Assembly (NCBI RefSeq): GCF_026000115.1
Contig: NZ_AP026867.1
Span: 5,382,001-5,446,000 of the forward strand
Direction: 5' to 3'
Origin: Aureispira anguillae
GTDB taxonomy: Bacteria > Bacteroidota > Bacteroidia > Chitinophagales > Saprospiraceae
Length of the DNA: 64,000 nt
The notes under the pieces were generated by a model. That model made no database searches. It worked only from the letters and a program-made list of their open reading frames with translations, and was not told the origin of the DNA. Below are positions 1 through 64,000 of the stretch, one piece after another. The stretch's first letter is position 1, and each line of letters opens with the position of its first letter. The translations under genes were made by a program, and so were the position numbers.

Positions 1-291
1 TTGACTGTTTCTAAACTTAGCCAAAAGTGTCATTCTTACTTTTTCAGAAAAAGAGACCTTACTAGCCATAATACTCTTATATTCTGCTAACCCCTTATTA
101 AAAATAAGGTCCAACAAGGTCTTGGCCAAATCCAGCTTATTGTCAAAAAAACGATAAAAGGTCATCTTACTCACCTTTGCTTCTTTACAAATCTCCTGTA
201 TAGAAACCCGTTTAATTCCATGTTTCCAGAATAAACGTCTAGCGGTTTCTAGAATATCCTGGCATTTTGCATTCTCTAAATCTCTACTCAT
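1..291 (-). CDS. TetR/AcrR-family transcriptional regulator, N-terminal part (cut by window start)
   Basis: The first 97 codons of a TetR-type repressor start at an ATG at 291 and run off the window edge. The reading MSRDLENAKCQDILETARRLF, then an HTH region with SIQEICKEAKVSKMTFYRFF, is the classic TetR_N pattern (helix-turn-helix at about residues 30-50). The ligand-binding half is missing, so the inducer and targets cannot be guessed. A set of palindromes just upstream (323-362) could be its autoregulatory operator. The family call is firm; the function is unknown. Confidence 0.85.
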   Translation of the reverse strand, partial: MSRDLENAKCQDILETARRLFWKHGIKRVSIQEICKEAKVSKMTFYRFFDNKLDLAKTLLDLIFNKGLAEYKSIMASKVSFSEKVRMTLLAKFRNSQ

Positions 292-322
292 AAATCACAA
301 TATATCTTACACACAATATTAA

Positions 323-362
323 AACTTACGTTTTACGTAAAAAGTTCCTTAAATCGTAAGTT
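323..362. promoter_or_regulatory. Nested palindromes, candidate TetR operator
   Basis: A perfect 12-bp palindrome TTTTACGTAAAA (331-342) lies inside a wider inverted repeat AACTTACG (323-330) / CGTAAGTT (355-362). The site is 32-71 bp upstream of the TetR start codon, a usual place for an autoregulated TetR operator. Binding by this regulator is inference. Confidence 0.45.
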
Positions 363-445
363 AATAAAACAAACGTAATCTTTTAAATTAATAAATACTT
401 TTTTTCTAATTATTTATGGTTCTTTGATACCCCGAACTGCTACTG

Positions 446-1546
446 TTACCAATTATAGCCTATGACTAATTCGACAAATTCTGCTTCTCCAGCATAAGCA
501 CGGATATGGCAGCCCATCCAGAGTTGATGTTTAAATTTTTTGAAATAATTGTGGAGGTAAAAGTTAAATCCTACTTTGCTAGCAATGACACTACGTTGAA
601 AGCGATGTTTGTTTACATAAACACCGATTGCTGTTACCAATCCCCAGTGTCCAAAAAGGAGTTCATGAGTTGCTAAAACAGAGAGTCGAGCATAGTTCAA
701 ATGTTCTAATTTTAATCCACCATTGTGCCGATCAAAAACATAAGGAGCAGTATTATATAAATACTCCACAGACAAACTCAGTTTGCTAATCCGAGCCATT
801 AATCTGGAAACACCAAGCGAAATACTATAAATCGGATATTTGGGTCCCCTTGTTCCATTTTCTGTCAGACCTAAGCCAATATTGATAAATGGTCGGAAGC
901 TCTGATTAAGAGCAGGCAACTTAGCCAGAACCTGTTGAGACAAGCTATCTGGGATTTTGGGTGCATTGAAACTATATTGAATCCCAATTTGAGCAAAAGG
1001 GATATTAATTCCTAAATTAGGATTGGTAAAACCACCATTGGAATAATGCGTAATTCCTGCGCCTATATAAAGGTGTAGAGGATCTGCTATTTGATACCGA
1101 AATAAGGTTCGAACCGTTGCACAAGCATTAATAGGTGCCCCTATCACAATGTTCTTTTTATTGGTAAAACTATTGAAGGTTTTAGTAATTAATCCAGCCC
1201 CCCATCCTACTCTCAACAACCAATCAAAACGCTTAGCCTTAAACAATTTAAAATCTAGGCAGGGAACAAGATAAAAAGCCTCCCCTAAGACATCCTTATT
1301 TCCTAACGTTTGATAAGCCAACAAATAAGCTACCGTAGGTTGTTTGTATAAAATAGACCAAATTTTCTTGCCCTGCGTTCTTTGCAGCCAAGCAATTTCT
1401 GTTGTCTGAACCAGCTCTTTGATCGCAGGATAACGAGGATGAATTGGAATATTCGTTCCTAATTGGTAATTCACTTCTACTCCATGTTGTTGCCCAAAGG
1501 CAACAGTTCCTACTAATAATTGAAGAACGAATATCAGTCTTTTCAT
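446..1546 (-). CDS. Acyloxyacyl hydrolase / PagL-like lipid A 3-O-deacylase, outer membrane
   Basis: This 366-residue protein has a cleavable signal peptide (MKRLIFVLQLLVGTVAFGQ) followed by alternating beta strands. The segment ITHYSNGGFTNPNLGIN at about residues 165-181 matches the PagL signature, in which the His and Ser of H-x-S form the active site. PagL-type enzymes remove the 3-O acyl chain from lipid A in the outer membrane. It is about twice the length of Pseudomonas PagL, which is common for Bacteroidota 'acyloxyacyl hydrolase' proteins that carry a second barrel-like half. It lies 20 bp after a TPR gene on the same strand and may be cotranscribed with it. Confidence 0.8.
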   Translation of the reverse strand: MKRLIFVLQLLVGTVAFGQQHGVEVNYQLGTNIPIHPRYPAIKELVQTTEIAWLQRTQGKKIWSILYKQPTVAYLLAYQTLGNKDVLGEAFYLVPCLDFKLFKAKRFDWLLRVGWGAGLITKTFNSFTNKKNIVIGAPINACATVRTLFRYQIADPLHLYIGAGITHYSNGGFTNPNLGINIPFAQIGIQYSFNAPKIPDSLSQQVLAKLPALNQSFRPFINIGLGLTENGTRGPKYPIYSISLGVSRLMARISKLSLSVEYLYNTAPYVFDRHNGGLKLEHLNYARLSVLATHELLFGHWGLVTAIGVYVNKHRFQRSVIASKVGFNFYLHNYFKKFKHQLWMGCHIRAYAGEAEFVELVIGYNW

Positions 1547-1566
1547 AGTTGTGTAAGCATCATCAT

Positions 1567-2880
1567 CTAATTATCGCCAGCAGCTCCTCCTCCAATAAAC
1601 TCATCATCGTCGTCGTCATCATCAATCAAATCATCAGGATCTATATCATCATCTATATATTCACTAATTTGATGCATTACTTTTAAAGCACTCTCGCAAG
1701 ACTCATCAATCTTTAAAGCCTGATCCAACTGTACTTTGGCAAAGTCATAATCGTGCATATATTTTATCAAAAAGTTAGCATAATCAACATAGACAGAGGC
1801 ATTGTTTTGATCTACTAAAAGGTAGTTTTCATAGCACATAGAGATGGCTCCATAATCTTGGTAAATATTTTCTAAAATAGCAATCAAATTTCGAAGGGTT
1901 TGGGGCTGTTTGGGAGCAACCTTTAATGATTTTTCATAATAAACCTTTGCCTTGTCATGCTCCCCCAAATGAGAATTATACAGATTTCCTAAACTCGTTA
2001 ATAACAAACCACTATCTCCATGAATAGGGTGATCTAGCCCCCGTTCAAAAGTTTCGATAGCAGCATCTATATCTTCGTCCTCCTGCCACTGAATTTGTCC
2101 TAACAAATTTAGTGCTTCTTCCTGATATTCGTTAATATCCAAGGCTATATCAATAAATTGTCTAGCTCTTTTAACATCTTTTAGCGCATAATGCGCCTCT
2201 GCAATTCGAACGTGAGTTTCGACCATAAAAGGCTCTATTTCGATCACTTTATTATAACAAACAATAGCTCCCTCGTAATCTTCAAAGACACTAGCTTTTA
2301 AGATACCTAATTGCAGTAATCCATACACGTGTTCTGTATTATGCGTAACACAACGTTCGTAAAAATCAGCTGCCTTATCCACTTCATTTGCTTTCTCAGC
2401 CAAACGCCCCAAAGCATAAAGCGCCTCATCATTTGTATCGTTGTATTGAACAATCCCCTCAAAACAACTTTGTGCTTCTGTTGCTAAATCAAACATCATA
2501 TACAGCTTTCGTCCCAAGTCTAAATAGTACTCCACCAATATGGATGACCCTACCAATAAAGGCTCATAGTGAGCTTTTACCTGCGTAAATGTAGCAAAGT
2601 TGGCTGCTTGCAAATCGGCATAATCTCCCATCCATGGCAAATATTCCATAATTGACTTAAAGATACTAAAAGTAGCCTCTATTTGATGGCGATCTGTTTC
2701 CTCCAAAATGGTCAATAAATGCCCCAATGCTTTCTCGGCAATTGTCTCATCGGAATGAATCTGCCACAATAAGATAAGTGTATCTTTTAAGTCTGATACA
2801 GCAGAAGGATTAAGCTTGTCTAATGTCTTTATAATAATTGATTCTTCAGAATTGAGTAAAGTGTGGATTAGCTCATGCAT
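1567..2880 (-). CDS. Tetratricopeptide-repeat protein with an acidic tail
   Basis: A 437-residue soluble protein without a signal peptide. From about residue 115 onward it is a run of TPR units (for example NDEALYALGRLAEKANEVDKAADFYERCV and similar blocks up to about residue 400). It ends in a very acidic tail, DDDIDPDDLIDDDDDDDEF, then a Gly/Ala-rich end. TPR arrays serve as protein-binding scaffolds; no partner can be named. A TAAATTTG box on the minus strand (2913-2920) is a plausible -7 element. The fold call is safe; the role is unknown. Confidence 0.8.
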   Translation of the reverse strand: MHELIHTLLNSEESIIIKTLDKLNPSAVSDLKDTLILLWQIHSDETIAEKALGHLLTILEETDRHQIEATFSIFKSIMEYLPWMGDYADLQAANFATFTQVKAHYEPLLVGSSILVEYYLDLGRKLYMMFDLATEAQSCFEGIVQYNDTNDEALYALGRLAEKANEVDKAADFYERCVTHNTEHVYGLLQLGILKASVFEDYEGAIVCYNKVIEIEPFMVETHVRIAEAHYALKDVKRARQFIDIALDINEYQEEALNLLGQIQWQEDEDIDAAIETFERGLDHPIHGDSGLLLTSLGNLYNSHLGEHDKAKVYYEKSLKVAPKQPQTLRNLIAILENIYQDYGAISMCYENYLLVDQNNASVYVDYANFLIKYMHDYDFAKVQLDQALKIDESCESALKVMHQISEYIDDDIDPDDLIDDDDDDDEFIGGGAAGDN

Positions 2881-2912
2881 AATATATGTCGAATAGTTCT
2901 ATAAGTTGCCTG

Positions 2913-2920
2913 CAAATTTA
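2913..2920 (-). promoter_or_regulatory. Candidate Bacteroidota -7 box for the TPR gene
   Basis: On the minus strand this reads TAAATTTG, a match to the Bacteroidota -7 consensus TAnnTTTG, 33 bp before the TPR start codon. No clear TTTG -33 box is visible, so the promoter call is weak. Confidence 0.35.
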
Positions 2921-3152
2921 ATTTAAATAATGGGATTTGTACTAAAATGTTTGTGATCAGACAACATTTAAATAATGAATTTAGTACATTTGCTTAAAAT
3001 CCGCTCAACAAGCTATGAATAGTAATTTTATGAGTTGGATTTCTTTTTTATCCCTTAGGAATTATAAAAGCAATGTTAGGTTGTTTTCTATTAAGCTGCT
3101 GTTTCTAGCCATTTCATAATCGATTTTCATCAAACAGGAAGGGGTTTAGTGG

Positions 3153-4283
3153 TTGTATTCTACTAAACAATTTCATAAAAAATATCTTACACGATTGGGT
3201 CAACTACATAAGAAGCAACCATTTTATCTCAAACTATTTTTTGTATTACTTTTTGGCTTAGGTGTAATACACAGCACTTCTGTTCGTGCCCAAAACATTC
3301 CTAATACTCCCCAACAAGCACCTGTCAAACCCAATCCTGCTCCTAAACCACTTGCTGCACCTGTTCATTTGCCCGTTAGTAAAAACAAGGTTGCTACCAC
3401 TATTAATGATATTTCAAAGGTTTCCTCCATTTCTTATTATCCTAAGTCCTTTAAGGTAAAAGAAAGTAAACTCAGTCGCAAATATTATAACAATAATATT
3501 TTTGATATAGACGAATCTGACAACCCTTTTGCCCTGCCAATAGGAGGCGACAAAACAAAAAGGAAAATAAAAACAAAAAATAATCAAGGACGACAATTTG
3601 TTTTTGCTGAACTATTTATGCCCAATGATGCAACTCGTTCGCAAACGACCCAATGGCTAATTTTTGTTCTTTTGGGAATACTATCATTTATGTCCATTCT
3701 TATTGCCATTTATTCCAGACAGGTTGCTATTATTTTAAAAACCTTTTTGAGTACAAGTGCCACCCCCAATGGACAAAGAGAGCAAGGTAGTTTTCTCAAG
3801 CCCGAAAACTTTTCTGCTTATATTTTATTTGTACTGAGTATGGGCACGTTCTGCTTTTTAGTTGCTCAGGTTCTATCTCAAGAAGTGCAATTCAATACAT
3901 TTGGCACCTTATTACTCAGTATAGGAGGCATAGCTGGAATTTATTTCTTAAAACATCTACAACTTAAAATATTATCTTATGTCCTTCCTTTTCCACAAGA
4001 AATAGAAGCCTATAGTTTTATTTTATCCAACACCAACAAAACCCTAGGTTTTATACTTGTCCCTCTCTTGTTTTTGCTAGCACATACCCCCTCATCTACA
4101 CAGTTATTTGTGCTTTATTTTTGTTTTATTTTGTTGGGATTAATTTATATTTATCGCACATTAAAAGGTTTAGCTACAGCTGGAAGTATAATTTTATTTC
4201 ATAAATTCCATTTTTTTGTGTACCTTTGTGCCGTTGAAATAGCCCCGATATTAATTCTATTAAAGCTATTGTCCATTTTGTAA
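3153..4283 (+). CDS. DUF4271 family membrane protein
   Basis: 376 residues. A signal-like hydrophobic segment at about 25-47 (FYLKLFFVLLFGLGVIHS) is followed by a Pro-rich linker and, from about residue 170, several membrane helices. The layout and the following HemD-like gene (15 bp gap) match the DUF4271 / uroporphyrinogen-III-synthase pair that recurs in Bacteroidota. The start is taken as TTG because an in-frame stop lies two codons upstream and no ATG precedes the signal segment; a second in-frame TTG (residue 15) is an alternative. The function of DUF4271 is not established. Confidence 0.75.
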   Translation: MYSTKQFHKKYLTRLGQLHKKQPFYLKLFFVLLFGLGVIHSTSVRAQNIPNTPQQAPVKPNPAPKPLAAPVHLPVSKNKVATTINDISKVSSISYYPKSFKVKESKLSRKYYNNNIFDIDESDNPFALPIGGDKTKRKIKTKNNQGRQFVFAELFMPNDATRSQTTQWLIFVLLGILSFMSILIAIYSRQVAIILKTFLSTSATPNGQREQGSFLKPENFSAYILFVLSMGTFCFLVAQVLSQEVQFNTFGTLLLSIGGIAGIYFLKHLQLKILSYVLPFPQEIEAYSFILSNTNKTLGFILVPLLFLLAHTPSSTQLFVLYFCFILLGLIYIYRTLKGLATAGSIILFHKFHFFVYLCAVEIAPILILLKLLSIL

Positions 4284-4298
4284 TGAAATAAGCATTGG

Positions 4299-5093
4299 AT
4301 GTCAGCAGAGTCAAAAGACAAATTGAACAAAGTAGAGAGCATATTGGTTACACAATTAACCACAAAAAACAATAGAGCTCCATACGACAAACTGGTTGAA
4401 CGGTTTGGATTAAAAATTGATTATCGCCCCTTTACAGAGGTAATACCAGTTACTGCAAAAGATTTTAGAAAACAGAAAATTGTTTTAGAAAATTATACTG
4501 CAATTATTCTCACAAGCAAAAGTGCTGTAGACCACTTTTTTAGACTTTGTGATGAGATGCGTTATAAGGTTCCTTCCGATTTGAAGTATTTCTGTAAATC
4601 AGAAGCCGTAGCATTGTATCTACAAAAGCACATTGTTTATAGAAAACGTAAAGTTTTCTTTGGCAAACGTACATTGGATGATCTAAAACCATCGTTGTTA
4701 AAACACAAAAAGAAAGAGAAGTTTTTACTGCCTTGTTCCAATTTTGGAGGGCGTAACTTTGCTTCTTTCTTAGAAGAGAACGACTTTGATTTTAATGAAT
4801 CTGTTATGTATTTAGCAGCAAGTAGTGACATTTCAGACTTAGAAGATGTTTTTTATGACATCTTGGTCTTTTTTAGCCCACTAAGCTTGCAGTCTTTGTA
4901 TGATAACTTCCCTGAATTTAAGCAAAACAAAACACGTATTGCTGCATTTGGAAAAACTACTGCTCAAGCAGTACTAGATAGAGGTTTAAGATTAGACATC
5001 AAAGCCCCTACGCCAGAAACACCATCTATGACCATGGCAATTGAAAAATACATTCGCCAAACCTTAGAAGGAGCTTCTACTTCAGGAAAGTAA
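4299..5093 (+). CDS. HEM4-domain protein, uroporphyrinogen-III synthase-like (copy 1)
   Basis: 264 residues with the two-lobed HEM4 pattern: an SAVDHFF region (LTSKSAVDHFFRLCDEM) in lobe one, and FFSPLSLQSLYDNF plus RIAAFGKTTAQAVLDRGL in lobe two. Family members cyclise hydroxymethylbilane to uroporphyrinogen III. It follows the DUF4271 gene as a two-gene unit and is far from hemC. A second, shorter HEM4 protein directly follows hemC at 53476-54156, so the true HemD is more likely that one. This copy could be a back-up or have another role. HEM4 sequences are poorly conserved, so activity cannot be judged by eye. Confidence 0.75.
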   Translation: MSAESKDKLNKVESILVTQLTTKNNRAPYDKLVERFGLKIDYRPFTEVIPVTAKDFRKQKIVLENYTAIILTSKSAVDHFFRLCDEMRYKVPSDLKYFCKSEAVALYLQKHIVYRKRKVFFGKRTLDDLKPSLLKHKKKEKFLLPCSNFGGRNFASFLEENDFDFNESVMYLAASSDISDLEDVFYDILVFFSPLSLQSLYDNFPEFKQNKTRIAAFGKTTAQAVLDRGLRLDIKAPTPETPSMTMAIEKYIRQTLEGASTSGK

Positions 5094-5200
5094 ATGTTTA
5101 GTCATTAAAAACTAATAGTTCGTTGATTTTTTGTCAAAAATGCAAAAATCACTAACTATATTCAGTTGAATGTTTTTTTTCAACGAACTAATGTAAAAAT

Positions 5201-5232
5201 AAAACAGCTAGGAATAGATTTCTAGCTGTTTT
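5201..5232. terminator. Bidirectional intrinsic terminator
   Basis: A perfect 11-bp stem, AAAACAGCTAG (5201-5211) / CTAGCTGTTTT (5222-5232), with a 10-nt loop lies between two convergent genes (stops at 5093 and 5242). A/T runs flank both sides, so it can serve both strands. A second, longer-range inverted repeat TAGTTCGTTGA (5116-5126) / TCAACGAACTA (5180-5190) lies just to the left. Confidence 0.8.
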
Positions 5233-5241
5233 ATTTTAGTG

Positions 5242-6777
5242 TTATTTTTTCTTCTTAAGAGCTGCAAGTCTTTGCTTTGCTTTGCTATGTAAATTAGCTT
5301 GGTATTGATCTGGCTTTTCCTTCAAACATTTTTCATAAAATGTTTTTGCCTTTTCTAGTTCGTCTCTAGATTCATAGATAATTCCCATTTGTAAGGCAGC
5401 ATTGCAGGCATAATAATAGGGTTTCTTAGTTCCCTTGAGTAAGGTTTCAGCATAGCTTTTGAGCGCAGCGTCATTTTTTTTCATTTTTTGTAAAATTCTG
5501 CCCTTTCGGTAATTGTATTCTATTTTTTCTTGCTCTGTTTTTAATGCTTTTAGATCGCATTTTTGTAGTGCTTGGTAAGCCTGATCGTAATAGCCTCCGT
5601 CATAAGACAGCCTTGATTTTAGCAAGTCAATATTAGGAATAACTTTAGCCTTTGCAAATTCCATTTCATTCATTGCCGTCCTATCCTGAGCAGTATTGTA
5701 TTCGCCTTTTTTCTCTACCAAAGACATATAATATCGATATTTAGCCTCGTCTTTTTTTAGTAGACTAATCCAAGCTAATCTATGGTAAGCCTCTTTAATG
5801 CCATTAGCCCCTCTATACCTAGCCAAAAAGTTATTAAAATCGGCTTCTGCTTTTAAATCTAAACGATAAAGCTTACACATACCTTTCATAACATCCATAT
5901 ATGGAAAATAGTGATACTCCTCTCCTTTTGGATATTTTTCTAGAATAAGAAAAGCCTGCTTACTCTTTCCTATTTTTATATTCCTATTGGCCAATATATA
6001 AGCAGCCATAGGATTTTTGGTAAAATCTAAAATGGTCGTGTTAATAGCTCCCCAAGCCTTCATGTCATTGTTTCCCATATAAAGCAATAACATTCCATAA
6101 ATCACCTGTACTTCTTCGTTAAATTCAAAGGTTGCATATTTTTTTCCATAGTTGATTACATCTGCTAATTCTTCCAATCCTTGCGCTACATTCCCCTTTA
6201 GTCCTACTAAAGAAGCCCCCCATTGGTATTTTCCAGGGATAGCCCCCACCATGGTATGCAAAATACCCAAAGCTCGTTTATTGGGCATAAAATTAGGGAA
6301 TTGCTTGGCATTTCGTTCCAACAAAACAGAGGCTTTTTTAATACTCTTAAACGCTTCCATATTATCTTGAAACAACGCATAAATCATCCCCCAACGCAGG
6401 TGAATATCAGCTTGTGTAAATAACGTATAAGGGTCTCCTGCTGCCCCCTGTTGCAACCAAGCCAATCGTTCTTCTTTGTGGGTCAAGTATTTGCCATAAA
6501 TATCCTTAGGTTTCCCATCAATAAAGGCATAAAAAAACTCAATATAATCCTCTAAATAATGAGGGATTAAATTAAACGCATTGCCTTTTTTCTCTTTTTT
6601 TAGTTTGGGGATTACTTCTTGAAATTTTAGGGTCATAATGTCATGAAAAATAGTATTCAATTCATCATTCCACTTAAAAAACCCAGCATTGTTTAACTCT
6701 TCGGGTTCTGATTGTGCATATCCGCTTGAAATCGAGATAAAAAATAGCACTAAAAAGATATAAATATGTTTCATCAT
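5242..6777 (-). CDS. Exported tetratricopeptide-repeat protein
   Basis: 511 residues. A signal peptide (MKHIYIFLVLFFISISSGYAQS) is followed by an all-helical body with TPR-like units, clearest near the C-terminus (RKGRILQKMKKNDAALKSYAETL and MGIIYESRDELEKAKTFYEKCL). It is probably periplasmic or outer-membrane associated. The central region (LLERNAKQFPNFMPNKRALGILHTMVGAIP) resembles the Bacteroidota secreted TPR family found next to envelope genes. It stands alone, with a terminator at each end. The function is unknown. Confidence 0.75.
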   Translation of the reverse strand: MMKHIYIFLVLFFISISSGYAQSEPEELNNAGFFKWNDELNTIFHDIMTLKFQEVIPKLKKEKKGNAFNLIPHYLEDYIEFFYAFIDGKPKDIYGKYLTHKEERLAWLQQGAAGDPYTLFTQADIHLRWGMIYALFQDNMEAFKSIKKASVLLERNAKQFPNFMPNKRALGILHTMVGAIPGKYQWGASLVGLKGNVAQGLEELADVINYGKKYATFEFNEEVQVIYGMLLLYMGNNDMKAWGAINTTILDFTKNPMAAYILANRNIKIGKSKQAFLILEKYPKGEEYHYFPYMDVMKGMCKLYRLDLKAEADFNNFLARYRGANGIKEAYHRLAWISLLKKDEAKYRYYMSLVEKKGEYNTAQDRTAMNEMEFAKAKVIPNIDLLKSRLSYDGGYYDQAYQALQKCDLKALKTEQEKIEYNYRKGRILQKMKKNDAALKSYAETLLKGTKKPYYYACNAALQMGIIYESRDELEKAKTFYEKCLKEKPDQYQANLHSKAKQRLAALKKKK

Positions 6778-6853
6778 TATGGAGATTTTTTATTGCTTGA
6801 CAGCCCCTATTTAGGGTTCTGATTGTCAAAGATGCAAAGTAATGATAAAAAAA

Positions 6854-6881
6854 ACCTCAAGAACAATTAAATTCTTGAGGT
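6854..6881 (-). terminator. Intrinsic terminator of the nif3-like / zinc-ribbon operon
   Basis: The stem ACCTCAAGAA (6854-6863) / TTCTTGAGGT (6872-6881) has an 8-nt loop. The A-run on its left becomes a U-tract for minus-strand RNA, 30 bp after the zinc-ribbon stop codon. Confidence 0.85.
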
Positions 6882-6910
6882 CTTTTTCTTTACCTATATA
6901 TTAGGATCAA

Positions 6911-7702
6911 TTACTGTTCCACATTTTCTTGCTCTGCTTCCAACTCTTCTAATGACATTTCTATATTAGAAGCCACCAAAACTCTAGCACAATGTTCACA
7001 AGTAATAATACGTTTACGTTGTCCCAGTTCCAATTGCGTTTGAGGAGGTACTTGGCTAAAACATCCACTACAAGCATCACGCTCTACGGTTACAACAGCC
7101 AAGCCATTTTTGTAAGAAGTTGCTAGTTTGTCATAAACAGCAAGTAAGCTTTCATCAATTTTTTTGCGAGCACGTTTTTCTTTTCTCAAAAACTTTTGTT
7201 CATCTTTCTCCGTTTTAGCAGTAATTTTTTCTAATTCTTCCTGCTTCAACTTCATATCCGTTCTCTTATCCTCTTGCTTTTTCTTAGAAGCCTCCAAAGT
7301 AATATCCTTATTACTTAATTTTTGTTGAGTTTCTCTGATTCGTTTATTAGCCAACTGAATGTCTAATTTTTGAAGCTCAACCTCACGAGTAAGCGCTTCG
7401 TACTCACGGTTATTTTTTACATTATTTTGTTGCTTGTTGTACTTCTCAATCAACGCTTCTGCCTCTTTAATTTTATTTTCATGCTGTACAACAGCCATTT
7501 GCAATTCTTTATGCTCCTCTTCTAGTTTGACGATTCTTTTATCTAGTGCCCCGATTTCATTCTCTAGCGCGCTAACCTCCAAAGGAAGCTCTCCTTGCAA
7601 TTTTTTAATGTTGTTTAGTTTAGTATTAACCATTTGCAACTCATACAAGTTTTTCAGCTTTTCCTCTACAGGTAGATTAGCATTAGCATTTTTCTTTGCC
7701 AT
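6911..7702 (-). CDS. Coiled-coil protein with C-terminal C4 zinc ribbon
   Basis: 263 residues. Residues about 10-185 form a long charged coiled coil. The C-terminus holds two Cys pairs, CSGC and CEHC about 24 residues apart, as in the C4-type zinc ribbon (zf-RING_7, formerly DUF164) family. In many Bacteroidota this gene follows a Nif3-like gene, as here (4-bp gap). The pair ends at a strong terminator. A role in nucleic-acid or protein binding has been suggested for the family but is not established. Confidence 0.85.
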   Translation of the reverse strand: MAKKNANANLPVEEKLKNLYELQMVNTKLNNIKKLQGELPLEVSALENEIGALDKRIVKLEEEHKELQMAVVQHENKIKEAEALIEKYNKQQNNVKNNREYEALTREVELQKLDIQLANKRIRETQQKLSNKDITLEASKKKQEDKRTDMKLKQEELEKITAKTEKDEQKFLRKEKRARKKIDESLLAVYDKLATSYKNGLAVVTVERDACSGCFSQVPPQTQLELGQRKRIITCEHCARVLVASNIEMSLEELEAEQENVEQ

Positions 7703-7706
7703 AATA

Positions 7707-8804
7707 TTATAGATAATTTATTGGATTTGTATTTATTTCAGTACAATGGACTGCGAAATTACGAAATTTTTGTGTTAATAGCTCATAAAATAGCTCAATT
7801 GTAAATTGTTCACTCTCATAATGCCCAATATCAGCTATAATTATGCGATTTTCGGCATCAAAAAACTGGTGATACTTATAATCACCCGTAATAAATAGGT
7901 CAGCTTGCGCTCTTGTTGCATTTTTTAGCAAAAAGCTACCTGCACCACCACAAAGCGCAACCGATTTAATTTCTTTTTTGCACAAAGCGGTATATCGAAC
8001 ACAGTCCGTCTTCATCCGCTGTTTTAACATTTTTAAGAATGCCATAGGCTCCATGGGTGTTTTTAATTCCCCAATAAGCCCTGCTCCTATCTCTTTGTAT
8101 TGGTTTCCCAAAGCAACAATGTCATAGGCAACTTCTTCATAAGGATGCGCTGCCAACAAAGCACGAATAACCTTAGCTTCTAAATGAGCAGGAAAAATGA
8201 CCTCAACCTTATCCTCTTTTTCATAGTGTCGTTCACCAACATTTCCGAGGGTTGGGTTACTTTGTTCATTTCCTTTAAATGCTCCTTTTCCTTCTACACT
8301 AAAACTACATTCTGAATAATTCCCTAAATTCCCAGCTCCTGCTTCAAATAAAGCCTGTTCAACTTGCTGAGTAGCATGCTTTGGTACAAACGTATATATT
8401 TTTTTTAATAGCCCTTTCTTGGGTGCTAAAATACGAGTATTAATCAACCCTATCTTTTCAGCAATTTTGCTATTAACACCATTTTTATACACATTATCTA
8501 AATTGGTATGAGCTGCATAAATAGCTATGTCGTGCTGGATAGCTTTAATGATAACCCGTTCTACATAATTACTTCCAGTAAATCGTTTTAAACCACCAAA
8601 TACAATAGGATGATGTGCGATCACCAAATTGCATTGTTTGGCAATTGCTTCATCGATAACTGCTTCTATCGTATCCAAAGCAATGAGCACCCCTGTTACC
8701 TCTTTATTGCTATCTCCCACAATTAACCCTGCATTGTCATAACTCTCTTGAAAAGAAGGAGGTGCAATAGATTCAATGTAAGTGATTATATTTTTTATTT
8801 TCAT
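7707..8804 (-). CDS. Nif3-like dinuclear metal centre protein (YbgI/SA1388 family)
   Basis: 365 residues, the length of the long Nif3 form that carries an inserted PII/CutA-like domain (about 130-230). Metal-binding motifs are visible: VIAHHPIVF near residue 65, AAHTNLDN near residue 98, and the C-terminal IADIGHYESEQF. Such proteins bind two metal ions; a GTP cyclohydrolase type 2 annotation is widespread but the physiological role is unsettled. It is the first gene of a two-gene operon with the zinc-ribbon protein. Confidence 0.9.
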   Translation of the reverse strand: MKIKNIITYIESIAPPSFQESYDNAGLIVGDSNKEVTGVLIALDTIEAVIDEAIAKQCNLVIAHHPIVFGGLKRFTGSNYVERVIIKAIQHDIAIYAAHTNLDNVYKNGVNSKIAEKIGLINTRILAPKKGLLKKIYTFVPKHATQQVEQALFEAGAGNLGNYSECSFSVEGKGAFKGNEQSNPTLGNVGERHYEKEDKVEVIFPAHLEAKVIRALLAAHPYEEVAYDIVALGNQYKEIGAGLIGELKTPMEPMAFLKMLKQRMKTDCVRYTALCKKEIKSVALCGGAGSFLLKNATRAQADLFITGDYKYHQFFDAENRIIIADIGHYESEQFTIELFYELLTQKFRNFAVHCTEINTNPINYL

Positions 8805-8831
8805 GTCACTTTTAGTTTTATGAAGCCTAGA

Positions 8832-9248
8832 CTAAAGGTCTTCACTATCGTCATCTGCAACCAAATGGCGACCAAGATTTAATTCTGGGTTTTCTGAAGT
8901 AAGATATGCACTGACTTGCTCAAAATCAGCTTGAGAAAAGGTGAATAAATGCTTATAAATTCTTTCTTTATTAAAATAAATTTCCTGCTTTCTTATACTA
9001 ATATCCCCTTCCCTATAAGCATAACGCTTGGTAATGATCCCAAGGCTATTTCGAATAGAAATTGTTGTCTCTGTTACTTCTAATACAGCATTGTTATAAG
9101 CATTATTAAGCCCAATAACAAGCCATATAAGCCCCAAAATAATTCGATAAACACTATCCGTATACAAAGACAATAAAATTAAAAAAAATGCCATAGATAT
9201 AATCAATGTTAAAAACCAAAGTTGATATCTAATCTTTAATATAGGCAT
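8832..9248 (-). CDS. Small membrane protein with PH-like cytoplasmic part
   Basis: 138 residues. Two adjacent hydrophobic helices (about 10-29 and 32-50) are followed by a beta-rich segment, VLEVTETTISIRNSLGIITKRY, which looks like the bacterial PH-like (bPH_2/YcxB) fold, then an acidic C-terminus. It starts 27 bp upstream of the Nif3-like gene on the same strand and may be cotranscribed. The family assignment is tentative and the function is unknown. Confidence 0.6.
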   Translation of the reverse strand: MPILKIRYQLWFLTLIISMAFFLILLSLYTDSVYRIILGLIWLVIGLNNAYNNAVLEVTETTISIRNSLGIITKRYAYREGDISIRKQEIYFNKERIYKHLFTFSQADFEQVSAYLTSENPELNLGRHLVADDDSEDL

Positions 9249-9366
9249 ATTTTTATAATTTAATACTAAACGCTAAGCATACTAGATCTTGTTATAAATG
9301 AAGGTATATGGTAAAATTTTCTATCCATACAGCCAATTCTTGATAAAGTCTATTAAACGAAAAAGA

Positions 9367-9389
9367 GGGGAACAGTTAAACTGTTCCCC
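9367..9389 (-). terminator. Intrinsic terminator of the OmpA-family gene
   Basis: An 11-bp inverted repeat, GGGGAACAGTT (9367-9377) / AACTGTTCCCC (9379-9389), has an A-rich left flank that gives a U-tract on the minus strand. It lies about 65 bp after the OmpA stop. Confidence 0.85.
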
Positions 9390-9452
9390 CTTTATATCTA
9401 TCACTTATACATTTGATACTTATCGACTACCAAATATACAAGGCGTTATACT

Positions 9453-11297
9453 TTAGTATTTCCATTTTCTATTTGCTCCACCGTCACCAGCAGGCTTGCT
9501 TTGCTCTTGAGCATTATCTTCAGCAATGTAGAACTCTACACGACGGTTCATAAAGTGCTCCGCTTCTTTATTAGCATTGTCAATCAAGTTATCAACTTCA
9601 CCATTGTATTTTAGGATGAAACGACTACGATCGATGCCATATTTGTTTACTAAATGATCAATACAAGTCATAGTACGGTTATACGATAACATATCGTTGT
9701 ACTCAGCACTAGAACGAACATCAGTATGTCCATGAACAACTACTTTCAATTTAGGGTAACCTTTCATTACACTAGCAACGTGTTGTAATTGCTCATATGA
9801 TTCTGGACGCAAGTAATACTTATCTAAATCAAAGTGAACCATTGGCAAATACCAATCTTTAAGTGTTCCTCCACCTGCTCCAGAAGCTCCTAGCGGATCA
9901 TAAACCTCATCACCAATTACTAATGTTGGGTGTTTACCAGTTTCAGGATCACCAGGCATAACTTTTACATCTTCAGGAGTGATTGGTTTAGGTACTTGTG
10001 CTACACCATCTTTGTCAGTAGGATAACCAGGAGGAGAGAAAGGCTCTTTATCTTGGCTATTAACAACACCATCACCATCTGAATCCAAAGAACGTCCTTT
10101 GCTATCTACCTCAGTATCAGGAGGAGTATCTTTTTCTTCATCCAATGCATCTGGCACACCATCATTATCCGTATCGTTAAACCAATCGTCATCTAGTTTT
10201 TCTTTTAGATCAGCAACATCTTGCATAGGATAGATCAAAGGATTAACAAACCACAACGGTTGGATAGCTTTGTCTTTTTTACCAATATGGAATCCTAAAC
10301 GAATACTGGTATAATGAGGAATATCAATACTAGAAGTACGAGATCCATTTTCTTTACGGCTTTTTCCATCAAAAAAGTCATCATCAGAGATGAAAGATTG
10401 ATGCTCTAAACCAATAGAAATACGAGGAGTAATCAAGTATTCAAATGACAATCCAACACTTACAAAAGGATTCAAAACCATACGGTTTTCATCCGCACCC
10501 AACGTTACTAAGTTGTTTGCATTTTGTTGTGCCAATGTCTCATAAGTATCGTCTAACATACCTCTTAGCTCTTGCAATACAAGATCACGATCTGCTAATT
10601 TGGTAATATCATACTGCTGATTAGCACCTCCGCCACCAGCTTTGTTCGCCAAAGCATTCATTTGAGGAGCATAAGTTTGACCATTTCCGTCTAGAGCATT
10701 GATTTTTGTATTGTACAAATTAGCACCCAAACCAAGTAGAAGGTTCAAACTCCATTTATTGCTTTTTTTATGGAACTTAATATTATTCAAATTAAAAACC
10801 ATTTGCAATGAAAGAGCATGGTGTTGCTCTATTTTGTAATTGGCATAGAAGGCATCACTAGTTGTGTAATCACCTGCTGTTACAACATTACCATCAGAAG
10901 AAGTAATTGTAAATGGAGCAACATTAGGGAATGCTTTATAATAAGATGGCGCATAGTTGATACCACTAGCTTGCCCAAACATATATTCTGCTTTCAAAGA
11001 AAATACATATCCAATAGATTTTCTAACATGAACAGATGCTCCCCAACCAAATGCTGGTTTTACATCGCCACTTACTAAAAAGCTACCAGCTCCTATACCT
11101 AGTTGCCACCAGTCTCTTGGACGACCAGGAAATTGGCTCTTTCCCTCTTTCCATTCAGCATGTCTAGCTTGGTCTTTTTTGGTAATAAAATTATCATCTG
11201 TTGGGTTAACAGAAATCTGTGCTTGCGATGCATCTACAGAAAATAGTAATAATGCCCCCGCAAAAACACCTCCTAATCGGTTAATTTTTTTCATCAT
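9453..11297 (-). CDS. OmpA-family outer membrane protein with TSP3 calcium-binding repeats
   Basis: 614 residues. A signal peptide (about 1-26) precedes an N-terminal beta-barrel-like domain (to about 365). Next comes an acidic linker with thrombospondin type 3 repeats (DTDNDGVPDALDEEKDTPPD and DSDGDGVVNSQDKEPFSPP), expected to bind Ca2+. The C-terminal OmpA domain (about 485-600) includes VVVHGHTDVRSSAEYNDMLS and NRRVEFYI, which anchor to peptidoglycan. The protein probably links the outer membrane to the wall. A TAAATTTG -7 box lies about 90 bp upstream. It has a single-gene transcript with its own terminator. Confidence 0.93.
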   Translation of the reverse strand: MMKKINRLGGVFAGALLLFSVDASQAQISVNPTDDNFITKKDQARHAEWKEGKSQFPGRPRDWWQLGIGAGSFLVSGDVKPAFGWGASVHVRKSIGYVFSLKAEYMFGQASGINYAPSYYKAFPNVAPFTITSSDGNVVTAGDYTTSDAFYANYKIEQHHALSLQMVFNLNNIKFHKKSNKWSLNLLLGLGANLYNTKINALDGNGQTYAPQMNALANKAGGGGANQQYDITKLADRDLVLQELRGMLDDTYETLAQQNANNLVTLGADENRMVLNPFVSVGLSFEYLITPRISIGLEHQSFISDDDFFDGKSRKENGSRTSSIDIPHYTSIRLGFHIGKKDKAIQPLWFVNPLIYPMQDVADLKEKLDDDWFNDTDNDGVPDALDEEKDTPPDTEVDSKGRSLDSDGDGVVNSQDKEPFSPPGYPTDKDGVAQVPKPITPEDVKVMPGDPETGKHPTLVIGDEVYDPLGASGAGGGTLKDWYLPMVHFDLDKYYLRPESYEQLQHVASVMKGYPKLKVVVHGHTDVRSSAEYNDMLSYNRTMTCIDHLVNKYGIDRSRFILKYNGEVDNLIDNANKEAEHFMNRRVEFYIAEDNAQEQSKPAGDGGANRKWKY

Positions 11298-11708
11298 AAT
11301 ATTTTGTCTTTTTGGATTGAATTGGACTTAGATTTTTCTTTTAATCGAATATTTTGTCTGTAAACCTTTACATCCAAGACGCTACAAATTTACATTTTTT
11401 TTTCTTTTAAAACAATAAATCTGTTTATAAGTAGTTACCTTCTCTGTCTGCAATAGGTATAAAAATATTCACAGTTGGAGCCGATCATTAGATCAAACAT
11501 TGAACCACTGAACCTAATATACTCTAGTTCAAAAGTTTGCAATTAAAACAAAAATAAAAATTTTGCAATAATTATTAATTAAGTGCATAAGTTTTTTTCA
11601 TACAAAATCTTAAAACCTATGCACTTAACGCAAAAAATGATTCAATACCTCTGTTACGATCATACGCATATATGACAATAAAGGTCATTTTGTTACACTT
11701 GAACCGTA
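11298..11708. other. Intergenic region: ompA promoter and gdh 3' hairpin
   Basis: No gene is seen. On the minus strand a TAAATTTG box (11385-11392) with a TTG about 20 bp further upstream is the likely promoter of the OmpA gene. Near the gdh end there is a long hairpin: TTAAGTGCATA (11579-11589) / TATGCACTTAA (11618-11628), continued by GTTTT/AAAAC after one mismatch. It lacks a strong U-tract, so it may protect the gdh 3' end rather than terminate. Confidence 0.55.
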
Positions 11709-12959
11709 TTAAACTTCTATTGTATTCGTCCCCATCAATGCTTCTAATGCAATTGTTAAGGCTGTTGTAGAAATCAAAGTAGGATCAGAATTTACAGCAC
11801 GTGTATTGTTCAAACCTTCACGAATAATTTGCGAAACATCTGTAAAAATACTCTCATCCGTTAACAATGCGTGAGACTGCATTAAATAAGCAAAAACACG
11901 TGCCATTCCACAATTAGCGATAAAATCAGGAATTACACTAATTTTTTCATCGGTATATTTAGCCGTTGGTCCAAAAAATACTTGATCGTCAACAAAAGGA
12001 ACATTAGCGCCGCAAGAAACCACCTGCAATCCTTTACCAATCAAAGCATCCATTTGTGCTCTAGTGACTAATTTAGAAGCCGCACCAGGAATAAAGACAT
12101 CAGCCTCCAAGTCCCAAATTTTACTACTAGCTTCTTCAAAAGAAAGCATATTAGGAGCATCTAATTTATTGCCCTTTTTGTTCAAATAAAGATTGGTTAC
12201 TTCTTCAAAAGACAAACCTTCTGGATTAATAATTCCTCCTGCAATATCAATGATACCAACAATTTTAGCACCATCCTTTGCCAAGTAGTAAGCAGCAGCA
12301 GCAGCAGCAACATTGCCCCAACCTTGTACGATAACTTTCTTGCCTTTAAGGTTTGTATTATGATACAAATCGTAGTAATGCACAACTGATTCGGCAACAC
12401 CATAACCTGTAATCAAATCGGCAACTGCCAATTTAGCTTTTACAGACGGTGTATATCTAGGGTCTTCTACAATTTTTGATACCCCTTGGCGCAATTGCCC
12501 CAATATTTCAATGCGTTCCCCTTCGTTAGAATTAAAATGTCCCTTTACAATTCCTTGTTGAGGGTGCCACAAGCCCAAATCTTGCGTAATTGGAATGACA
12601 TCTTTTAGCTCATCAACATTCAAATCGCCTCCTGTTCCGTAGTAATTTTTGAGTAAAGGAATAACTGCTTTATACCATCGTTTTAGAACACCATCTTTGC
12701 GAGGGTCATTAGGGTCAAAATTAATTCCTGATTTTGCACCACCAATATTAGGTCCACACACAGAAAATTTAACCTCCATGACTTTAGCTAAAGAGATTAC
12801 TTCTTCTCTATTTAGCCCTTTACGCATACGAGTTCCCCCTCCAGCAGCACCGCCTCTCAAAGAGTTAATTACAACCCATCCTTTTGCTCCTGTTTCTTGG
12901 TCTGTCCATTCAAAAACAATTTCAGGTTCTTTCTCTTTGTATTTTTGTAGTAGTTCCAT
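11709..12959 (-). CDS. Glu/Leu/Phe/Val dehydrogenase, probably NAD-dependent glutamate dehydrogenase
   Basis: 416 residues, the normal size for a hexameric GDH. The substrate-binding Lys is seen in GPNIGGAKSGINFDP, the catalytic Asp region in YYGTGGDLNVDEL, and the Rossmann dinucleotide motif in VIVQGWGNVAAAAAAYYLA. The C-terminal helices are complete. The enzyme interconverts glutamate and 2-oxoglutarate plus ammonia. The GGAKSGI form is usual in Bacteroidota and does not by itself separate GDH from other family members. A TATATTTG box (12981-12988, minus) lies 22 bp before the start codon. Confidence 0.88.
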   Translation of the reverse strand: MELLQKYKEKEPEIVFEWTDQETGAKGWVVINSLRGGAAGGGTRMRKGLNREEVISLAKVMEVKFSVCGPNIGGAKSGINFDPNDPRKDGVLKRWYKAVIPLLKNYYGTGGDLNVDELKDVIPITQDLGLWHPQQGIVKGHFNSNEGERIEILGQLRQGVSKIVEDPRYTPSVKAKLAVADLITGYGVAESVVHYYDLYHNTNLKGKKVIVQGWGNVAAAAAAYYLAKDGAKIVGIIDIAGGIINPEGLSFEEVTNLYLNKKGNKLDAPNMLSFEEASSKIWDLEADVFIPGAASKLVTRAQMDALIGKGLQVVSCGANVPFVDDQVFFGPTAKYTDEKISVIPDFIANCGMARVFAYLMQSHALLTDESIFTDVSQIIREGLNNTRAVNSDPTLISTTALTIALEALMGTNTIEV

Positions 12960-12980
12960 AAATTATTATTTTTTTGCGTG

Positions 12981-12988
12981 CAAATATA
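12981..12988 (-). promoter_or_regulatory. Candidate -7 promoter box of the glutamate dehydrogenase gene
   Basis: The minus strand reads TATATTTG, matching TAnnTTTG, 22 bp upstream of the ATG. No convincing -33 box is seen at the usual distance. Confidence 0.4.
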
Positions 12989-13168
12989 GAACAAATGCAT
13001 TAAAAACTTCCTTTCTGTATAAAATCTTTTTGCTAATTAATTTTATCTTGTATTATTACATAATAATGTTTGATTAAGCCCCTATTATCCTGCAAATACC
13101 AACATTATATTTTGACGAAAACCAAGCTACTACGACATTAATTATTGAAATTGTTTAAAGACTAAATA

Positions 13169-14254
13169 ATGCTAAAAAACCTGATCCAAGATCATACGCT
13201 TTCTCTTTTAGATCCTGCTAATTTTGAAACATTTCAATATGGACAATCTATCCTACAATATACTGGCAACAATGCCAATTTAAAAACAACAGATATTGCG
13301 ATTTTTGCATGGGGAGATGCAGAAGGTTATGAAAAAATTCGTACAGCGCTCTATGCCTTATCTACGAATTTTAACCTAGGAAAAGTTATAGATTTGGGCG
13401 TTGTTACTCAAAATCTAGTACCACTCATAGAGTTAGTTGATTTGTTGCTGCAACAAAACGTTTTCCCCATCATTATTACTCCTGATGAACAAGCTATCAA
13501 GGGACAATTAAAAGCGTATGAACAACGATCAGAAATGCTTAACTTAGCTATTTTTGATGCCAAAATCCCCTATTCTTTCACCTCTAATAATGGTCTAATT
13601 AACCAATTATTAGCCTATCACCCGCATTTATTATTTCATCTAAATTGCATTGGTTCTCAATCCTACCTAACGGACAAAAATGCCGTTGGATTTTTAGAGG
13701 ATAAATACTTTGAAGTTCACCGCTTAGGAAAAATACAAGCTAGATTGGAAGAAATAGAGCCTATGGTTCGAAATATTGATTTGGCGGCGTTTTCAATTGG
13801 AACAATTCGTGCAGCAGATGCACCTGCCAATACCTTTAAAAATCCCAATGGTTTCTTAGCAGCAGAGGCTTGCAAAATTATGCGCTACATTAGCATGAGC
13901 GATCAGTTGTCTTCTCTTTGTATTCATGGTTTTGATTTGAAGATTGAAGACCAAAACCAAACCGCCAATATGATTGCGCAATTAATTTGGTTTGCAATAG
14001 AAGGTTTTTTTGCTAGAACAAAGGAGTATCCCATCCAGAAAAAAACATTAAGGGCTTATGTTGTAGACAACAAAACCTTGGATATGCCCATTTCTTTTTA
14101 CAAAAGTAATAAAAGTGATCGTTGGTGGTTTGAGATTCCTCAAGCCTTGCATCCTCAACATCAATTAATTGCTTGTTCGTACTTAGACTACAAGATTGCC
14201 TGCGAAGGAGATTTACCAGACCGCCTATTAAATGCCATCAACCGACTCACTTAA
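13169..14254 (+). CDS. Arginase/formimidoylglutamase-fold protein lacking metal-binding motifs
   Basis: 361 residues with the order of motifs of the ureohydrolase (arginase) fold. The three metal motifs are not kept: GGDHS is replaced by TPDEQ (104-108), DAHxD by DAKIP (130-134), and the SxDxDxxDPxxAP region by SIGTIRAADAPA (209-220), which keeps only the DAPA end. The C-terminal helices (FLAAEACKIMRY, NMIAQLIWFAIEGF) resemble the Bacteroidota formimidoylglutamase-like group. A Mn2+-dependent hydrolase activity is therefore unlikely. Its last 8 bp overlap the convergent TonB-C gene. Confidence 0.75.
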   Translation: MLKNLIQDHTLSLLDPANFETFQYGQSILQYTGNNANLKTTDIAIFAWGDAEGYEKIRTALYALSTNFNLGKVIDLGVVTQNLVPLIELVDLLLQQNVFPIIITPDEQAIKGQLKAYEQRSEMLNLAIFDAKIPYSFTSNNGLINQLLAYHPHLLFHLNCIGSQSYLTDKNAVGFLEDKYFEVHRLGKIQARLEEIEPMVRNIDLAAFSIGTIRAADAPANTFKNPNGFLAAEACKIMRYISMSDQLSSLCIHGFDLKIEDQNQTANMIAQLIWFAIEGFFARTKEYPIQKKTLRAYVVDNKTLDMPISFYKSNKSDRWWFEIPQALHPQHQLIACSYLDYKIACEGDLPDRLLNAINRLT

Positions 14255-15011
14255 CGATTGTTAAGGCTCGACTCACTTCTATATCTTGATAATTCTTTTG
14301 AATAAGAACCTTAAAGGTAATCGCTTGTCCTAAACGTACTTTCTTTAGTGCTCTCAACATTTCCTTACTAAGATTATTGCCCCTTGTTTCTATTTCGATC
14401 TCTTTAGTATTAGACTCAATGAGTAAGGTCAAATAATTAATATCATAGGTATTTCCATAATAATCTCTAACAATAAGGTGCCGTTTGAGCAGTTCCTTCA
14501 ACTTTTCTTTGGTAAGCTTATTTTGGTAAGCCGTTCCCCAGTGTATTTGGTATAGATTTTTGTTGTCAGCCGCAGCCTCATCTATTTTTTTGAAACGAAT
14601 AGGTAGTGTCATTTGAGTAGCCACAGGCAGACCATTTCTTAAGGCAGGTCTAAAAACAGGCATCATCCGAATTACTCTCATTGCCTCTTGTCCACAACCA
14701 AAGCCAATGTTTCGAATTAATTCTAGGTCTGTAATCGCTCCTTTTTCTGTAACCGAAAAACGCACCACTACGACCCCTTCTATTTGATGCGATCTAGCAC
14801 TATCGGGGTAAACAATATTTTGATTGATAAATGCCTGAATTTTGGGCACCGAGCAAGCCTGCCTTTGTTCTTCGCTAATAAGCGGATCATCACAACCTTC
14901 AAACAAAGGAGGAATATCTACTTTGGTCAAAATAGATGAATCGTTGGGTTGAGCCCAAGTTATAGTAAGATTGGTGATCACCAATATAGGTAATAGAAAA
15001 AAGATGCGCAT
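14247..15011 (-). CDS. Exported protein with TonB C-terminal domain (first copy)
   Basis: 254 residues. A signal peptide (MRIFFLLPILVITNLTITWAQ) precedes a short region with the motif FEGCDDP, then a TonB_C domain (about 55-130: NIVYPDSARSHQIEGVVVVRFSVTEKGAITDLELIRNIGFGCGQEAMRVI). The rest, LRALKKVRLGQAITF, is a small extra domain. It has no N-terminal anchor helix with a Pro-rich stalk, so it is probably not a working TonB energy transducer but a periplasmic relative. A homologous gene lies next to it at 15176-15556. Confidence 0.75.
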   Translation of the reverse strand: MRIFFLLPILVITNLTITWAQPNDSSILTKVDIPPLFEGCDDPLISEEQRQACSVPKIQAFINQNIVYPDSARSHQIEGVVVVRFSVTEKGAITDLELIRNIGFGCGQEAMRVIRMMPVFRPALRNGLPVATQMTLPIRFKKIDEAAADNKNLYQIHWGTAYQNKLTKEKLKELLKRHLIVRDYYGNTYDINYLTLLIESNTKEIEIETRGNNLSKEMLRALKKVRLGQAITFKVLIQKNYQDIEVSRALTIVK

Positions 15012-15175
15012 GATTATTATCTGTTCTGTTTAGTACCATTTCTGCAAGTTGCCATAAGCACTTACGAAGTACTAATTATTCAACCTTCCCAAAAACAAAA
15101 AGAGAAAACCTACTCAGCAGTAAATTTCCTCTTCTTAATTCTTAACCTTATCAACAGGTAACCCTGCCAATTATT

Positions 15176-15556
15176 TTATTTTGCAATAAATTTAACTACC
15201 AACTCCCATTCCATGTCTGTTTCAGCACCTTCTACTTTCGCTGGTAACCAATTTGGCATCAAATTAACAATTCGAGTTACTTCTTCATCACAAGCTGGTG
15301 ATAAACTTTCTACAATAGATACATCTGTCAATTCTCCAGAAGCTTTGACCATAAACGAGGCAACAACTTCTCCGCCAGGATTTCCATCAGGATGTTTCAA
15401 ATTACTAAAAACAAACTGCATCATTTTCATATCAGCACAGTCCACATCTGCTGGATCATCACAACCAGGAAATCTAGGTTCATCTTCTTGTGCATAAGCA
15501 CTTTGACAAAGAAGAATAAGAGCACTAACTATTATAGAGGAAAATATTTTTTTCAT
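15176..15556 (-). CDS. Small exported TonB C-terminal domain protein (second copy)
   Basis: 126 residues. A signal peptide (MKKIFSSIIVSALILLCQSAYAQ) is followed by FPGCDDPADVDCADMK and a single TonB_C-like domain (GGEVVASFMVKASGELTDVSIVESLSPACDEEVTRIVNLMPNW read in pieces). It shares the GCDDP motif and domain with the upstream-lying paralogue at 14247-15011, so the pair arose by duplication. It lacks the TonB anchor. Four cysteines could form disulfides in the periplasm. The role is unknown. Confidence 0.75.
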   Translation of the reverse strand: MKKIFSSIIVSALILLCQSAYAQEDEPRFPGCDDPADVDCADMKMMQFVFSNLKHPDGNPGGEVVASFMVKASGELTDVSIVESLSPACDEEVTRIVNLMPNWLPAKVEGAETDMEWELVVKFIAK

Positions 15557-15960
15557 GAGAATGTTTTTTTGAGCAAAATAAACCTTAATTATTATGATAA
15601 TTTAACAAATAAGTTAGAATTGTATTAATAATTCTATAAAAAAATCATACCATAAATGGATTTGTGCTAAAACAAATTTAATTTATTTTTTTGAATACTT
15701 CTAATCTTTCTTCTTTATTTAACCTAAAAGATTAGTTAAAAAGTATGTAGAGTCGTTTAATTTTAACTTTTTTTAGGTAAAAAAAATTCATCCATGCTCT
15801 GTTTAAAAAAATTATAAATTTAAAAAAAACTAAAAAATGGATTACTATTGAAATTAAGCTTCCATTTTGAACCTGTCTGCCTTTTTTGCAAACAATCACA
15901 TCAAAACAACTGGCATAAATTTTGACATTAACAAAATCATAACTCTTGGTCTTTTGGATT

Positions 15961-15968
15961 TAATTTTG
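15961..15968 (+). promoter_or_regulatory. Candidate -7 promoter box for the structured leader
   Basis: TAATTTTG matches TAnnTTTG on the plus strand. Transcription from here would start near 15975 and give a leader of about 160 nt before the next gene. No clear -33 TTTG is present at 17-23 bp, so this is tentative. Confidence 0.35.
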
Positions 15969-15993
15969 ACCTTGATTTACAAACAACAAATCC

Positions 15994-16113
15994 TACTTAA
16001 TTTCTAACTTAAGGAAGATATTGAGAAATTAAGTATTGGCTTTTATGGAAATTCTAAATCTCCATATACCTTAATCATTCTAAATGGATGAGGTATATGG
16101 AGATTTTTTTTTT
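15994..16113 (+). ncRNA. Two-hairpin structured leader or small RNA ending in an intrinsic terminator
   Basis: Hairpin one is TACTTAATTTCT (15994-16005) / AGAAATTAAGTA (16024-16035), a perfect 12-bp stem. Hairpin two is AAATCTCCATATACCT (16056-16071) / AGGTATATGGAGATTT (16091-16106), a perfect 16-bp stem followed by ten T residues. No plus-strand gene precedes it for 1.8 kb. The next gene starts 21 nt after the T-run, too close for its own promoter. The element is therefore either a conditional terminator in that gene's 5' UTR or a free-standing small RNA. Confidence 0.6.
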
Positions 16114-16134
16114 GCAACATCTTAAACAACAATT

Positions 16135-16746
16135 ATGTATTTACACAAAATTCTCGCCCTCTCTATCTTTATGTTACTGGTAACCCTAAATATTGGTTCT
16201 TGTGATAAAAAAACAGACACAACATCCAGAAGTCAAGGTATTTTTACCGTGCTACAAGGCGACTCTATCCTTTTAATGAACGGGGTAATTAACAGCAACT
16301 CACTCCATAATTTTAATGCCTTATATGCAAGGTTCTCTTCCATCAAAAAGATAGAAATCAAAACCTGTGAGGGTTCTATGGATGATGAAACCAATCTAAA
16401 ACTATCCAAACGGGTACATGAACTTAGACTCAATACACATTTGCAAGACAATGGACTTATTGCATCAGGAGGGGTTGATTTTTTTTTAGCGGGCATCCAG
16501 CGCAGTAAAGGAACCAATGTAACCGTTGGAGTACACTCATGGTCTGACGGGGGTTCTATACAGGCAACAGATTTTCCAGTAGGGCATGCCAATCACTTAC
16601 CCTATATCAATTATTACATTTCAATAGGTTTTTCTCAACAATGGGCAGAAGATTTCTATTATTTTACGATTAATGCCGCCCCAGCTTCAGGCATTCACAA
16701 TATGACAGCAGCAGAATTACAGACCTATACGATTTTCACCTCTTAA
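16135..16746 (+). CDS. ClpP-like (COG3904-type) periplasmic lipoprotein
   Basis: 203 residues with a lipoprotein signal (MLLVTLNIGSC, Cys at 23). The centre reads IEIKTCEGSMDDETNLKLSK, then LIASGGVDFFLAGIQRSKG and VGVHSWSDG. This matches the pattern of ClpP/crotonase-fold periplasmic proteins in which a Ser near A-S-G/A and a His in GVHSW are conserved. It is probably a serine hydrolase or an inactive relative anchored to a membrane. It is a single gene between a strong hairpin upstream and a bidirectional terminator downstream. The fold call is from motif memory and is moderate. Confidence 0.55.
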   Translation: MYLHKILALSIFMLLVTLNIGSCDKKTDTTSRSQGIFTVLQGDSILLMNGVINSNSLHNFNALYARFSSIKKIEIKTCEGSMDDETNLKLSKRVHELRLNTHLQDNGLIASGGVDFFLAGIQRSKGTNVTVGVHSWSDGGSIQATDFPVGHANHLPYINYYISIGFSQQWAEDFYYFTINAAPASGIHNMTAAELQTYTIFTS

Positions 16747-16782
16747 ACAAGAACGTAAGCGTTAAGCAGGTATTATAAATAG

Positions 16783-16818
16783 AAAAATCTTTTGTGTTAT
16801 GTAACACAAAAGATTTTT
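16783..16818. terminator. Strong bidirectional terminator
   Basis: A perfect 17-bp inverted repeat, AAAAATCTTTTGTGTTA (16783-16799) / TAACACAAAAGATTTTT (16802-16818), lies between the convergent lipoprotein gene and atpC, with A/T runs on both sides. Confidence 0.9.
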
Positions 16819-16862
16819 TTATTTTTTTAAACTAGTATTGTAACCTAGTTGGCCGTTAAATT

Positions 16863-17111
16863 CTATTGCTTAACGGTTTCTAATAAGATAGAAACATGGT
16901 TAGACAAAACCTCTAAAAAACCACCAGTAGTTTCAAATTCAACCACTTCGTTAGAAGCAGTAGTTACCGTAATAGTACCTTCTTTTAGAGAAGCAACAAC
17001 AGGTGCGTGATTTTCTAGAATTTCTAACTTACCACTTGTTCCTGGTGTATTTACGGCAGTTACTTGACCTTTAAACACCGTTTGCCCAGGTGTTAATATG
17101 ATTAAATCCAT
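16863..17111 (-). CDS. atpC: ATP synthase F1 epsilon subunit, short form
   Basis: 82 residues, covering only the N-terminal beta-sandwich domain (LIILTPGQTVFKGQVTAVNTPG, EILENHAPVVASLKEGTITV, GGFLEVLSNHVSILLE). The C-terminal helical hairpin that inhibits ATPase activity in E. coli epsilon (about 138 residues in all) is absent. Short epsilon subunits are known in Bacteroidota. It follows atpD with a 99-nt gap containing a hairpin. The other ATP synthase genes are not in this window, in keeping with the split atp locus of the phylum. Confidence 0.93.
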   Translation of the reverse strand: MDLIILTPGQTVFKGQVTAVNTPGTSGKLEILENHAPVVASLKEGTITVTTASNEVVEFETTGGFLEVLSNHVSILLETVKQ

Positions 17112-17129
17112 ATTATTTGTTATTATAAA

Positions 17130-17171
17130 GAAATCAAGAATTGCACAAGATAAGGCACAATTCTTAATTTC
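17130..17171 (-). other. Intercistronic hairpin between atpD and atpC
   Basis: GAAATCAAGAATTG (17130-17143) pairs with CAATTCTTAATTTC (17158-17171) with one mismatch and a 14-nt loop. There is no U-tract, so it may be a processing or stability element that sets the different levels of beta and epsilon subunits. Confidence 0.5.
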
Positions 17172-17210
17172 TAATTATTACATGAACTATGTTTTTTAAT
17201 TCACTATCAA

Positions 17211-19128
<1,918 letters not shown>

Positions 19129-20535
19129 ATGATACATCGCCTATTCTTGATTGGCATCCTTGTAGCAGGTTGCATTCGTTTAGTTGAGGGGCAAATTTCT
19201 AAAGTTTGCATCCAATCCATTGACATTATTGGGTACAAAAAAACTAAAACAACGCTTATTGAAAATGAACTCAACATAAGCGTAGGCGATTCGATTCCTT
19301 TAGAGCAACTAATGCCCAAACTGGAACAAAACAAACGCTTCTTAGTTAATACCCTATTATTTAACCATGTTGAGATCAAAATTCTAAAATGGGAAGAGCA
19401 AAATGTACACCTACTCATCGTACTCAAAGAATCTTGGTATATCTTTCCGCTGCCTCAATTTGAGTTAGCAGATAGAAATTTTAACGTTTGGTGGACTCGA
19501 CACAACCGAGACATTCGTCGAGCTAATCTTGGCATGTGGTTAGTCTGGCGAAACTTAACGGGTTACAATGATTTATTAAAAGTAATTGTTCAGTTTGGAT
19601 ATACTCGAAAGTTTGAATTGGATTACACCCTCCCTCCTATGGGGCAAAAACGAAAATTTGGGTTTAATATTAATGCCTTATATTCTGACAATAAAGAAAT
19701 TGCTTACAATACCATTAACAACAAGCTTGCTTTTTACAATAACTTTGATATTTCGGAACGTCAGTTTCAGCGTATTCGAGGGCGTTTTAGAGGCTATTAT
19801 AGGCGTACACTATTGGAAACTCAGCAATTAGAATTAAGCTTTTTGCAACTAAGCATTAGCGACTCTATAGCCGCTTTTAATCCCCATTTTTTTTTAGGAG
19901 GAAATACGGTACAACGATCTTTTAATCTTACCTATACCTATACACTAGACAAAAGGGATATTCGAGCCTACCCTTTGAATGGTTACTATGTAAAAGCCAT
20001 TTTAAACAAACAAGGATTAGGAATATTTAACGACATCAATCAATTGCAACTGACCGCTCATTTTGGGCATTATATGCAAATTGGTCAACATTTAAGTGTT
20101 GCAACCCAAATAAAAGGACGTTATAGTTTTATCCGTTCCCAAATGCCTTATAACGACAATCGAGCTTTAGGTTTTAATGAAGATTTTGTTAGAGGGTATC
20201 AATATTACGTCATCAATGGGCAAGATTTTTTATTGGTGCAATCGGATATAAATTTTAAAGTACTAGATGTTTCGATTCCATTATTCCGCAAATTTCCCAT
20301 TAGTTATCTGCAAGCCCTCCCGCTAAAAATTCATCTTCGTTATCATCTAGATTTAGGCTATGTTTGGGATCGTTTTTATGCACAAGCCAACCACTTAAGC
20401 AATACAGATTTGCTAGGAACAGGCATAGGGGTAGATTTAATTTTCTATTCTTATAATATAATTGTGCAATTTGAATACACTTTTAACAAAAATGGCGAAA
20501 AAGGTCTATATTTACGTTATCGCTTTAATTTTTAG
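19129..20535 (+). CDS. BamA/TamA-family outer membrane protein with one POTRA domain
   Basis: 468 residues. A signal peptide (about 1-21) is followed by a single POTRA domain (VCIQSIDIIGYKKTKTTLIENELNISVGDSI to about 105). A 16-strand-type barrel follows, ending in the typical aromatic residue (LYLRYRFNF). The motif VRGYQYYVINGQDF resembles the conserved L6-loop VRGF/Y element of Omp85 proteins. With only one POTRA domain it is too short for the essential BamA and is more likely a TamA-like or lipid-transport accessory protein. It is the first gene of a unit with nadK 26 bp downstream. Confidence 0.85.
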   Translation: MIHRLFLIGILVAGCIRLVEGQISKVCIQSIDIIGYKKTKTTLIENELNISVGDSIPLEQLMPKLEQNKRFLVNTLLFNHVEIKILKWEEQNVHLLIVLKESWYIFPLPQFELADRNFNVWWTRHNRDIRRANLGMWLVWRNLTGYNDLLKVIVQFGYTRKFELDYTLPPMGQKRKFGFNINALYSDNKEIAYNTINNKLAFYNNFDISERQFQRIRGRFRGYYRRTLLETQQLELSFLQLSISDSIAAFNPHFFLGGNTVQRSFNLTYTYTLDKRDIRAYPLNGYYVKAILNKQGLGIFNDINQLQLTAHFGHYMQIGQHLSVATQIKGRYSFIRSQMPYNDNRALGFNEDFVRGYQYYVINGQDFLLVQSDINFKVLDVSIPLFRKFPISYLQALPLKIHLRYHLDLGYVWDRFYAQANHLSNTDLLGTGIGVDLIFYSYNIIVQFEYTFNKNGEKGLYLRYRFNF

Positions 20536-20561
20536 ACTTCTCTAATCCTCTATTATATATT

Positions 20562-21446
20562 TTGAATATAGCCATTTATAGCAGATTTTTAAAAAAAGAT
20601 CATATTTCCTTCGTTCAAATTCTCTTTGATATTTTAGCCCAAAGAGATGCCAATCTGTTTATTTTTGAAGAATACTATAAAAGCTTTGGCGATAAAATCA
20701 AGGTTCAACAGCAACTAAGTTTTTTTCAAGAACACGATGATTTCAAAGCTCAAAATATTGATTTTGTCATTAGTTTGGGAGGAGATGGAACCATCCTAGA
20801 TGTGGTGACGATTGTTCGGGATAGTGGTGTTCCCATTATGGGCATCAACTTAGGAAGGCTTGGCTTTTTGGCAATGATAGAAAAAAGTCGAATAGAGCAA
20901 GCCTTAGATGCACTTTATAGCGACAGTTATACCTTAGATCCTCGCTCTATTCTCTATTTAGAATCGTTCCCCTCTATTTTTGGGGATAAGAATTTTGCTT
21001 TAAACGATTTTACAATCCTAAAAAGGGATACCTCGTCAATGGTTATTATACATACCTATGTCAATGGCGAGTTTCTAAATTCATACTGGGCAGATGGAAT
21101 TATTGTTGCCACTCCTACTGGCTCTACTGGTTATTCTCTAAGTTGTGGAGGACCTATTATATTTCCAAAATCGGGCAATTTTATTATTACCCCTGTAGCA
21201 CCACACAATTTAAATGTTCGACCGATTGTATTATCCGACAATGCCGTTATTTCATTTGAGGTAGAAGGTCGTGCTAAGAATTTTTTGTGCACCCTTGATT
21301 CTCGTTATGAAACCATTGATACGCATTTTCAACTAGCTGTTCGAAAGGCAGACTTTCAGATTAATTTAGTTCGTTTTACCGATCGCAACTTCTTGTACAT
21401 GATACGAGAGAAGCTCAAATGGGGCATTGACTCTAGAAATTATTAA
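20562..21446 (+). CDS. nadK: NAD kinase
   Basis: 294 residues with all signatures: GGDGTILDVV (ATP/NAD-binding, about 70), NLGRLGFLAM, LNDFTILKRD, and DGIIVATPTGSTGYSLSCGGPII. It phosphorylates NAD to NADP. The start is read as TTG, because MNIAIYSRFLKK aligns with the usual NadK N-terminus and no ATG is nearby. It lies 26 bp after the BamA-like gene and before a DUF6089 gene, a neighbourhood that recurs in Bacteroidota. Confidence 0.95.
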   Translation: MNIAIYSRFLKKDHISFVQILFDILAQRDANLFIFEEYYKSFGDKIKVQQQLSFFQEHDDFKAQNIDFVISLGGDGTILDVVTIVRDSGVPIMGINLGRLGFLAMIEKSRIEQALDALYSDSYTLDPRSILYLESFPSIFGDKNFALNDFTILKRDTSSMVIIHTYVNGEFLNSYWADGIIVATPTGSTGYSLSCGGPIIFPKSGNFIITPVAPHNLNVRPIVLSDNAVISFEVEGRAKNFLCTLDSRYETIDTHFQLAVRKADFQINLVRFTDRNFLYMIREKLKWGIDSRNY

Positions 21447-21795
21447 ATTTCCATTCTTAAGTAACTACACAATAGAAAGGTAACGAATTAAAAATTCTAC
21501 CCTGATTTATTAATATAGTACGATTTTTCAACGGAGTAATGGTAATATTCAAACTAATATTACTAGTTTTGCAGTTCTTTTATCGTCCTAATTTGAAAAA
21601 AGAAAACATTCGTTAGAACAACAAAAGCAAGGATGTTTTCGTTTTCTAAAAGAAGCATGCTCTTTTTTATTCCTAAAAACTTCCGTTATAGTAATAATCT
21701 TCTACATTTTTAATTAATTACAATAGTTAGGTTAGATTTTTGATAGAATCTGTATGCCTATTATTAGGACTCTAATTGTTAAAAAATAATAATCA
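21447..21795. other. 349-bp intergenic region with two weak hairpins
   Basis: GAAAACAT (21602-21609) / ATGTTTTC (21633-21640) forms an 8-bp stem. AAAAGA-GCATGC-TCTTTT (21648-21666) with trailing T residues is a possible nadK terminator. No gene is seen. Confidence 0.4.
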
Positions 21796-22623
21796 GTGAG
21801 ACATATATTATTACTAGGCTGTTTGCTTTTTTTTAGTACAGTCAATAACTTACAAGCACAATATTGGGAAGTAAGTGGAATGGGAGGAATCACACTCTAT
21901 CATGGTGACTTGGCTCCCGATTTTTCATTTCAAACCCCTGGTGCGGCGGGTAGTTTTTTTGTACGTCGTAATGTCGATCCTAGGGTATCATTACGTTTTG
22001 GAGCTAGCTTTGGAACCATTAGCGCCTCTGACAAAAAATCATTAAATCCCTATAATCAAGCTCGAAATTTAAGCTTTCAATCTACTCTTTTTGAAGGATC
22101 TGTTGGGTTAGAATTCAACTTTCTCCCCTTTCACCACCATTCTCAAAAAGGAAGAAACCGCAATCAATTTACGCCCTATCTAGTCGCTGGATTTGGGATT
22201 TTTCACCATAGCCCCAAAGCGGAATACAAAGGCAGTATGTATGCCTTGCAACCGCTAGGAACAGAAGGTCAAGCCCCTGGACAAGAATATTCTCTGATAC
22301 AACCTTCATTTATTATTGGAGGTGGGTTTAAAATAGACATCAATTCTGAATGGGGAATTGTAATTGAAGGAGCAACTAGAATTTTATTTTTTGATTATTT
22401 GGATGATGTAAGTGGGCAATATGCTGACAATCGTGTAATTGCTGGACATAGAGGCTCTTTGGGTAGTGCGGCAATTGGTTTGGCAGATCGTTCTGGTGAG
22501 GTTGGTCAAAATATAGGCAGACCAGGAAGACAGCGTGGCGATTCTAAAACCAATGATGGTTATACCATGTTTACCATTGGCATTCTTTATACCATGCATC
22601 AGTATCGTTGCCCAGCTTGGTAA
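21796..22623 (+). CDS. DUF6089-type outer membrane beta-barrel protein
   Basis: 275 residues starting at GTG. A signal peptide (about 1-21, ending LQAQ) precedes the typical opening YWEVSGMGGITLYHGDLAPDF. Alternating strands follow, with FNFLPFHHHS and TPYLVAGFGIFHHSPKAEYKG, as in the DUF6089 family that sits near nadK and bamA in many Bacteroidota. It is probably an outer membrane protein of unknown function. It ends at a clear terminator. Confidence 0.82.
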   Translation: MRHILLLGCLLFFSTVNNLQAQYWEVSGMGGITLYHGDLAPDFSFQTPGAAGSFFVRRNVDPRVSLRFGASFGTISASDKKSLNPYNQARNLSFQSTLFEGSVGLEFNFLPFHHHSQKGRNRNQFTPYLVAGFGIFHHSPKAEYKGSMYALQPLGTEGQAPGQEYSLIQPSFIIGGGFKIDINSEWGIVIEGATRILFFDYLDDVSGQYADNRVIAGHRGSLGSAAIGLADRSGEVGQNIGRPGRQRGDSKTNDGYTMFTIGILYTMHQYRCPAW

Positions 22624-22649
22624 TCAACTAAACACATACAATATATCTT

Positions 22650-22690
22650 AACCTTTTAGTACAGCAATTGCTAAAAGGTTTTTTTTATGG
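22650..22690 (+). terminator. Intrinsic terminator after the DUF6089 gene
   Basis: AACCTTTTAG (22650-22659) / CTAAAAGGTT (22671-22680) with an 11-nt loop and a following T-run is a standard plus-strand terminator, 27 bp after the stop. Confidence 0.88.
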
Positions 22691-22789
22691 CAGGAGACTC
22701 AGTATATTGGAGCAAAATTTCCCTCCTCGTTCATTGATTGAACCTTATGCGGAAGGCAAAATGAACGCAATAAAACACAATATACACCT

Positions 22790-24184
22790 ATGCGCAAACT
22801 ACTAATTGTTCTCTTAGTTTTTGTACTGAGCATTATTAGCTTAATCTTAGTCTTTAATACGTTTATTAATACTTCCAAGCAGAGTAAAATACAGTTGGTA
22901 CAAGAACTGCCTCAATATCCCAATGCTCCAAAACGATTAGCACAAGCATTGCGTATTCCTACCATTCCCGATAGTAATCTTACGGCTAATTTTAGTCGAT
23001 TTCAAGCGCTAATACAAAAAAATTATCCTGCTATTTTTAACAATCCTAATGTAGAATGGCAATATTTTGAACAGTTTAGCTGGGTGGCAAAATGGGTAGG
23101 TCGAACATCTGAACTAGCACCAATTGTTTTGGTAGCCGAACAGTATGTTGAAGAGCCTGAATTAAAGCACATCCCAGAATGGTCTTATAACCCATTTATG
23201 GGAAAAATAGACCAAGAATTTGTCTATGGTCAAGGTGCACAAAATGGCAAAGCAGCTATGTTAGCCATGTTAGAAGTATTCAACACCTTAGTTCGCCAAA
23301 ATACACTCCCTGAAAGAACCATTTATTTTGCCTTTCCTCACAATACGCAGCAAGGAGAAAAGGCTATTATTCAAGCCCTTCAAAGCGCTCAAATTGCTCC
23401 TGAGTTTATTTTAAAAACAGGGGGACTAATCAGTCAAAATATTCTATGGGATTTAACAATGCCAATGGCATTGATTGGAGTTGGTCGCCAATCTGTCGCT
23501 CAAATTACACTTGAAGCCAAAAACAGTACTGCAAAGCCTATTATTCAAGCCGTTCAGCAACTAAAAGCAGCACTTCCCTTAGTTGAAATGGAAGCAGCTA
23601 GCATCAACGACTTTTTAACCTATATCAGTCCTGAAATGCCATTTGGGCAACGGTTGATCTTTTCGAATCAATGGCTATTAAACAATATTCAACAAAAACA
23701 ATTACAGAACAATAGCTTGACAAAAGCCATTTTTGGCCATAATATAACAAGTCATTTAACACCTCAAGATAGCAACAAAACAAGCCTAGGAACAGTAACC
23801 CTTACAGGATCAAATTTAAACCACAATTTAGAGCAGTGGGTAAAAAGTCATTTGCAACACCCCAAAGTGCAGCTCTTAGGGCAGGCACAATTTTTATATA
23901 AAAATCAAAAAAGAGCAGCCATCAATAATGGAGCCTATCGTTTAATCAGCAATACCTGCAAAGAAATATTTCCCCATATTATTTCAGCTCCCATCTTAGT
24001 GAACAAAACTTCAAAAGTAAATTGGCAAGCAAACCTCAATACAGATATTTATTATTTCCATCCTGTTATTTATACGCCAACCCGTTGGGAAAAGGCACAA
24101 AAGAAAATAGACAACAAGATTAATATTAAAAATTACGAGCAGATGATGCAGTTTTATTATCAATTGATTATGAATAGCATTTGA
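22790..24184 (+). CDS. M20-family (PM20D1-like) protein lacking metal ligands, membrane-anchored
   Basis: 464 residues with an N-terminal membrane helix (4-26). The order of segments follows M20 carboxypeptidases such as PM20D1, but the zinc ligands are gone. The A-H-x-D-V region reads AEQYV (116-120), LDDK reads QNGK (151-154), and the D-E-E region reads NTQ (185-187). The general-base Glu is also lost. It is therefore probably a pseudo-peptidase that binds rather than cleaves. It is a lone plus-strand gene, convergent with the winged-helix pair, whose stop is 11 bp away. Confidence 0.7.
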   Translation: MRKLLIVLLVFVLSIISLILVFNTFINTSKQSKIQLVQELPQYPNAPKRLAQALRIPTIPDSNLTANFSRFQALIQKNYPAIFNNPNVEWQYFEQFSWVAKWVGRTSELAPIVLVAEQYVEEPELKHIPEWSYNPFMGKIDQEFVYGQGAQNGKAAMLAMLEVFNTLVRQNTLPERTIYFAFPHNTQQGEKAIIQALQSAQIAPEFILKTGGLISQNILWDLTMPMALIGVGRQSVAQITLEAKNSTAKPIIQAVQQLKAALPLVEMEAASINDFLTYISPEMPFGQRLIFSNQWLLNNIQQKQLQNNSLTKAIFGHNITSHLTPQDSNKTSLGTVTLTGSNLNHNLEQWVKSHLQHPKVQLLGQAQFLYKNQKRAAINNGAYRLISNTCKEIFPHIISAPILVNKTSKVNWQANLNTDIYYFHPVIYTPTRWEKAQKKIDNKINIKNYEQMMQFYYQLIMNSI

Positions 24185-24195
24185 GCCAATACGCT

Positions 24196-25032
24196 TTAGC
24201 CCAATAGGCTCCTATCTCGAATCTGATATTCAAGCAATGCATTTTTTTCATCAATCGCCATTTTAAAAACCCCTTGTTCATGCAGGTTTTCCAGTTTGCG
24301 TTTGGCTTCGTCCATTGAAATCTTCAACTTAATGCAAAGCAAAGTCGGCGTAAGTCGCCCCTTATGATCAATCGCTAACTGAAGTACCTCAGCATCTGGA
24401 ATTTTAATTTTTTCTTGTTCAGGAAGCTCTATTTTTATTCGATCTTTTTTTCGAGGTTGCTCTCTTAATATGGGTTTGGTGCTACCAATGGGCTTGTTAA
24501 TTACATAAATTTTTTGAAAGCCTTGGTTGTATAACATTGTTAGCTTACCAGCCTTTTTTAAACGATTCATTAAAGACTTTGCCTCATAGATATTAATCCC
24601 AAAGATGACCACCAGCTCTGCAATCGTCACTTGATAATCGTCAACATGCAATAAAATAACGTCAATAATTTCTTGCTCTGATAGACCTTGTTGTTGAGCA
24701 GGTAACGAATCAAACAAAGGGATTCCCTCTTTCAATTGATAAATACCGCTCCCCATGCCACTGCCATCATAAAGATGACGCAAAGCACCTTCCATTGCTA
24801 AATAATTCAAGCGGATCCCTGCTTCTTTTTCGGTCAATGCTGTAGCGGTTGCTAATTGTTCCTTTGTAATAAAATGATTGGCTTTTGCCATCAGTTTAAA
24901 AATATCTGCATCAGAGGCCTTATGCTTTGTTTCTTCATAAATTCTTTGATAGTATTTTTTGCTCAGAAGTACGATCACGACAATAAGAAGAATCATAATT
25001 GTCAACACCCCAATAAGAACTAGTCCTTTCAT
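24196..25032 (-). CDS. Membrane-anchored protein with three winged-helix-like domains (copy A)
   Basis: 278 residues. One N-terminal membrane helix (about 4-24) precedes three repeated helix-turn-helix-like units: ADIFKLMAKANHFITKEQLA (about 42-90), QEIIDVILLHVDDYQVTIAEL (about 120-175), and AEVLQLAIDHKGRLTPTLLC (about 215-270). Each has the pattern of a three-helix core plus a wing. A paralogue of the same layout lies immediately upstream at 25064-25900. I do not recognise a named family. A membrane-tethered regulator or an adaptor are both possible. Confidence 0.65.
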   Translation of the reverse strand: MKGLVLIGVLTIMILLIVVIVLLSKKYYQRIYEETKHKASDADIFKLMAKANHFITKEQLATATALTEKEAGIRLNYLAMEGALRHLYDGSGMGSGIYQLKEGIPLFDSLPAQQQGLSEQEIIDVILLHVDDYQVTIAELVVIFGINIYEAKSLMNRLKKAGKLTMLYNQGFQKIYVINKPIGSTKPILREQPRKKDRIKIELPEQEKIKIPDAEVLQLAIDHKGRLTPTLLCIKLKISMDEAKRKLENLHEQGVFKMAIDEKNALLEYQIRDRSLLG

Positions 25033-25063
25033 ATTGATCTTAATTTATAATATATCCAACAGC

Positions 25064-25900
25064 TTAAGCCAATAAATTTTTATCTCTTAAATGATACTCA
25101 ATAATAGCATCCCTCTCATTTACATCCATAATAAAGGCTCCTTGCTCGTATAGTTCTTCTAATTTAAACTGTGCTTCTTCCATTGAAATTTGCAATTTTA
25201 AGCAAAGTAAGGCTGCTGTTAAACGCCCCTTATGCTCAATGGCAAGATTTAAAACATCCGCATCTGGAATTTTCAGTTTCACTTGTTCTTGTTTCAAACT
25301 CATTTTTGATGAAGGGATTGCCATTTTCTCAGAGAAGGTGCCTTTTTTTAAGGCAGGAGTTGATTCCAACAACGGTTTTTTGATTACATAAATCAAGGAC
25401 CACCCTTTCCAAAGCTGCCCAACTAAACCACTTTTTTTGAGTCGCTTTAAGACCTTTTTGGCTTCCTTTATTTCCAACCCAAACACAATGGCCAACTCAG
25501 CAATTGTAATCTGATAATCGTCTGAATACTCTAAGACTGCCTCAACAATCTGTTGGTCTGTTAACCCCTGTATACTAATCGGCAAAACATCATCTTCAGG
25601 CAACTCTTCCTTGAGATGATAAACTAAGTTAACCCCTGTGCTATCTTGATAACGTTGAATTGCTCCAACCATTGCCAAATAAGCTAAGCGATCTCTGGCC
25701 TCCTTTTTGTCCAAGGCAGAAACAGCCGCTAATTGTTGAGCCGTTAAAAAATGGTTTGCCTTTGCCATCATTTTGAAAATTTCAGCATCAGAGAACTTAT
25801 TTTTAGAGCGTTCATAAAGTCCTTTATAATACCACTGTATAAAAAAAACGAGGCCTACTGTAATCAGTGTAATAAGTATAGATACAAAAAACAATTCCAT
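25064..25900 (-). CDS. Membrane-anchored protein with three winged-helix-like domains (copy B)
   Basis: 278 residues from the ATG at 25900. This start was chosen because MELFFVSILITLI aligns with the N-terminus of the paralogue; an upstream TTG at 25948 would add 16 residues. Repeats match copy A closely (AEIFKMMAKANHFLTAQQLA, QQIVEAVLEYSDDYQITIAEL, ADVLNLAIEHKGRLTAALLC). The linker between units two and three is Lys/Ser-rich and variable. The 31-bp gap to copy A suggests one transcript formed by tandem duplication. The function is unknown. Confidence 0.65.
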   Translation of the reverse strand: MELFFVSILITLITVGLVFFIQWYYKGLYERSKNKFSDAEIFKMMAKANHFLTAQQLAAVSALDKKEARDRLAYLAMVGAIQRYQDSTGVNLVYHLKEELPEDDVLPISIQGLTDQQIVEAVLEYSDDYQITIAELAIVFGLEIKEAKKVLKRLKKSGLVGQLWKGWSLIYVIKKPLLESTPALKKGTFSEKMAIPSSKMSLKQEQVKLKIPDADVLNLAIEHKGRLTAALLCLKLQISMEEAQFKLEELYEQGAFIMDVNERDAIIEYHLRDKNLLA

Positions 25901-26386
25901 ATTAAATTCTCTTAAATTTATCTCATTTTCAATAAGTTCTTGAAACAACTTTCCAATATAATAAACTTTATTTCATTTAGAATTATTTATCACTCGAAAA
26001 CCCGATTCCTCCCATTAATCTTTTGCATAAAAAATAATTCTTCCTATTTGGCTATTTTCTAGTTGTTATTTTTAGGGGTATTAATTAGAGCAAACGACAA
26101 GGCTAGGAAGCCTTTTATATCAAATTTATTTTTTCAACATTTACATTTAAATGATACTAGGCTAATTAAATAGCCTTAGATTATACATCTATTCTCCCTC
26201 AATAGCACTATAATCAACAACCGTTTTTTATTTTTCGTTCTTTAATACTTACACCTTACCCCACAATACAATCCATACATAGTCTATCTTTTTCTGTTCG
26301 ATAAATAAGTTCTGATGGCTATAAAGAAGCACCACAGCCCCCATTCAAAAACCTATTTATTTGATTGATTTTCTAAAATACTACTT
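25901..26386. other. About 485-bp divergent intergenic region
   Basis: This A/T-rich region lies between the winged-helix pair (minus) and the subtilase gene (plus). I see no gene, strong hairpin or convincing promoter box in it. Confidence 0.4.
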
Positions 26387-29071
26387 ATGCGATTTAATAC
26401 CATTTCCAAACTAGTTTTCATCTTGTTGACAATCAACATCAACTATAGCTTAGCACAAGAAGCCTTTCCCCATGTAGAAAATGAAATTCTTGTTCGATTA
26501 AAAGACGATCATTCGATTAGTTGGCTCATCAAAGACTTGGAATTTCACAAAGGCTTACGTACACGCAGTCAAGCAAAATCGCTTCTTTCTCAGCATATGA
26601 ATATTTGGCAAATATCCTTCAATAAAGATATATTAACAGCAGACAAAATGCTAGAAATAGCTCGAAAACATCCCTCTGTACACAATGCACAACTTAATTT
26701 CATTTTAGAAAAACGAGTCACCCCCAATGATCCTTCTTACAACCAACAATGGCAATATGAACAGGCTTCTGATTTTGATTTAGATGCCTCTGCGGCTTGG
26801 GATATTACAACAGGAGGAGTTACAGCATTGGGCGACACGATCGTTGTTTGTGTAATTGACGATGGTCTTCAAGTCAACCACCCAGATTGGGGCAATAACC
26901 TTTGGAGAAACCATGGAGAAATTGCAGGGAATGGCATTGATGATGATGGGAACGGTTATATTGATGATTTTCAGGGGTGGAATGCAGATAACAATAACAA
27001 TGATATTGTGGCGAGTAATCCATTTACAACCCATGGAACGCCCGTTGCGGGAATTGTAGCAGCACAGGGCAATAACGGAATTGGAGTAAGTGGTGTCAAT
27101 TGGAACGTTAAGTTAATGTTTGTAGTTGGAGGCGGAACCAGCGCCAATTCTATTGCCGCTTATAGTTATCCACTAGCCTGCCGAAAACTATACAACCAAA
27201 CCAATGGTGCTTCAGGTGCTTTTGTTGTGGCTACAAATGCTTCTTGGGGACAAGACAATCAACAATGCGCAACCTATGCTCCCCTAGTTAATGAGTTTTA
27301 TGATACCTTAGGTGTCTATGGTATTCTCAATGCAGCAGCTAGTGCCAATGCAAATAATAATGTTGATGTTACAGGAGATTTTCCAACCAGTTGTGATAGT
27401 GATTATCTTATTGCCGTTACCAATATGGATCAAACAGGAAACAAAGTGGTACAAGCAGGATATGGCTTAACACATGTTGACCTAGGGGCTTATGGAGAAG
27501 GAACGTACACGATTGCTACAGGATCTAGTTATGCTGGTTTTGGAGGAACCTCAGGTGCAACGCCTCATGTAGCAGGAACAATTGGCTTACTCTATTCCGC
27601 CCCCTGCCCTCGTCTAGCCTTATTGGCTCGTACACAGCCTGCCCAAACCGCCTTAATGCTTAAACAGATTATTATCAATTCTACCGTCAGTCACTCTAGC
27701 CTTAATGGAACAACCGTAAGTGGAGGCGTTCTTAATATGAAAAATGCCTTGGATTCTGTTATGGCAATTGGTTGTTCATTGTCAGGGTGTCACGAACCTT
27801 ATAATCTACAAGTAAATAGTAGCAACTCTAGTGCTTTTGTTAATTGGGATGCTGTTGATTCTACTCACCTTTATTACCTGCAATACAGACTAACAGGAAG
27901 CCCAAGTTGGACAAGCATTAATACGACAGATACCTTTGCAACAATCAACGGTTTAATAGCTTGTACCAGTTATGAAGTTCAAGTAGCTTCTGACTGTGAC
28001 ACGACCACTTACTCAACTGCTGTTTCTTTCAAAACAGGAGACTGTTGCCTTGCTCCTAATAGCATCACGACAAACAATTTAGGGCTAAGCAATGCTTCTT
28101 TTTCATGGGCGACCGATTCTTTTGTTAATACCTATACGGTTGAATATAAGTTAAAATCGGCAACCAACTGGACAAGCACAAGCACTAGCTCTCCCAATAT
28201 TTCTCTATCCAACTTAGATAGCTGTAGCACTTACGAATTGCGTATCATTGCTTCTTGCGCTGTTAATATCAACAATCAGTATTCGCCAACGATTGAGTTT
28301 GAAACTGCTGGATGTGGCAAATGCACCTCTACCAATTATTGTGCATCTACAGGGCAAAACTCTGGAGACGATTGGATTGAAAACGTTACTTTGGGTCTAA
28401 TTAACCATACAACAGGGAACAATAATGGCTATGCTTCTTTTGTAAATGGAGGTCCTTCTACCGACCTTTCACAGGGTGGCAGCTATCCGATTTCATTAGG
28501 TATTGGTTTTAATGTAGGCGTTTGGGGTACCAATTGGTTGTTAAAAGTTTGGATTGATTACAATCAGGACGAAGTATTTGATAATGCTACTGAATTGGTT
28601 TACGATGCAGGACAAATTTCAACAGCCACTAATAATCATACAGGAACCATTAACATTCCTTCCAATGCTGTATTGGGACGAACTAGAATGCGAGTAGCTC
28701 TAAAATGGGGCACAACTACACTAAATCCTTGTGACAATACAACCTATGGAGAAACCGAAGATTATTGTATAAATATAGTAGGTCCAACTTCTATTCGCCC
28801 AATTACAAACGATCAAAATACAACACTAAATGTTTATCCCAACCCATTTAATCATCAATTAACAGTCAACTTAAATAGTGCTACTACACAAGAGGCTGTC
28901 ATCGTACTACAAACAATTACAGGACAAGAAATAATTAACATTACCAAAGCATTAGAGATTGGGGATAATCATTTGGAGCTTCCTAGCAATCGATTGCCTC
29001 AAGGGATGTACTTAGTAAACGTATATCTCGCAGATGGTACGTTATTAACTAAAAAAGTAATTCGAGAATAG
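26387..29071 (+). CDS. Secreted S8 subtilisin-like protease with FnIII, GEVED and T9SS sorting domains
   Basis: 894 residues: signal peptide (1-23), propeptide-like domain (about 30-110), S8 catalytic domain (about 125-455), two fibronectin type III domains (about 465-640), a GEVED domain (about 650-795, with WIDYNQDEVFDNATEL and GETEDYCINI), and a type A C-terminal sorting domain (LNVYPNPFNHQLTVNL) for type IX secretion. The catalytic triad is visible as D158 (VIDDG), H216 (THGTPVAG) and S389 (GTSGATPHVAG). It should be an active extracellular or cell-surface protease. Confidence 0.93.
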   Translation: MRFNTISKLVFILLTININYSLAQEAFPHVENEILVRLKDDHSISWLIKDLEFHKGLRTRSQAKSLLSQHMNIWQISFNKDILTADKMLEIARKHPSVHNAQLNFILEKRVTPNDPSYNQQWQYEQASDFDLDASAAWDITTGGVTALGDTIVVCVIDDGLQVNHPDWGNNLWRNHGEIAGNGIDDDGNGYIDDFQGWNADNNNNDIVASNPFTTHGTPVAGIVAAQGNNGIGVSGVNWNVKLMFVVGGGTSANSIAAYSYPLACRKLYNQTNGASGAFVVATNASWGQDNQQCATYAPLVNEFYDTLGVYGILNAAASANANNNVDVTGDFPTSCDSDYLIAVTNMDQTGNKVVQAGYGLTHVDLGAYGEGTYTIATGSSYAGFGGTSGATPHVAGTIGLLYSAPCPRLALLARTQPAQTALMLKQIIINSTVSHSSLNGTTVSGGVLNMKNALDSVMAIGCSLSGCHEPYNLQVNSSNSSAFVNWDAVDSTHLYYLQYRLTGSPSWTSINTTDTFATINGLIACTSYEVQVASDCDTTTYSTAVSFKTGDCCLAPNSITTNNLGLSNASFSWATDSFVNTYTVEYKLKSATNWTSTSTSSPNISLSNLDSCSTYELRIIASCAVNINNQYSPTIEFETAGCGKCTSTNYCASTGQNSGDDWIENVTLGLINHTTGNNNGYASFVNGGPSTDLSQGGSYPISLGIGFNVGVWGTNWLLKVWIDYNQDEVFDNATELVYDAGQISTATNNHTGTINIPSNAVLGRTRMRVALKWGTTTLNPCDNTTYGETEDYCINIVGPTSIRPITNDQNTTLNVYPNPFNHQLTVNLNSATTQEAVIVLQTITGQEIINITKALEIGDNHLELPSNRLPQGMYLVNVYLADGTLLTKKVIRE

Positions 29072-29129
29072 TAAGTAATAAAGCAAAATTACGAACAGTA
29101 AATTGTTGATCTACTTATTTATCAAATAC

Positions 29130-29161
29130 ATCAAGGCCTATCGATTCTGATAGGTCTTGAT
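29130..29161 (+). terminator. Hairpin after the subtilase gene
   Basis: A 13-bp stem with one G-U pair, ATCAAGGCCTATC (29130-29142) / GATAGGTCTTGAT (29149-29161), lies 59 bp after the stop. It has no T-run, so termination is only probable. Confidence 0.45.
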
Positions 29162-29169
29162 CATAAAAA

Positions 29170-29200
29170 GGCAGCCAACCACCTTTTGCGATTGACTGCC
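29170..29200 (-). terminator. Minus-strand intrinsic terminator of the glucosaminidase-like gene
   Basis: GGCAGCCAACC (29170-29180) / GATTGACTGCC (29190-29200) is fully paired only in minus-strand RNA, where the two imperfect positions become G-U. Five A residues on the left give the U-tract. It lies downstream of the gene ending at 29326. Confidence 0.75.
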
Positions 29201-29325
29201 AACTAGAAACACTCAACTTGACCTATACTTAGCTTCTTTTATTTAGGGAGTAATATAGTGTGTATAGCGTCAAAGGTTACTATTCTAAAAACACATTTTC
29301 TAATTTAAGACATGGGTAGATTGGG

Positions 29326-30204
29326 TTATTTCTTTTTATCAAATTGATACAATTGATGTTCTTCTATAATCTCTAACAAATTATCTGCTTCTTGCAAGCC
29401 CATTTTTTGGAGTCCAGAAACCCAGACTTCATAATTTTTACCCGCCACTGCTCGCAATTCTTCAAAATGTTCTGCATTTAATTTTAAACTATTGGCTCGA
29501 AAGCTTGTCCATGCATTTTGATAATGGATGTAACACTCTCCTTCGTGCATTCCTCTTCCTGTTATTCCTTCTGCAAGATGATTGTCTGTACAAGTAATAT
29601 GAAAGTGATTGTTTCCTGTTTGTGCTAACTCTGATACTCCATAGTTACTGTGCAAAATAGACAACCCTAATATGACCGATGCAGGGATTCCAAATTTGTT
29701 CATTTCATTTTGAGCTACCTCTGAAAAACGGCTGATGTAGTTATTTTTTGCTTCCGCTGAAACAATTGCCATATTGGATGACCCACTAAATGCTGGATCG
29801 ACCATATCTGCAGTTATAACATCTTGCTCATGGCTCTCGTAGGATATAATACTAGCTTGATTGGTTTTGGTTGTTTTAAAATCCAAATTAAAGATTAAAA
29901 TCAAGGCAATAACAGCTATTCCTTTTGGCCAATGGCGTTTTGACATACCAACGAGTGCATCCTTTGTCAATTGGCGTTTTAGTTGTTGCCATTGCAAGGC
30001 ATAAAACAACGATTGAAAAATATGCTTGATAGAAATTTGTTGTTTATCTTTATTATCTTTTGGAATAACAATAGCGGTTTCTGTATTTTGTGCTTCTGCT
30101 TCTAGTAAGTCTATAATTTCCTCTTCTGGTATAGGAAGATGTTCTGTCACTAACACATCCTCACAAGGTTGGATATTGATGTTATTATTGTTGTTAGTTT
30201 CCAT
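29326..30204 (-). CDS. Membrane-anchored glucosaminidase-like (GH73-type) protein with altered active site
   Basis: 292 residues. A cytoplasmic N-terminal part (1-93) is followed by one membrane helix (about 94-108) and a periplasmic domain (about 155-285) of the FlgJ/LytG glucosaminidase type: FGIPASVILGLSILHSNYGVSEL and GNNHFHITC. In active members the segment reads ALES(G)xG and the Glu is catalytic; here the codon is CAC, giving His185. Activity on peptidoglycan is therefore doubtful. A good minus-strand promoter (30261-30293) precedes it. Confidence 0.75.
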   Translation of the reverse strand: METNNNNNINIQPCEDVLVTEHLPIPEEEIIDLLEAEAQNTETAIVIPKDNKDKQQISIKHIFQSLFYALQWQQLKRQLTKDALVGMSKRHWPKGIAVIALILIFNLDFKTTKTNQASIISYESHEQDVITADMVDPAFSGSSNMAIVSAEAKNNYISRFSEVAQNEMNKFGIPASVILGLSILHSNYGVSELAQTGNNHFHITCTDNHLAEGITGRGMHEGECYIHYQNAWTSFRANSLKLNAEHFEELRAVAGKNYEVWVSGLQKMGLQEADNLLEIIEEHQLYQFDKKK

Positions 30205-30260
30205 TGTTTTCTTTTTAAGACCTTATAATATTCGATAAACAAGTTCGTTCCTTGTTGTCA

Positions 30261-30293
30261 CAAATATAAAACATTTTGTTTCTAATTAACAAA
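30261..30293 (-). promoter_or_regulatory. Promoter of the glucosaminidase-like gene
   Basis: The minus strand shows TTTG (30293-30290), a 21-bp spacer and TATATTTG (30268-30261), a good match to the Bacteroidota consensus 57 bp before the start codon. Confidence 0.6.
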
Positions 30294-30326
30294 TATTTGT
30301 TTCATTTTTTAAAAACTTTTTGTTTC

Positions 30327-31028
30327 ATGCAGCTTTTTTATGCCCACCAAATTGAAGGATCTAAAGCATTTTTAGATATAGAAGAAACAAGGCATTGTAC
30401 CAAAACGTTAAGAAAAAACATTCATGATGTTATCTCATTAACAGATGGTTGTGGGGGCTTGTACGAGGGTAGAATTATCGAAATTTCAAAAAAAAGTTGC
30501 ACCCTTGAAATCATTAAAACAATTGAACCTAGGGATAAGAAGAATTTTCGCTTGCACCTCGCAATCGCTCCTACCAAAAACATCAATCGCTTAGAATGGT
30601 TCTTAGAAAAAACAACCGAACTAGGAATTGATGAAATCAGTTTATTGCTTTGTCAACGATCTGAACGCAAAAAGATACGCCTTGATCGCTTGGAAAAAAT
30701 CATACTTTCTGCGGCCAAACAATCCATCAAAAGTGTTTTTCCAAAAATCAATGACTTAGTTAAATTCAAAGACTTTGTTGCAAATGCCCAAGCTTCTTAT
30801 AAAGGAATTGCACATTGTAATAGCGACAACTTACCGCCTCTAAAAACTAAAATTCAAACCCAAAAAGAAATATTACTATTGATTGGTCCAGAAGGTGATT
30901 TTTCTTTGGAAGAGGTAGAATGGGCAACACAGCATGGTTTTGATGCTATCAGTTTAGGAAGTAGCCGCTTACGGACAGAAACAGCAGGAATAGTAGCTTG
31001 TCATACGGCACATTTAATCCATGCCTAA
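30327..31028 (+). CDS. rsmE: 16S rRNA (uracil1498-N3)-methyltransferase
   Basis: 234 residues from the ATG at 30327. MQLFYAHQIEG is the usual RsmE opening, so a longer reading from 30276 is not used. An N-terminal PUA-like domain is followed by a SPOUT domain with LLIGPEGDFSLEEVEWA and LGSSRLRTETAGIVACH, which form the knotted SAM site. It methylates U1498 of 16S rRNA. It is divergent from the glucosaminidase-like gene. Confidence 0.95.
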   Translation: MQLFYAHQIEGSKAFLDIEETRHCTKTLRKNIHDVISLTDGCGGLYEGRIIEISKKSCTLEIIKTIEPRDKKNFRLHLAIAPTKNINRLEWFLEKTTELGIDEISLLLCQRSERKKIRLDRLEKIILSAAKQSIKSVFPKINDLVKFKDFVANAQASYKGIAHCNSDNLPPLKTKIQTQKEILLLIGPEGDFSLEEVEWATQHGFDAISLGSSRLRTETAGIVACHTAHLIHA

Positions 31029-31049
31029 TTCTAGGGTGGCGCTTATACG

Positions 31050-31125
31050 AAAAAAGTGCTGCCCAATCAAGGACAACACTCTTCTTTCACCCATAAAAAT
31101 AACTCTAAACTGCGGCGTCTCTAAT
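31050..31125 (-). ncRNA. Possible minus-strand small RNA ending in a terminator (divergent third copy?)
   Basis: AGTGCTGCCC (31055-31064) / GGACAACACT (31071-31080) pairs fully only in minus-strand RNA, with two G-U pairs and a 6-nt loop, and five A residues (31050-31054) give the U-tract. No minus-strand gene lies upstream for over 2 kb. GCGGCGTCT at 31112-31120 resembles the GC(C/G)GTATCT block of the two elements at 49.8 and 50.4 kb. The terminator is well supported; the relation to those elements is weak. Confidence 0.4.
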
Positions 31126-31200
31126 CACCACAGCTTACGAAACTTCCTAAAAAAACAATTCTATTCTTAAACTTATTCTTATTAATTTTTCTATTTTCTT

Positions 31201-31323
31201 GAGGCCTAAGCCTCATTTTTAGTATTCATCCCGTTATACTTAAAGAAGGTTAAAGGTGCCGTAGAAAGGATTAACCTTAGGGAGCTAAGTCCTTTTCTAC
31301 AGCTACAAAACTAAGCTTGGGAT
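31201..31323. repeat. Palindrome-rich intergenic element, REP-like
   Basis: A GAGGC/GCCTC hairpin is followed by ATCCC (31228-31232) / GGGAT (31319-31323) enclosing AAGGTTAA (31246-31253) / TTAACCTT (31271-31278), GTAGAAAGGA (31261-31270) / TCCTTTTCTAC (31290-31300), and CTTAG-GGAG-CTAAG (31276-31289). Some stems are mutually exclusive. TTCATCCCG occurs here (31226) and again at 31881. This could be a degenerate REP element or a structured RNA. Confidence 0.4.
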
Positions 31324-31976
31324 AAAATATTGCTTTTGAAGTACTAGAACCGTTATTCGATACTTCTTCAGCATAGATAAGATTTTTCTTTTTTTTTATA
31401 TTTGTAATGATTTTTTATGGATACTTACTTACTCAATTCAAAAAAAAACAAAACAAATTAAATTATTTAAAATACATAAAGCACTTTAAGGCAATTATTT
31501 AAAAGCAAAATCTTAGCTTATTTATTGTTACAATTATATACATTGAAAATAGTATGCCAAAAAACTTTTTTACCTGCTTAATCTTTTCTAAAATATACTT
31601 AAAAACTGTTATCAGCCTATACCAAAAATTCTACTTCAAACTGTTTATCAAGCAATTAGCTTTCTCCTTTTATTTTTCTTATTTTTTTGTACTTTATACT
31701 GGGTATTGTAAAAATGAGGATAATAGGTATCAGGCAAACGTTTTTTTCTTTCCATTCTTAGAAAATAATAATCATCATGTATCAAAAGTATTTTGTTCTT
31801 GGCAACGCCTTCCCTTCCCCCCTCACATCTTTTTTGTTCATTATTGATTCATAATTTAATACTATACGATAATGTGTAGATTCATCCCGCTAAGAAAATA
31901 GACGGGTTAAGTGTTAGAAGCTCAATAATTCTCACTTTAATCTCTTATATTTGAATTCGATCACCAATAGAACAAA

Positions 31977-33443
31977 ATGACAATGCAATTCAAAATTTTT
32001 AAATATAGCTTATTCATTGCGATCAGTGCGCTACTGATTCAGTTGACGGCTTGTACCAAAAATCAATTTATCACAACTTCAGGTGCAGGCTTAGAGTTTT
32101 CGTTAGATACCCTAACCTTCGATACGGTATTTACCAATCTGGGCAATGCCACTCGACGATTTAAAGTATACAATCCCCATAATCAAATTATACGAATCAA
32201 CAATGTATACTTGGGAGGAGGCAATCAATCTGACTTTAAAATAAACATTGATGGTTTTACGGGAAGTGCCTCTTCGGATATAGAAATTCCAGCAAAAGAC
32301 AGCATTTATATTTTTGCGAATGTTCGTATAGATCCAAGCAATGGCGATGCAATTCGTTTAGATTCTATCCTATTTGAAACGGATGGAGGAGGTATGCAAA
32401 AAGTAATTTTGCACGCCTATGGCTGGAATGCCAATTATATTGGAAAAGTAGGATACCTAACCCGTATTACTAGTCCCAATCAAACTTTAACACTTAGCAA
32501 TACCAAGCCCTATATCTTTATGGGAATCATTTCTGTTGACAGCAGTTCTTGTTTAGTCATCCCAGGAGGAACAGAAATATATATGTTTGGAGGACCAACC
32601 ACCCGCCCTGGCGACCGAGCGATGTTATATATTGGTCATAACTCTTGTATTCGATCTAATGTAGGTGGTAATCTCAACAATCCCGTTATTTTTAAAACCC
32701 ATCGACTAGAAGAAGATTATCAGCTAATTACGTTCCATCACAATGGAATCTATCTCAGTACAACCAGTCGAGATAACATCATCCATGGTACCATTATTCG
32801 AAATGCGGTCGATGGCATTTTTGTAGATTCATTTTCAACCAATGGCAGCCCTAAATTAGAATTACACAACAGTAAAATTTACAATGTTGAACGATCTGGT
32901 GTTTTGGGTAGAGGTGGGCACATTCAGATGACCAATACAGTCATTGCCAATTCCAACCAGTTTAATTTTATTGGTATTCGTGGGGGCGTTTATAATTTTG
33001 CTCATTGTACATTTGCCAATGTTGGAGCAGGGCTAGTGAGTAGAAGTGAGCCGATTCTCAGCTATAGAAATTACGAAATACAGATTATCAACAATGTAGA
33101 AACAGCCGTTTCTGATGTAGGAATTGCCAATTTTACCAATTGTATTCTTTATGGAACAAAAAATGAAGAAATAGAGGTCTTGCAGGTGCCTTCTGCTCTA
33201 AATTTTACCTATAACTTCACCAATTGCTTGATGAAGGTAGACACTTTCAGTCAAAACATGACCGATTGCATTACCAATCAAGATCCAATATTCGTAGACG
33301 AAGATAATTTTGATTATAATATTGACACTACTGGTTCTCCAGCAAACGATGCAGGAATCGTCACCAGCCTTAATACAGATATTATTGGTCAAGTGAGACA
33401 TCCTATTGACCCAGCAATTGGGGCTTATGCTATTCCCGATTAA
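31977..33443 (+). CDS. Exported lipoprotein with right-handed beta-helix
   Basis: 488 residues. The lipoprotein signal ends LIQLTAC (Cys at about 26). The first domain (about 35-145) is Ig-like (FDTVFTNLGNATRRFKVYNPHNQ...IPAKDSIYIFANV). The rest has parallel beta-helix turns (LHNSKIYNVERSGVLGRGG, MTNTVIANSNQFNFIGIRGG, FTNCILYGT, FTNCLMKVD) and a closing GSPANDAGI...DIIGQVRHP segment typical of right-handed beta-helix proteins in Bacteroidota. It is probably surface or periplasm exposed. The ligand is unknown. It ends at a strong terminator. Confidence 0.8.
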   Translation: MTMQFKIFKYSLFIAISALLIQLTACTKNQFITTSGAGLEFSLDTLTFDTVFTNLGNATRRFKVYNPHNQIIRINNVYLGGGNQSDFKINIDGFTGSASSDIEIPAKDSIYIFANVRIDPSNGDAIRLDSILFETDGGGMQKVILHAYGWNANYIGKVGYLTRITSPNQTLTLSNTKPYIFMGIISVDSSSCLVIPGGTEIYMFGGPTTRPGDRAMLYIGHNSCIRSNVGGNLNNPVIFKTHRLEEDYQLITFHHNGIYLSTTSRDNIIHGTIIRNAVDGIFVDSFSTNGSPKLELHNSKIYNVERSGVLGRGGHIQMTNTVIANSNQFNFIGIRGGVYNFAHCTFANVGAGLVSRSEPILSYRNYEIQIINNVETAVSDVGIANFTNCILYGTKNEEIEVLQVPSALNFTYNFTNCLMKVDTFSQNMTDCITNQDPIFVDEDNFDYNIDTTGSPANDAGIVTSLNTDIIGQVRHPIDPAIGAYAIPD

Positions 33444-33473
33444 TTGATAAAAGTATACACCATATAGTTACTT

Positions 33474-33510
33474 AGGAACGCTTAATATAAGTTAGGCGTT
33501 CCTTTTTTTT
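33474..33510 (+). terminator. Terminator between convergent genes
   Basis: AGGAACGCTTAA (33474-33485) / TTAGGCGTTCCT (33492-33503) forms a 12-bp stem with one G-T pair and a 6-nt loop, then eight T residues. It overlaps the stop of the lycopene cyclase gene on the other strand. Confidence 0.85.
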
Positions 33511-34172
33511 AAGTAATCAAAAACCAAAATATTTGCCGCTACTAAGACAAAAGAATACAGCACATCCTCGATAGGTATTGTTCCCCATCTAAAATTAATA
33601 TTCTGATGATCATTATACCAAACAATAGGATTTGCTGTAAAGGCCCCTGTTAAAATACTATTCATCAGAAAAAAAGGAAGCATTGATAAAACTACTGCTA
33701 TTGGTAGATGTGGGTACTTTGAATCGTTCAAACCTAGTAGAGATACAAAAACTAAACAAACACTAGCAACCATACTGCTATACCATTTGCCCCACCCTAG
33801 ATAGAGTAATAGGACAGCATAACAGGCAATACACCCATAGAAAAAAAGATTAAAACGCCTATAACTGGTTGAAGAGGTATAGTATTGACAGCAGGCATAA
33901 ATAAATGTACAAGCAAAAGGTACCACGACAAAAAACAGCACTTCTTCGATTGGCAAATTGAAGAAATAATATCCTGTCAAATAATCGGGATTAAATCCCC
34001 AGATTCCCATTCTAGTGAAGTAATAGTCGTGGATTAAAAATGGAATACCAATTAATATTAAGGCAATACTCGCTTTTCCCCATGACTTAACATAAGCTAC
34101 CCTTTTATCAAAACTCAATAAAAAGGGAAAAATAATTACTCCCAAATCCAATAATAAATAAAGTAGCTTCAT
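33492..34172 (-). CDS. crtY: Lycopene beta-cyclase, CrtYc-CrtYd membrane type
   Basis: 226 residues, about six membrane helices, from the ATG at 34172; it overlaps the preceding stop as ATGA, so translation is coupled. Two lycopene-cyclase domains are seen: one around YYFFNLPIEEVLFFVVVPF and one around GTIPIEDVLYSFVLVAANI. This is the CrtYcd type known from Bacteroidota and haloarchaea. It should form a beta-ionone ring on one end of the linear carotene. It is the last gene of the carotenoid operon. Confidence 0.9.
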   Translation of the reverse strand: MKLLYLLLDLGVIIFPFLLSFDKRVAYVKSWGKASIALILIGIPFLIHDYYFTRMGIWGFNPDYLTGYYFFNLPIEEVLFFVVVPFACTFIYACCQYYTSSTSYRRFNLFFYGCIACYAVLLLYLGWGKWYSSMVASVCLVFVSLLGLNDSKYPHLPIAVVLSMLPFFLMNSILTGAFTANPIVWYNDHQNINFRWGTIPIEDVLYSFVLVAANILVFDYLKKRNA

Positions 34173-35269
34173 CCCTTTCGTTGTTGTTCTTTGTAAAATT
34201 TCCAAGGGACGATTAGTAAACCGAAACAAGTTCCCTCCTCTTTAAATCTATTCTTATGATGTACTTTATGGGCTTTCCTTAAAGCTTTAAAGTAAGGATG
34301 TTGAATTTTGTCAAACCACTTGAATCTACGATGAATTAATACATCATGCACTAAAAAATAAGTAACGCCATAAGCCAAGATCCCGAAACCAATACCAACA
34401 ACCCATTTATGCCCATACATCATCCCTAACATTATGCACAACCAACTTGGAATAGCATAAACCAAGAAAAAGACATCATTTTTTTCAAAAAAAGTAGTTG
34501 GATTGGGTTGGTGATGATCTTTATGCAAAAACCACAAAACACCATGCATAATGTATTTATGGGTGAACCAAGCCATAAATTCCATCCCTCCATAAGCCAA
34601 GAAAAAAGGAATAATAAAAGTAAGTGCCTCCATTGGTGAATCAATTAATAAGGTATTCAAGATATAAAAAAAGGCAAGCCATAGCCAAAATAAAAAATAA
34701 GCGGTCGAATTATGTTGCTTCGCTTTTGACAAATACCAAGCTGAAAAAATTGCTGCAAAAACATACCAACAAGCATAATTATAAAAAGGAACGATTCCAC
34801 CTTCCCAATTCCAAAAATCATACTGCATCGCAACAGGCTCAATCCAATAATCCAAAACAACAGCCAAAAAGGCTGATAAGAGCGCTTGAATAAAAATAGA
34901 GTGATGAAATACTCCCCATCTCATAATAACTTGTGTGCTCGCCACAATCACGCAATACCAATTAAGTCCTAATACAATTGGTACATTATAGAGCTTAAAT
35001 CCCAACTCATCCCCATATTCATACTGACCAAATAAGAGCCCTGTATTTGCCCCTACACATTCTATGATAAAGCCACCAAGAACAATTCCTAATAATGCCA
35101 CCAACTCCTTAGCTTTATCCGTTGCCGAACAATAAACCAATACTGCACAAAACAACATGTTTAGCCCCGATAGTCCTTCTGGGCGATTGGGTGATAAAAA
35201 CAGCCCCAATCCAATAAAGTGCACAACAATTAATACACTATAATATATACGATTTGTTCTAGGATTCAT
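34169..35269 (-). CDS. CruF-CrtZ fusion: carotenoid 1',2'-hydratase plus beta-carotene 3-hydroxylase
   Basis: 366 residues from the ATG at 35269, 11 nt inside the end of crtD; a longer frame upstream is less likely. Residues about 1-210 are a CruF-type multi-pass domain (GANTGLLFGQYEYGDELGF, VPIVLGLNWYCV). Residues about 220-366 are a CrtZ-type non-haem di-iron hydroxylase with all four His motifs: H237x4H242, H249xxH252H253, H308x4H313 and H334xxH337H338. The first half should hydrate the psi end and the second hydroxylate the beta ring at C-3. The two activities are usually encoded by separate genes. Confidence 0.85.
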   Translation of the reverse strand: MNPRTNRIYYSVLIVVHFIGLGLFLSPNRPEGLSGLNMLFCAVLVYCSATDKAKELVALLGIVLGGFIIECVGANTGLLFGQYEYGDELGFKLYNVPIVLGLNWYCVIVASTQVIMRWGVFHHSIFIQALLSAFLAVVLDYWIEPVAMQYDFWNWEGGIVPFYNYACWYVFAAIFSAWYLSKAKQHNSTAYFLFWLWLAFFYILNTLLIDSPMEALTFIIPFFLAYGGMEFMAWFTHKYIMHGVLWFLHKDHHQPNPTTFFEKNDVFFLVYAIPSWLCIMLGMMYGHKWVVGIGFGILAYGVTYFLVHDVLIHRRFKWFDKIQHPYFKALRKAHKVHHKNRFKEEGTCFGLLIVPWKFYKEQQRKG

Positions 35270-36719
35270 TGGCAATGAGTTGAGCGACAATTTTTGCAGA
35301 TTGAAGCGATAAAGGAATACCTCCTCCAGGATGTACAGTGCCTCCACAAAAATATATCTTGGGATAGGATTTAGAATAATTGGGATGGCGACTTAGAGCT
35401 GCCATTTTTTTGTTAGAAGAAGCACCATACAAGGCTCCCTCAATTGCTCCTGTGTCTAATTCAATTCCTTTGGGAGTCCAAACTTTTTCAGTTTGTATAT
35501 AATCGGATATTTTGGTCTCCAACATCTCCTCTAAACGAGTAATTAAGGTCTCTTTTATCTCCTGTTGATCTAATTTACTTAAGGATATTCCAGCAGGAAG
35601 ATTCAGCATTACAAACCAATTTTCAGCACCTACAGGCGCATCATTTTGATTCGCCTTTGAGCTAATATGAACATAAATCGTTCCTTCTAGAGGAATTTGT
35701 TTGTTCTCAAAAATTAGTTTAAACTCGTGTTTGTAATCTTTGCTAAAAAAAATATTGTGCAAACCTAGTTGAGGAAATTGCTTTCGAATTCCCCAATAAA
35801 AGATGAGCGCAGAACTAGAACGTTCTTGTCTTTTGTATCGTTTAGTTAAACTCTTGTCTTTCAAAATATATTGATAAAAAGCAAGGCAATCAATTGCACT
35901 AATTACTCGTTTTGTCTGATAAGATTGATCGGCACTGATCTCATATCCTCCCTTTATTTTTTTGCAACATTCAACTTCAGTTCCCAATCTAAATTTAACC
36001 CCTACCTCTTGCGCCAACTGGTACAGCCCCCCAACAATAGAATACATGCCTTGAGTAGGAAAAAACGTCCCAATATTTTGTTCTAAATGGGGAATCATAC
36101 TCAATATACCAGAAGCCTGATAAGGATTAGAACCATTATACGTAGCATATCGATCAAAAATTTGTACTAATTTAGGATGTCTAAGTCGTCTTGTATTTAG
36201 TTGATGTAAGGAAGCAAAAAGATTACTTTTAAAAAACTGAGGCAACAACCTAAAGAGCTTTTTCCAAGGCAATTGGTCAAATTTATGAATAGGATGTTCC
36301 AAAAAAAACTTTCCGATTTGATTGTATTTTTCAGCACTTTGATCCAAATAATAATCTAATGGTTTTCCATCAACTCCTAACTTTTCAACCAGTTCTTCTT
36401 TTAATTTTGATCTATTGGTATAAAAATGCAAGGGCAACGAATTGTAAAAAAAATACCGACAAGCCTCTTCTTCCTGCTGATATTGATAATAATCGGCAGG
36501 GTTACGACCATACAAAGCATATAACTCATCTACTAAATTAGGCATCGTAAATAAGGACGGTCCAGTATCCCATCTGTACCCCATCGAATGATGTTCGTTC
36601 ATTTTTCCTCCGACATAAGCGTTCCTTTCTAAAACCAACACATTATGACCGTTTTTTCTTAGGCGCAAAGCGACTGCAATCCCTGCAATTCCTGCTCCTA
36701 TGACAATGGTATCGTACAT
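35259..36719 (-). CDS. crtD: CrtI-family carotenoid desaturase, probably CrtD (C-3',4' desaturase)
   Basis: 486 residues with an FAD-binding N-terminus (TIVIGAGIAGIAVALRLRKNGHNVLVLERN) and the CrtI-family C-terminal CGGTVHPGGGIPLSLQSAKIVAQ. It is more distant from the other family member in the operon and is placed right before the CruF-CrtZ fusion. Hence the role of 1'-hydroxycarotenoid 3',4'-desaturase is inferred. It overlaps the next gene by 11 nt and starts 11 bp after crtB. Confidence 0.8.
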   Translation of the reverse strand: MYDTIVIGAGIAGIAVALRLRKNGHNVLVLERNAYVGGKMNEHHSMGYRWDTGPSLFTMPNLVDELYALYGRNPADYYQYQQEEEACRYFFYNSLPLHFYTNRSKLKEELVEKLGVDGKPLDYYLDQSAEKYNQIGKFFLEHPIHKFDQLPWKKLFRLLPQFFKSNLFASLHQLNTRRLRHPKLVQIFDRYATYNGSNPYQASGILSMIPHLEQNIGTFFPTQGMYSIVGGLYQLAQEVGVKFRLGTEVECCKKIKGGYEISADQSYQTKRVISAIDCLAFYQYILKDKSLTKRYKRQERSSSALIFYWGIRKQFPQLGLHNIFFSKDYKHEFKLIFENKQIPLEGTIYVHISSKANQNDAPVGAENWFVMLNLPAGISLSKLDQQEIKETLITRLEEMLETKISDYIQTEKVWTPKGIELDTGAIEGALYGASSNKKMAALSRHPNYSKSYPKIYFCGGTVHPGGGIPLSLQSAKIVAQLIANES

Positions 36720-36730
36720 ATTTTCATGCT

Positions 36731-37570
36731 CTATAATGCGTTAAAAGAATGAATTAGATAAGACTTTATATAAAGGTAGTACTTTGAATAGTTAGGAATT
36801 CTGATACGCTGAGACATTAGATCTTTAACTGTTTTTGCCTTTATCTTTTTTAGTAAGTTATAATAGTATGTGTAGGCAATATACACCCCAAATCTAGAGG
36901 TCTTGGGCAACATTAAAATCCCCTGATAAGCCTCTAAGAACTCTTCTTCAATCTCTTCCTCTATGGCTAATTTATTTTCTAGGGTTAATCCTTCGTGATC
37001 ATCAAGTGTCGGAAAATATAAGCGTCCCAAATTGCTCCAATCATCTTTTAGATCCCGCAAGAAATTAATCTTTTGAAAAGCAGAACCTAATTTCATAGCA
37101 TAAGGTTTTAGCCTTAAATAAGACTCCTCTTCTCCATAAACAAATATTTTTAGGCACATTAACCCTACTACTTCTGCCGATCCTAAAATATAGGCTTCGT
37201 ACAATGCTTGAGTATATTCCATCGGTTTTAAATCCATTTCCATACTCCTAAAAAAAGTAGCAATTAAAGCTAAATCAATTTGGTATTTATGAACAACAGC
37301 TTGAAATGCGTTGAGAATTGGATTCAAAGAAATTCCTTGGACGATAGCTTTATAGGTATCCTCCTTAAAATCAGCCAATAACTGCTCCTTTTTGTATCCA
37401 TGAAACGAGTCTACAATTTCATCTGCCAATCGAACCATAGCATAAATAGCATGAACATCATCTCTAATTTTTTCATCCAACGTAGAAACACTTTTGTAAA
37501 ATGAGGTACTATAAATTTTGGTAACATGCAATGATGCTACAACTGATAATTGGTCAAATAATGATTTCAT
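36731..37570 (-). CDS. crtB: Phytoene synthase
   Basis: 279 residues from the ATG at 37570; MKSLFDQLSVVASLHVTKIYSTSFY is the usual opening, and a longer upstream reading of 60 residues is rejected as palindromic intergenic sequence. The two Asp-rich motifs are present: RLADEIVDSF and FLRDLKDDWSNLGRLYFP. It joins two GGPP molecules into phytoene. The GGPP synthase (crtE) is not in this window. Confidence 0.93.
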   Translation of the reverse strand: MKSLFDQLSVVASLHVTKIYSTSFYKSVSTLDEKIRDDVHAIYAMVRLADEIVDSFHGYKKEQLLADFKEDTYKAIVQGISLNPILNAFQAVVHKYQIDLALIATFFRSMEMDLKPMEYTQALYEAYILGSAEVVGLMCLKIFVYGEEESYLRLKPYAMKLGSAFQKINFLRDLKDDWSNLGRLYFPTLDDHEGLTLENKLAIEEEIEEEFLEAYQGILMLPKTSRFGVYIAYTYYYNLLKKIKAKTVKDLMSQRIRIPNYSKYYLYIKSYLIHSFNAL

Positions 37571-37629
37571 TAGAAGTAGATTTATACATTTTATATGGAG
37601 AAGTTGTAAAAAAATGATCTTAACACCTG

Positions 37630-37715
37630 CGATCCAACCATAGCAGCCATCGGATCGGCAGCTATTTTTAGTCCCGTAGCTTCCAGCTACGAAACAAAAA
37701 ACGAGCTTTGCTCGA
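37630..37715. repeat. Palindromic cluster between crtI and crtB
   Basis: Several short perfect hairpins lie side by side: CGATCC (37630-37635) / GGATCG (37652-37657), CGTAGC-TTCCA-GCTACG (37675-37691) and CGAGC-TTT-GCTCG (37702-37714). The layout resembles REP/BIME-type intergenic repeats. It might also tune crtI versus crtB expression. Confidence 0.4.
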
Positions 37716-37795
37716 TAACTACTAGCTTTGATCTCGAAAATCAACAACATTTTTAAACAACTTCGGAATTACCTTTAGGTAAAATAGAGCCGTCT

Positions 37796-39262
37796 TTATT
37801 TATTTTTCATCAGTAGTTTTGCCGCAACCTTGCCAGAAATAAGTGCAGGAGGAACACCAGGACCAGGAACTGTCAGTTGTCCACAAAACACTAAATTTTT
37901 TAGTTTGGAAGTTATCTTTGGTTTTAGGTTCGCTGTTTGCAACAAGGTATTCGCCAAGCCATAAGCATTGCCTTTATAAGAATTATAATCGTTCTTAAAA
38001 TCCTTCACACAATACGAGCGTTTAAAAACTAAATGGGGTCGAATATTTTGTCCAGTATGTTTTTCTATTCGTTCGAGCATAATATTTAGGTATTTTTCTC
38101 GCAACGCTTCATGATCTTCTACATCTGGTGCCAGTGGCATTAACAAAAAAAGATTTTCGCTTCCTTCTGGTGCTACCTTTGGGTCTGTTTTAGAACTCAA
38201 ACAAGCATAAAACAAGGGATGATCAGGCCAGCTAGGTTGTTCATAAATTTGTTTGCCATGTGCTACCAAATCCTCATCAAAAAACAAATTATGATGCTCT
38301 AAATTGTCTAGTTTTTTGTTCACTCCCAAATAATAAATCAAAGAGCTGGGAGCCATCTTTCGTTTGTCCCAATACGAGGCACTATACCTTCTGTATTTTT
38401 TAGGAATTAATTGCTGTTCCACAAAGTTATAATCCGCCCCAGCAATAACATATTGTACTTCTTTGGGTTGAAGTCCATTGTCAAAAATAAGTCGTTTGAC
38501 TACTCCATTAGCGCAATCAAATTCACTAACGGCTGCATTAAAATGAAAGGTTGCTCCATGCTTTTCTGCAATAGCCTTAAGGCTTAAAGCCAATTGATGC
38601 ATTCCTCCTTTTGGATACCAAGTTCCTAGTTTTAAATCAGCATAATTCATTAAGGTGTACAAAGAAGGTATTCGATGGGGCATTTCTCCTAAAAATAACA
38701 CTGGAAAACGCAAAATTGAACGAGCTTTCTCAGATACAAATCGATTGCAGACATCTTTTTCTACCGATTTTAATAGATCCAATTTGAAAAAATTCTTAAA
38801 AACCTCAACATCTATCAATTCTCTTAATTGGAGTCCTGGTTTTTCTAAAAATTTCTGAGTACCTACCTCGTATTTTATTTTAGCAGCTTCCAAAAATTGT
38901 TTTAGTTTTTTTCCTCCTTCATTCTCCAACTGATCAAAAACAGTATATAAATCTTCTAAACTTGCAGGGATAGCTGTACTAGTTTCATCTTTCCAAAAAA
39001 CTTTATAAGATGGATCTAAACGAACCAAGTCCATATATTCGGCTCGATCTTCGCCTAGATCTTCAAAAACTTGATCAATCAGTTCGGGCATCCAATACCA
39101 AGATGGTCCCATATCAAAAGTAAAACCTTCTGCTTCAAAAATTCGAGCTCGCCCTCCTACCTTATCATGTTTTTCATGAACATGAACTTTGTATCCATTT
39201 TTTGCTAAGAAACAGGCGGCCACTAAACTTGAAAAACCAGCACCAATAATATCTACATGCAT
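37796..39262 (-). CDS. crtI: Phytoene desaturase
   Basis: 488 residues. The FAD motif is VDIIGAGFSSLVAACFLAKNG, followed by VGGRARIFEAEGFTFDMGPSWYWMP. The C-terminus, LVFCGQLTVPGPGVPPALISGKVAAKLL, matches bacterial CrtI, which desaturates phytoene to lycopene. It is the first gene of the operon crtI-crtB-crtD-cruF/crtZ-crtY. A 225-bp gap with palindromes separates it from crtB. Confidence 0.92.
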   Translation of the reverse strand: MHVDIIGAGFSSLVAACFLAKNGYKVHVHEKHDKVGGRARIFEAEGFTFDMGPSWYWMPELIDQVFEDLGEDRAEYMDLVRLDPSYKVFWKDETSTAIPASLEDLYTVFDQLENEGGKKLKQFLEAAKIKYEVGTQKFLEKPGLQLRELIDVEVFKNFFKLDLLKSVEKDVCNRFVSEKARSILRFPVLFLGEMPHRIPSLYTLMNYADLKLGTWYPKGGMHQLALSLKAIAEKHGATFHFNAAVSEFDCANGVVKRLIFDNGLQPKEVQYVIAGADYNFVEQQLIPKKYRRYSASYWDKRKMAPSSLIYYLGVNKKLDNLEHHNLFFDEDLVAHGKQIYEQPSWPDHPLFYACLSSKTDPKVAPEGSENLFLLMPLAPDVEDHEALREKYLNIMLERIEKHTGQNIRPHLVFKRSYCVKDFKNDYNSYKGNAYGLANTLLQTANLKPKITSKLKNLVFCGQLTVPGPGVPPALISGKVAAKLLMKNK

Positions 39263-39341
39263 TTTTTATCATTTAGTCAAAATACTATGTTAACATAATA
39301 AAAAACAGCCTTTATTTATTATTGTTCAATAAAAGGAATAA

Positions 39342-39374
39342 AAAAACAGTAAAAAATATTTTTTTACTGTTTTT
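39342..39374. terminator. Terminator between the hypothetical gene and crtI
   Basis: A 15-bp stem, AAAAACAGTAAAAAA (39342-39356) / TTTTTTACTGTTTTT (39360-39374), with a 3-nt loop ends the minus-strand gene at 39397 and insulates the carotenoid operon. Confidence 0.75.
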
Positions 39375-39396
39375 AAATACAAATATTAAGAGGTTT

Positions 39397-40806
39397 TTAG
39401 CCTCTATTTTTAATTTGTTGCAGCAACCAATCTCGTTCTGCCAAAGGGTCTGTTGTTTTAATCTGTTCGCTCAGTTTTTCCAAGGATTGTTCATCAAAAA
39501 TAGGTACATTAATCATTCTTTTGACCAGAACAATCAAGTTGGTATAATGCTTTTTGTGATAACTTAAAGCTTTTTTTCTATTGAGGAAAATGCGAAAACT
39601 TTCTAATAAAGCCTCAAGAGCATCCCAATAAGCCTGTTCATAATACAATTTGAGCAACATAACTTTAGCCCCAATATTGAGCATAATATCGTCGTATTCT
39701 GCCTGTACCAACAAGTCCATCGCTTGGCTAAAATTCCCTCTTGCAAATGTCAATCTAGCCAAACTATAATGTTGATAGTTGGCTTGCGATGCAGGTTCTA
39801 GCTTAAGCGCATAAGTAGGAATAAAGTCATCCAACCAATCGTACTCTTTGAGGATAATCCCCAAAGAAACAATATTCTTATAAGCAAAATGACTCATCCT
39901 GCCATTCTCGATTAAAAGATCGTCTATCAACCCTTTTTGATATAGGTCAAATGCCTCTTTTATATAAAGCTTATTGCCTGTATTCAAGCATTTTATGGCA
40001 TAATTGAGTGCCATTAACAAAACAGCCACTTGTTCTTTTTCTCCTAAAACATCTGCTTGTGTATTAAGGTAATATTTTAGTCGTTCAAAATGAATTTCAT
40101 CCATTGGATTCTTTAGTGTATGATAGCCATGGTAGTAAATCATTAGAACAGGACAATCATTGTAATCATTTTGTTCTACTTCCAGCAAAACACTATCTAG
40201 AAGTGGCAAGTTGTATGCTGTTTTTTTTAAATTTTGATGACTCAATGCAATATAAGCATACCGCAAGGTTGTAATCATAAAAAACAAACTTGCATGGGTT
40301 GTTATTTCTGTCAAATTGGTTGCTCTAGTTCGATCTTGCGTTCCCTTCAGGTCAAATTTTAAGACCTCCAATTCATATTGATGGTAATGGTAGGATTCAT
40401 TTTGTGGCAAACTGTTTTCTAGCTGTTCTGTAGCCTTCTTAATTTTTTGCGCAGCAGGTCGTACTAATTTTCGATCTAGATAGGCTCTTGTTAGTATTTT
40501 CTCTTGATAAAAAAGATCCTTTTTTGCCATTTTATAACGGACAAATTTTTCTAATACATCCAAACTAAAAGACATCAAATGCCGTAGCCGCAAATCATTA
40601 TACGTTTGGGTTGTATAAATATACTTCCAAGCTCGCTCTTTTTTTAGTGTTTTAGCATTAATAGAATAGCGTGTAAATAGGAATTGAAACAATTTTTGAA
40701 CATCCTTATGTTCGTTGTGAATTGGCGATAAAATCCACTTCTTAAATTGTCTAATTTCTTGTTTGTTTAACGTTTTAAAAACCTTGATGAGCTTCGACTG
40801 GTGCAT
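39397..40806 (-). CDS. Hypothetical all-helical protein, 469 residues
   Basis: I do not recognise a named family. The N-terminus (MHQSKLIKVFKTLNKQEIRQFKKWILSP) is basic and helical, and the rest is helix pairs resembling degenerate TPR-like repeats (HYSLARLTFARGNFSQAMDLL). There is no signal peptide or membrane helix. It has its own terminator. The opening pattern 'KLxxxFKxLxxxElxxFxkfl.SP' suggests a lineage-specific paralogous family. Cytoplasmic; function unknown. Confidence 0.6.
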   Translation of the reverse strand: MHQSKLIKVFKTLNKQEIRQFKKWILSPIHNEHKDVQKLFQFLFTRYSINAKTLKKERAWKYIYTTQTYNDLRLRHLMSFSLDVLEKFVRYKMAKKDLFYQEKILTRAYLDRKLVRPAAQKIKKATEQLENSLPQNESYHYHQYELEVLKFDLKGTQDRTRATNLTEITTHASLFFMITTLRYAYIALSHQNLKKTAYNLPLLDSVLLEVEQNDYNDCPVLMIYYHGYHTLKNPMDEIHFERLKYYLNTQADVLGEKEQVAVLLMALNYAIKCLNTGNKLYIKEAFDLYQKGLIDDLLIENGRMSHFAYKNIVSLGIILKEYDWLDDFIPTYALKLEPASQANYQHYSLARLTFARGNFSQAMDLLVQAEYDDIMLNIGAKVMLLKLYYEQAYWDALEALLESFRIFLNRKKALSYHKKHYTNLIVLVKRMINVPIFDEQSLEKLSEQIKTTDPLAERDWLLQQIKNRG

Positions 40807-40870
40807 ATTTTTGTCTTTTTATAACGGACAATATAGAAAAAATGTACACCTTTTTGGGCAAAACTTCTAC

Positions 40871-40878
40871 TACATTTG
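40871..40878 (+). promoter_or_regulatory. Candidate -7 box of the LRR gene
   Basis: TACATTTG matches TAnnTTTG and lies 65 bp before the ATG at 40944. It supports that start over an in-frame ATG at 40842. Confidence 0.4.
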
Positions 40879-40943
40879 TAACAAGACGACCGAAGAAGCT
40901 ATTATACAACATAAATTATAGAGTCTTGAAAACATCACAAATT

Positions 40944-43652
40944 ATGCAAATATTATTTTTAATCCCCATATTTTTTCTTTTAGCTGTCCATACTACAGAC
41001 GCTCAAACTACCAGTATTCCAGATACTGCTTTTGAACAAAAATTGATAACCCTAGGCTTTGACTCTGACAATACCATCAACGGTCAAGTACTAACTTCTG
41101 ATATTGCCAATGTCTCTGTTTTGAGTTTAGCAGGCAGTAGCACGAACATTGGAAACATTAGAGATCTAACTGGTATTGAAGATTTCACGAATTTATGGGC
41201 ACTAGATTGCAGTTGGAATCAAATTAGTTCCCTGCAAATTTCAGGGCTCAATGACCTAGAAATGGTTCATTGTAGCTACAACCAACTTAGCTCACTTGAT
41301 CTTATGGGCAACTCTAGAATAAGAGAAATTATTTGTAGTAGTAATCAACTGAATAGCCTTAATGTGTCAGGGCTTTCCAATCTTCAACTTTTGAGTTGTT
41401 CCCAAAATAATTTAAGCTCCTTAGACATTTCTACCAATACAGGACTAATACAGCTTTACTGTGGAATCAACCCACTCCAACAAATAGACATCAGTAACAA
41501 TCCTCTCTTAGAACGAGTTGAATGCATCCACGGTCAACTAACCCAACTAGACATTAGCAATAATTTGGATCTAAAATGGTTAAGATGTGAAAACAATCAA
41601 CTTAGTTTTTTAGACATTAGCAATCACCCCCAACTCTATCAGGTACTAGCCCAAAACAACCAATTGGATAGCATCAAAATGGACAATTGTCCTCTTTTAG
41701 AAAGATTACATTGCAGCAACAACCAACTAACGGAACTTGATTTAAGCAATTTTCCTAACCTAAATGGTTTTACTGCAATCAACAATCAGCTGACCCATGT
41801 AAATATACAAAATGGCAATAATTTTGGTCTTTCTGTCTTTGATGTTACAAACAACCCTAGTAATTTGGTGATTTGTGTTGACAATATCCACTGGATTCCC
41901 AATCATTGGCAAAAAGACCCAGCAGCCACTTATAGCAGCATTTGTAGAGTTACGCTAGCAGGACTTGTTCGCTTAGACAGCAATAATAATTGCAGCCCTG
42001 ATTCAATGGAACAATTGATGCATTCTCAGGTAATCAAAATAACACAAGGCACCAACATCAGTTATGCCACCACCAATAACAATGGGAGTTATATCGCAGG
42101 GTTGGATACAGGAACCTATACCCTAGAACTCGTTCCCCCTGCCCCCTATTGGACTCCTTGCCCCCTTGTACAATCTACGACCACGGATTCAACCTATAGT
42201 ATTGATACTGTTGATTGGACAATTGCTCCTAATGTTGAATGTCCTCTTCTAATTGTAGATATTTCTGCCCCATTTATCCGAGCAACAGGCGGAGGTAGTG
42301 CTTATACCATTAATTATTGCAACAACGGAACAGCCGCCGCCAATAGTCCCTATGTAGAAGTAACCATAGATTCCTTCCTCAATGTTCTGAACACTAGTAT
42401 CCCTATTGTCAGTCAAACTGGTCATTGGTATCGCTTTGATTTGGATACCATTCCGATTGGAGGTTGTGGTAGTTTTACCATACAGGTGATTGCTGATACA
42501 AGTGCCATTATAGGACAAACCCATTGTAGCGAAGTGCATATTTATCCAGATAGCATCTGTTTATCGCCTTGGAATGGTCCGATCTTAAATGCCAATGGGC
42601 AATGCCTGAACGATACTATTTATTTCAAAATAAAAAATACAGGGAGCAATATGCTTTCTGCCAACAATTACTCTATATTCGAAGATGATGTAATCATTGA
42701 TTTGGCTCCCTTTAATCTAGGAGCAGGCGATTCCATTGTTGTTGTTCAAGTCGCTGCCCCAGGGAAAACGTACCGAATACAGACCAATCAAGTTACTGGT
42801 TTTCCAGCAATCATGGGCTCCTCTATGATCCATGCTACCATAGAAGCTTGTAATTTGCAAAATGGCGGTTTTAACACAGGTTTTGTGACCCAATACTACA
42901 CAGGAAACAGCTCTCCTTTTATTGCTATAGATTGTCAACAAAGCATTGCAGCCTACGACCCTAATGATAAATCGGCACAACCCGAAGGCTATGGCATACA
43001 GCATTATATTACCAATAATACGCCTTTAGAATACCGAGTAAGGTTTCAAAATACAGGAAATGACACGGCTTTCACAATCGTTGTTGTTGATACCTTATCT
43101 CCTTTTGTGGATCCTACTAGTTTACAAATGGGAGCAAGCAGCCATAATTATACTTGGTCATTGAGCGGAGCAAATGTACTAACTGTTGTATTTGATCAAA
43201 TCTTATTGGTTGATAGCAATGCCAACGAGCCTTTATCCCATGGGTTCTTTAGCTATACAATTCATCCTTTAGCTGCTCTAGCCAATGGAACCGTAATTCT
43301 GAATCAAGCGGCTATCTATTTTGATTATAACTTCCCGATATGGACCAATACAACCTACCACACTATTGGTGAAAATTATGTTCCTATTATACTAAAAATG
43401 GAAGAAGTTTGGTCTTCTGATTTACAATTACACATTTATCCAAATCCAACAACAGGCTTAGTTTATTTAGAAAAAAGCAACATCGAGCCGATTAGTATTT
43501 CTTTGATAGACCATCTAGGGCGAACTCTAATGACAAAAAATGTAGCTACTGAACAAAGTTATATTGACCTAAAAAGATTCTCTTCAGGAATTTACTATAT
43601 CCATGTTAAAACAGCTAAACAACATAAGATCCAAAAAGTGATTAAGTACTAA
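40944..43652 (+). CDS. Secreted leucine-rich-repeat protein with T9SS sorting domain
   Basis: 902 residues from the ATG at 40944, where MQILFLIPIFFLLAVHTTDAQ is a clear signal peptide. About eleven LRR units of some 21 residues follow (LSSLDLMGNSRIREIICSSNQ and similar; about 60-300). Then come a carbohydrate-binding-like region, a DUF11-type repeat region with AAIYFDYNFPIWTNTTYHTI, and a C-terminal sorting domain LHIYPNPTTGLVYLE. It is exported by type IX secretion and is probably a surface adhesin. Confidence 0.88.
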   Translation: MQILFLIPIFFLLAVHTTDAQTTSIPDTAFEQKLITLGFDSDNTINGQVLTSDIANVSVLSLAGSSTNIGNIRDLTGIEDFTNLWALDCSWNQISSLQISGLNDLEMVHCSYNQLSSLDLMGNSRIREIICSSNQLNSLNVSGLSNLQLLSCSQNNLSSLDISTNTGLIQLYCGINPLQQIDISNNPLLERVECIHGQLTQLDISNNLDLKWLRCENNQLSFLDISNHPQLYQVLAQNNQLDSIKMDNCPLLERLHCSNNQLTELDLSNFPNLNGFTAINNQLTHVNIQNGNNFGLSVFDVTNNPSNLVICVDNIHWIPNHWQKDPAATYSSICRVTLAGLVRLDSNNNCSPDSMEQLMHSQVIKITQGTNISYATTNNNGSYIAGLDTGTYTLELVPPAPYWTPCPLVQSTTTDSTYSIDTVDWTIAPNVECPLLIVDISAPFIRATGGGSAYTINYCNNGTAAANSPYVEVTIDSFLNVLNTSIPIVSQTGHWYRFDLDTIPIGGCGSFTIQVIADTSAIIGQTHCSEVHIYPDSICLSPWNGPILNANGQCLNDTIYFKIKNTGSNMLSANNYSIFEDDVIIDLAPFNLGAGDSIVVVQVAAPGKTYRIQTNQVTGFPAIMGSSMIHATIEACNLQNGGFNTGFVTQYYTGNSSPFIAIDCQQSIAAYDPNDKSAQPEGYGIQHYITNNTPLEYRVRFQNTGNDTAFTIVVVDTLSPFVDPTSLQMGASSHNYTWSLSGANVLTVVFDQILLVDSNANEPLSHGFFSYTIHPLAALANGTVILNQAAIYFDYNFPIWTNTTYHTIGENYVPIILKMEEVWSSDLQLHIYPNPTTGLVYLEKSNIEPISISLIDHLGRTLMTKNVATEQSYIDLKRFSSGIYYIHVKTAKQHKIQKVIKY

Positions 43653-43675
43653 TGTTCTCCAACTAAAATAGCGAT

Positions 43676-43710
43676 AGAGGTGGGGGCTTGATTGTTCCCC
43701 CTCTTTTTTT
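43676..43710 (+). terminator. Terminator of the LRR gene
   Basis: GGGGG (43682-43686) / CCCCC (43697-43701), extended by the AGAGG/CTCTT flanks, is followed by eight T residues, 24 bp after the stop. Confidence 0.8.
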
Positions 43711-43860
43711 AGGAGTTAATCTATTTATACCCATCAATTACGACCGATTACATAATTTAAGATTCTGTTTTACTTTGGCATACAAATTGGTTAAGTTTTT
43801 TTATATTAGTACAACTAATTACCTTATAATTAATTTATTAACCAACCAAAAGAATAACCA

Positions 43861-44244
43861 ATGCTTACAGAAAAATACAAAAGTGTCCTAGATCTTGGGC
43901 TGGAATTAAACATTCAAAATGGTGATGTCAAAGAAGAGGAAGGTAAACTAAAAGTTTCAGGGACTGCTAAAACGCCTTACGAAAAAAATCTCATTTGGGA
44001 TGAAATCAAACGTGTTGGAGGAGATTACCCTGAAGATATAGAGGTTACGCTAGAAGTAGCAGATGATTCTAATTACCATATTCATACCGTTGTGAAGGGA
44101 GAATCATTAAGTAAAATTGCAAAACATTACTATCGAAATGCGATGAAATATCCCAAAATTTTTGAGGCCAATACGCATATCTTAAAAGATCCTAATAAAA
44201 TTCGCCCTGGGCAAGAGTTATTCATACCTAATTTAGAAGATTAA
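43861..44244 (+). CDS. BON-LysM protein, Kbp/YgaU-like
   Basis: 127 residues without a signal peptide. The first half (about 10-70) resembles a BON domain (VKEEEGKLKVSGTAKTPYEKNLIWDEI). The second (about 77-125) is a LysM domain (HTVVKGESLSKIAKHYYRNAMKYPKIFEAN...IRPGQELFIP). E. coli Kbp (YgaU) has the same order and binds K+. The same role here is an inference. Confidence 0.8.
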   Translation: MLTEKYKSVLDLGLELNIQNGDVKEEEGKLKVSGTAKTPYEKNLIWDEIKRVGGDYPEDIEVTLEVADDSNYHIHTVVKGESLSKIAKHYYRNAMKYPKIFEANTHILKDPNKIRPGQELFIPNLED

Positions 44245-44292
44245 TACGCATTATATACAAGGATTTTACGGATAAAAGTCTTTGTTTTTATG

Positions 44293-44329
44293 AAAGTCGG
44301 TAGAAAGAATATTTCTGCCGACTTTTTTT
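44293..44329 (+). terminator. Terminator between convergent genes
   Basis: AAAGTCGGTAGAAA (44293-44306) / TTTCTGCCGACTTT (44312-44325) forms a 14-bp stem with one G-T pair and a 5-nt loop, then a T-run. Confidence 0.85.
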
Positions 44330-44987
44330 ATTTAGAGCCAAGTTCTTGGCTATTCTTAAACGTTGACAAATAAACAGTTGATAAACCAAAAAAGCATATA
44401 AAAATAATGTTGCTCCAACCTCCCGCAACAATAATCAACAATGGCTGAGGCAATAAATTGACCACAGCCGAAAACCAAAACAATACAATAGGAGAACATA
44501 AAACAAACCAGCTAGGATAAAATGTTTTATTGGTTACAATTAGATAAGCTAAAAGGCAATAGGCGATTAGGGAGGGAAAAAACATGATATAAAAATGATA
44601 TACCATATAATCTTGAGTTAACTGTAGCAGCGTTTCATTTCCTTGGGAAGCAACAAAGCCCAAATGAGCAAAATGAGCGTGAAAGGCTCCTCCATAAACA
44701 ATTCCAAAACTTAAAAGCAGAACAATTATTTTAGCTATTTTTTTATAAGGTGCTTTAGTAACTAAATAAATTTGATAGAATCCTATCATATATAAAAACG
44801 CTGCCAAGGGACCTAACAAACCTCCAATCATTAATCGGGTAGGTGCTACTCCTCCCAATATGGTAACAAGCTCCTTTTCAAAATCATGAATGGGGGCACT
44901 TGTAAAATACAAAAACATATCTCCAACAAACATTATAATGCCTGCCATTATTCCAACTATTCCTGTTGTTATCAATTCTTTTTTCAT
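44328..44987 (-). CDS. Multi-pass membrane protein, possibly DUF6796 family
   Basis: 219 residues with about six hydrophobic helices spread over the whole length. GGAFHAHFAHLGFVASQ in the middle holds His residues within a helix boundary. The overall look fits the DUF6796 family, but that is from memory only. No neighbours suggest a function. Confidence 0.5.
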   Translation of the reverse strand: MKKELITTGIVGIMAGIIMFVGDMFLYFTSAPIHDFEKELVTILGGVAPTRLMIGGLLGPLAAFLYMIGFYQIYLVTKAPYKKIAKIIVLLLSFGIVYGGAFHAHFAHLGFVASQGNETLLQLTQDYMVYHFYIMFFPSLIAYCLLAYLIVTNKTFYPSWFVLCSPIVLFWFSAVVNLLPQPLLIIVAGGWSNIIFICFFGLSTVYLSTFKNSQELGSK

Positions 44988-45198
44988 GCTGATTTTTTAC
45001 TTTTTTGAGGATCAACAAAGATAGGCTTTATTTTTATTTAGACAAAATAAAAATAACAACACAAATAAGTATACCTCCAAAAGCATAAAGCAGCCCTTAT
45101 TAGCCCATAAAAAATTAAACCTGTCAAGTAGGAACACTAGCTTCATTCATTCGCAATAGCTGAACAAACACAAACCACCAAAGTTGTAAAAGGAAAAA

Positions 45199-45590
45199 GC
45201 AACTACAAGCCTATAAGCCGAATCCTGTACTCCACTGAAGTAGAGCCTCTATCATTTATCTAGACCAACAGTCACCTGTTGGTTCTATCTGCCTACCCTC
45301 CAGCTAGAGCGAGCAACCCTATGAATTCCGTAGAATTCGTACTGGTATACATGGCATTTCAACTCACAAGGTTTATCCCCTATTGATGTTGCCATCAATA
45401 GCCGTGCGCTCTTACCGCACGTTTTCACCCTTACCCCAAATAAATTTAGGGCGGTTATTTTCTGCGACACTTTCTGTATTCCAAATAAATTTGAAACCCC
45501 ATCCGTTAGATGGTGTGATGCTCTGCGTTGTTCGGACTTTCCTCGTGTTTGATACAATCAACCCCGCGATAGAGCAGCTTGCAGTTGCAA
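45199..45590 (-). ncRNA. rnpB: RNase P RNA (bacterial type A)
   Basis: The minus strand shows the conserved blocks of RNase P RNA in order: GAGGAAAGTCCGAACA near the 5' end (about 45545-45530), CAGAAAATAACCGCC (about 45464-45450), GGTAAGGGTGAAAACGTGCG, GGTAAGAGCGCACGG, and the 3' AGGATTCGGCTTATAGG. The closing helix P1 is GCAACTGCAAGC (45588-45577) with GCTTGTAGTTGC (45210-45199), one G-U pair, followed by a U-tract. It processes tRNA 5' ends. Ends are placed at P1, within a few bases. Confidence 0.95.
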
Positions 45591-46029
45591 CTACAAAGGT
45601 AACTTAATTTTGATCATTCAACCATCGAATAAAGCAAATATTCTCGTTCCTTTTCATTTTTGTGGTTCTCAATAAGCTAAAGCACTGAATACTAAAACAA
45701 AATTTTCATTGGTTATAAATCTAGAACTATTCTAAATAAAAATAGTCTGCAAATAAGCTTTAACATAGGTTGCATAAGTGCCTTTGAATAGATATTTTGT
45801 GTTCTGAATATGATTCTTTGTCATTTTAGAACGCAACAAAAAATCATATTCAATTAGTAAACAACCTATTACAAGTAATATTTTAAAATAAATAAATCAT
45901 AAATTCTAAGCATTGTTTAGAGGTAATTTTATAAAAGAACTTTGTTTGAATTTAGGGTCGTTTATTTTATAATTTGCTTAAGCTTACTTATTGGGAACTT
46001 ATATTTAAAACTAAAATTATTATTACAAC
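45591..46029. other. 439-bp region upstream of sdhC
   Basis: No gene is seen. The notable item is a long hairpin at 45805-45852 (separate entry). The rest is A/T-rich and should hold the promoters for rnpB and sdhC. Confidence 0.5.
45805..45852. promoter_or_regulatory. Long inverted repeat upstream of the sdh operon
   Basis: TGAATATGATT (45805-45815) / AATCATATTCA (45842-45852) is perfect over 11 bp, and continues after one mismatch as TTTGT/ACAAA (45817-45821 / 45836-45840) with a 14-nt loop. There is no U-tract, so this is not a terminator. It could be an operator or a leader structure. Confidence 0.4.
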
Positions 46030-46749
46030 ATGAAGTGGATTATAGACTTTTTACTATCCTCTCTTGGTAAGAAATTGATTATGTCATTGACAGGTTTATT
46101 TCTATGCTTGTTTTTGGTAGTGCATATGTTGGGTAACTTGCAATTGTTTTTTCCTTCACCAGATGGAATGCCAGAAGGTTATGTATTTAACATGTATGCT
46201 TACCACATGACACACAACCCTTTAATCAAAGTCATTTCTTATGGCAACTACTTTTTTATTTTATTGCATGCCGTACAAGGTATTTTGATTACGATGTATA
46301 ATCGCAAAGCAAAGGGTGGTTCTTATGAAGGGAAAGAGGTTTCGGATACAGAAGCAAAACTCGCTTCTAGAAATATGAGAAACTTAGGGCTTTTAATTTT
46401 TGTGTTTATTGGTTTGCACATGTGGCAATTTTGGGCACAAATGCACTTTTTTGACATGCCTGTAATGGCAGGTGTTACAGAAGGAGGCGAAGAGGTAAAA
46501 GATTTGTACAAAATCGTAGGAGAAGCATTCTCTAATCCTCTTAATGTACTTTTCTATCTAGTTGCTTTGGTAGGGTTAGCAATGCACTTGTTGCATGGTT
46601 TCTGGTCGGCTTTCCAATCAATGGGACTCAACAACAAAAAGTACTCTCCTATTATTAGAACTGTAGCAATGGCTTATGCTATTCTTATTCCATTGGGATT
46701 TGCTACCATGCCTATCGTGTTCTTTATTATGAGCATGTCAGCCAACTAA
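46030..46749 (+). CDS. sdhC: Succinate dehydrogenase cytochrome b558 subunit
   Basis: 239 residues with five membrane helices, as in the di-haem b558 type (B. subtilis/Wolinella-like). Haem-ligand His candidates sit in LVVHMLGNLQ, YAYHMTHNP, LLHAVQGILI, GLHMWQFW and MHLLHGFWSAFQ. It anchors SdhAB and passes electrons to menaquinone. It is the first gene of sdhCAB (46-bp gap to sdhA). Confidence 0.95.
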   Translation: MKWIIDFLLSSLGKKLIMSLTGLFLCLFLVVHMLGNLQLFFPSPDGMPEGYVFNMYAYHMTHNPLIKVISYGNYFFILLHAVQGILITMYNRKAKGGSYEGKEVSDTEAKLASRNMRNLGLLIFVFIGLHMWQFWAQMHFFDMPVMAGVTEGGEEVKDLYKIVGEAFSNPLNVLFYLVALVGLAMHLLHGFWSAFQSMGLNNKKYSPIIRTVAMAYAILIPLGFATMPIVFFIMSMSAN

Positions 46750-46794
46750 GTTATTATCTAAATAATCATTGTCGAATAAATTCATGTTAATCAT

Positions 46795-48813
46795 ATGAAA
46801 AATTTTCAGTCAAATATACCTCAAAGCAATACGCTGGCAGAAAAATGGACAGAATATCGTTCTACCATGCCTTTGGTTGCTCCTAATAATAAACGTAACA
46901 TAGAAATTATCGTAGTTGGAACGGGTTTGGCGGGTGCTTCTGCTGCTGCAACGCTTGGAGAACTAGGATACCGTGTTAAAGCATTTTGTTTTCATGATAG
47001 CCCACGTCGTGCACATAGTATTGCTGCCCAAGGGGGAATCAATGCTGCAAAGAATTATCAAAATGATGGTGACTCTGTTTACCGTTTGTTTTATGATACC
47101 GTAAAAGGTGGCGATTATCGCTCTCGTGAGGCGAATGTTCATCGTTTAGCAGAAGTTTCAAGAAATATTATTGACCAATGTGTAGCACAAGGGGTTCCTT
47201 TTGCGAGAGAATATGGAGGTAGCTTGGCCAACCGTTCTTTTGGTGGGGTTCAGGTATCTCGTACGTTTTATGCTCGTGGGCAAACTGGTCAGCAATTATT
47301 GATTGGTGCTTATAGTGCTTTGTCTAGACAAATATCACTTGGAACAGTTACCATGTACAACCGTCATGAAATGCTAGACTTAGTGGTTATCGATGGAAAA
47401 GCTCGTGGTATTATTTCTCGTAATTTATTAACGGGTAAATTGGAGCGTTTTGGGGCTCATGCGGTTGTTTTAGGAACAGGAGGATACGGTAATGTGTTCT
47501 ATCTTTCTACCAATGCCATGGGATCTAACGTTACTGCTTCTTGGGTAGCGCACAAACGTGGAGCTTACTTTGCAAACCCTTGTTTCTGCCAAATTCACCC
47601 AACTTGTATTCCTGTATCTGGCGATTATCAGTCTAAGTTGACCTTGATGTCAGAGTCTTTGCGTAATGATGGTCGTGTTTGGGTTCCTAAACACAAAAAA
47701 GATGTAGATGCGCTTAGAACAGGACAAATGAAACCAACTGATCTAGCAGAAGAAGATAGAGATTATTACCTAGAACGTATTTATCCTGCTTTTGGAAACT
47801 TAGTGCCTCGTGATGTTGCTTCTCGTGCAGCTAAGTATCGTTGCGATGATGGGCATGGAGTTGGTTCTACTGGTTTGGCGGTTTACCTTGATTTTGCTTC
47901 TGCCGTTATTCGATATGGTAAATCTGAAGTAATTTCAAGAGGTATTGCTAGCCCAAGTGACGAGGAAATCAAACGATTAGGACGTGAAGTTGTTGAAAAG
48001 AAATACGGCAACTTGTTTGAAATGTATGAAAAAATCACTGGAGAAGATCCTTATTATACACCAATGCGTATTTATCCTGCTATTCACTATACAATGGGTG
48101 GTATCTGGGTAGATTACAATCTAGAAACAACGGTTCCTGGTTTGTTTGCTACAGGTGAATGTAATTTCTCTGATCATGGTGCTAACCGTTTAGGAGCTTC
48201 TGCTTTAATGCAAGGTTTGGCAGATGGTTATTTTGTATTGCCTTATACCATTGGCGTTTTCTTGAGCAAAGAAATTCGTACGCCTATGACCGATACCAAT
48301 GCTCCTGAGTTTGAAGCAGCAGAGAATGAGGTGAAGTCTAAAATTCAAAAATTATTGAGCATCAATGGAACTCGTTCTGTTGAGTCTTTCCATAGAGAAT
48401 TGGGGGTTGATATCATGTGGGAATATTGCGGCATGGCTCGTGAAGCTGAGGGATTAAAATTAGGTCGTCAAAAAGTACGTGAATTGCGTGATCGTTTCTG
48501 GAAAGAGGTTTATATCCCTCACACAGACAAAGATGGACACGAATTTAATCCTGAACTAGAAAAAGCATTGCGTGTTGCTGATTTCTTTGAATTGGCAGAG
48601 TTGATGATGGTAGATGCTTTGAATAGAAACGAATCTTGTGGTGGGCACTTCCGCAAAGAATATGCAACAGCAGAAGGAGAAGCTCAACGTAATGATACCG
48701 ATTATGCCTATGTGTCTGCATGGGAATACAATGGGTTGAATGATGATCCTGTTCTACACAAAGAAGAATTGGAATTCCATGACATTGAATTAAAAACTCG
48801 TTCTTATAAATAA
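46795..48813 (+). CDS. sdhA: Succinate dehydrogenase / fumarate reductase flavoprotein subunit
   Basis: 672 residues, the longer form used with b558 anchors. The FAD motif is [23 protein letters not shown]. The covalent FAD His lies in [18 protein letters not shown]. The catalytic Arg region is [16 protein letters not shown], and [20 protein letters not shown] is intact. It oxidises succinate to fumarate. Confidence 0.97.
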
Positions 48814-48881
48814 CATCTAATTGTCGAAGGATTCATTTCCTCCAATTAGCGATTATTCGTAATAATAAAAAATAGAGACTT

Positions 48882-49661
48882 ATGGCTCACGGTGATATAA
48901 CAGTAAACCTTTTTGTTTGGAGACAAACAGGGGTTAACGATAAAAATCCTGGCATTAAATCATATCCAAACCTTAAGATCAATACACACATGTCTTTTTT
49001 AGAGATGTTGGATGTTTTAAATGCTCACATTATTGAAAATAAAGACCAATATCCTGAAGGACCTGTTGCATTTGAGCATGATTGCCGAGAAGGAATTTGT
49101 GGTGCTTGTAGTTTAGTCATCAATGGTCGCCCACATGGACCAATGAAAGGAACAACAACCTGCCAATTGCACATGCGTCACTTCAACGAAGGAGACAATA
49201 TATATATAGAACCTTTTAAAGCGCAAGCTTTTCCTGTTATAAAGGACTTGGTAGTAGACAGAAGTTCTTTTGATAAAATCATTCAGGCTGGTGGTTATGT
49301 TTCTGTTAACACAGGGGGTGCTCCTGACGGAAATGCCATTCCTGTCGCTCAAGATATTTCTGCTGATGCCTTTGATGCTGCGGCTTGTATTGGTTGTGGT
49401 GCTTGTGTTGCTGCTTGTCCAAATGCTGCTGCAATGCTCTTTACTTCTGCAAAAGTATCGCATTTAGCTGTTTTACCACAAGGTAAAGCTGAAGCTGCTA
49501 AGCGGGTAAAAAGAATGGTATTCCAAATGGATAAAGAAGGTTTTGGAATGTGTTCTAATATCGGTGCTTGTGAAGCGGAATGTCCTAAAGAAATTTCGTT
49601 GGATTACATTGCTCGTATGAATAGAGAATATATTGCTTCTACATTTACGACTACAGATTAA
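48882..49661 (+). CDS. sdhB: Succinate dehydrogenase iron-sulfur subunit
   Basis: 259 residues. The 2Fe-2S ligands are in [19 protein letters not shown]. The ferredoxin-like half has [12 protein letters not shown] and [14 protein letters not shown], giving the 4Fe-4S and 3Fe-4S clusters. It links SdhA to SdhC. It is the last gene of the operon, followed by a terminator 39 bp downstream. Confidence 0.97.
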
Positions 49662-49699
49662 CAATAACAGACTCTTTTAATTTAGAGTTTTAAAATAGT

Positions 49700-49738
49700 A
49701 AACAGTTAAGGGCTTTTTGTTCTTAACTGTTTTTTTTT
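49700..49738 (+). terminator. Terminator of the sdhCAB operon
   Basis: AAACAGTTAAG (49700-49710) / CTTAACTGTTT (49722-49732) with an 11-nt loop is followed by a T-run to 49738. Confidence 0.9.
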
Positions 49739-49751
49739 GCTCACCTATAGG

Positions 49752-49862
49752 CATAAAAAAAGAGAGCTGGGGATAGCTCTCTTTTAAGTTCTCTTCTCGC
49801 CAAAAGAGTTTTCAATCAAAATTAATTTAGCCGTATCTCTATTAATTTCTTATGATTGATTG
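49752..49862 (-). ncRNA. Structured small-RNA-like element, copy A
   Basis: Read on the minus strand, the order is a conserved block AGATACGGC, the block ATTAATTTTGATTGAAA (49826-49810), hairpin II CTCTT/AAGAG (49804-49808 with 49791-49795), AACTTAA, then hairpin I, AAAAGAGAGCT / AGCTCTCTTTT (49758-49768 / 49775-49785, 6-nt loop) and a U7 tract. Copy B at 50390-50494 has the same order. Stem sequences differ while pairing is kept. No minus-strand gene lies between it and copy B, so it looks free-standing. The 5' end is unknown. Confidence 0.65.
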
Positions 49863-50389
49863 TTTTTTCCGTTTTCATTACCCTTTGGAAGGCAACGAAT
49901 AGGAGGATATTAAAACTTGTATAGTTCATTTAGGGCAGCTCTTAACAACTTGAGGATGTTCGTTTTATAATCACTATATTCATTGGAGGATAGAGGATTA
50001 TCAAAAAAACGGTGTTGTCAAGAAAAAACCTTAAAAATGATTAAAATAGATACTTATTAATCACTATCTGCACCTATGACAAGAAGTTGGATAAAAGGTT
50101 GGAATTTTTTTTATTTTTTTTATTTTTTTTTTGCAACCTGCCAATTAGAAGCTCCATTTTATAGATTGCCATCTTTTTGTATTCCTTTTTTGGGCTTAGA
50201 CAATTCTCCCCGCTATGCAATAAAAGAAGTGCTTTTTAGGAATATTTTTTAATTCTAAAATTAGAATTAGAATGCAAGATCCAAATCCTTATACATTTAA
50301 GAGCATCTAATAGTTACTTCGTAACTTATTTTTGAGCTAAACAACGATAAACAAAGGGATTGAGCAGGCAGATAGGTGAGTTATGGGCA

Positions 50390-50494
50390 AACAAAAAGGG
50401 AAGATTCCTCCTAATCTTCCCTTAAGTTTCTTCGTTAATTTCGAAGAATTTCAATCGAAATTAATAGCGGTATCTATTTAATATTAGATTGAAT
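50390..50494 (-). ncRNA. Structured small-RNA-like element, copy B
   Basis: The same layout as copy A: AGATACCGC, ATTAATTTCGATTGAAA (50465-50449), hairpin II TTCTTCG/CGAAGAA (50428-50434 / 50442-50448), AACTTAA, then hairpin I AAGGGAAGATT / AATCTTCCCTT (50396-50406 / 50413-50423) and a U-rich end. The blocks match copy A at 16 of 17 and 8 of 9 positions, yet both helices have changed on both sides. The terminator loop reads AGGAGG on the minus strand, against AUCCCC in copy A. Confidence 0.65.
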
Positions 50495-50552
50495 ATACAT
50501 ATAGTATTATTTTATTATATAGGGTGGATAATCCCTCTTACTACTAGACGAC

Positions 50553-50594
50553 AAATCTCAAAACAAAATGGTTGCATGAGATTTATTTTTTTTT
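50553..50594 (+). terminator. Orphan plus-strand terminator
   Basis: AAATCTCA (50553-50560) / TGAGATTT (50577-50584), with a 16-nt loop, is followed by ATTTTTTTTT. No plus-strand gene lies between sdhB and this point, so it may end another small transcript. Confidence 0.5.
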
Positions 50595-50703
50595 CAACCC
50601 ATTACATATTTAATTAACGCTTACTCGATCTTAATGGTATTATCATCACTTAATAAAATTCGTTTTTTGCATTTTCTTAACAAAAGAATTGCTATTCCTT
50701 TCC

Positions 50704-51090
50704 TCAAGTATTTTTTTCAATCCAACCTTCTAAGGTTTTTCGTACTTCCTCTATCCCATTTAAGACTTCTTCATTGCGAAAACGCAAAACTCTAAAACCA
50801 CAACTTTCCAAACGCTGTTGACGTTTTGCATCCTGCTCTTTTTGATATTTATGAATTTTGCCATCTACTTCTATAATCAACGCTAACTCCTTACACATAA
50901 AATCAGGCACATAATATAAGGTAGGTACTTGACGCAAAAACCTAAATCCTTGGAGTTGGCGAGCCATTAATACTTCTTTCCAAAGATACGTTTCTGCTGC
51001 TGTAAATCGCTGTCGTAATTTAGCCCCTCGATGTTTTAGCTTAGGATTGTAATAATAATTATTGTCTTTAAGCTGTTTGAATCTATCCAT
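50704..51090 (-). CDS. DUF559 (Vsr/restriction-endonuclease-like) protein
   Basis: 128 residues. The N-terminus LKHRGAKLRQRFTAAETYLWKEVLMARQLQG, then FLRQVPTLYYVPDFMCKELALIIEVDGKIH and GFRVLRFRNEEVL, are the DUF559 signature, a PD-(D/E)xK-type fold (D at about 68, E-x-D in IIEVDG). Such small proteins are widespread and their biological role is unclear. It lies 37 bp after the barrel protein gene on the same strand. Confidence 0.88.
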   Translation of the reverse strand: MDRFKQLKDNNYYYNPKLKHRGAKLRQRFTAAETYLWKEVLMARQLQGFRFLRQVPTLYYVPDFMCKELALIIEVDGKIHKYQKEQDAKRQQRLESCGFRVLRFRNEEVLNGIEEVRKTLEGWIEKNT

Positions 51091-51127
51091 AACGATATAT
51101 TATACGATGTAAGTAACCAATCCTTTT

Positions 51128-51799
51128 TCAGAAAGAAAGAGAATAACCAATACTTATATTAACAATCAAAGGCGTATTGGCAATACCTATTTCTTGGCGA
51201 TGATGGGTCTCTACTTGATTGGTCACTCGATTAAAATATTCTACTTGATTAGAAGGTAAACTAGAAGCTATCGTGGGCCAAAACCGTATGCTTGGCGCAA
51301 GCATAATTCCTTTTAAAAAATTATTCATTTTACGAAAAGGTCTCCAATTAATATACATTCCCAAGCCCAAAGAAAAGGTGGTGTAATCCGTCACTAAATT
51401 TCCATTTTCCCAATCTGTGCCATTATAATAAATCTGGAAACGATGCCATTTGGGCTCTAGCCTTAGGTTTAACCAATCATTAAAACGATAACCAACACCA
51501 AACCCCGTTGAAAAAGGAATATGAGCAGCTAAATGTTGTTCTTTCATCGCATTAGAAACAACATCGCCTTTTAAATCTAAAGAAATCCCATGCGAATAAT
51601 CAACCGCTAACCGTTTCCAAAACAGATTGCCCTCAATATTAAATCCCTCAACAAGGATAGGTTGTGTTAAGCCAAAAAGCAAGTGAACATGATTTTCTAA
51701 CGTCCCTTCTTTCAATTTTTGGGCTAGCCCCCATTGATGAAAGCTCAGGAATAAAAAAGAAAAAAAAAGCAATTTAACGGTATTTTTATACGTCTTCAT
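51128..51799 (-). CDS. Outer membrane beta-barrel protein, hypothetical
   Basis: 223 residues from the ATG at 51799, where MKTYKNTVKLLFFSFLFLSFHQWGLAQ is a signal peptide; an ATG 18 codons upstream is less likely. Amphipathic strands follow (FGVGYRFNDWLNLRLEPKWHRF, FSLGLGMYINWRPF) and the end LIVNISIGYSLSF suits an outer membrane barrel. It follows a Crp-type regulator gene (91-bp gap), which may control it. Confidence 0.65.
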   Translation of the reverse strand: MKTYKNTVKLLFFSFLFLSFHQWGLAQKLKEGTLENHVHLLFGLTQPILVEGFNIEGNLFWKRLAVDYSHGISLDLKGDVVSNAMKEQHLAAHIPFSTGFGVGYRFNDWLNLRLEPKWHRFQIYYNGTDWENGNLVTDYTTFSLGLGMYINWRPFRKMNNFLKGIMLAPSIRFWPTIASSLPSNQVEYFNRVTNQVETHHRQEIGIANTPLIVNISIGYSLSF

Positions 51800-51890
51800 T
51801 ATTGTACTATTTTTAGTTAATTCAATAGTACAAATCTCTGATCTTCTGTTCATAACTTAATGCACCCAAGTTAACAAAACAGCAACCTAC

Positions 51891-52508
51891 TTATTTTTTT
51901 TCTCTACTTATTCGGCTTCTAATACGACTCAGTGATTGTGGTTTAATTCCTAAATAGGAAGCAATATAGTATTGAGGTACTCTATTTAGCCATTCTCCTC
52001 GTTTTTCTGTTAACTTTCGATAATGCTCTTCTGGGGTCAAAATATTAAGATTCGAATTGTACTCTGCCATTTCCATAAAGGATTGTTCGGTTTGAGCAAC
52101 CTTTATTTGAATTAACTTAGGGTGTTCTCTAAAAAGCAACTCCATAGACTCAATACTCAAGGTATGCACCTTGCAATCTTCCAAAGTTCGAATATTAATA
52201 TCTGAAGGGATTTTTTGATTGATACTTTTTATATAAGAAACCCAATTCTCTTCCATTGCAAAATCAAGTGCTATTTCTTCTCCCTCTACATTTTTATAAT
52301 ACATAAGCAAACCTTCCTCCACGACAGCAATCTGTGTACAATATTGTCCTTCTCGCAACCAAAAATTGCCTTTAGGTATTGTTCTAAGATCAAAAAAGGA
52401 AACTAAGTTGGTTAGTTCTGCTTCTGTCAAAGAAAAATCATTATCATTACTTATTCTAATCAGAGTTCGCCGTATAAATTCACTCATATCCAATTGTTGA
52501 ATGTTCAA
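51891..52508 (-). CDS. Crp/Fnr-family transcriptional regulator
   Basis: 205 residues. The cNMP-binding-like beta-roll (about 25-120) includes IPKGNFWLREGQYCTQIAVVEEGLLMYYKNVEGEEIALDF in short pieces, with no RxxSAxxA-type phosphate-binding cassette visible. The C-terminal HTH is VPQYYIASYLGIKPQSLSRIRSRI. This subgroup is common in Bacteroidota, usually without known ligand. It may act on the downstream barrel gene. Confidence 0.85.
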   Translation of the reverse strand: MNIQQLDMSEFIRRTLIRISNDNDFSLTEAELTNLVSFFDLRTIPKGNFWLREGQYCTQIAVVEEGLLMYYKNVEGEEIALDFAMEENWVSYIKSINQKIPSDINIRTLEDCKVHTLSIESMELLFREHPKLIQIKVAQTEQSFMEMAEYNSNLNILTPEEHYRKLTEKRGEWLNRVPQYYIASYLGIKPQSLSRIRSRISREKK

Positions 52509-52594
52509 TTTTTGTTACAATTCCTTCATTGAGATAGCCATGTTTTCTCTTTTTGGTAAAACGAAAACATAGGTGATTTCTTTATACCCCTGCC

Positions 52595-53224
52595 CTACTT
52601 CTGAGCATAAACAATGCACTTCGTTTCAAAAAACTCCTCTTCAAACAGCTCCTTCATAGGATAAATCTCGGTATAAGCGTTATTTCCCAATGCTTTGGCT
52701 TCTTCCTTTGCTCGATCAATTCCCTTTAGCGCCCAAATGCCATTTGGTGTACCGTGCTGGTGTTTGTCACTAATCACTCGGTGGGTCCAACGCACCAATT
52801 GAGGCAATACAGCAACGGCACGAGTAACTACAAAATCAAATTTTTCTTTAAGTTCTTCCGCTCTTATTTGTTGAGTTCTAACATTTTTTAATCCAACAGC
52901 CCGTGCAACTTCTTCTGTCACACGTACTTTTTTACCAATAGAATCTACCAATAAAAAATCTACATTTGGAAATAAAATAGCTAGAGGAATCCCAGGGAAA
53001 CCTCCCCCTGTTCCCAAATCCATAACTTTGCTCCCGTCCTTGAACTGAAAGATTTTGGCTAAACTCATAGAATGCAAAACGTGACGCACATAAATATTGT
53101 CAATATCTTTGCGAGAAATCACATTAATTTTGCTATTCCAGTCAGCATATAATGCCCCCAACTGGCTAAGTTGATCAATTTGAGTGGGATTTAAATCAGG
53201 AAAATATTTGAGAATGGTATTCAT
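52595..53224 (-). CDS. rsmG: 16S rRNA (guanine527-N7)-methyltransferase
   Basis: 209 residues with the SAM motif VMDLGTGGGFPGIPLAILFP and the RsmG segment FDFVVTRAVAVLPQLVRW. It methylates G527 of 16S rRNA. It lies 2 bp after the pterin dehydratase gene, at the end of the hemC-hemD-phhB-rsmG run. Confidence 0.96.
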   Translation of the reverse strand: MNTILKYFPDLNPTQIDQLSQLGALYADWNSKINVISRKDIDNIYVRHVLHSMSLAKIFQFKDGSKVMDLGTGGGFPGIPLAILFPNVDFLLVDSIGKKVRVTEEVARAVGLKNVRTQQIRAEELKEKFDFVVTRAVAVLPQLVRWTHRVISDKHQHGTPNGIWALKGIDRAKEEAKALGNNAYTEIYPMKELFEEEFFETKCIVYAQK

Positions 53225-53226
53225 AG

Positions 53227-53472
53227 TTATTTTTGGTATTTTTCGTAAAGATACATTATTTTCTGAGCTAATAAATGATCTTTTTCTGTTATCGTATTTC
53301 CCGCATCATGCGTCGTCAATTCAATCTGGACTTTATTGTATACATTGCTCCAATTGGGATGATGATTTTGCTTCTCAGCCCAAAAAGCAACCGCTGTCAT
53401 AAAGGAAAAAGCGGTAACAAAATCATCAAATTCAAAACTTGCCTTTAATCGATTGTTCTCTTCTATAAACAT
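53227..53472 (-). CDS. phhB: Pterin-4a-carbinolamine dehydratase
   Basis: 81 residues. [24 protein letters not shown] contains the PCD active-site signature (EKxNHHPxW) and is followed by [19 protein letters not shown]. It recycles the 4a-hydroxy pterin made by aromatic amino acid hydroxylases. The phenylalanine hydroxylase itself lies 7 kb away at 60764-61543. The gene is packed 3 bp after hemD and 2 bp before rsmG. It is short but complete in the motif. Confidence 0.9.
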
Positions 53473-53475
53473 ACT

Positions 53476-54156
53476 TTAAGAAATTAAACCTAAACAGGCT
53501 TTTGCCAAACTCTGTTCATGTGGTGATTCTGCAATGATAAAATGATCTATATGATGCTCCAACAGTGCTTTTGCGGTCACATTGCCAATACTAACGATTT
53601 GCTGTCCTTGGCAATAAGGGTACTGCGCAAAATAAGCCGCTACATTTAACGGACTTGTAAACACTAAAATATCAATCCAAGGTAGTTCAAAATCCGTTTT
53701 CACACAATTGGTATACGTCAATAAATTATAGCTTTGGATACTTTCCCCCAATAATTGCTGCACAGACTGTTTAGAATACTGAGCTTGGGCAAAGATCACT
53801 TTTTTGCCTTTTGCTTGCCTTGAAAATTTCTGAGCGGTCTCAATAGGGTCTCCTGTCCCAATAAATTGAGCTTGGATTTTGTAGTTTAAACTCAAAAAAT
53901 CAGCAGAAGCTTGCCCCATCACGCCAATAGGAGGCAGTGTATCTAAATCATCCAATTGAGACAAACAATACTGAATTCCTTTTTTGCTATAAAAAAATAG
54001 CCAATCTGCACTTGGTAAAGGACCAAAAACTAAGGGCTCAAACTCAATCAAAGAGAGCCCTATTAGATTTGTTTTTGAGTGTAACAATTGATGGAATGCC
54101 CCTGCTGGATTCAATGCTCTAGAGATAAATACAGTAGGATTTTTTTTTGCCGCCAT
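53476..54156 (-). CDS. hemD: Uroporphyrinogen-III synthase (copy 2)
   Basis: 226 residues. HEM4 features include SADWLFFYSKKGIQYCLSQL in lobe one, and LVFTSPLNVAAYFAQYP with IVSIGNVTAKALLEHHI in lobe two. It begins 2 bp after the hemC stop, so this is the best candidate for the real HemD. A second HEM4 protein is at 4299-5093. Confidence 0.88.
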   Translation of the reverse strand: MAAKKNPTVFISRALNPAGAFHQLLHSKTNLIGLSLIEFEPLVFGPLPSADWLFFYSKKGIQYCLSQLDDLDTLPPIGVMGQASADFLSLNYKIQAQFIGTGDPIETAQKFSRQAKGKKVIFAQAQYSKQSVQQLLGESIQSYNLLTYTNCVKTDFELPWIDILVFTSPLNVAAYFAQYPYCQGQQIVSIGNVTAKALLEHHIDHFIIAESPHEQSLAKACLGLIS

Positions 54157-54158
54157 TC

Positions 54159-55064
54159 TTATAAGTCAACTCCTTGAGTCAATTGTTCAAAAACTGTTTC
54201 TGCTAATTTGTTAGTGGTACTAGAAGAAAGATTCACTACATTCAAATCCTTATCCAAACCTCCTGATAGAATTGCACAAACATGGTAGTATCCCATGTCA
54301 TCGGCCTCACAATAAACGCCTAAGGGTAAGTGACAGCCTCCATCCAATAATTTGAGTACCTTGCGCTCTACATTGGTGCATTTAAGTACGTCTGAACGGT
54401 GAATTTTTTGTAAGATTCTACGAACGTCCTTATCTTCTGTTCTCGTCTGCCAAGTTAAAACACCTTGTGCTGGTGCAGGTACAAATTCCTTAGGGTTTAG
54501 GCGAATGGTTTCAAAATTACTCATGTCCAAGCCTAAACGCTTGATTCCTGCCATTGCTAATAAAATAGCGTCAAACTGTCCCTCTTCTAATTTTTTCAGA
54601 CGAGTAGGAACATTTCCTCGAATATCTTTTAGCACCACATCTGGGCGAACTGACTTGATTAATGCTTTGCGCCTAGCTGACGAAGTTCCTACAATTGGGT
54701 TCTCTGGCAACTTTAGCAGCTTGCCATCAACTACTGCATCCTTTCGAATAACCAAACAATCCGCAGGATCTTCTCGGTAAGAAATCGCCGCCAAAGAAAG
54801 CCCTTCGGGTTGGGTAGTTGGCATATCCTTCATAGAGTGTACCGCCAAGTCAATAGAACCCGCCAATAATTCGTCTTCTATTTCTTTGGTAAAAAACCCC
54901 TTGCCTTCAATCTTGTCAAAGCTCAAATGCTGGATTTTGTCGCCTTTTGTTTTTATAATTTTTAGCTCAGATTCAATACCGATTTCTTTTAGTCGATCTT
55001 GTGTATAATAAGCTTGCCAAAGGGCTAATTTGCTCCCTCTTGTTCCTATGATTAGTTTGTTCAT
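54159..55064 (-). CDS. hemC: Porphobilinogen deaminase (hydroxymethylbilane synthase)
   Basis: 301 residues. IIGTRGSKLALWQAYY opens the protein, VHSMKDMPTTQPEGL and GTSSARRKALI line the active site, and the dipyrromethane-cofactor Cys is in LDGGCHLPLGVYCE. It builds hydroxymethylbilane from four porphobilinogens. It is coupled to hemD. Confidence 0.97.
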   Translation of the reverse strand: MNKLIIGTRGSKLALWQAYYTQDRLKEIGIESELKIIKTKGDKIQHLSFDKIEGKGFFTKEIEDELLAGSIDLAVHSMKDMPTTQPEGLSLAAISYREDPADCLVIRKDAVVDGKLLKLPENPIVGTSSARRKALIKSVRPDVVLKDIRGNVPTRLKKLEEGQFDAILLAMAGIKRLGLDMSNFETIRLNPKEFVPAPAQGVLTWQTRTEDKDVRRILQKIHRSDVLKCTNVERKVLKLLDGGCHLPLGVYCEADDMGYYHVCAILSGGLDKDLNVVNLSSSTTNKLAETVFEQLTQGVDL

Positions 55065-55094
55065 TTGTATTGTATATTGATTGTTCTATTTTAT

Positions 55095-56174
55095 TTAATG
55101 TGGTTGAATTACCTCATAGGTAAATTCTTTTATAAAGCTTTCTGTTTCCCCTGTTAATGAATTGGTAACCGCAACCCTAGCGGTATAGTTTTGTTCTCCT
55201 ACCTTTTTGGGTATTGTTTTATAGATTGCCTTTCCGTTTTTACTCTTTATCGTTTGTCCTTGGATTGAAACCGTAAAATTCGCTTGTGAAGCATACTGCC
55301 CTAAAAAAAATTCAGTTTCATAGCTTTCCCCTAAGACAATAGTACGCTTCATTGGTTGCTCAAACAATTCATAAGCATCATAAGTACATCCAACAGTCAT
55401 TTTGCTAGCCATAAAATTAACAACAGCAGCTTCTGATAACTTTGCTTGATTCTGAATAGCACGAAGTAAAGGATAAACAGATGCAATAGATTGTTGTTGG
55501 AACGTAAAATTTGCCCAATCTTGTACTTTAGAAGTCAAAGGATAAGCATTCTTTGTGGATAGAGCAAGCTCCATTTCAAGTGCTTCTAATAAAACCTTTT
55601 TGCGATCAGAAACAGCAAATACAGTCCCTTTTATTCCGCCATCCTTCCAAAATTGCTCCACCAATAAAAGATATGCATCTTTTAGTTTTTCAATTCTAGA
55701 TCTTAGAATTTCTCCTTGAGGCGCTTTTCCTTTATACCCCGTCAAAAAGATAGCATTTATAATTTTTTTATTATTTACTCCTTTGGGTTTACCTTCTAAA
55801 GTCGGTATTCCTAAGGCGCTTGCTTCTTTAGGAGTATAAAAACCACCTGACTCCATCACCATAAATTCCCTAAGTTCATCAATTTGGCGGCAAAAAGTAT
55901 CGGTTAATGCCCTTAATACTATTGTTTGATCAACTAAAAATTGATACTTAGGATGTTCATAGCTCATTTCTCGCATATGATAAATCGTGTTATCTGTCGA
56001 ATAGGTAATCAAGCGATTACTTTGCTTTAAGCGCTCATCCAATCCAAAAAACTCAGCAATAGCGTTATCTGCAAAGTTGTTTTGCTCACAACTAATGGTT
56101 AGAACAGAAAACCCAAATACAATAACTACCCATCGAAAAGGAGACAACAGCATATTTTTTACCTTTAATACCAA
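55095..56174 (-). CDS. Short GldM/PorM-like exported protein
   Basis: 359 residues. The N-terminus has a hydrophobic stretch ending in LTISC, a possible lipobox, instead of the plain membrane helix of GldM. The body resembles the GldM N-terminal region (VLRALTDTFCRQIDELREFMVMESGG; FTFQQQSIASVYPLLRAIQNQAKLSEAAVVNFM) and the next domain (ANFTVSIQGQTIKSKNGKAIYK). The last GldM domains are missing (GldM is about 510 residues). It may be a GldM paralogue. The start may also be at the Met 7 codons later. It overlaps the upstream gene by 10 bp. Confidence 0.6.
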   Translation of the reverse strand: MVLKVKNMLLSPFRWVVIVFGFSVLTISCEQNNFADNAIAEFFGLDERLKQSNRLITYSTDNTIYHMREMSYEHPKYQFLVDQTIVLRALTDTFCRQIDELREFMVMESGGFYTPKEASALGIPTLEGKPKGVNNKKIINAIFLTGYKGKAPQGEILRSRIEKLKDAYLLLVEQFWKDGGIKGTVFAVSDRKKVLLEALEMELALSTKNAYPLTSKVQDWANFTFQQQSIASVYPLLRAIQNQAKLSEAAVVNFMASKMTVGCTYDAYELFEQPMKRTIVLGESYETEFFLGQYASQANFTVSIQGQTIKSKNGKAIYKTIPKKVGEQNYTARVAVTNSLTGETESFIKEFTYEVIQPH

Positions 56175-56827
56175 ACTGAAACTTCCTCCAAACTCTTACG
56201 ATGAATATCTGGAACCATTGCATCTTTGGCAGGATAACCTACTGGCAAGAGTAGAACCGCTCGCTCATTTTTAGGACGCTCCAAAATTTGTTCTAAAAAG
56301 TTCATAGGGCTAGGCGTATGCGTCAAAGAGCACAAACCAGCCTGATGAATAGCCGCAATCAAAAAACCAGCCGCCAATCCAATGGATTCATTGACATAGT
56401 AATTTTTGCGCTTCCCTTCTGGATGTATTTCATACGCTTTTTTGAACACCACAATCAAATAAGGAGCTTCCTCCAAAAAAGGTTTGTGTTCATCCGTTCC
56501 CAAAGGAGCCAAATCTCTTAGCCATTCTTCGGACATTCGACCGTGATAATTTTCTTGCTCTTCTTTTTCGGCTGCAATTCGAATCTTTTTTTTCATTTCA
56601 GGAGAGCTAATAACCGCAAACGTCCAAGGTTGCTTATGTGCTCCAGAAGGGGCTGTAGAAGCCGTTTTGATAATATCTTCAATGACTTTTTTGGGAACAG
56701 GACGATCGGAAAAATGACGAATGGTACGACGAGTATCCATTGCTTGATAGAATTGCTCAGCGTTTTTAATTAGTTGTTCATCAGAAAGGATGGGGCGAGA
56801 ATGAGGAATAAATGGATAGACAGTCAT
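56165..56827 (-). CDS. Nitroreductase-family protein, iodotyrosine deiodinase (IYD)-like
   Basis: 220 residues. RRTIRHFSDRPVPKKVIEDI and TASTAPSGAHKQPWTFAVI bind FMN. The lid-like segment EEQENYHGRMSEEWLRDLAPLGT and KPFLEEAPYLIVVF fit the IYD branch, which reductively dehalogenates halotyrosines. NESIGLAAGFLIAAIHQAGL is also typical. The natural substrate in bacteria is unclear. It overlaps the GldM-like gene. Confidence 0.85.
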   Translation of the reverse strand: MTVYPFIPHSRPILSDEQLIKNAEQFYQAMDTRRTIRHFSDRPVPKKVIEDIIKTASTAPSGAHKQPWTFAVISSPEMKKKIRIAAEKEEQENYHGRMSEEWLRDLAPLGTDEHKPFLEEAPYLIVVFKKAYEIHPEGKRKNYYVNESIGLAAGFLIAAIHQAGLCSLTHTPSPMNFLEQILERPKNERAVLLLPVGYPAKDAMVPDIHRKSLEEVSVWY

Positions 56828-56890
56828 AATCGTATATTAAGGTTATTTAAAATTAATGCTCCGTTGAGTTAACTGCATTGCTTATTCGAG

Positions 56891-57003
56891 GTAGCTTCGC
56901 TGCTACTACGTGGTAACCACGTTGCTTGGCTAGCTCATTATCACTCATGGGTCAGCAGGCTGGATTCGTGAGGTCGCAAGCTCTGTTTGGGTTTTAAACA
57001 GAG
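56891..57003. repeat. Palindromic cluster upstream of the nitroreductase gene
   Basis: Three hairpins follow one another: GTAGC-TTCGCT-GCTAC (56891-56906), ACGTGG-TAA-CCACGT (56908-56922) and CTCTGTTT-GGGTTTT-AAACAGAG (56981-57003). It is G/C-richer than its surroundings and resembles REP-like intergenic repeats. Confidence 0.4.
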
Positions 57004-57100
57004 TAATATAAAATGATAATTGGCTATAAAAATAGCACCTTATGGCTAAGCCGAACTAAACAACAAATAAGCAGAAATAGCAATGTCTCTACAATATCAA

Positions 57101-57124
57101 AAGCTAAGTACCATTACTTAGCTT
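57101..57124 (-). terminator. Hairpin overlapping the mtaB stop codon
   Basis: AAGCTAAGTA (57101-57110) / TACTTAGCTT (57115-57124) is a perfect 10-bp stem with a 4-nt loop, followed on the minus strand by TTTTGAT. It is probably a terminator, though the U-tract is weak. Confidence 0.5.
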
Positions 57125-58461
57125 ATAATTTTAGCCTCCACCATTAACTCTTCTTCATTTGGTGCAAAATCCAATAGTTCAACAGGTATCAATTGATTAA
57201 TTAGTTGCTCATCGTAATCTACAGCAACTTTTATATAATTTTCAGTAAAACCAGTCATTTTACCGTCAATGTTTTTTCCCTCTAAAAGAGCGACCTGTTG
57301 ACTGCCTAAATATTGGGTATAAAAATGGCGTCGTTTTTTCTCCGATAAAATACGAAGCATTTCATTGCGTTCTCGGCGAACGTGTACAGGAACAACATTT
57401 TCCATTTCTGCTGCTGGAGTATTAGCTCGCTCTGAATACGTAAAGACATGCAAGTAAGAAATATCCAATTCTTGGATAAATCGATAGGTCTCTTTAAAAT
57501 CCTCGTCTGTTTCTCCAGGAAAACCAACAATAACATCTACTCCAATACAACAATGAGGAATGTGTTGACGAATCGTAGCTACTCTGTCTGCATACAACTC
57601 TCGTTTATAACGGCGACGCATTTCCCTCAATTGTTTGTTATTTCCAGACTGTAAAGGAATGTGAAAATGTGGTACAAAACGATTGGAATTGGCTACAAAC
57701 TCTATAATTTCTGTTGTTAGCAAATTGGGTTCAATAGAAGAAATACGAAAACGATCAATCCCTTTCACTAAATCTAAGGCTCGAATTAAATCAATAAACA
57801 GTGCTTCTTTTTTAGGTTTTAATCCTTCTATAACCTCTGTTCCATTTCCAAAGTCACCAATATTAACCCCAGTCAGCACAATTTCTTTAATGCCCATTGC
57901 TGCAATTTCTTCTGCATTCTTAACAATACTCTCAATGGTATTGCTTCGGCTTGCTCCTCTTGCTTGAGGAATGGTACAAAAAGAACATTTGTAATTGCAA
58001 CCATCCTGAACTTTTAGAAAAGAACGGGTACGATCGCCAAATGAAAAAGCATTTACAAATTCATTGGCTTCTTTTACATTACCTGCTTGTACCATTCCCT
58101 TAGATGGCGCCTTACTTAGATCGTCTACGTAATCTAATATTCTAAATTTCTGAGCCGCTCCCAAGACCAAATCTACCCCTGGAATTTCAGCAATTTCATC
58201 GGGTTTGAGTTGAGCATAACAACCGACCACGACCACAAAAGCATTGGGCGAATTGCGCAACGCTTTCCGAACCGTTTTGCGGCACTTTCGATCTGCAAAA
58301 TCAGTAACGGAGCAGGTATTAATAACATAAATATCTGCCGCTTCTTTAAAAGCTACTTCATTGTAACCAGCATCTTCAAATAAACGCCCAATACTAGAAG
58401 TTTCAGAGTAATTGAGTTTACAACCTAGGGTATGGAATGCGACTGTTTTTGGTGTTGCCAC
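57118..58461 (-). CDS. mtaB: tRNA threonylcarbamoyladenosine (t6A37) methylthiotransferase
   Basis: 447 residues. The N-terminal cluster Cys are in TLGCKLNYSE, INTCSVTD and VVGCYAQL. The radical-SAM motif is CNYKCSFC (DGCNYKCSFCTIPQARG). A TRAM-like C-terminal domain follows (about 380-440). It converts t6A37 to ms2t6A37. It lies downstream of the aro genes with a 138-bp gap, so cotranscription is possible. Confidence 0.95.
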   Translation of the reverse strand: MATPKTVAFHTLGCKLNYSETSSIGRLFEDAGYNEVAFKEAADIYVINTCSVTDFADRKCRKTVRKALRNSPNAFVVVVGCYAQLKPDEIAEIPGVDLVLGAAQKFRILDYVDDLSKAPSKGMVQAGNVKEANEFVNAFSFGDRTRSFLKVQDGCNYKCSFCTIPQARGASRSNTIESIVKNAEEIAAMGIKEIVLTGVNIGDFGNGTEVIEGLKPKKEALFIDLIRALDLVKGIDRFRISSIEPNLLTTEIIEFVANSNRFVPHFHIPLQSGNNKQLREMRRRYKRELYADRVATIRQHIPHCCIGVDVIVGFPGETDEDFKETYRFIQELDISYLHVFTYSERANTPAAEMENVVPVHVRRERNEMLRILSEKKRRHFYTQYLGSQQVALLEGKNIDGKMTGFTENYIKVAVDYDEQLINQLIPVELLDFAPNEEELMVEAKIIS

Positions 58462-58599
58462 TATATTTTATTTAGAATTGGATTGAACAAATGGTTTATT
58501 AGAACCCCTGTTAACCACTAATTAAGCAAACTGCAAAAATACGCTTTTTTGGAGAACTCTCCTAATTTGTATTTATTGGATTACAGAAGTAACTAAAGA

Positions 58600-59685
58600 C
58601 TAAACCTTCAAGCGATCTGTCATTGCCAACAAATAATAATCTAGTAGCACTAAGGCAGCCATTCCTTCCACTATAGGTACTGCTCTAGGCACCACACAAG
58701 GATCATGTCTTCCTCTTCCTGTTATCGTTACCACTTCACCTTTCAGATCTACCGATTGTTGGTCTCTCATAATCGTTGCAACAGGTTTAAACGCTGTTTG
58801 AAAATAAATATCCATCCCATTAGAAATTCCTCCTTGGATTCCTCCAGAATGATTGGAGCTTGTCTTGATCCGTCCATTGTCATTAACAAAAGGGTCATTG
58901 TGCTCTGATCCTCGCATCGAGACCCCTTCAAAACCAGAACCATATTGAAATCCTTTACAGGCATTAATACTCAACATGGCTTTCCCTAATTCAGCGTGTA
59001 AGCGATCAAAAACAGGCTCTCCCAATCCCACAGGGCAGCCCTTAATCACGCAACTCACGACTCCTCCAGTGGTGTCTCCTTCTTTTTTTATTGCCTTAAT
59101 ATAAGCCTCCATTTCCTTAGCAATAGCAAGATCAGGACAACGAACAGGAGTTTTTTCGACCAATGAAAGATCAAGGCTCTTATAATCCGAACGAATCGAC
59201 AAAGGTCCCACCTGACTCACATAAGCAGTAATCTGAATGCCTTTTTGAGCTAATATTTGTTGTGCAATAGCTCCTGCTGCTACTCTTGCCGCAGTCTCTC
59301 TAGCTGAAGAACGCCCCCCTCCCCTATAATCTCTATTGATGTACTTTTGGGAGTATGTAAAATCAGCATGAGAAGGTCTAAATCGATCTTGAATATGAGA
59401 GTAATCTTTGGTTTTTTGATTGGTATTAGCAATGAACAAAGTAATTGGCGTTCCTGTTGTTTTCCCTTCAAATACCCCTGATAAAATATCAAATTCATCA
59501 GCCTCTTTTCGTTGGGTAACAATTGCAGATTGTCCTGGTTTTCGTCGATTTAGTTGGGACTGAATATAAGCTCTATCCAACTCAATTCCTGCTGGACAAC
59601 CATCTATGATTACCCCAATACCTCGACCATGAGATTCGCCAAAGGTGGTAATTTTAAATAGTTTCCCAAATGTATTGCCTGCCAT
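58600..59685 (-). CDS. aroC: Chorismate synthase
   Basis: 361 residues with [40 protein letters not shown] and [19 protein letters not shown], all AroC signatures. It converts EPSP to chorismate. It is packed 5 bp after aroB in the attenuator-controlled phhA-aroB-aroC operon. Confidence 0.97.
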
Positions 59686-59690
59686 AATGT

Positions 59691-60764
59691 TTAAATCTTA
59701 ATCCCCTGAGTTAATTGATTGTAATAATTTAAGGCTTCTAAAATAAGTTCATCTTCTGCATGAACATTAATTTTAAACGTCCCTATTTCTTTTAATAAAG
59801 TAAAGCAAATTTGGTTGTGCTCATTTTTTTTGTCTTGTCGAATAAGCGCTAAAATAGCTGTCGGGTCTAAATTTGTTAAATCATAGCTAGGATACAACCG
59901 TAATAAATAGGTGGTAATTTGGGCTAAATCTGTTTCCAATAAACCTGTTAATTTCCAACTCAGATAGCTTTCTGTAAGCATTCCAATAGCAACGGCCTCT
60001 CCATGTAACAATGGTAACTTGGTTTCCCAACTCAAACTTTCTACAGCATGCCCTATGGTATGACCAAAATTAAGGCTTTTCCGAATATTTTGTTCAAAAG
60101 GATCTTGTTCTACAATTTTCTTTTTAATCGACAAAGAATGCGCTATAATAGGTTCCCATACTAAGTTTGCCAAATTGGAAGAAGTCAACAATTGGCTAAA
60201 ATACCTACCATCCTCAATCAAAGCATGCTTAACAATTTCTGCAAAACCACTGTATAATTCATTTTGAGGCAAAGTATCAAAAAAGTCGCTTAACAAATAG
60301 ACGGCTTTGGGGTTCTTAAATAAACCTATGCTATTTTTAACCAGCGCAAAATCTATCCCTAATTTACCACCTATAGATGCATCCACTTGTGCCAGTAAGG
60401 TCGTTGGAATTTGTATAAAATCCATTCCACGCTTAAAAGTACTAGCGCAAAAGCCCCCCATGTCGCCAATCACCCCTCCGCCTAAGTTAAGTAAAACAGA
60501 CTTACGATCGGCTTGCTGATTCATCAATGCAGTCCATATTATTTGGCAAGTTTGAATATTTTTGTGTGCTTCCCCTGCTTCAATTGATATGATATTTAGC
60601 TCATAATCCATCAACGCTTTTTGCAAAATTGGTAAACAATACTGCTCTGTATTGGTATCAACTAATACAAAAATTTTGGAATAAGCTCCTGTCCTTAATT
60701 GTTCTTTTAATTGAATAAATCCTTGATCCTGAAATTGGATGTTATAACCTTGTAATGAAATCAT
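59691..60764 (-). CDS. aroB: 3-dehydroquinate synthase
   Basis: 357 residues. [21 protein letters not shown] and [16 protein letters not shown] bind NAD and substrate, and the metal-binding His lies in [12 protein letters not shown] and [11 protein letters not shown]. It makes 3-dehydroquinate from DAHP. Its ATG overlaps the phhA stop (TAATG), showing coupling. Confidence 0.97.
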
Positions 60765-61543
60765 TATGCCTTTATTAATAATTCATCAAAATTAAATTTC
60801 TGCCCATCTGCAATGATGATTTCCGACTCTACAGCTTGCTTTATCCGCTCTTCTAACTGGGGCAAACTATGGTACAATTGTTCGTAAGATGCTGCCACAA
60901 AATATTGTGCCTGAAACTTGTCCTTAATATAAGGGGTCTCCAAGATACGATCCAAATCAAATGCAAAATGCTGTGGCTCTGTCCCCAATGAATAAACCGA
61001 TTCTCCTGGAGAAGACAAAATCCCTGCGCCATAAATTTTAACTTGGTGGTCTTCTTTAATTAATCCAAATTCTACCGTATACCAATAAATCCTAGCCATT
61101 AATTCTACGGCTGTTGGCGAGTCTATATATTTTAAAGCAATTTGGCTCAAACCATTCAAAAAACCAGCAAAATAAGGCTCACTCAACAAAGGAACATGAC
61201 CAAAAACATCGTGAAACATGTCTGGTTCCTCAATATATTTTAATTGAGCCAAACTACGCATCCATGTGGTAGCAGGAAATTGTTTTTGAGCTAATAATTC
61301 AAAAAATGGTTTGTTATCAATAATCCCAGGAACAGCATAAACTTGCCATCCAGTCAATGCTTTTAGTGCTTCATTGACTACGGTAAAACGAGGAATTCGA
61401 TTGGGTATAAATTGAACCGTTTTGATTCCTTCCAAATAGTTTTTTGTTGCACGGGTAGCCAGTATTTCTATTTGTTCATTATACATAAGCTCCCATACTT
61501 GATGGTGTTCGGAGGTGTATTGATCGTACTCTTGTCGCATCAT
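60764..61543 (-). CDS. phhA: Phenylalanine 4-hydroxylase-like aromatic amino acid hydroxylase
   Basis: 259 residues, the size of monomeric bacterial PhhA. The iron triad is H111 and H116 (EPDMFHDVFGHVPLL) with E158 (IYWYTVEFGL). YGAGILSSPGE follows as in the family. It makes Tyr from Phe with tetrahydropterin and O2. It is the first structural gene after the aromatic attenuator and is coupled to aroB, so Tyr supply and chorismate supply share control. Confidence 0.92.
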   Translation of the reverse strand: MMRQEYDQYTSEHHQVWELMYNEQIEILATRATKNYLEGIKTVQFIPNRIPRFTVVNEALKALTGWQVYAVPGIIDNKPFFELLAQKQFPATTWMRSLAQLKYIEEPDMFHDVFGHVPLLSEPYFAGFLNGLSQIALKYIDSPTAVELMARIYWYTVEFGLIKEDHQVKIYGAGILSSPGESVYSLGTEPQHFAFDLDRILETPYIKDKFQAQYFVAASYEQLYHSLPQLEERIKQAVESEIIIADGQKFNFDELLIKA

Positions 61544-61574
61544 GTTTTTTGTATTTGTGTTAATTAAACAAAAA

Positions 61575-61606
61575 AAATCCTAGCCCAAAAGTGGACTAGG
61601 ATTTTC
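61575..61606 (-). terminator. Attenuator terminator of the phhA-aroB-aroC operon
   Basis: Minus-strand stem AAAATCCTAG / CTAGGATTTT (61606-61597 with 61584-61575) with a 12-nt loop and a U8 tract lies between the leader peptide stop and phhA. Its 5' arm and loop (61601-61586) can pair instead with 61659-61671 in the leader, see that entry. Confidence 0.85.
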
Positions 61607-61637
61607 AGATTATGTATACCGTTTATTATTGAATGGT

Positions 61638-61727
61638 TAACAACTACATAATGCGTCCCTGTCCACTTGGTCGAAAAACCAGTAGAAATAAGTAGCATTA
61701 TAATAATATAAGTGAGTTGTATTCATT
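61638..61727 (-). CDS. Aromatic leader peptide of the phhA-aroB-aroC attenuator, 29 residues
   Basis: The frame starts at ATG (61727-61725) and stops at TAA (61640-61638). Residues 7-18 read YYYNATYFYWFF: five Tyr, three Phe and one Trp in 12 codons. It starts about 13 nt after the predicted transcription start. The distal part (61659-61671, minus AAGTGGACAGG preceded by CC) is complementary to the 5' half and loop of the terminator (minus CCTAGTCCACTT, then GG), with one bulged A. Stalling at aromatic codons should free this segment and prevent termination. The peptide itself has no other likely role. Confidence 0.85.
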
Positions 61728-61746
61728 GATTTATTTTGTTCTCAAA

Positions 61747-61777
61747 CAAATGTAGGCTAGCTAATATAAAAAAACAA
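61747..61777 (-). promoter_or_regulatory. Promoter of the aromatic operon
   Basis: The minus strand shows a TTG (61777-61775), a 20-bp spacer and TACATTTG (61754-61747), matching TAnnTTTG. The start site would be near 61740, just before the leader peptide. Confidence 0.65.
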
Positions 61778-61938
61778 GTTTTTGAGTCGATTATTTTTTT
61801 TTCTCCAATAGATTAAACCTTTTGATTAAAAACAGCTCTAATAAAATGAGCGCTCAAAACAAGACAATTGATCTTGAATTGGAAGTTGAGATTAAGCTTC
61901 CTACTTATAAATTTCTAATAAAAGCAACAAATAAAAAT

Positions 61939-62931
61939 ATGAAAAAGTTATTATGGGTAGTAATGGGTTTGTGTTTTTTAATTAACCAATCTCTAGCACA
62001 AGCACCCCACCAAGGGCGCAAAGATCACAAACCTTTATTGAGTAAAGAGGCTAAACAGGAACTACAAGAGTTTCACAAAAAAGAAATTTACCCCATCAAA
62101 AAGGCAACTCACGACCAATTCCTAAAAAGTTTAAGTCAAGATGATATTGCTTTTTTAGAATCCAAGCGTGCAGAAAGCAAAACCTTGCACCAAGAGGCTC
62201 AGGCATTGCGCCAAGAAATGAAAGCATTAAGAACCAGTGGAAAAGATAGAAAAGAAATACGAGAAGAAATGAAAACTGCTTTTGAGCCCATTAGAGAAAA
62301 ACGAAAAGCCTTTATGGAATCTATGAAACCTTTTATGGAACGAAATATGGAGGTCGTCAAACAATCAATGGAAACTCTAAAGTCGCATCGAGAAACATGG
62401 AAAACTCAAAAAAGAGAAATTCTAAAAAAGTACTTATCTGAGGAGGAAATAGCAAAAATGGAAGCGCACAGAAAGAAAAAGCAAGAACGACATGCCCAAC
62501 ATGCTCCAAAGAAATCGGCACACAAAAAAGGAGGAAAAGCGGTAAAATTTGTCTTGTGGGATGGGGAGTTCAAAACGCCTAGACATGGCAAAAGAGGGAG
62601 AAAGGAATGTAAAACAACTCAGGAGAAAGGAAATCAATCCGAAAAATTGTCTACCACAAAAATCGACAAGAACATAACTCTGAGTAATTATCCAAATCCT
62701 GCGATTACACAAACTACTATTTTGTTGACCACTAAAGAAGAAGCTAAAACGGTAAAAATCATCATCAACGATGCAGATGGAAAACAAGTTTGGATGAAAC
62801 AATATGCTAAGCTAAATGCTGGAGAACATAAGATAGATGTTAATTTGCGTAAATTTGCGAGTGGACAGTATTTTTATACGGTAAGTATTGGAGAACAATC
62901 TATTACAAAAACATTGATCGTTAATCAGTAA
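61939..62931 (+). CDS. Exported helical (Spy/CpxP-like) protein with T9SS sorting domain
   Basis: 330 residues from the ATG at 61939 (MKKLLWVVMGLCFLINQSLAQ, a clear signal peptide); an ATG 39 codons upstream would bury it. Residues about 30-200 form charged helices with LSQDDIAFLESKRAESKTL and LSEEEIAKMEAHRKKK, resembling LTxxQ-like Spy/CpxP helices. A Lys/His-rich linker follows. The end is a type A sorting domain (LSNYPNPAITQTTILL...GQYFYTVSIGEQSITKTLIV). The role is unknown. Confidence 0.75.
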   Translation: MKKLLWVVMGLCFLINQSLAQAPHQGRKDHKPLLSKEAKQELQEFHKKEIYPIKKATHDQFLKSLSQDDIAFLESKRAESKTLHQEAQALRQEMKALRTSGKDRKEIREEMKTAFEPIREKRKAFMESMKPFMERNMEVVKQSMETLKSHRETWKTQKREILKKYLSEEEIAKMEAHRKKKQERHAQHAPKKSAHKKGGKAVKFVLWDGEFKTPRHGKRGRKECKTTQEKGNQSEKLSTTKIDKNITLSNYPNPAITQTTILLTTKEEAKTVKIIINDADGKQVWMKQYAKLNAGEHKIDVNLRKFASGQYFYTVSIGEQSITKTLIVNQ

Positions 62932-62945
62932 ATAATCCATTTAAT

Positions 62946-62984
62946 AAATTGCCCCTGTGATTGAAATTATCACAGGGGCAATTT
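62946..62984. terminator. Strong terminator between convergent genes
   Basis: AAATTGCCCCTGTGAT (62946-62961) / ATCACAGGGGCAATTT (62969-62984) is a perfect 16-bp stem with a 7-nt loop, between stops at 62931 and 63001. Confidence 0.88.
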
Positions 62985-63000
62985 TATTGACAGGAAGATA

Positions 63001-63789
63001 CTACAAAGTTACTTCATACATAAACGTTTCGCTTAAAACACTATTGGTGCTATCGGTAGGTATCCAAAAAATAGGAGTCGTACCACCATTACCCGTTGTA
63101 GCTTGATGATCAATTGTTGCTTTAAAATCCATAGAATCACCAGGAGTTATGGTTACACTTTCAGTTATAATAGCAGGTGTATAACAGACAGAATCTGATC
63201 CTCCCTGTGTACAAATTGCAACCTGCCAAGCAGCAGGATTTGATGTTTCATTGGTTCTAGCCCATTGCACATCCAAAGGAATTGTGTTATCATTAATGAT
63301 CCAAAGGTGATAATCGGTAGCAGGGGCATTCATTCGAACACTTTGAGAAGTAAAACCCTGTGGGACAATTCTAAAATAAGAATTAAGTGTTGTCAACGTA
63401 TAAGAAAATACCTTTGAGGTAAGAGAAGGATCCGCAGCATCATAAAAATTAAGCGTCCCACTCCCCGTTCCTAAAGTTCCATTTGGCGTTACCATTAGAA
63501 CAACTTCTTTAGACGTATTCGCAGGAATCGTTAAGGTACCTGTAGCAGCAGCACTGCCATTTACATCATAGGTCCAACCTGTTACAGCTTGGGTTTCTGC
63601 ACGATCCCACTGGATTGTCGCCTCTTGATCTGTCGCATTTTTAACAATGACTCTTATGTGCTTGTCATTCGTAACTAAACCAAACTCTGTAGTGGAAGTT
63701 CTAGATAGCTCAACTGTCACTGTATTTTTTACTTCACAAGCAGAAAACAAAAGAACAGTCAGCATTAGTAACATTAATATACTTTTCAT
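63001..63789 (-). CDS. Lipoprotein with two Ig-like repeats
   Basis: 262 residues. The lipobox is LLFSAC (Cys 18). Two beta-rich units of about 115 residues follow (IRVIVKNATDQEATIQWDRAE...GTLTIPANTSKEVVLM and LWIINDNTIPLDVQWARTNE...VTITPGDSMDFKATI), each like an Ig/ASPM-type domain. A paralogue starts beyond the window end (63885-64000 part visible). The function is unknown. Confidence 0.75.
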   Translation of the reverse strand: MKSILMLLMLTVLLFSACEVKNTVTVELSRTSTTEFGLVTNDKHIRVIVKNATDQEATIQWDRAETQAVTGWTYDVNGSAAATGTLTIPANTSKEVVLMVTPNGTLGTGSGTLNFYDAADPSLTSKVFSYTLTTLNSYFRIVPQGFTSQSVRMNAPATDYHLWIINDNTIPLDVQWARTNETSNPAAWQVAICTQGGSDSVCYTPAIITESVTITPGDSMDFKATIDHQATTGNGGTTPIFWIPTDSTNSVLSETFMYEVTL

Positions 63790-63822
63790 AATATTTATTT
63801 TAGGAGATGATTATTCTTTTAT

Positions 63823-63866
63823 AAAAAAAGCTACTTAAAGGATTGTCCCTTAAGTAGCTTTTTTTT
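63823..63866 (-). terminator. Terminator between the two tandem lipoprotein genes
   Basis: AAAAAAAGCTACTTAA (63823-63838) / TTAAGTAGCTTTTTTT (63850-63865) with an 11-nt loop separates the upstream paralogue from the lipoprotein gene at 63001. Confidence 0.85.
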
Positions 63867-63884
63867 CAAAACATTTCTAAATGA

Positions 63885-64000
63885 CTATAACGTTACTTCG
63901 TGAGTAAGCTCTTGGCTAAGTACGCTATTAACGCTATCCGCTGCTACCCAAAAAATAGGAGTCGTACCACCATTTCCTGTAGTCAATTGGTGATCAATTG
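63885..64000 (-). CDS. C-terminal part of a tandem lipoprotein paralogue (cut by window end)
   Basis: The last 37 codons and stop (TAG at 63887-63885) read IDHQLTTGNGGTTPIFW then VAADSVNSVLSQELTHEVTL. This matches the C-terminus of the protein at 63001-63789 almost residue for residue (IDHQATTGNGGTTPIFW). The DNA is also very similar, so the duplication may be recent. Confidence 0.85.
   Translation of the reverse strand, partial: IDHQLTTGNGGTTPIFWVAADSVNSVLSQELTHEVTL

Follow-up and report, generated by a model that had tools for sequence, protein, structure and literature searches.

Background

The aromatic attenuators of the Proteobacteria, namely the trpL, pheA and pheST leaders, carry Trp or Phe codons that serve their own branch of the pathway, while the leaders of ilvGMEDA and thrL are multivalent and hold codons for the amino acids of linked pathways. 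The leader that we describe here, which precedes the genes phhA, aroB and aroC in Aureispira anguillae, shares with the first group the short ORF with codons for the product and the mutually exclusive antiterminator and terminator. It differs from them in that it mixes Tyr, Phe and Trp codons before phhA-aroB-aroC, in that it is found in a member of the Bacteroidota and in that it lacks a Shine-Dalgarno-like sequence. With ilvGMEDA and thrL it has in common that a single leader contains codons for more than one amino acid, whereas the related Tyr+His leaders described below join pathways that are unrelated (phhA with his genes).

Attenuation in the Bacteroidota is not new. Table 1 of PMC2864571 lists the Bacteroid-trp RNA (RF01692), which like our leader is a cis-regulatory candidate from this phylum; it gave no match at the gathering score in the analyzed stretch, at 12 phhA relatives or at five trpE and two pheA loci of the genus. 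An attenuator was also predicted before the B. thetaiotaomicron operon pheA>hisHb>aroA-aroQ>tyrA (PMC1173090, Table 7), that is, aromatic attenuation in the same phylum but for a different operon and, in that table, with the leader codons not given. Hints at attenuation by leader peptides upstream of amino acid operons were reported for F. psychrophilum (PMC9723704), and sORFs reminiscent of leader peptides for B. thetaiotaomicron (PMC7366714). Moreover, Fig. 6b of a five-genome study (PMC6429828) presents candidate uORFs that contain Phe and Tyr and precede shikimate genes; they resemble our leader as aromatic-containing uORFs in that position, but in the available part of that paper no Bacteroidota are named, phhA does not figure and no matching of codons to operon is described. 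The main text of a paper on his genes across the phylum (PMC8305728) does not contain the words phenylalanine, tyrosine or hydroxylase. In the literature, judged mostly from titles and abstracts, we found neither a phhA attenuator nor a Tyr+His leader, and subscription-only surveys may hold predictions for Bacteroidota. An earlier note on this DNA considered the arrangement possibly undescribed in the phylum; that holds for a phhA attenuator as far as these sources go, but not for attenuation as such (PMC2864571, PMC9723704, PMC1173090). What was not found in these sources is the variant, i.e. phhA leaders with operon-matched codons.

The analyzed stretch, referred to as the window, comprises 64,000 nucleotides of A. 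anguillae (contig NZ_AP026867.1, positions 5,382,001 to 5,446,000), and coordinates without further label are positions within it. Considering the leader ORF, the terminator, the covarying antiterminator, the conserved layout and the match between codons and operon, the region is best explained as a ribosome-mediated transcription attenuator with a multivalent codon set, a reading to which, on the strength of these sequence features, we assign a probability of roughly 0.88.

The leader unit upstream of phhA

The three genes are arranged head to tail on the minus strand and each scores over the cut-off of an NCBIfam equivalog model, which bears out the gene set named in the earlier note. The first, phhA (60764..61543), encodes a phenylalanine 4-monooxygenase (TIGR01267, 276 bits, cut-off 264.75) and is clearly related in sequence to bacterial phenylalanine hydroxylases of solved structure (PDB 1ltu, 218 bits). 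It is followed by aroB, encoding 3-dehydroquinate synthase (59691..60764; TIGR01357, 338.5 bits, cut-off 305), which overlaps the phhA stop, and by aroC, encoding chorismate synthase (58600..59685; TIGR00033, 478.4 bits, cut-off 212.2).

Upstream of phhA, and again on the minus strand, a promoter-like site, a leader ORF and a terminator follow each other in that order. The leader ORF (61637..61726, 29 codons) reads MNTTHLYYYNATYFYWFFDQVDRDALCSC, and its residues 7-18, YYYNATYFYWFF, contain the Tyr, Phe and Trp codons, exactly as had been claimed. The putative antiterminator segment 2 (AAGTGGACAGGG, 61657..61668) lies inside the ORF, 4 nt past the last aromatic codon, and is assigned on the basis of pairing and covariation. 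Segment 3 (TCCTAGTCCACTT, 61589..61601) has two alternative partners: segment 2, giving the antiterminator, or segment 4, giving the terminator. The duplex of segment 2 (61668-61657) with segment 3 (61601-61589) has 12 pairs and one bulged A, close to the pairing of 61659-61671 with 61586-61601 proposed before, and its RNAduplex energy is -16.9 kcal/mol as compared to a shuffled mean of -7.2 (z -4.3). The intrinsic terminator, recognized by sequence, is a hairpin at 61575..61604 (formerly placed at 61575-61606) with the 5' arm AAATCCTAGTCCA at 61604-61592, the loop at 61591-61588, the 3' arm at 61587-61575 and a T-run at 61577-61570; it ends 31 nt upstream of phhA. The adjoining gene at 61822-62931 runs divergently on the plus strand, and the terminator therefore does not form its 3' end. 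The protein encoded by this neighbour has a sorting domain for type IX secretion.

The promoter-like site, TTG-N20-TACATTTG (61747..61777), is of the Bacteroidota -33/-7 type and fits the consensus published in PMC7366714. The match noted earlier is thus in line with the published pattern, but its frequency is at chance level (3 matches in the window versus a mean of 2.5 in shuffles), and the motif was rejected as stand-alone evidence. An exact TAnnTTTG occurs at the promoter position in three of the seven aligned rows of the genus (the window, L005 and L009). A Shine-Dalgarno-like sequence is absent before nine of the ten leaders checked, including that of the window; classical Shine-Dalgarno sequences have been described as lacking in Bacteroidota (PMC7366714).

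A structured 5' region with a terminator before a gene could also belong to a riboswitch, a T-box or a protein-binding leader, in which case the small ORF would be incidental. Yet no Rfam family reached its gathering score at the window leader, at 12 phhA relatives or at seven trpE/pheA loci of the genus, and the T-box models in particular gave no match at that score at the window leader and the 12 phhA relatives. Six sub-threshold matches fell in the leader region; none was a T-box and they were dismissed as chance. In addition, the genus alignment contains, by eye, no conserved block besides the promoter, the ORF and the helices. We therefore regard this explanation as extremely unlikely. 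The only Rfam match in the window at the gathering score is an RNase P class A RNA at 45198-45585 on the minus strand (245.9 bits).

Conservation and covariation within the genus

The ribosome-mediated attenuator is supported by the comparison of the phhA upstreams of related genomes, a check that the earlier note had proposed and that sustains the architecture of the trp/phe type it suggested. In the window's genus, to which Aureispira sp. CCB-QB1 belongs (L037, a contig stretch also denoted L003), phhA was found in eight of the nine genomes searched, and seven of these eight, the window included, have the unit of leader, terminator and covarying antiterminator. At this locus two of these genomes are nearly identical. 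Besides MSTATKYFNTSYYYWYFILSGQDVLCRCL, found in these two genomes, the genus leaders are MNRTARYWNTSYYYKYALLSGQDVLCPCL, MNKITHTYYTDLYCYWDCFSKARRQEALCML, MLNRKEIYRTNIYYWSHFGSKSE and MQAMTFTYRNAFYFYWFYNHKISGQEAVCNGHL. In all seven carriers phhA is followed by aroB and then aroC; in G005 phhA is split over two contigs, the second of which holds aroB-aroC. The eighth genome (G007; L007 is the same locus as L039, L039:2500-4020) has phhA-aroB; a leader was not visible, nor was aroC found after these genes. A MAG with the title Aureispira sp. Cli_1 (L046, with the same upstream as L010), which is classified elsewhere than in the genus, carries a leader with Tyr codons (..AYYCYYYTP), and aroB was not found behind its phhA.

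The pairing between segments 2 and 3 is kept in 63 of 66 cells when the six genus leaders are aligned in a gap-free register of 11 pairs, the three unpaired cells being found one each in L005, L006 and L009. Numbering the pairs from 0, two-sided changes are seen at pair 2 (TA or CG, three leaders each), at pair 3 (GC to AT in L005) and at pair 4 (GC to AT in L006, with GU in L005), and pair 6 has a one-sided change from CG to UG in L006. Since only six related leaders are available, this covariation is to be taken as support and not as a formal test. The antiterminator duplex energies of the genus range from z -2.3 to -5.0 relative to shuffled segments. A conserved 1:2 hairpin was looked for by eye in the genus leaders and was not established.

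In TnaC the ribosome is arrested by a nascent peptide that senses a free amino acid, and a leader peptide acting in this way, responding to free amino acids instead of charged tRNA, could also underlie the present arrangement. Indeed, the stretch that follows the aromatic residues is similar in part among members of the genus (GQDVLC, RQEALC, GQEAVC, DRDALC). However, this stretch is encoded by the antiterminator segment and the adjoining nucleotides, and this may account for the similarity; the order and number of the aromatic residues vary while codon identity follows the operon. Moreover, arrest by a free amino acid would be expected to act in the opposite direction. Peptide arrest thus appears very unlikely.

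A wider family of phhA leaders

The design of leader plus terminator is not restricted to the window's genus. We assembled 105 distinct phhA upstreams, consisting of those of the best 80 of 577 relatives (named genomes), those of the genus and those of the best 30 of a family sample, and searched them for a small ORF with three Tyr in five residues, or four Phe/Tyr/Trp in eight, that has a terminator just behind it. A leader with terminator was detected in 38 of the 105; as the sample was built from best matches, the set represents the nearer kin of the window PhhA. Among the named genera that bear a leader are Roseivirga, Marivirga, Fulvivirga, Hymenobacter, Nafulsella and Echinicola. A His-aware pass over the 67 uncalled upstreams added two leaders (L100 and L106) and also the genera Cesiribacter and Algoriphagus; a Tyr-rich candidate in L093 that ends 380 nt before phhA was not counted. 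For three loci (L008, L042 and L044) the upstream stretch was too short.

Both Tyr and Phe codons are A+T-rich, as is the region, and an aromatic frame might therefore arise by chance next to a terminator that is constitutive or belongs to another transcript. The same detector called only 2 of 525 dinucleotide shuffles of the phhA upstreams and 1 of 423 upstreams of other mechanical ORFs of at least 150 aa from the 80 named loci. Together with the covarying antiterminator and the divergent orientation of the neighbouring gene, these controls make chance the least credible of the explanations that we considered.

Over the 38 calls the antiterminator duplex has a median z of -2.4 and falls below -2 in 22; in the other 16 the duplex is weak, as for example in L010 (0.2) and L074 (+1.3). 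In a sample of 392 genomes of the phylum, the upstreams of the 68 best matches, single-domain PhhA by look, were inspected (one of them, L169, offers only about 200 nt). The unit was found in 6 of 17 upstreams from within the class and in 0 of 51 from outside it. The design is thus frequent in one part of the phylum, with no instance seen in the others.

Leader codons and operon content

For the codon counts, three of the 38 calls (L053, L065 and L072) were dropped because the terminator was judged to belong to a gene further upstream, and each distinct leader peptide entered the count only once, which left 33 leaders. As read from these sequences, the codon set of the leader matches the content of the operon. 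Leaders before a phhA without aro or his genes mostly contain runs of Tyr. The codon clusters of the 27 leaders without aroB-aroC total 123 Tyr, 12 Phe and 0 Trp, versus 17 Tyr, 9 Phe and 5 Trp in the six leaders with aroB-aroC, all of one clade. Trp is present in the cluster of five of these six and in 0 of the 27 (Fisher p 2.5e-5, kinship ignored). The search for aroB used 4 kb of 3' sequence for most named loci, 1.5 kb for most others and less than 1 kb for a few, and within these limits aroB was found behind phhA only in the window's genus. The earlier note had called the mixture of Tyr, Phe and Trp codons seemingly unusual. The mixed form was seen with aroB-aroC, in one clade; the leader is not a one-off, considering that Tyr leaders precede phhA at many other Bacteroidota loci.

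The second association concerns histidine. At 16 loci with distinct upstreams hisH lies behind phhA, including those of Roseivirga, two of the four Marivirga, Echinicola, Algoriphagus, Nafulsella and Cesiribacter. In two of them phhA heads a run of hisH-hisA-hisF-hisIE (L075:4001-7590 and L115:3950-7702, with hisIE confirmed in L075 only); NCBIfam models identified HisH, HisA, HisF and HisIE in L075 and HisH, HisA and HisF in L115, and the remaining hisH loci were called by tblastn with one HisH. Just upstream in L115 there are ORFs that, by eye, resemble trp genes and a DAHP synthase gene. The clusters of leaders with hisH read YYYHYYH, YHYHYYH, HYYYYYH and similar. At least two His codons occur in 13 of 13 leaders with hisH as compared to 0 of 22 without (L100 and L106 included), where the threshold of two was set after seeing the data; with a threshold of at least one His the numbers are 11 of 11 and 5 of 22. 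Two loci with hisH behind phhA (L083 and L108) yielded no leader, the His-aware pass included.

These counts treat the leaders as independent, which they are not. On the PhhA tree the hisH label needs four changes, two of which are forced by well-supported branches, and the aroB-aroC label needs one. In terms of independent pairs this amounts to two well-supported ones for hisH (four in all) and one for aroB-aroC; all are concordant, and their number is too low for significance to be attainable. Because the aroB-aroC form constitutes one clade, the gain of Trp and Phe counts as one event.

The cleanest case of codons following the operon is Marivirga. The leaders of M. aurantiaca and M. atlantica, which have hisH, read ..NHYYYYHLF.. 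and ..NHYYYYYHLF.., and in M. sericea and M. arenosa, where another gene lies behind phhA (by eye a candidate protein-L-isoaspartate methyltransferase), the otherwise similar leader reads ..NTYYYYYQ... The association is not absolute. The leader of L096 (FYNTYYFFYF) combines Tyr and Phe, with neither aroB nor hisH found behind phhA; one His each occurs in the leaders of L027 and L055, which lack hisH; the 27 leaders without aroB-aroC include the 12 Phe mentioned above; and L005, L006 and L009 have Phe codons while prephenate dehydratase was not found in those genomes.

Folding of the leader RNA

Folding with and without a stalled ribosome had been suggested as a check. In full-length RNA at equilibrium the terminator is favoured in nearly all folded states, so that the switch must be kinetic; full-length folding was uninformative as a model of it and was replaced by folding of truncated transcripts, ending before segment 4 is made, with the ribosome footprint held open. 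Of 37 leaders, the 31 with a duplex of -10 kcal/mol or better were used and six with a weak duplex were left out.

With the ribosome stalled at the first aromatic codon, the predicted probability of the antiterminator exceeds 0.5 in 29 of 31 leaders and is 0.81 in the window; with the stall at the last aromatic codon it does so in 23 of 31, with 0.45 in the window. For a ribosome at the stop codon the outcome varies with the footprint. If 15 nt upstream of the P site are covered, the antiterminator stays at or below 0.5 in 21 of 31 leaders (two of six in the genus; window 0.59), and with a footprint of 20 nt it does so in 28 of 31 (five of six in the genus; window 0.00). Stall and stop states are both right in 19 of 31 leaders with 15 nt and in 26 of 31 with 20 nt; neither footprint explains the plenty state of L009. 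In this model the state of shortage is well explained and the state of plenty depends on the ribosome footprint, the weakest step being the blocking of the antiterminator by a ribosome that has completed the leader (two of six genus leaders with 15 nt). Possible ways out would be a second ribosome behind the first, or a kinetic competition during the passage over segment 2.

The truncated RNA without any ribosome forms the antiterminator in five of the six genus leaders (0.70-0.95), as would suit a general sensor of translation or growth rate that allows readthrough whenever the leader is little translated and in which codon identity is of minor importance. With such a sensor, however, there would be no need for the leader codons to correspond to what the operon makes, and the naked RNA forms the antiterminator in only 11 of the 31 well-paired leaders. 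This explanation is, in our opinion, as unlikely as peptide arrest.

Proposed mechanism and physiological meaning

For the preferred multivalent attenuator the following course of events is conceivable, in which leader translation, ribosome stalling, early termination in vivo and the amino acid response are all inferred. RNA polymerase would start near 61740, as suggested by the -7 box, and a ribosome would translate the 29-codon leader. When the charging of Tyr-, Phe- or Trp-tRNA falls short, the ribosome would stall in the YYYNATYFYWFF stretch, leaving segment 2 free to pair with the emerging segment 3, and phhA-aroB-aroC would be transcribed. When all three are plentiful, it would reach the end of the leader and interfere with segment 2, upon which segment 3 would pair with segment 4 and transcription would end at about 61570. 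The leader may formerly have been a Tyr attenuator of phhA, as in the relatives, and may have gained its Phe and Trp codons in the lineage in which the operon took up aroB and aroC.

The presence of Tyr codons makes sense if PhhA is the tyrosine route. No TyrA domain (PF02153) was found over the cut-off in any of the nine genomes of the window's genus (G000-G008), where all 14 controls were positive; one of the nine has a weak match of 21.8 bits against a cut-off of 26.5. Judged from this gene content, PhhA is probably the tyrosine route in the genus. Prephenate dehydratase was found in only three of the nine, and the other genomes may need external phenylalanine, so that several members of the genus may be phenylalanine auxotrophs. 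In Echinicola vietnamensis, fitness data indicate that the hydroxylase makes tyrosine (PMC7311316, GapMind), and in E. arenosa (L115) phhA and hisHAF are preceded by a Tyr+His leader. The leader codons argue in the same direction, namely that PhhA makes tyrosine and does not only degrade phenylalanine, in agreement with these E. vietnamensis data as given in PMC7311316.

On the whole we think it likely that the Bacteroidota possess one movable attenuator design, the codon set of which is retuned in the course of evolution to the amino acids that the operon supplies: Tyr where phhA stands alone, Tyr+His with his genes behind it and Tyr+Phe+Trp with aroB-aroC. If so, a shortage of any one of the amino acids would derepress all genes of the operon, those of an unrelated pathway included, which amounts to a logical OR written in codons. 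The leader codons would then be a readable record of what the cell senses, and cases such as Marivirga with and without hisH would be natural experiments on the retuning of an attenuator as genes join or leave an operon. Moreover, a working leader-peptide attenuator in a phylum described as lacking classical Shine-Dalgarno sequences (PMC7366714) would make the coupling of transcription and translation in Bacteroidota testable.

Leaders at pheA and trpE in the genus

Leaders with terminators also precede other aromatic genes of the window's genus, where they serve as internal controls and speak in favour of the attenuator reading. Two tandem Phe-rich units of leader and terminator lie before pheA (prephenate dehydratase) at both loci inspected (L120:1041-1460 and L118:1081-1500). 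Their duplexes have z values of -2.4, -3.7, -3.6 and -1.3, and those of two trpE leaders -4.0 and -1.1, so that two of the six (-1.3 and -1.1) are weak. The trpE leader, WWWTTSLRWRE or a close variant followed by a terminator, was present at all six loci inspected (L121-L126), two of which are nearly identical.
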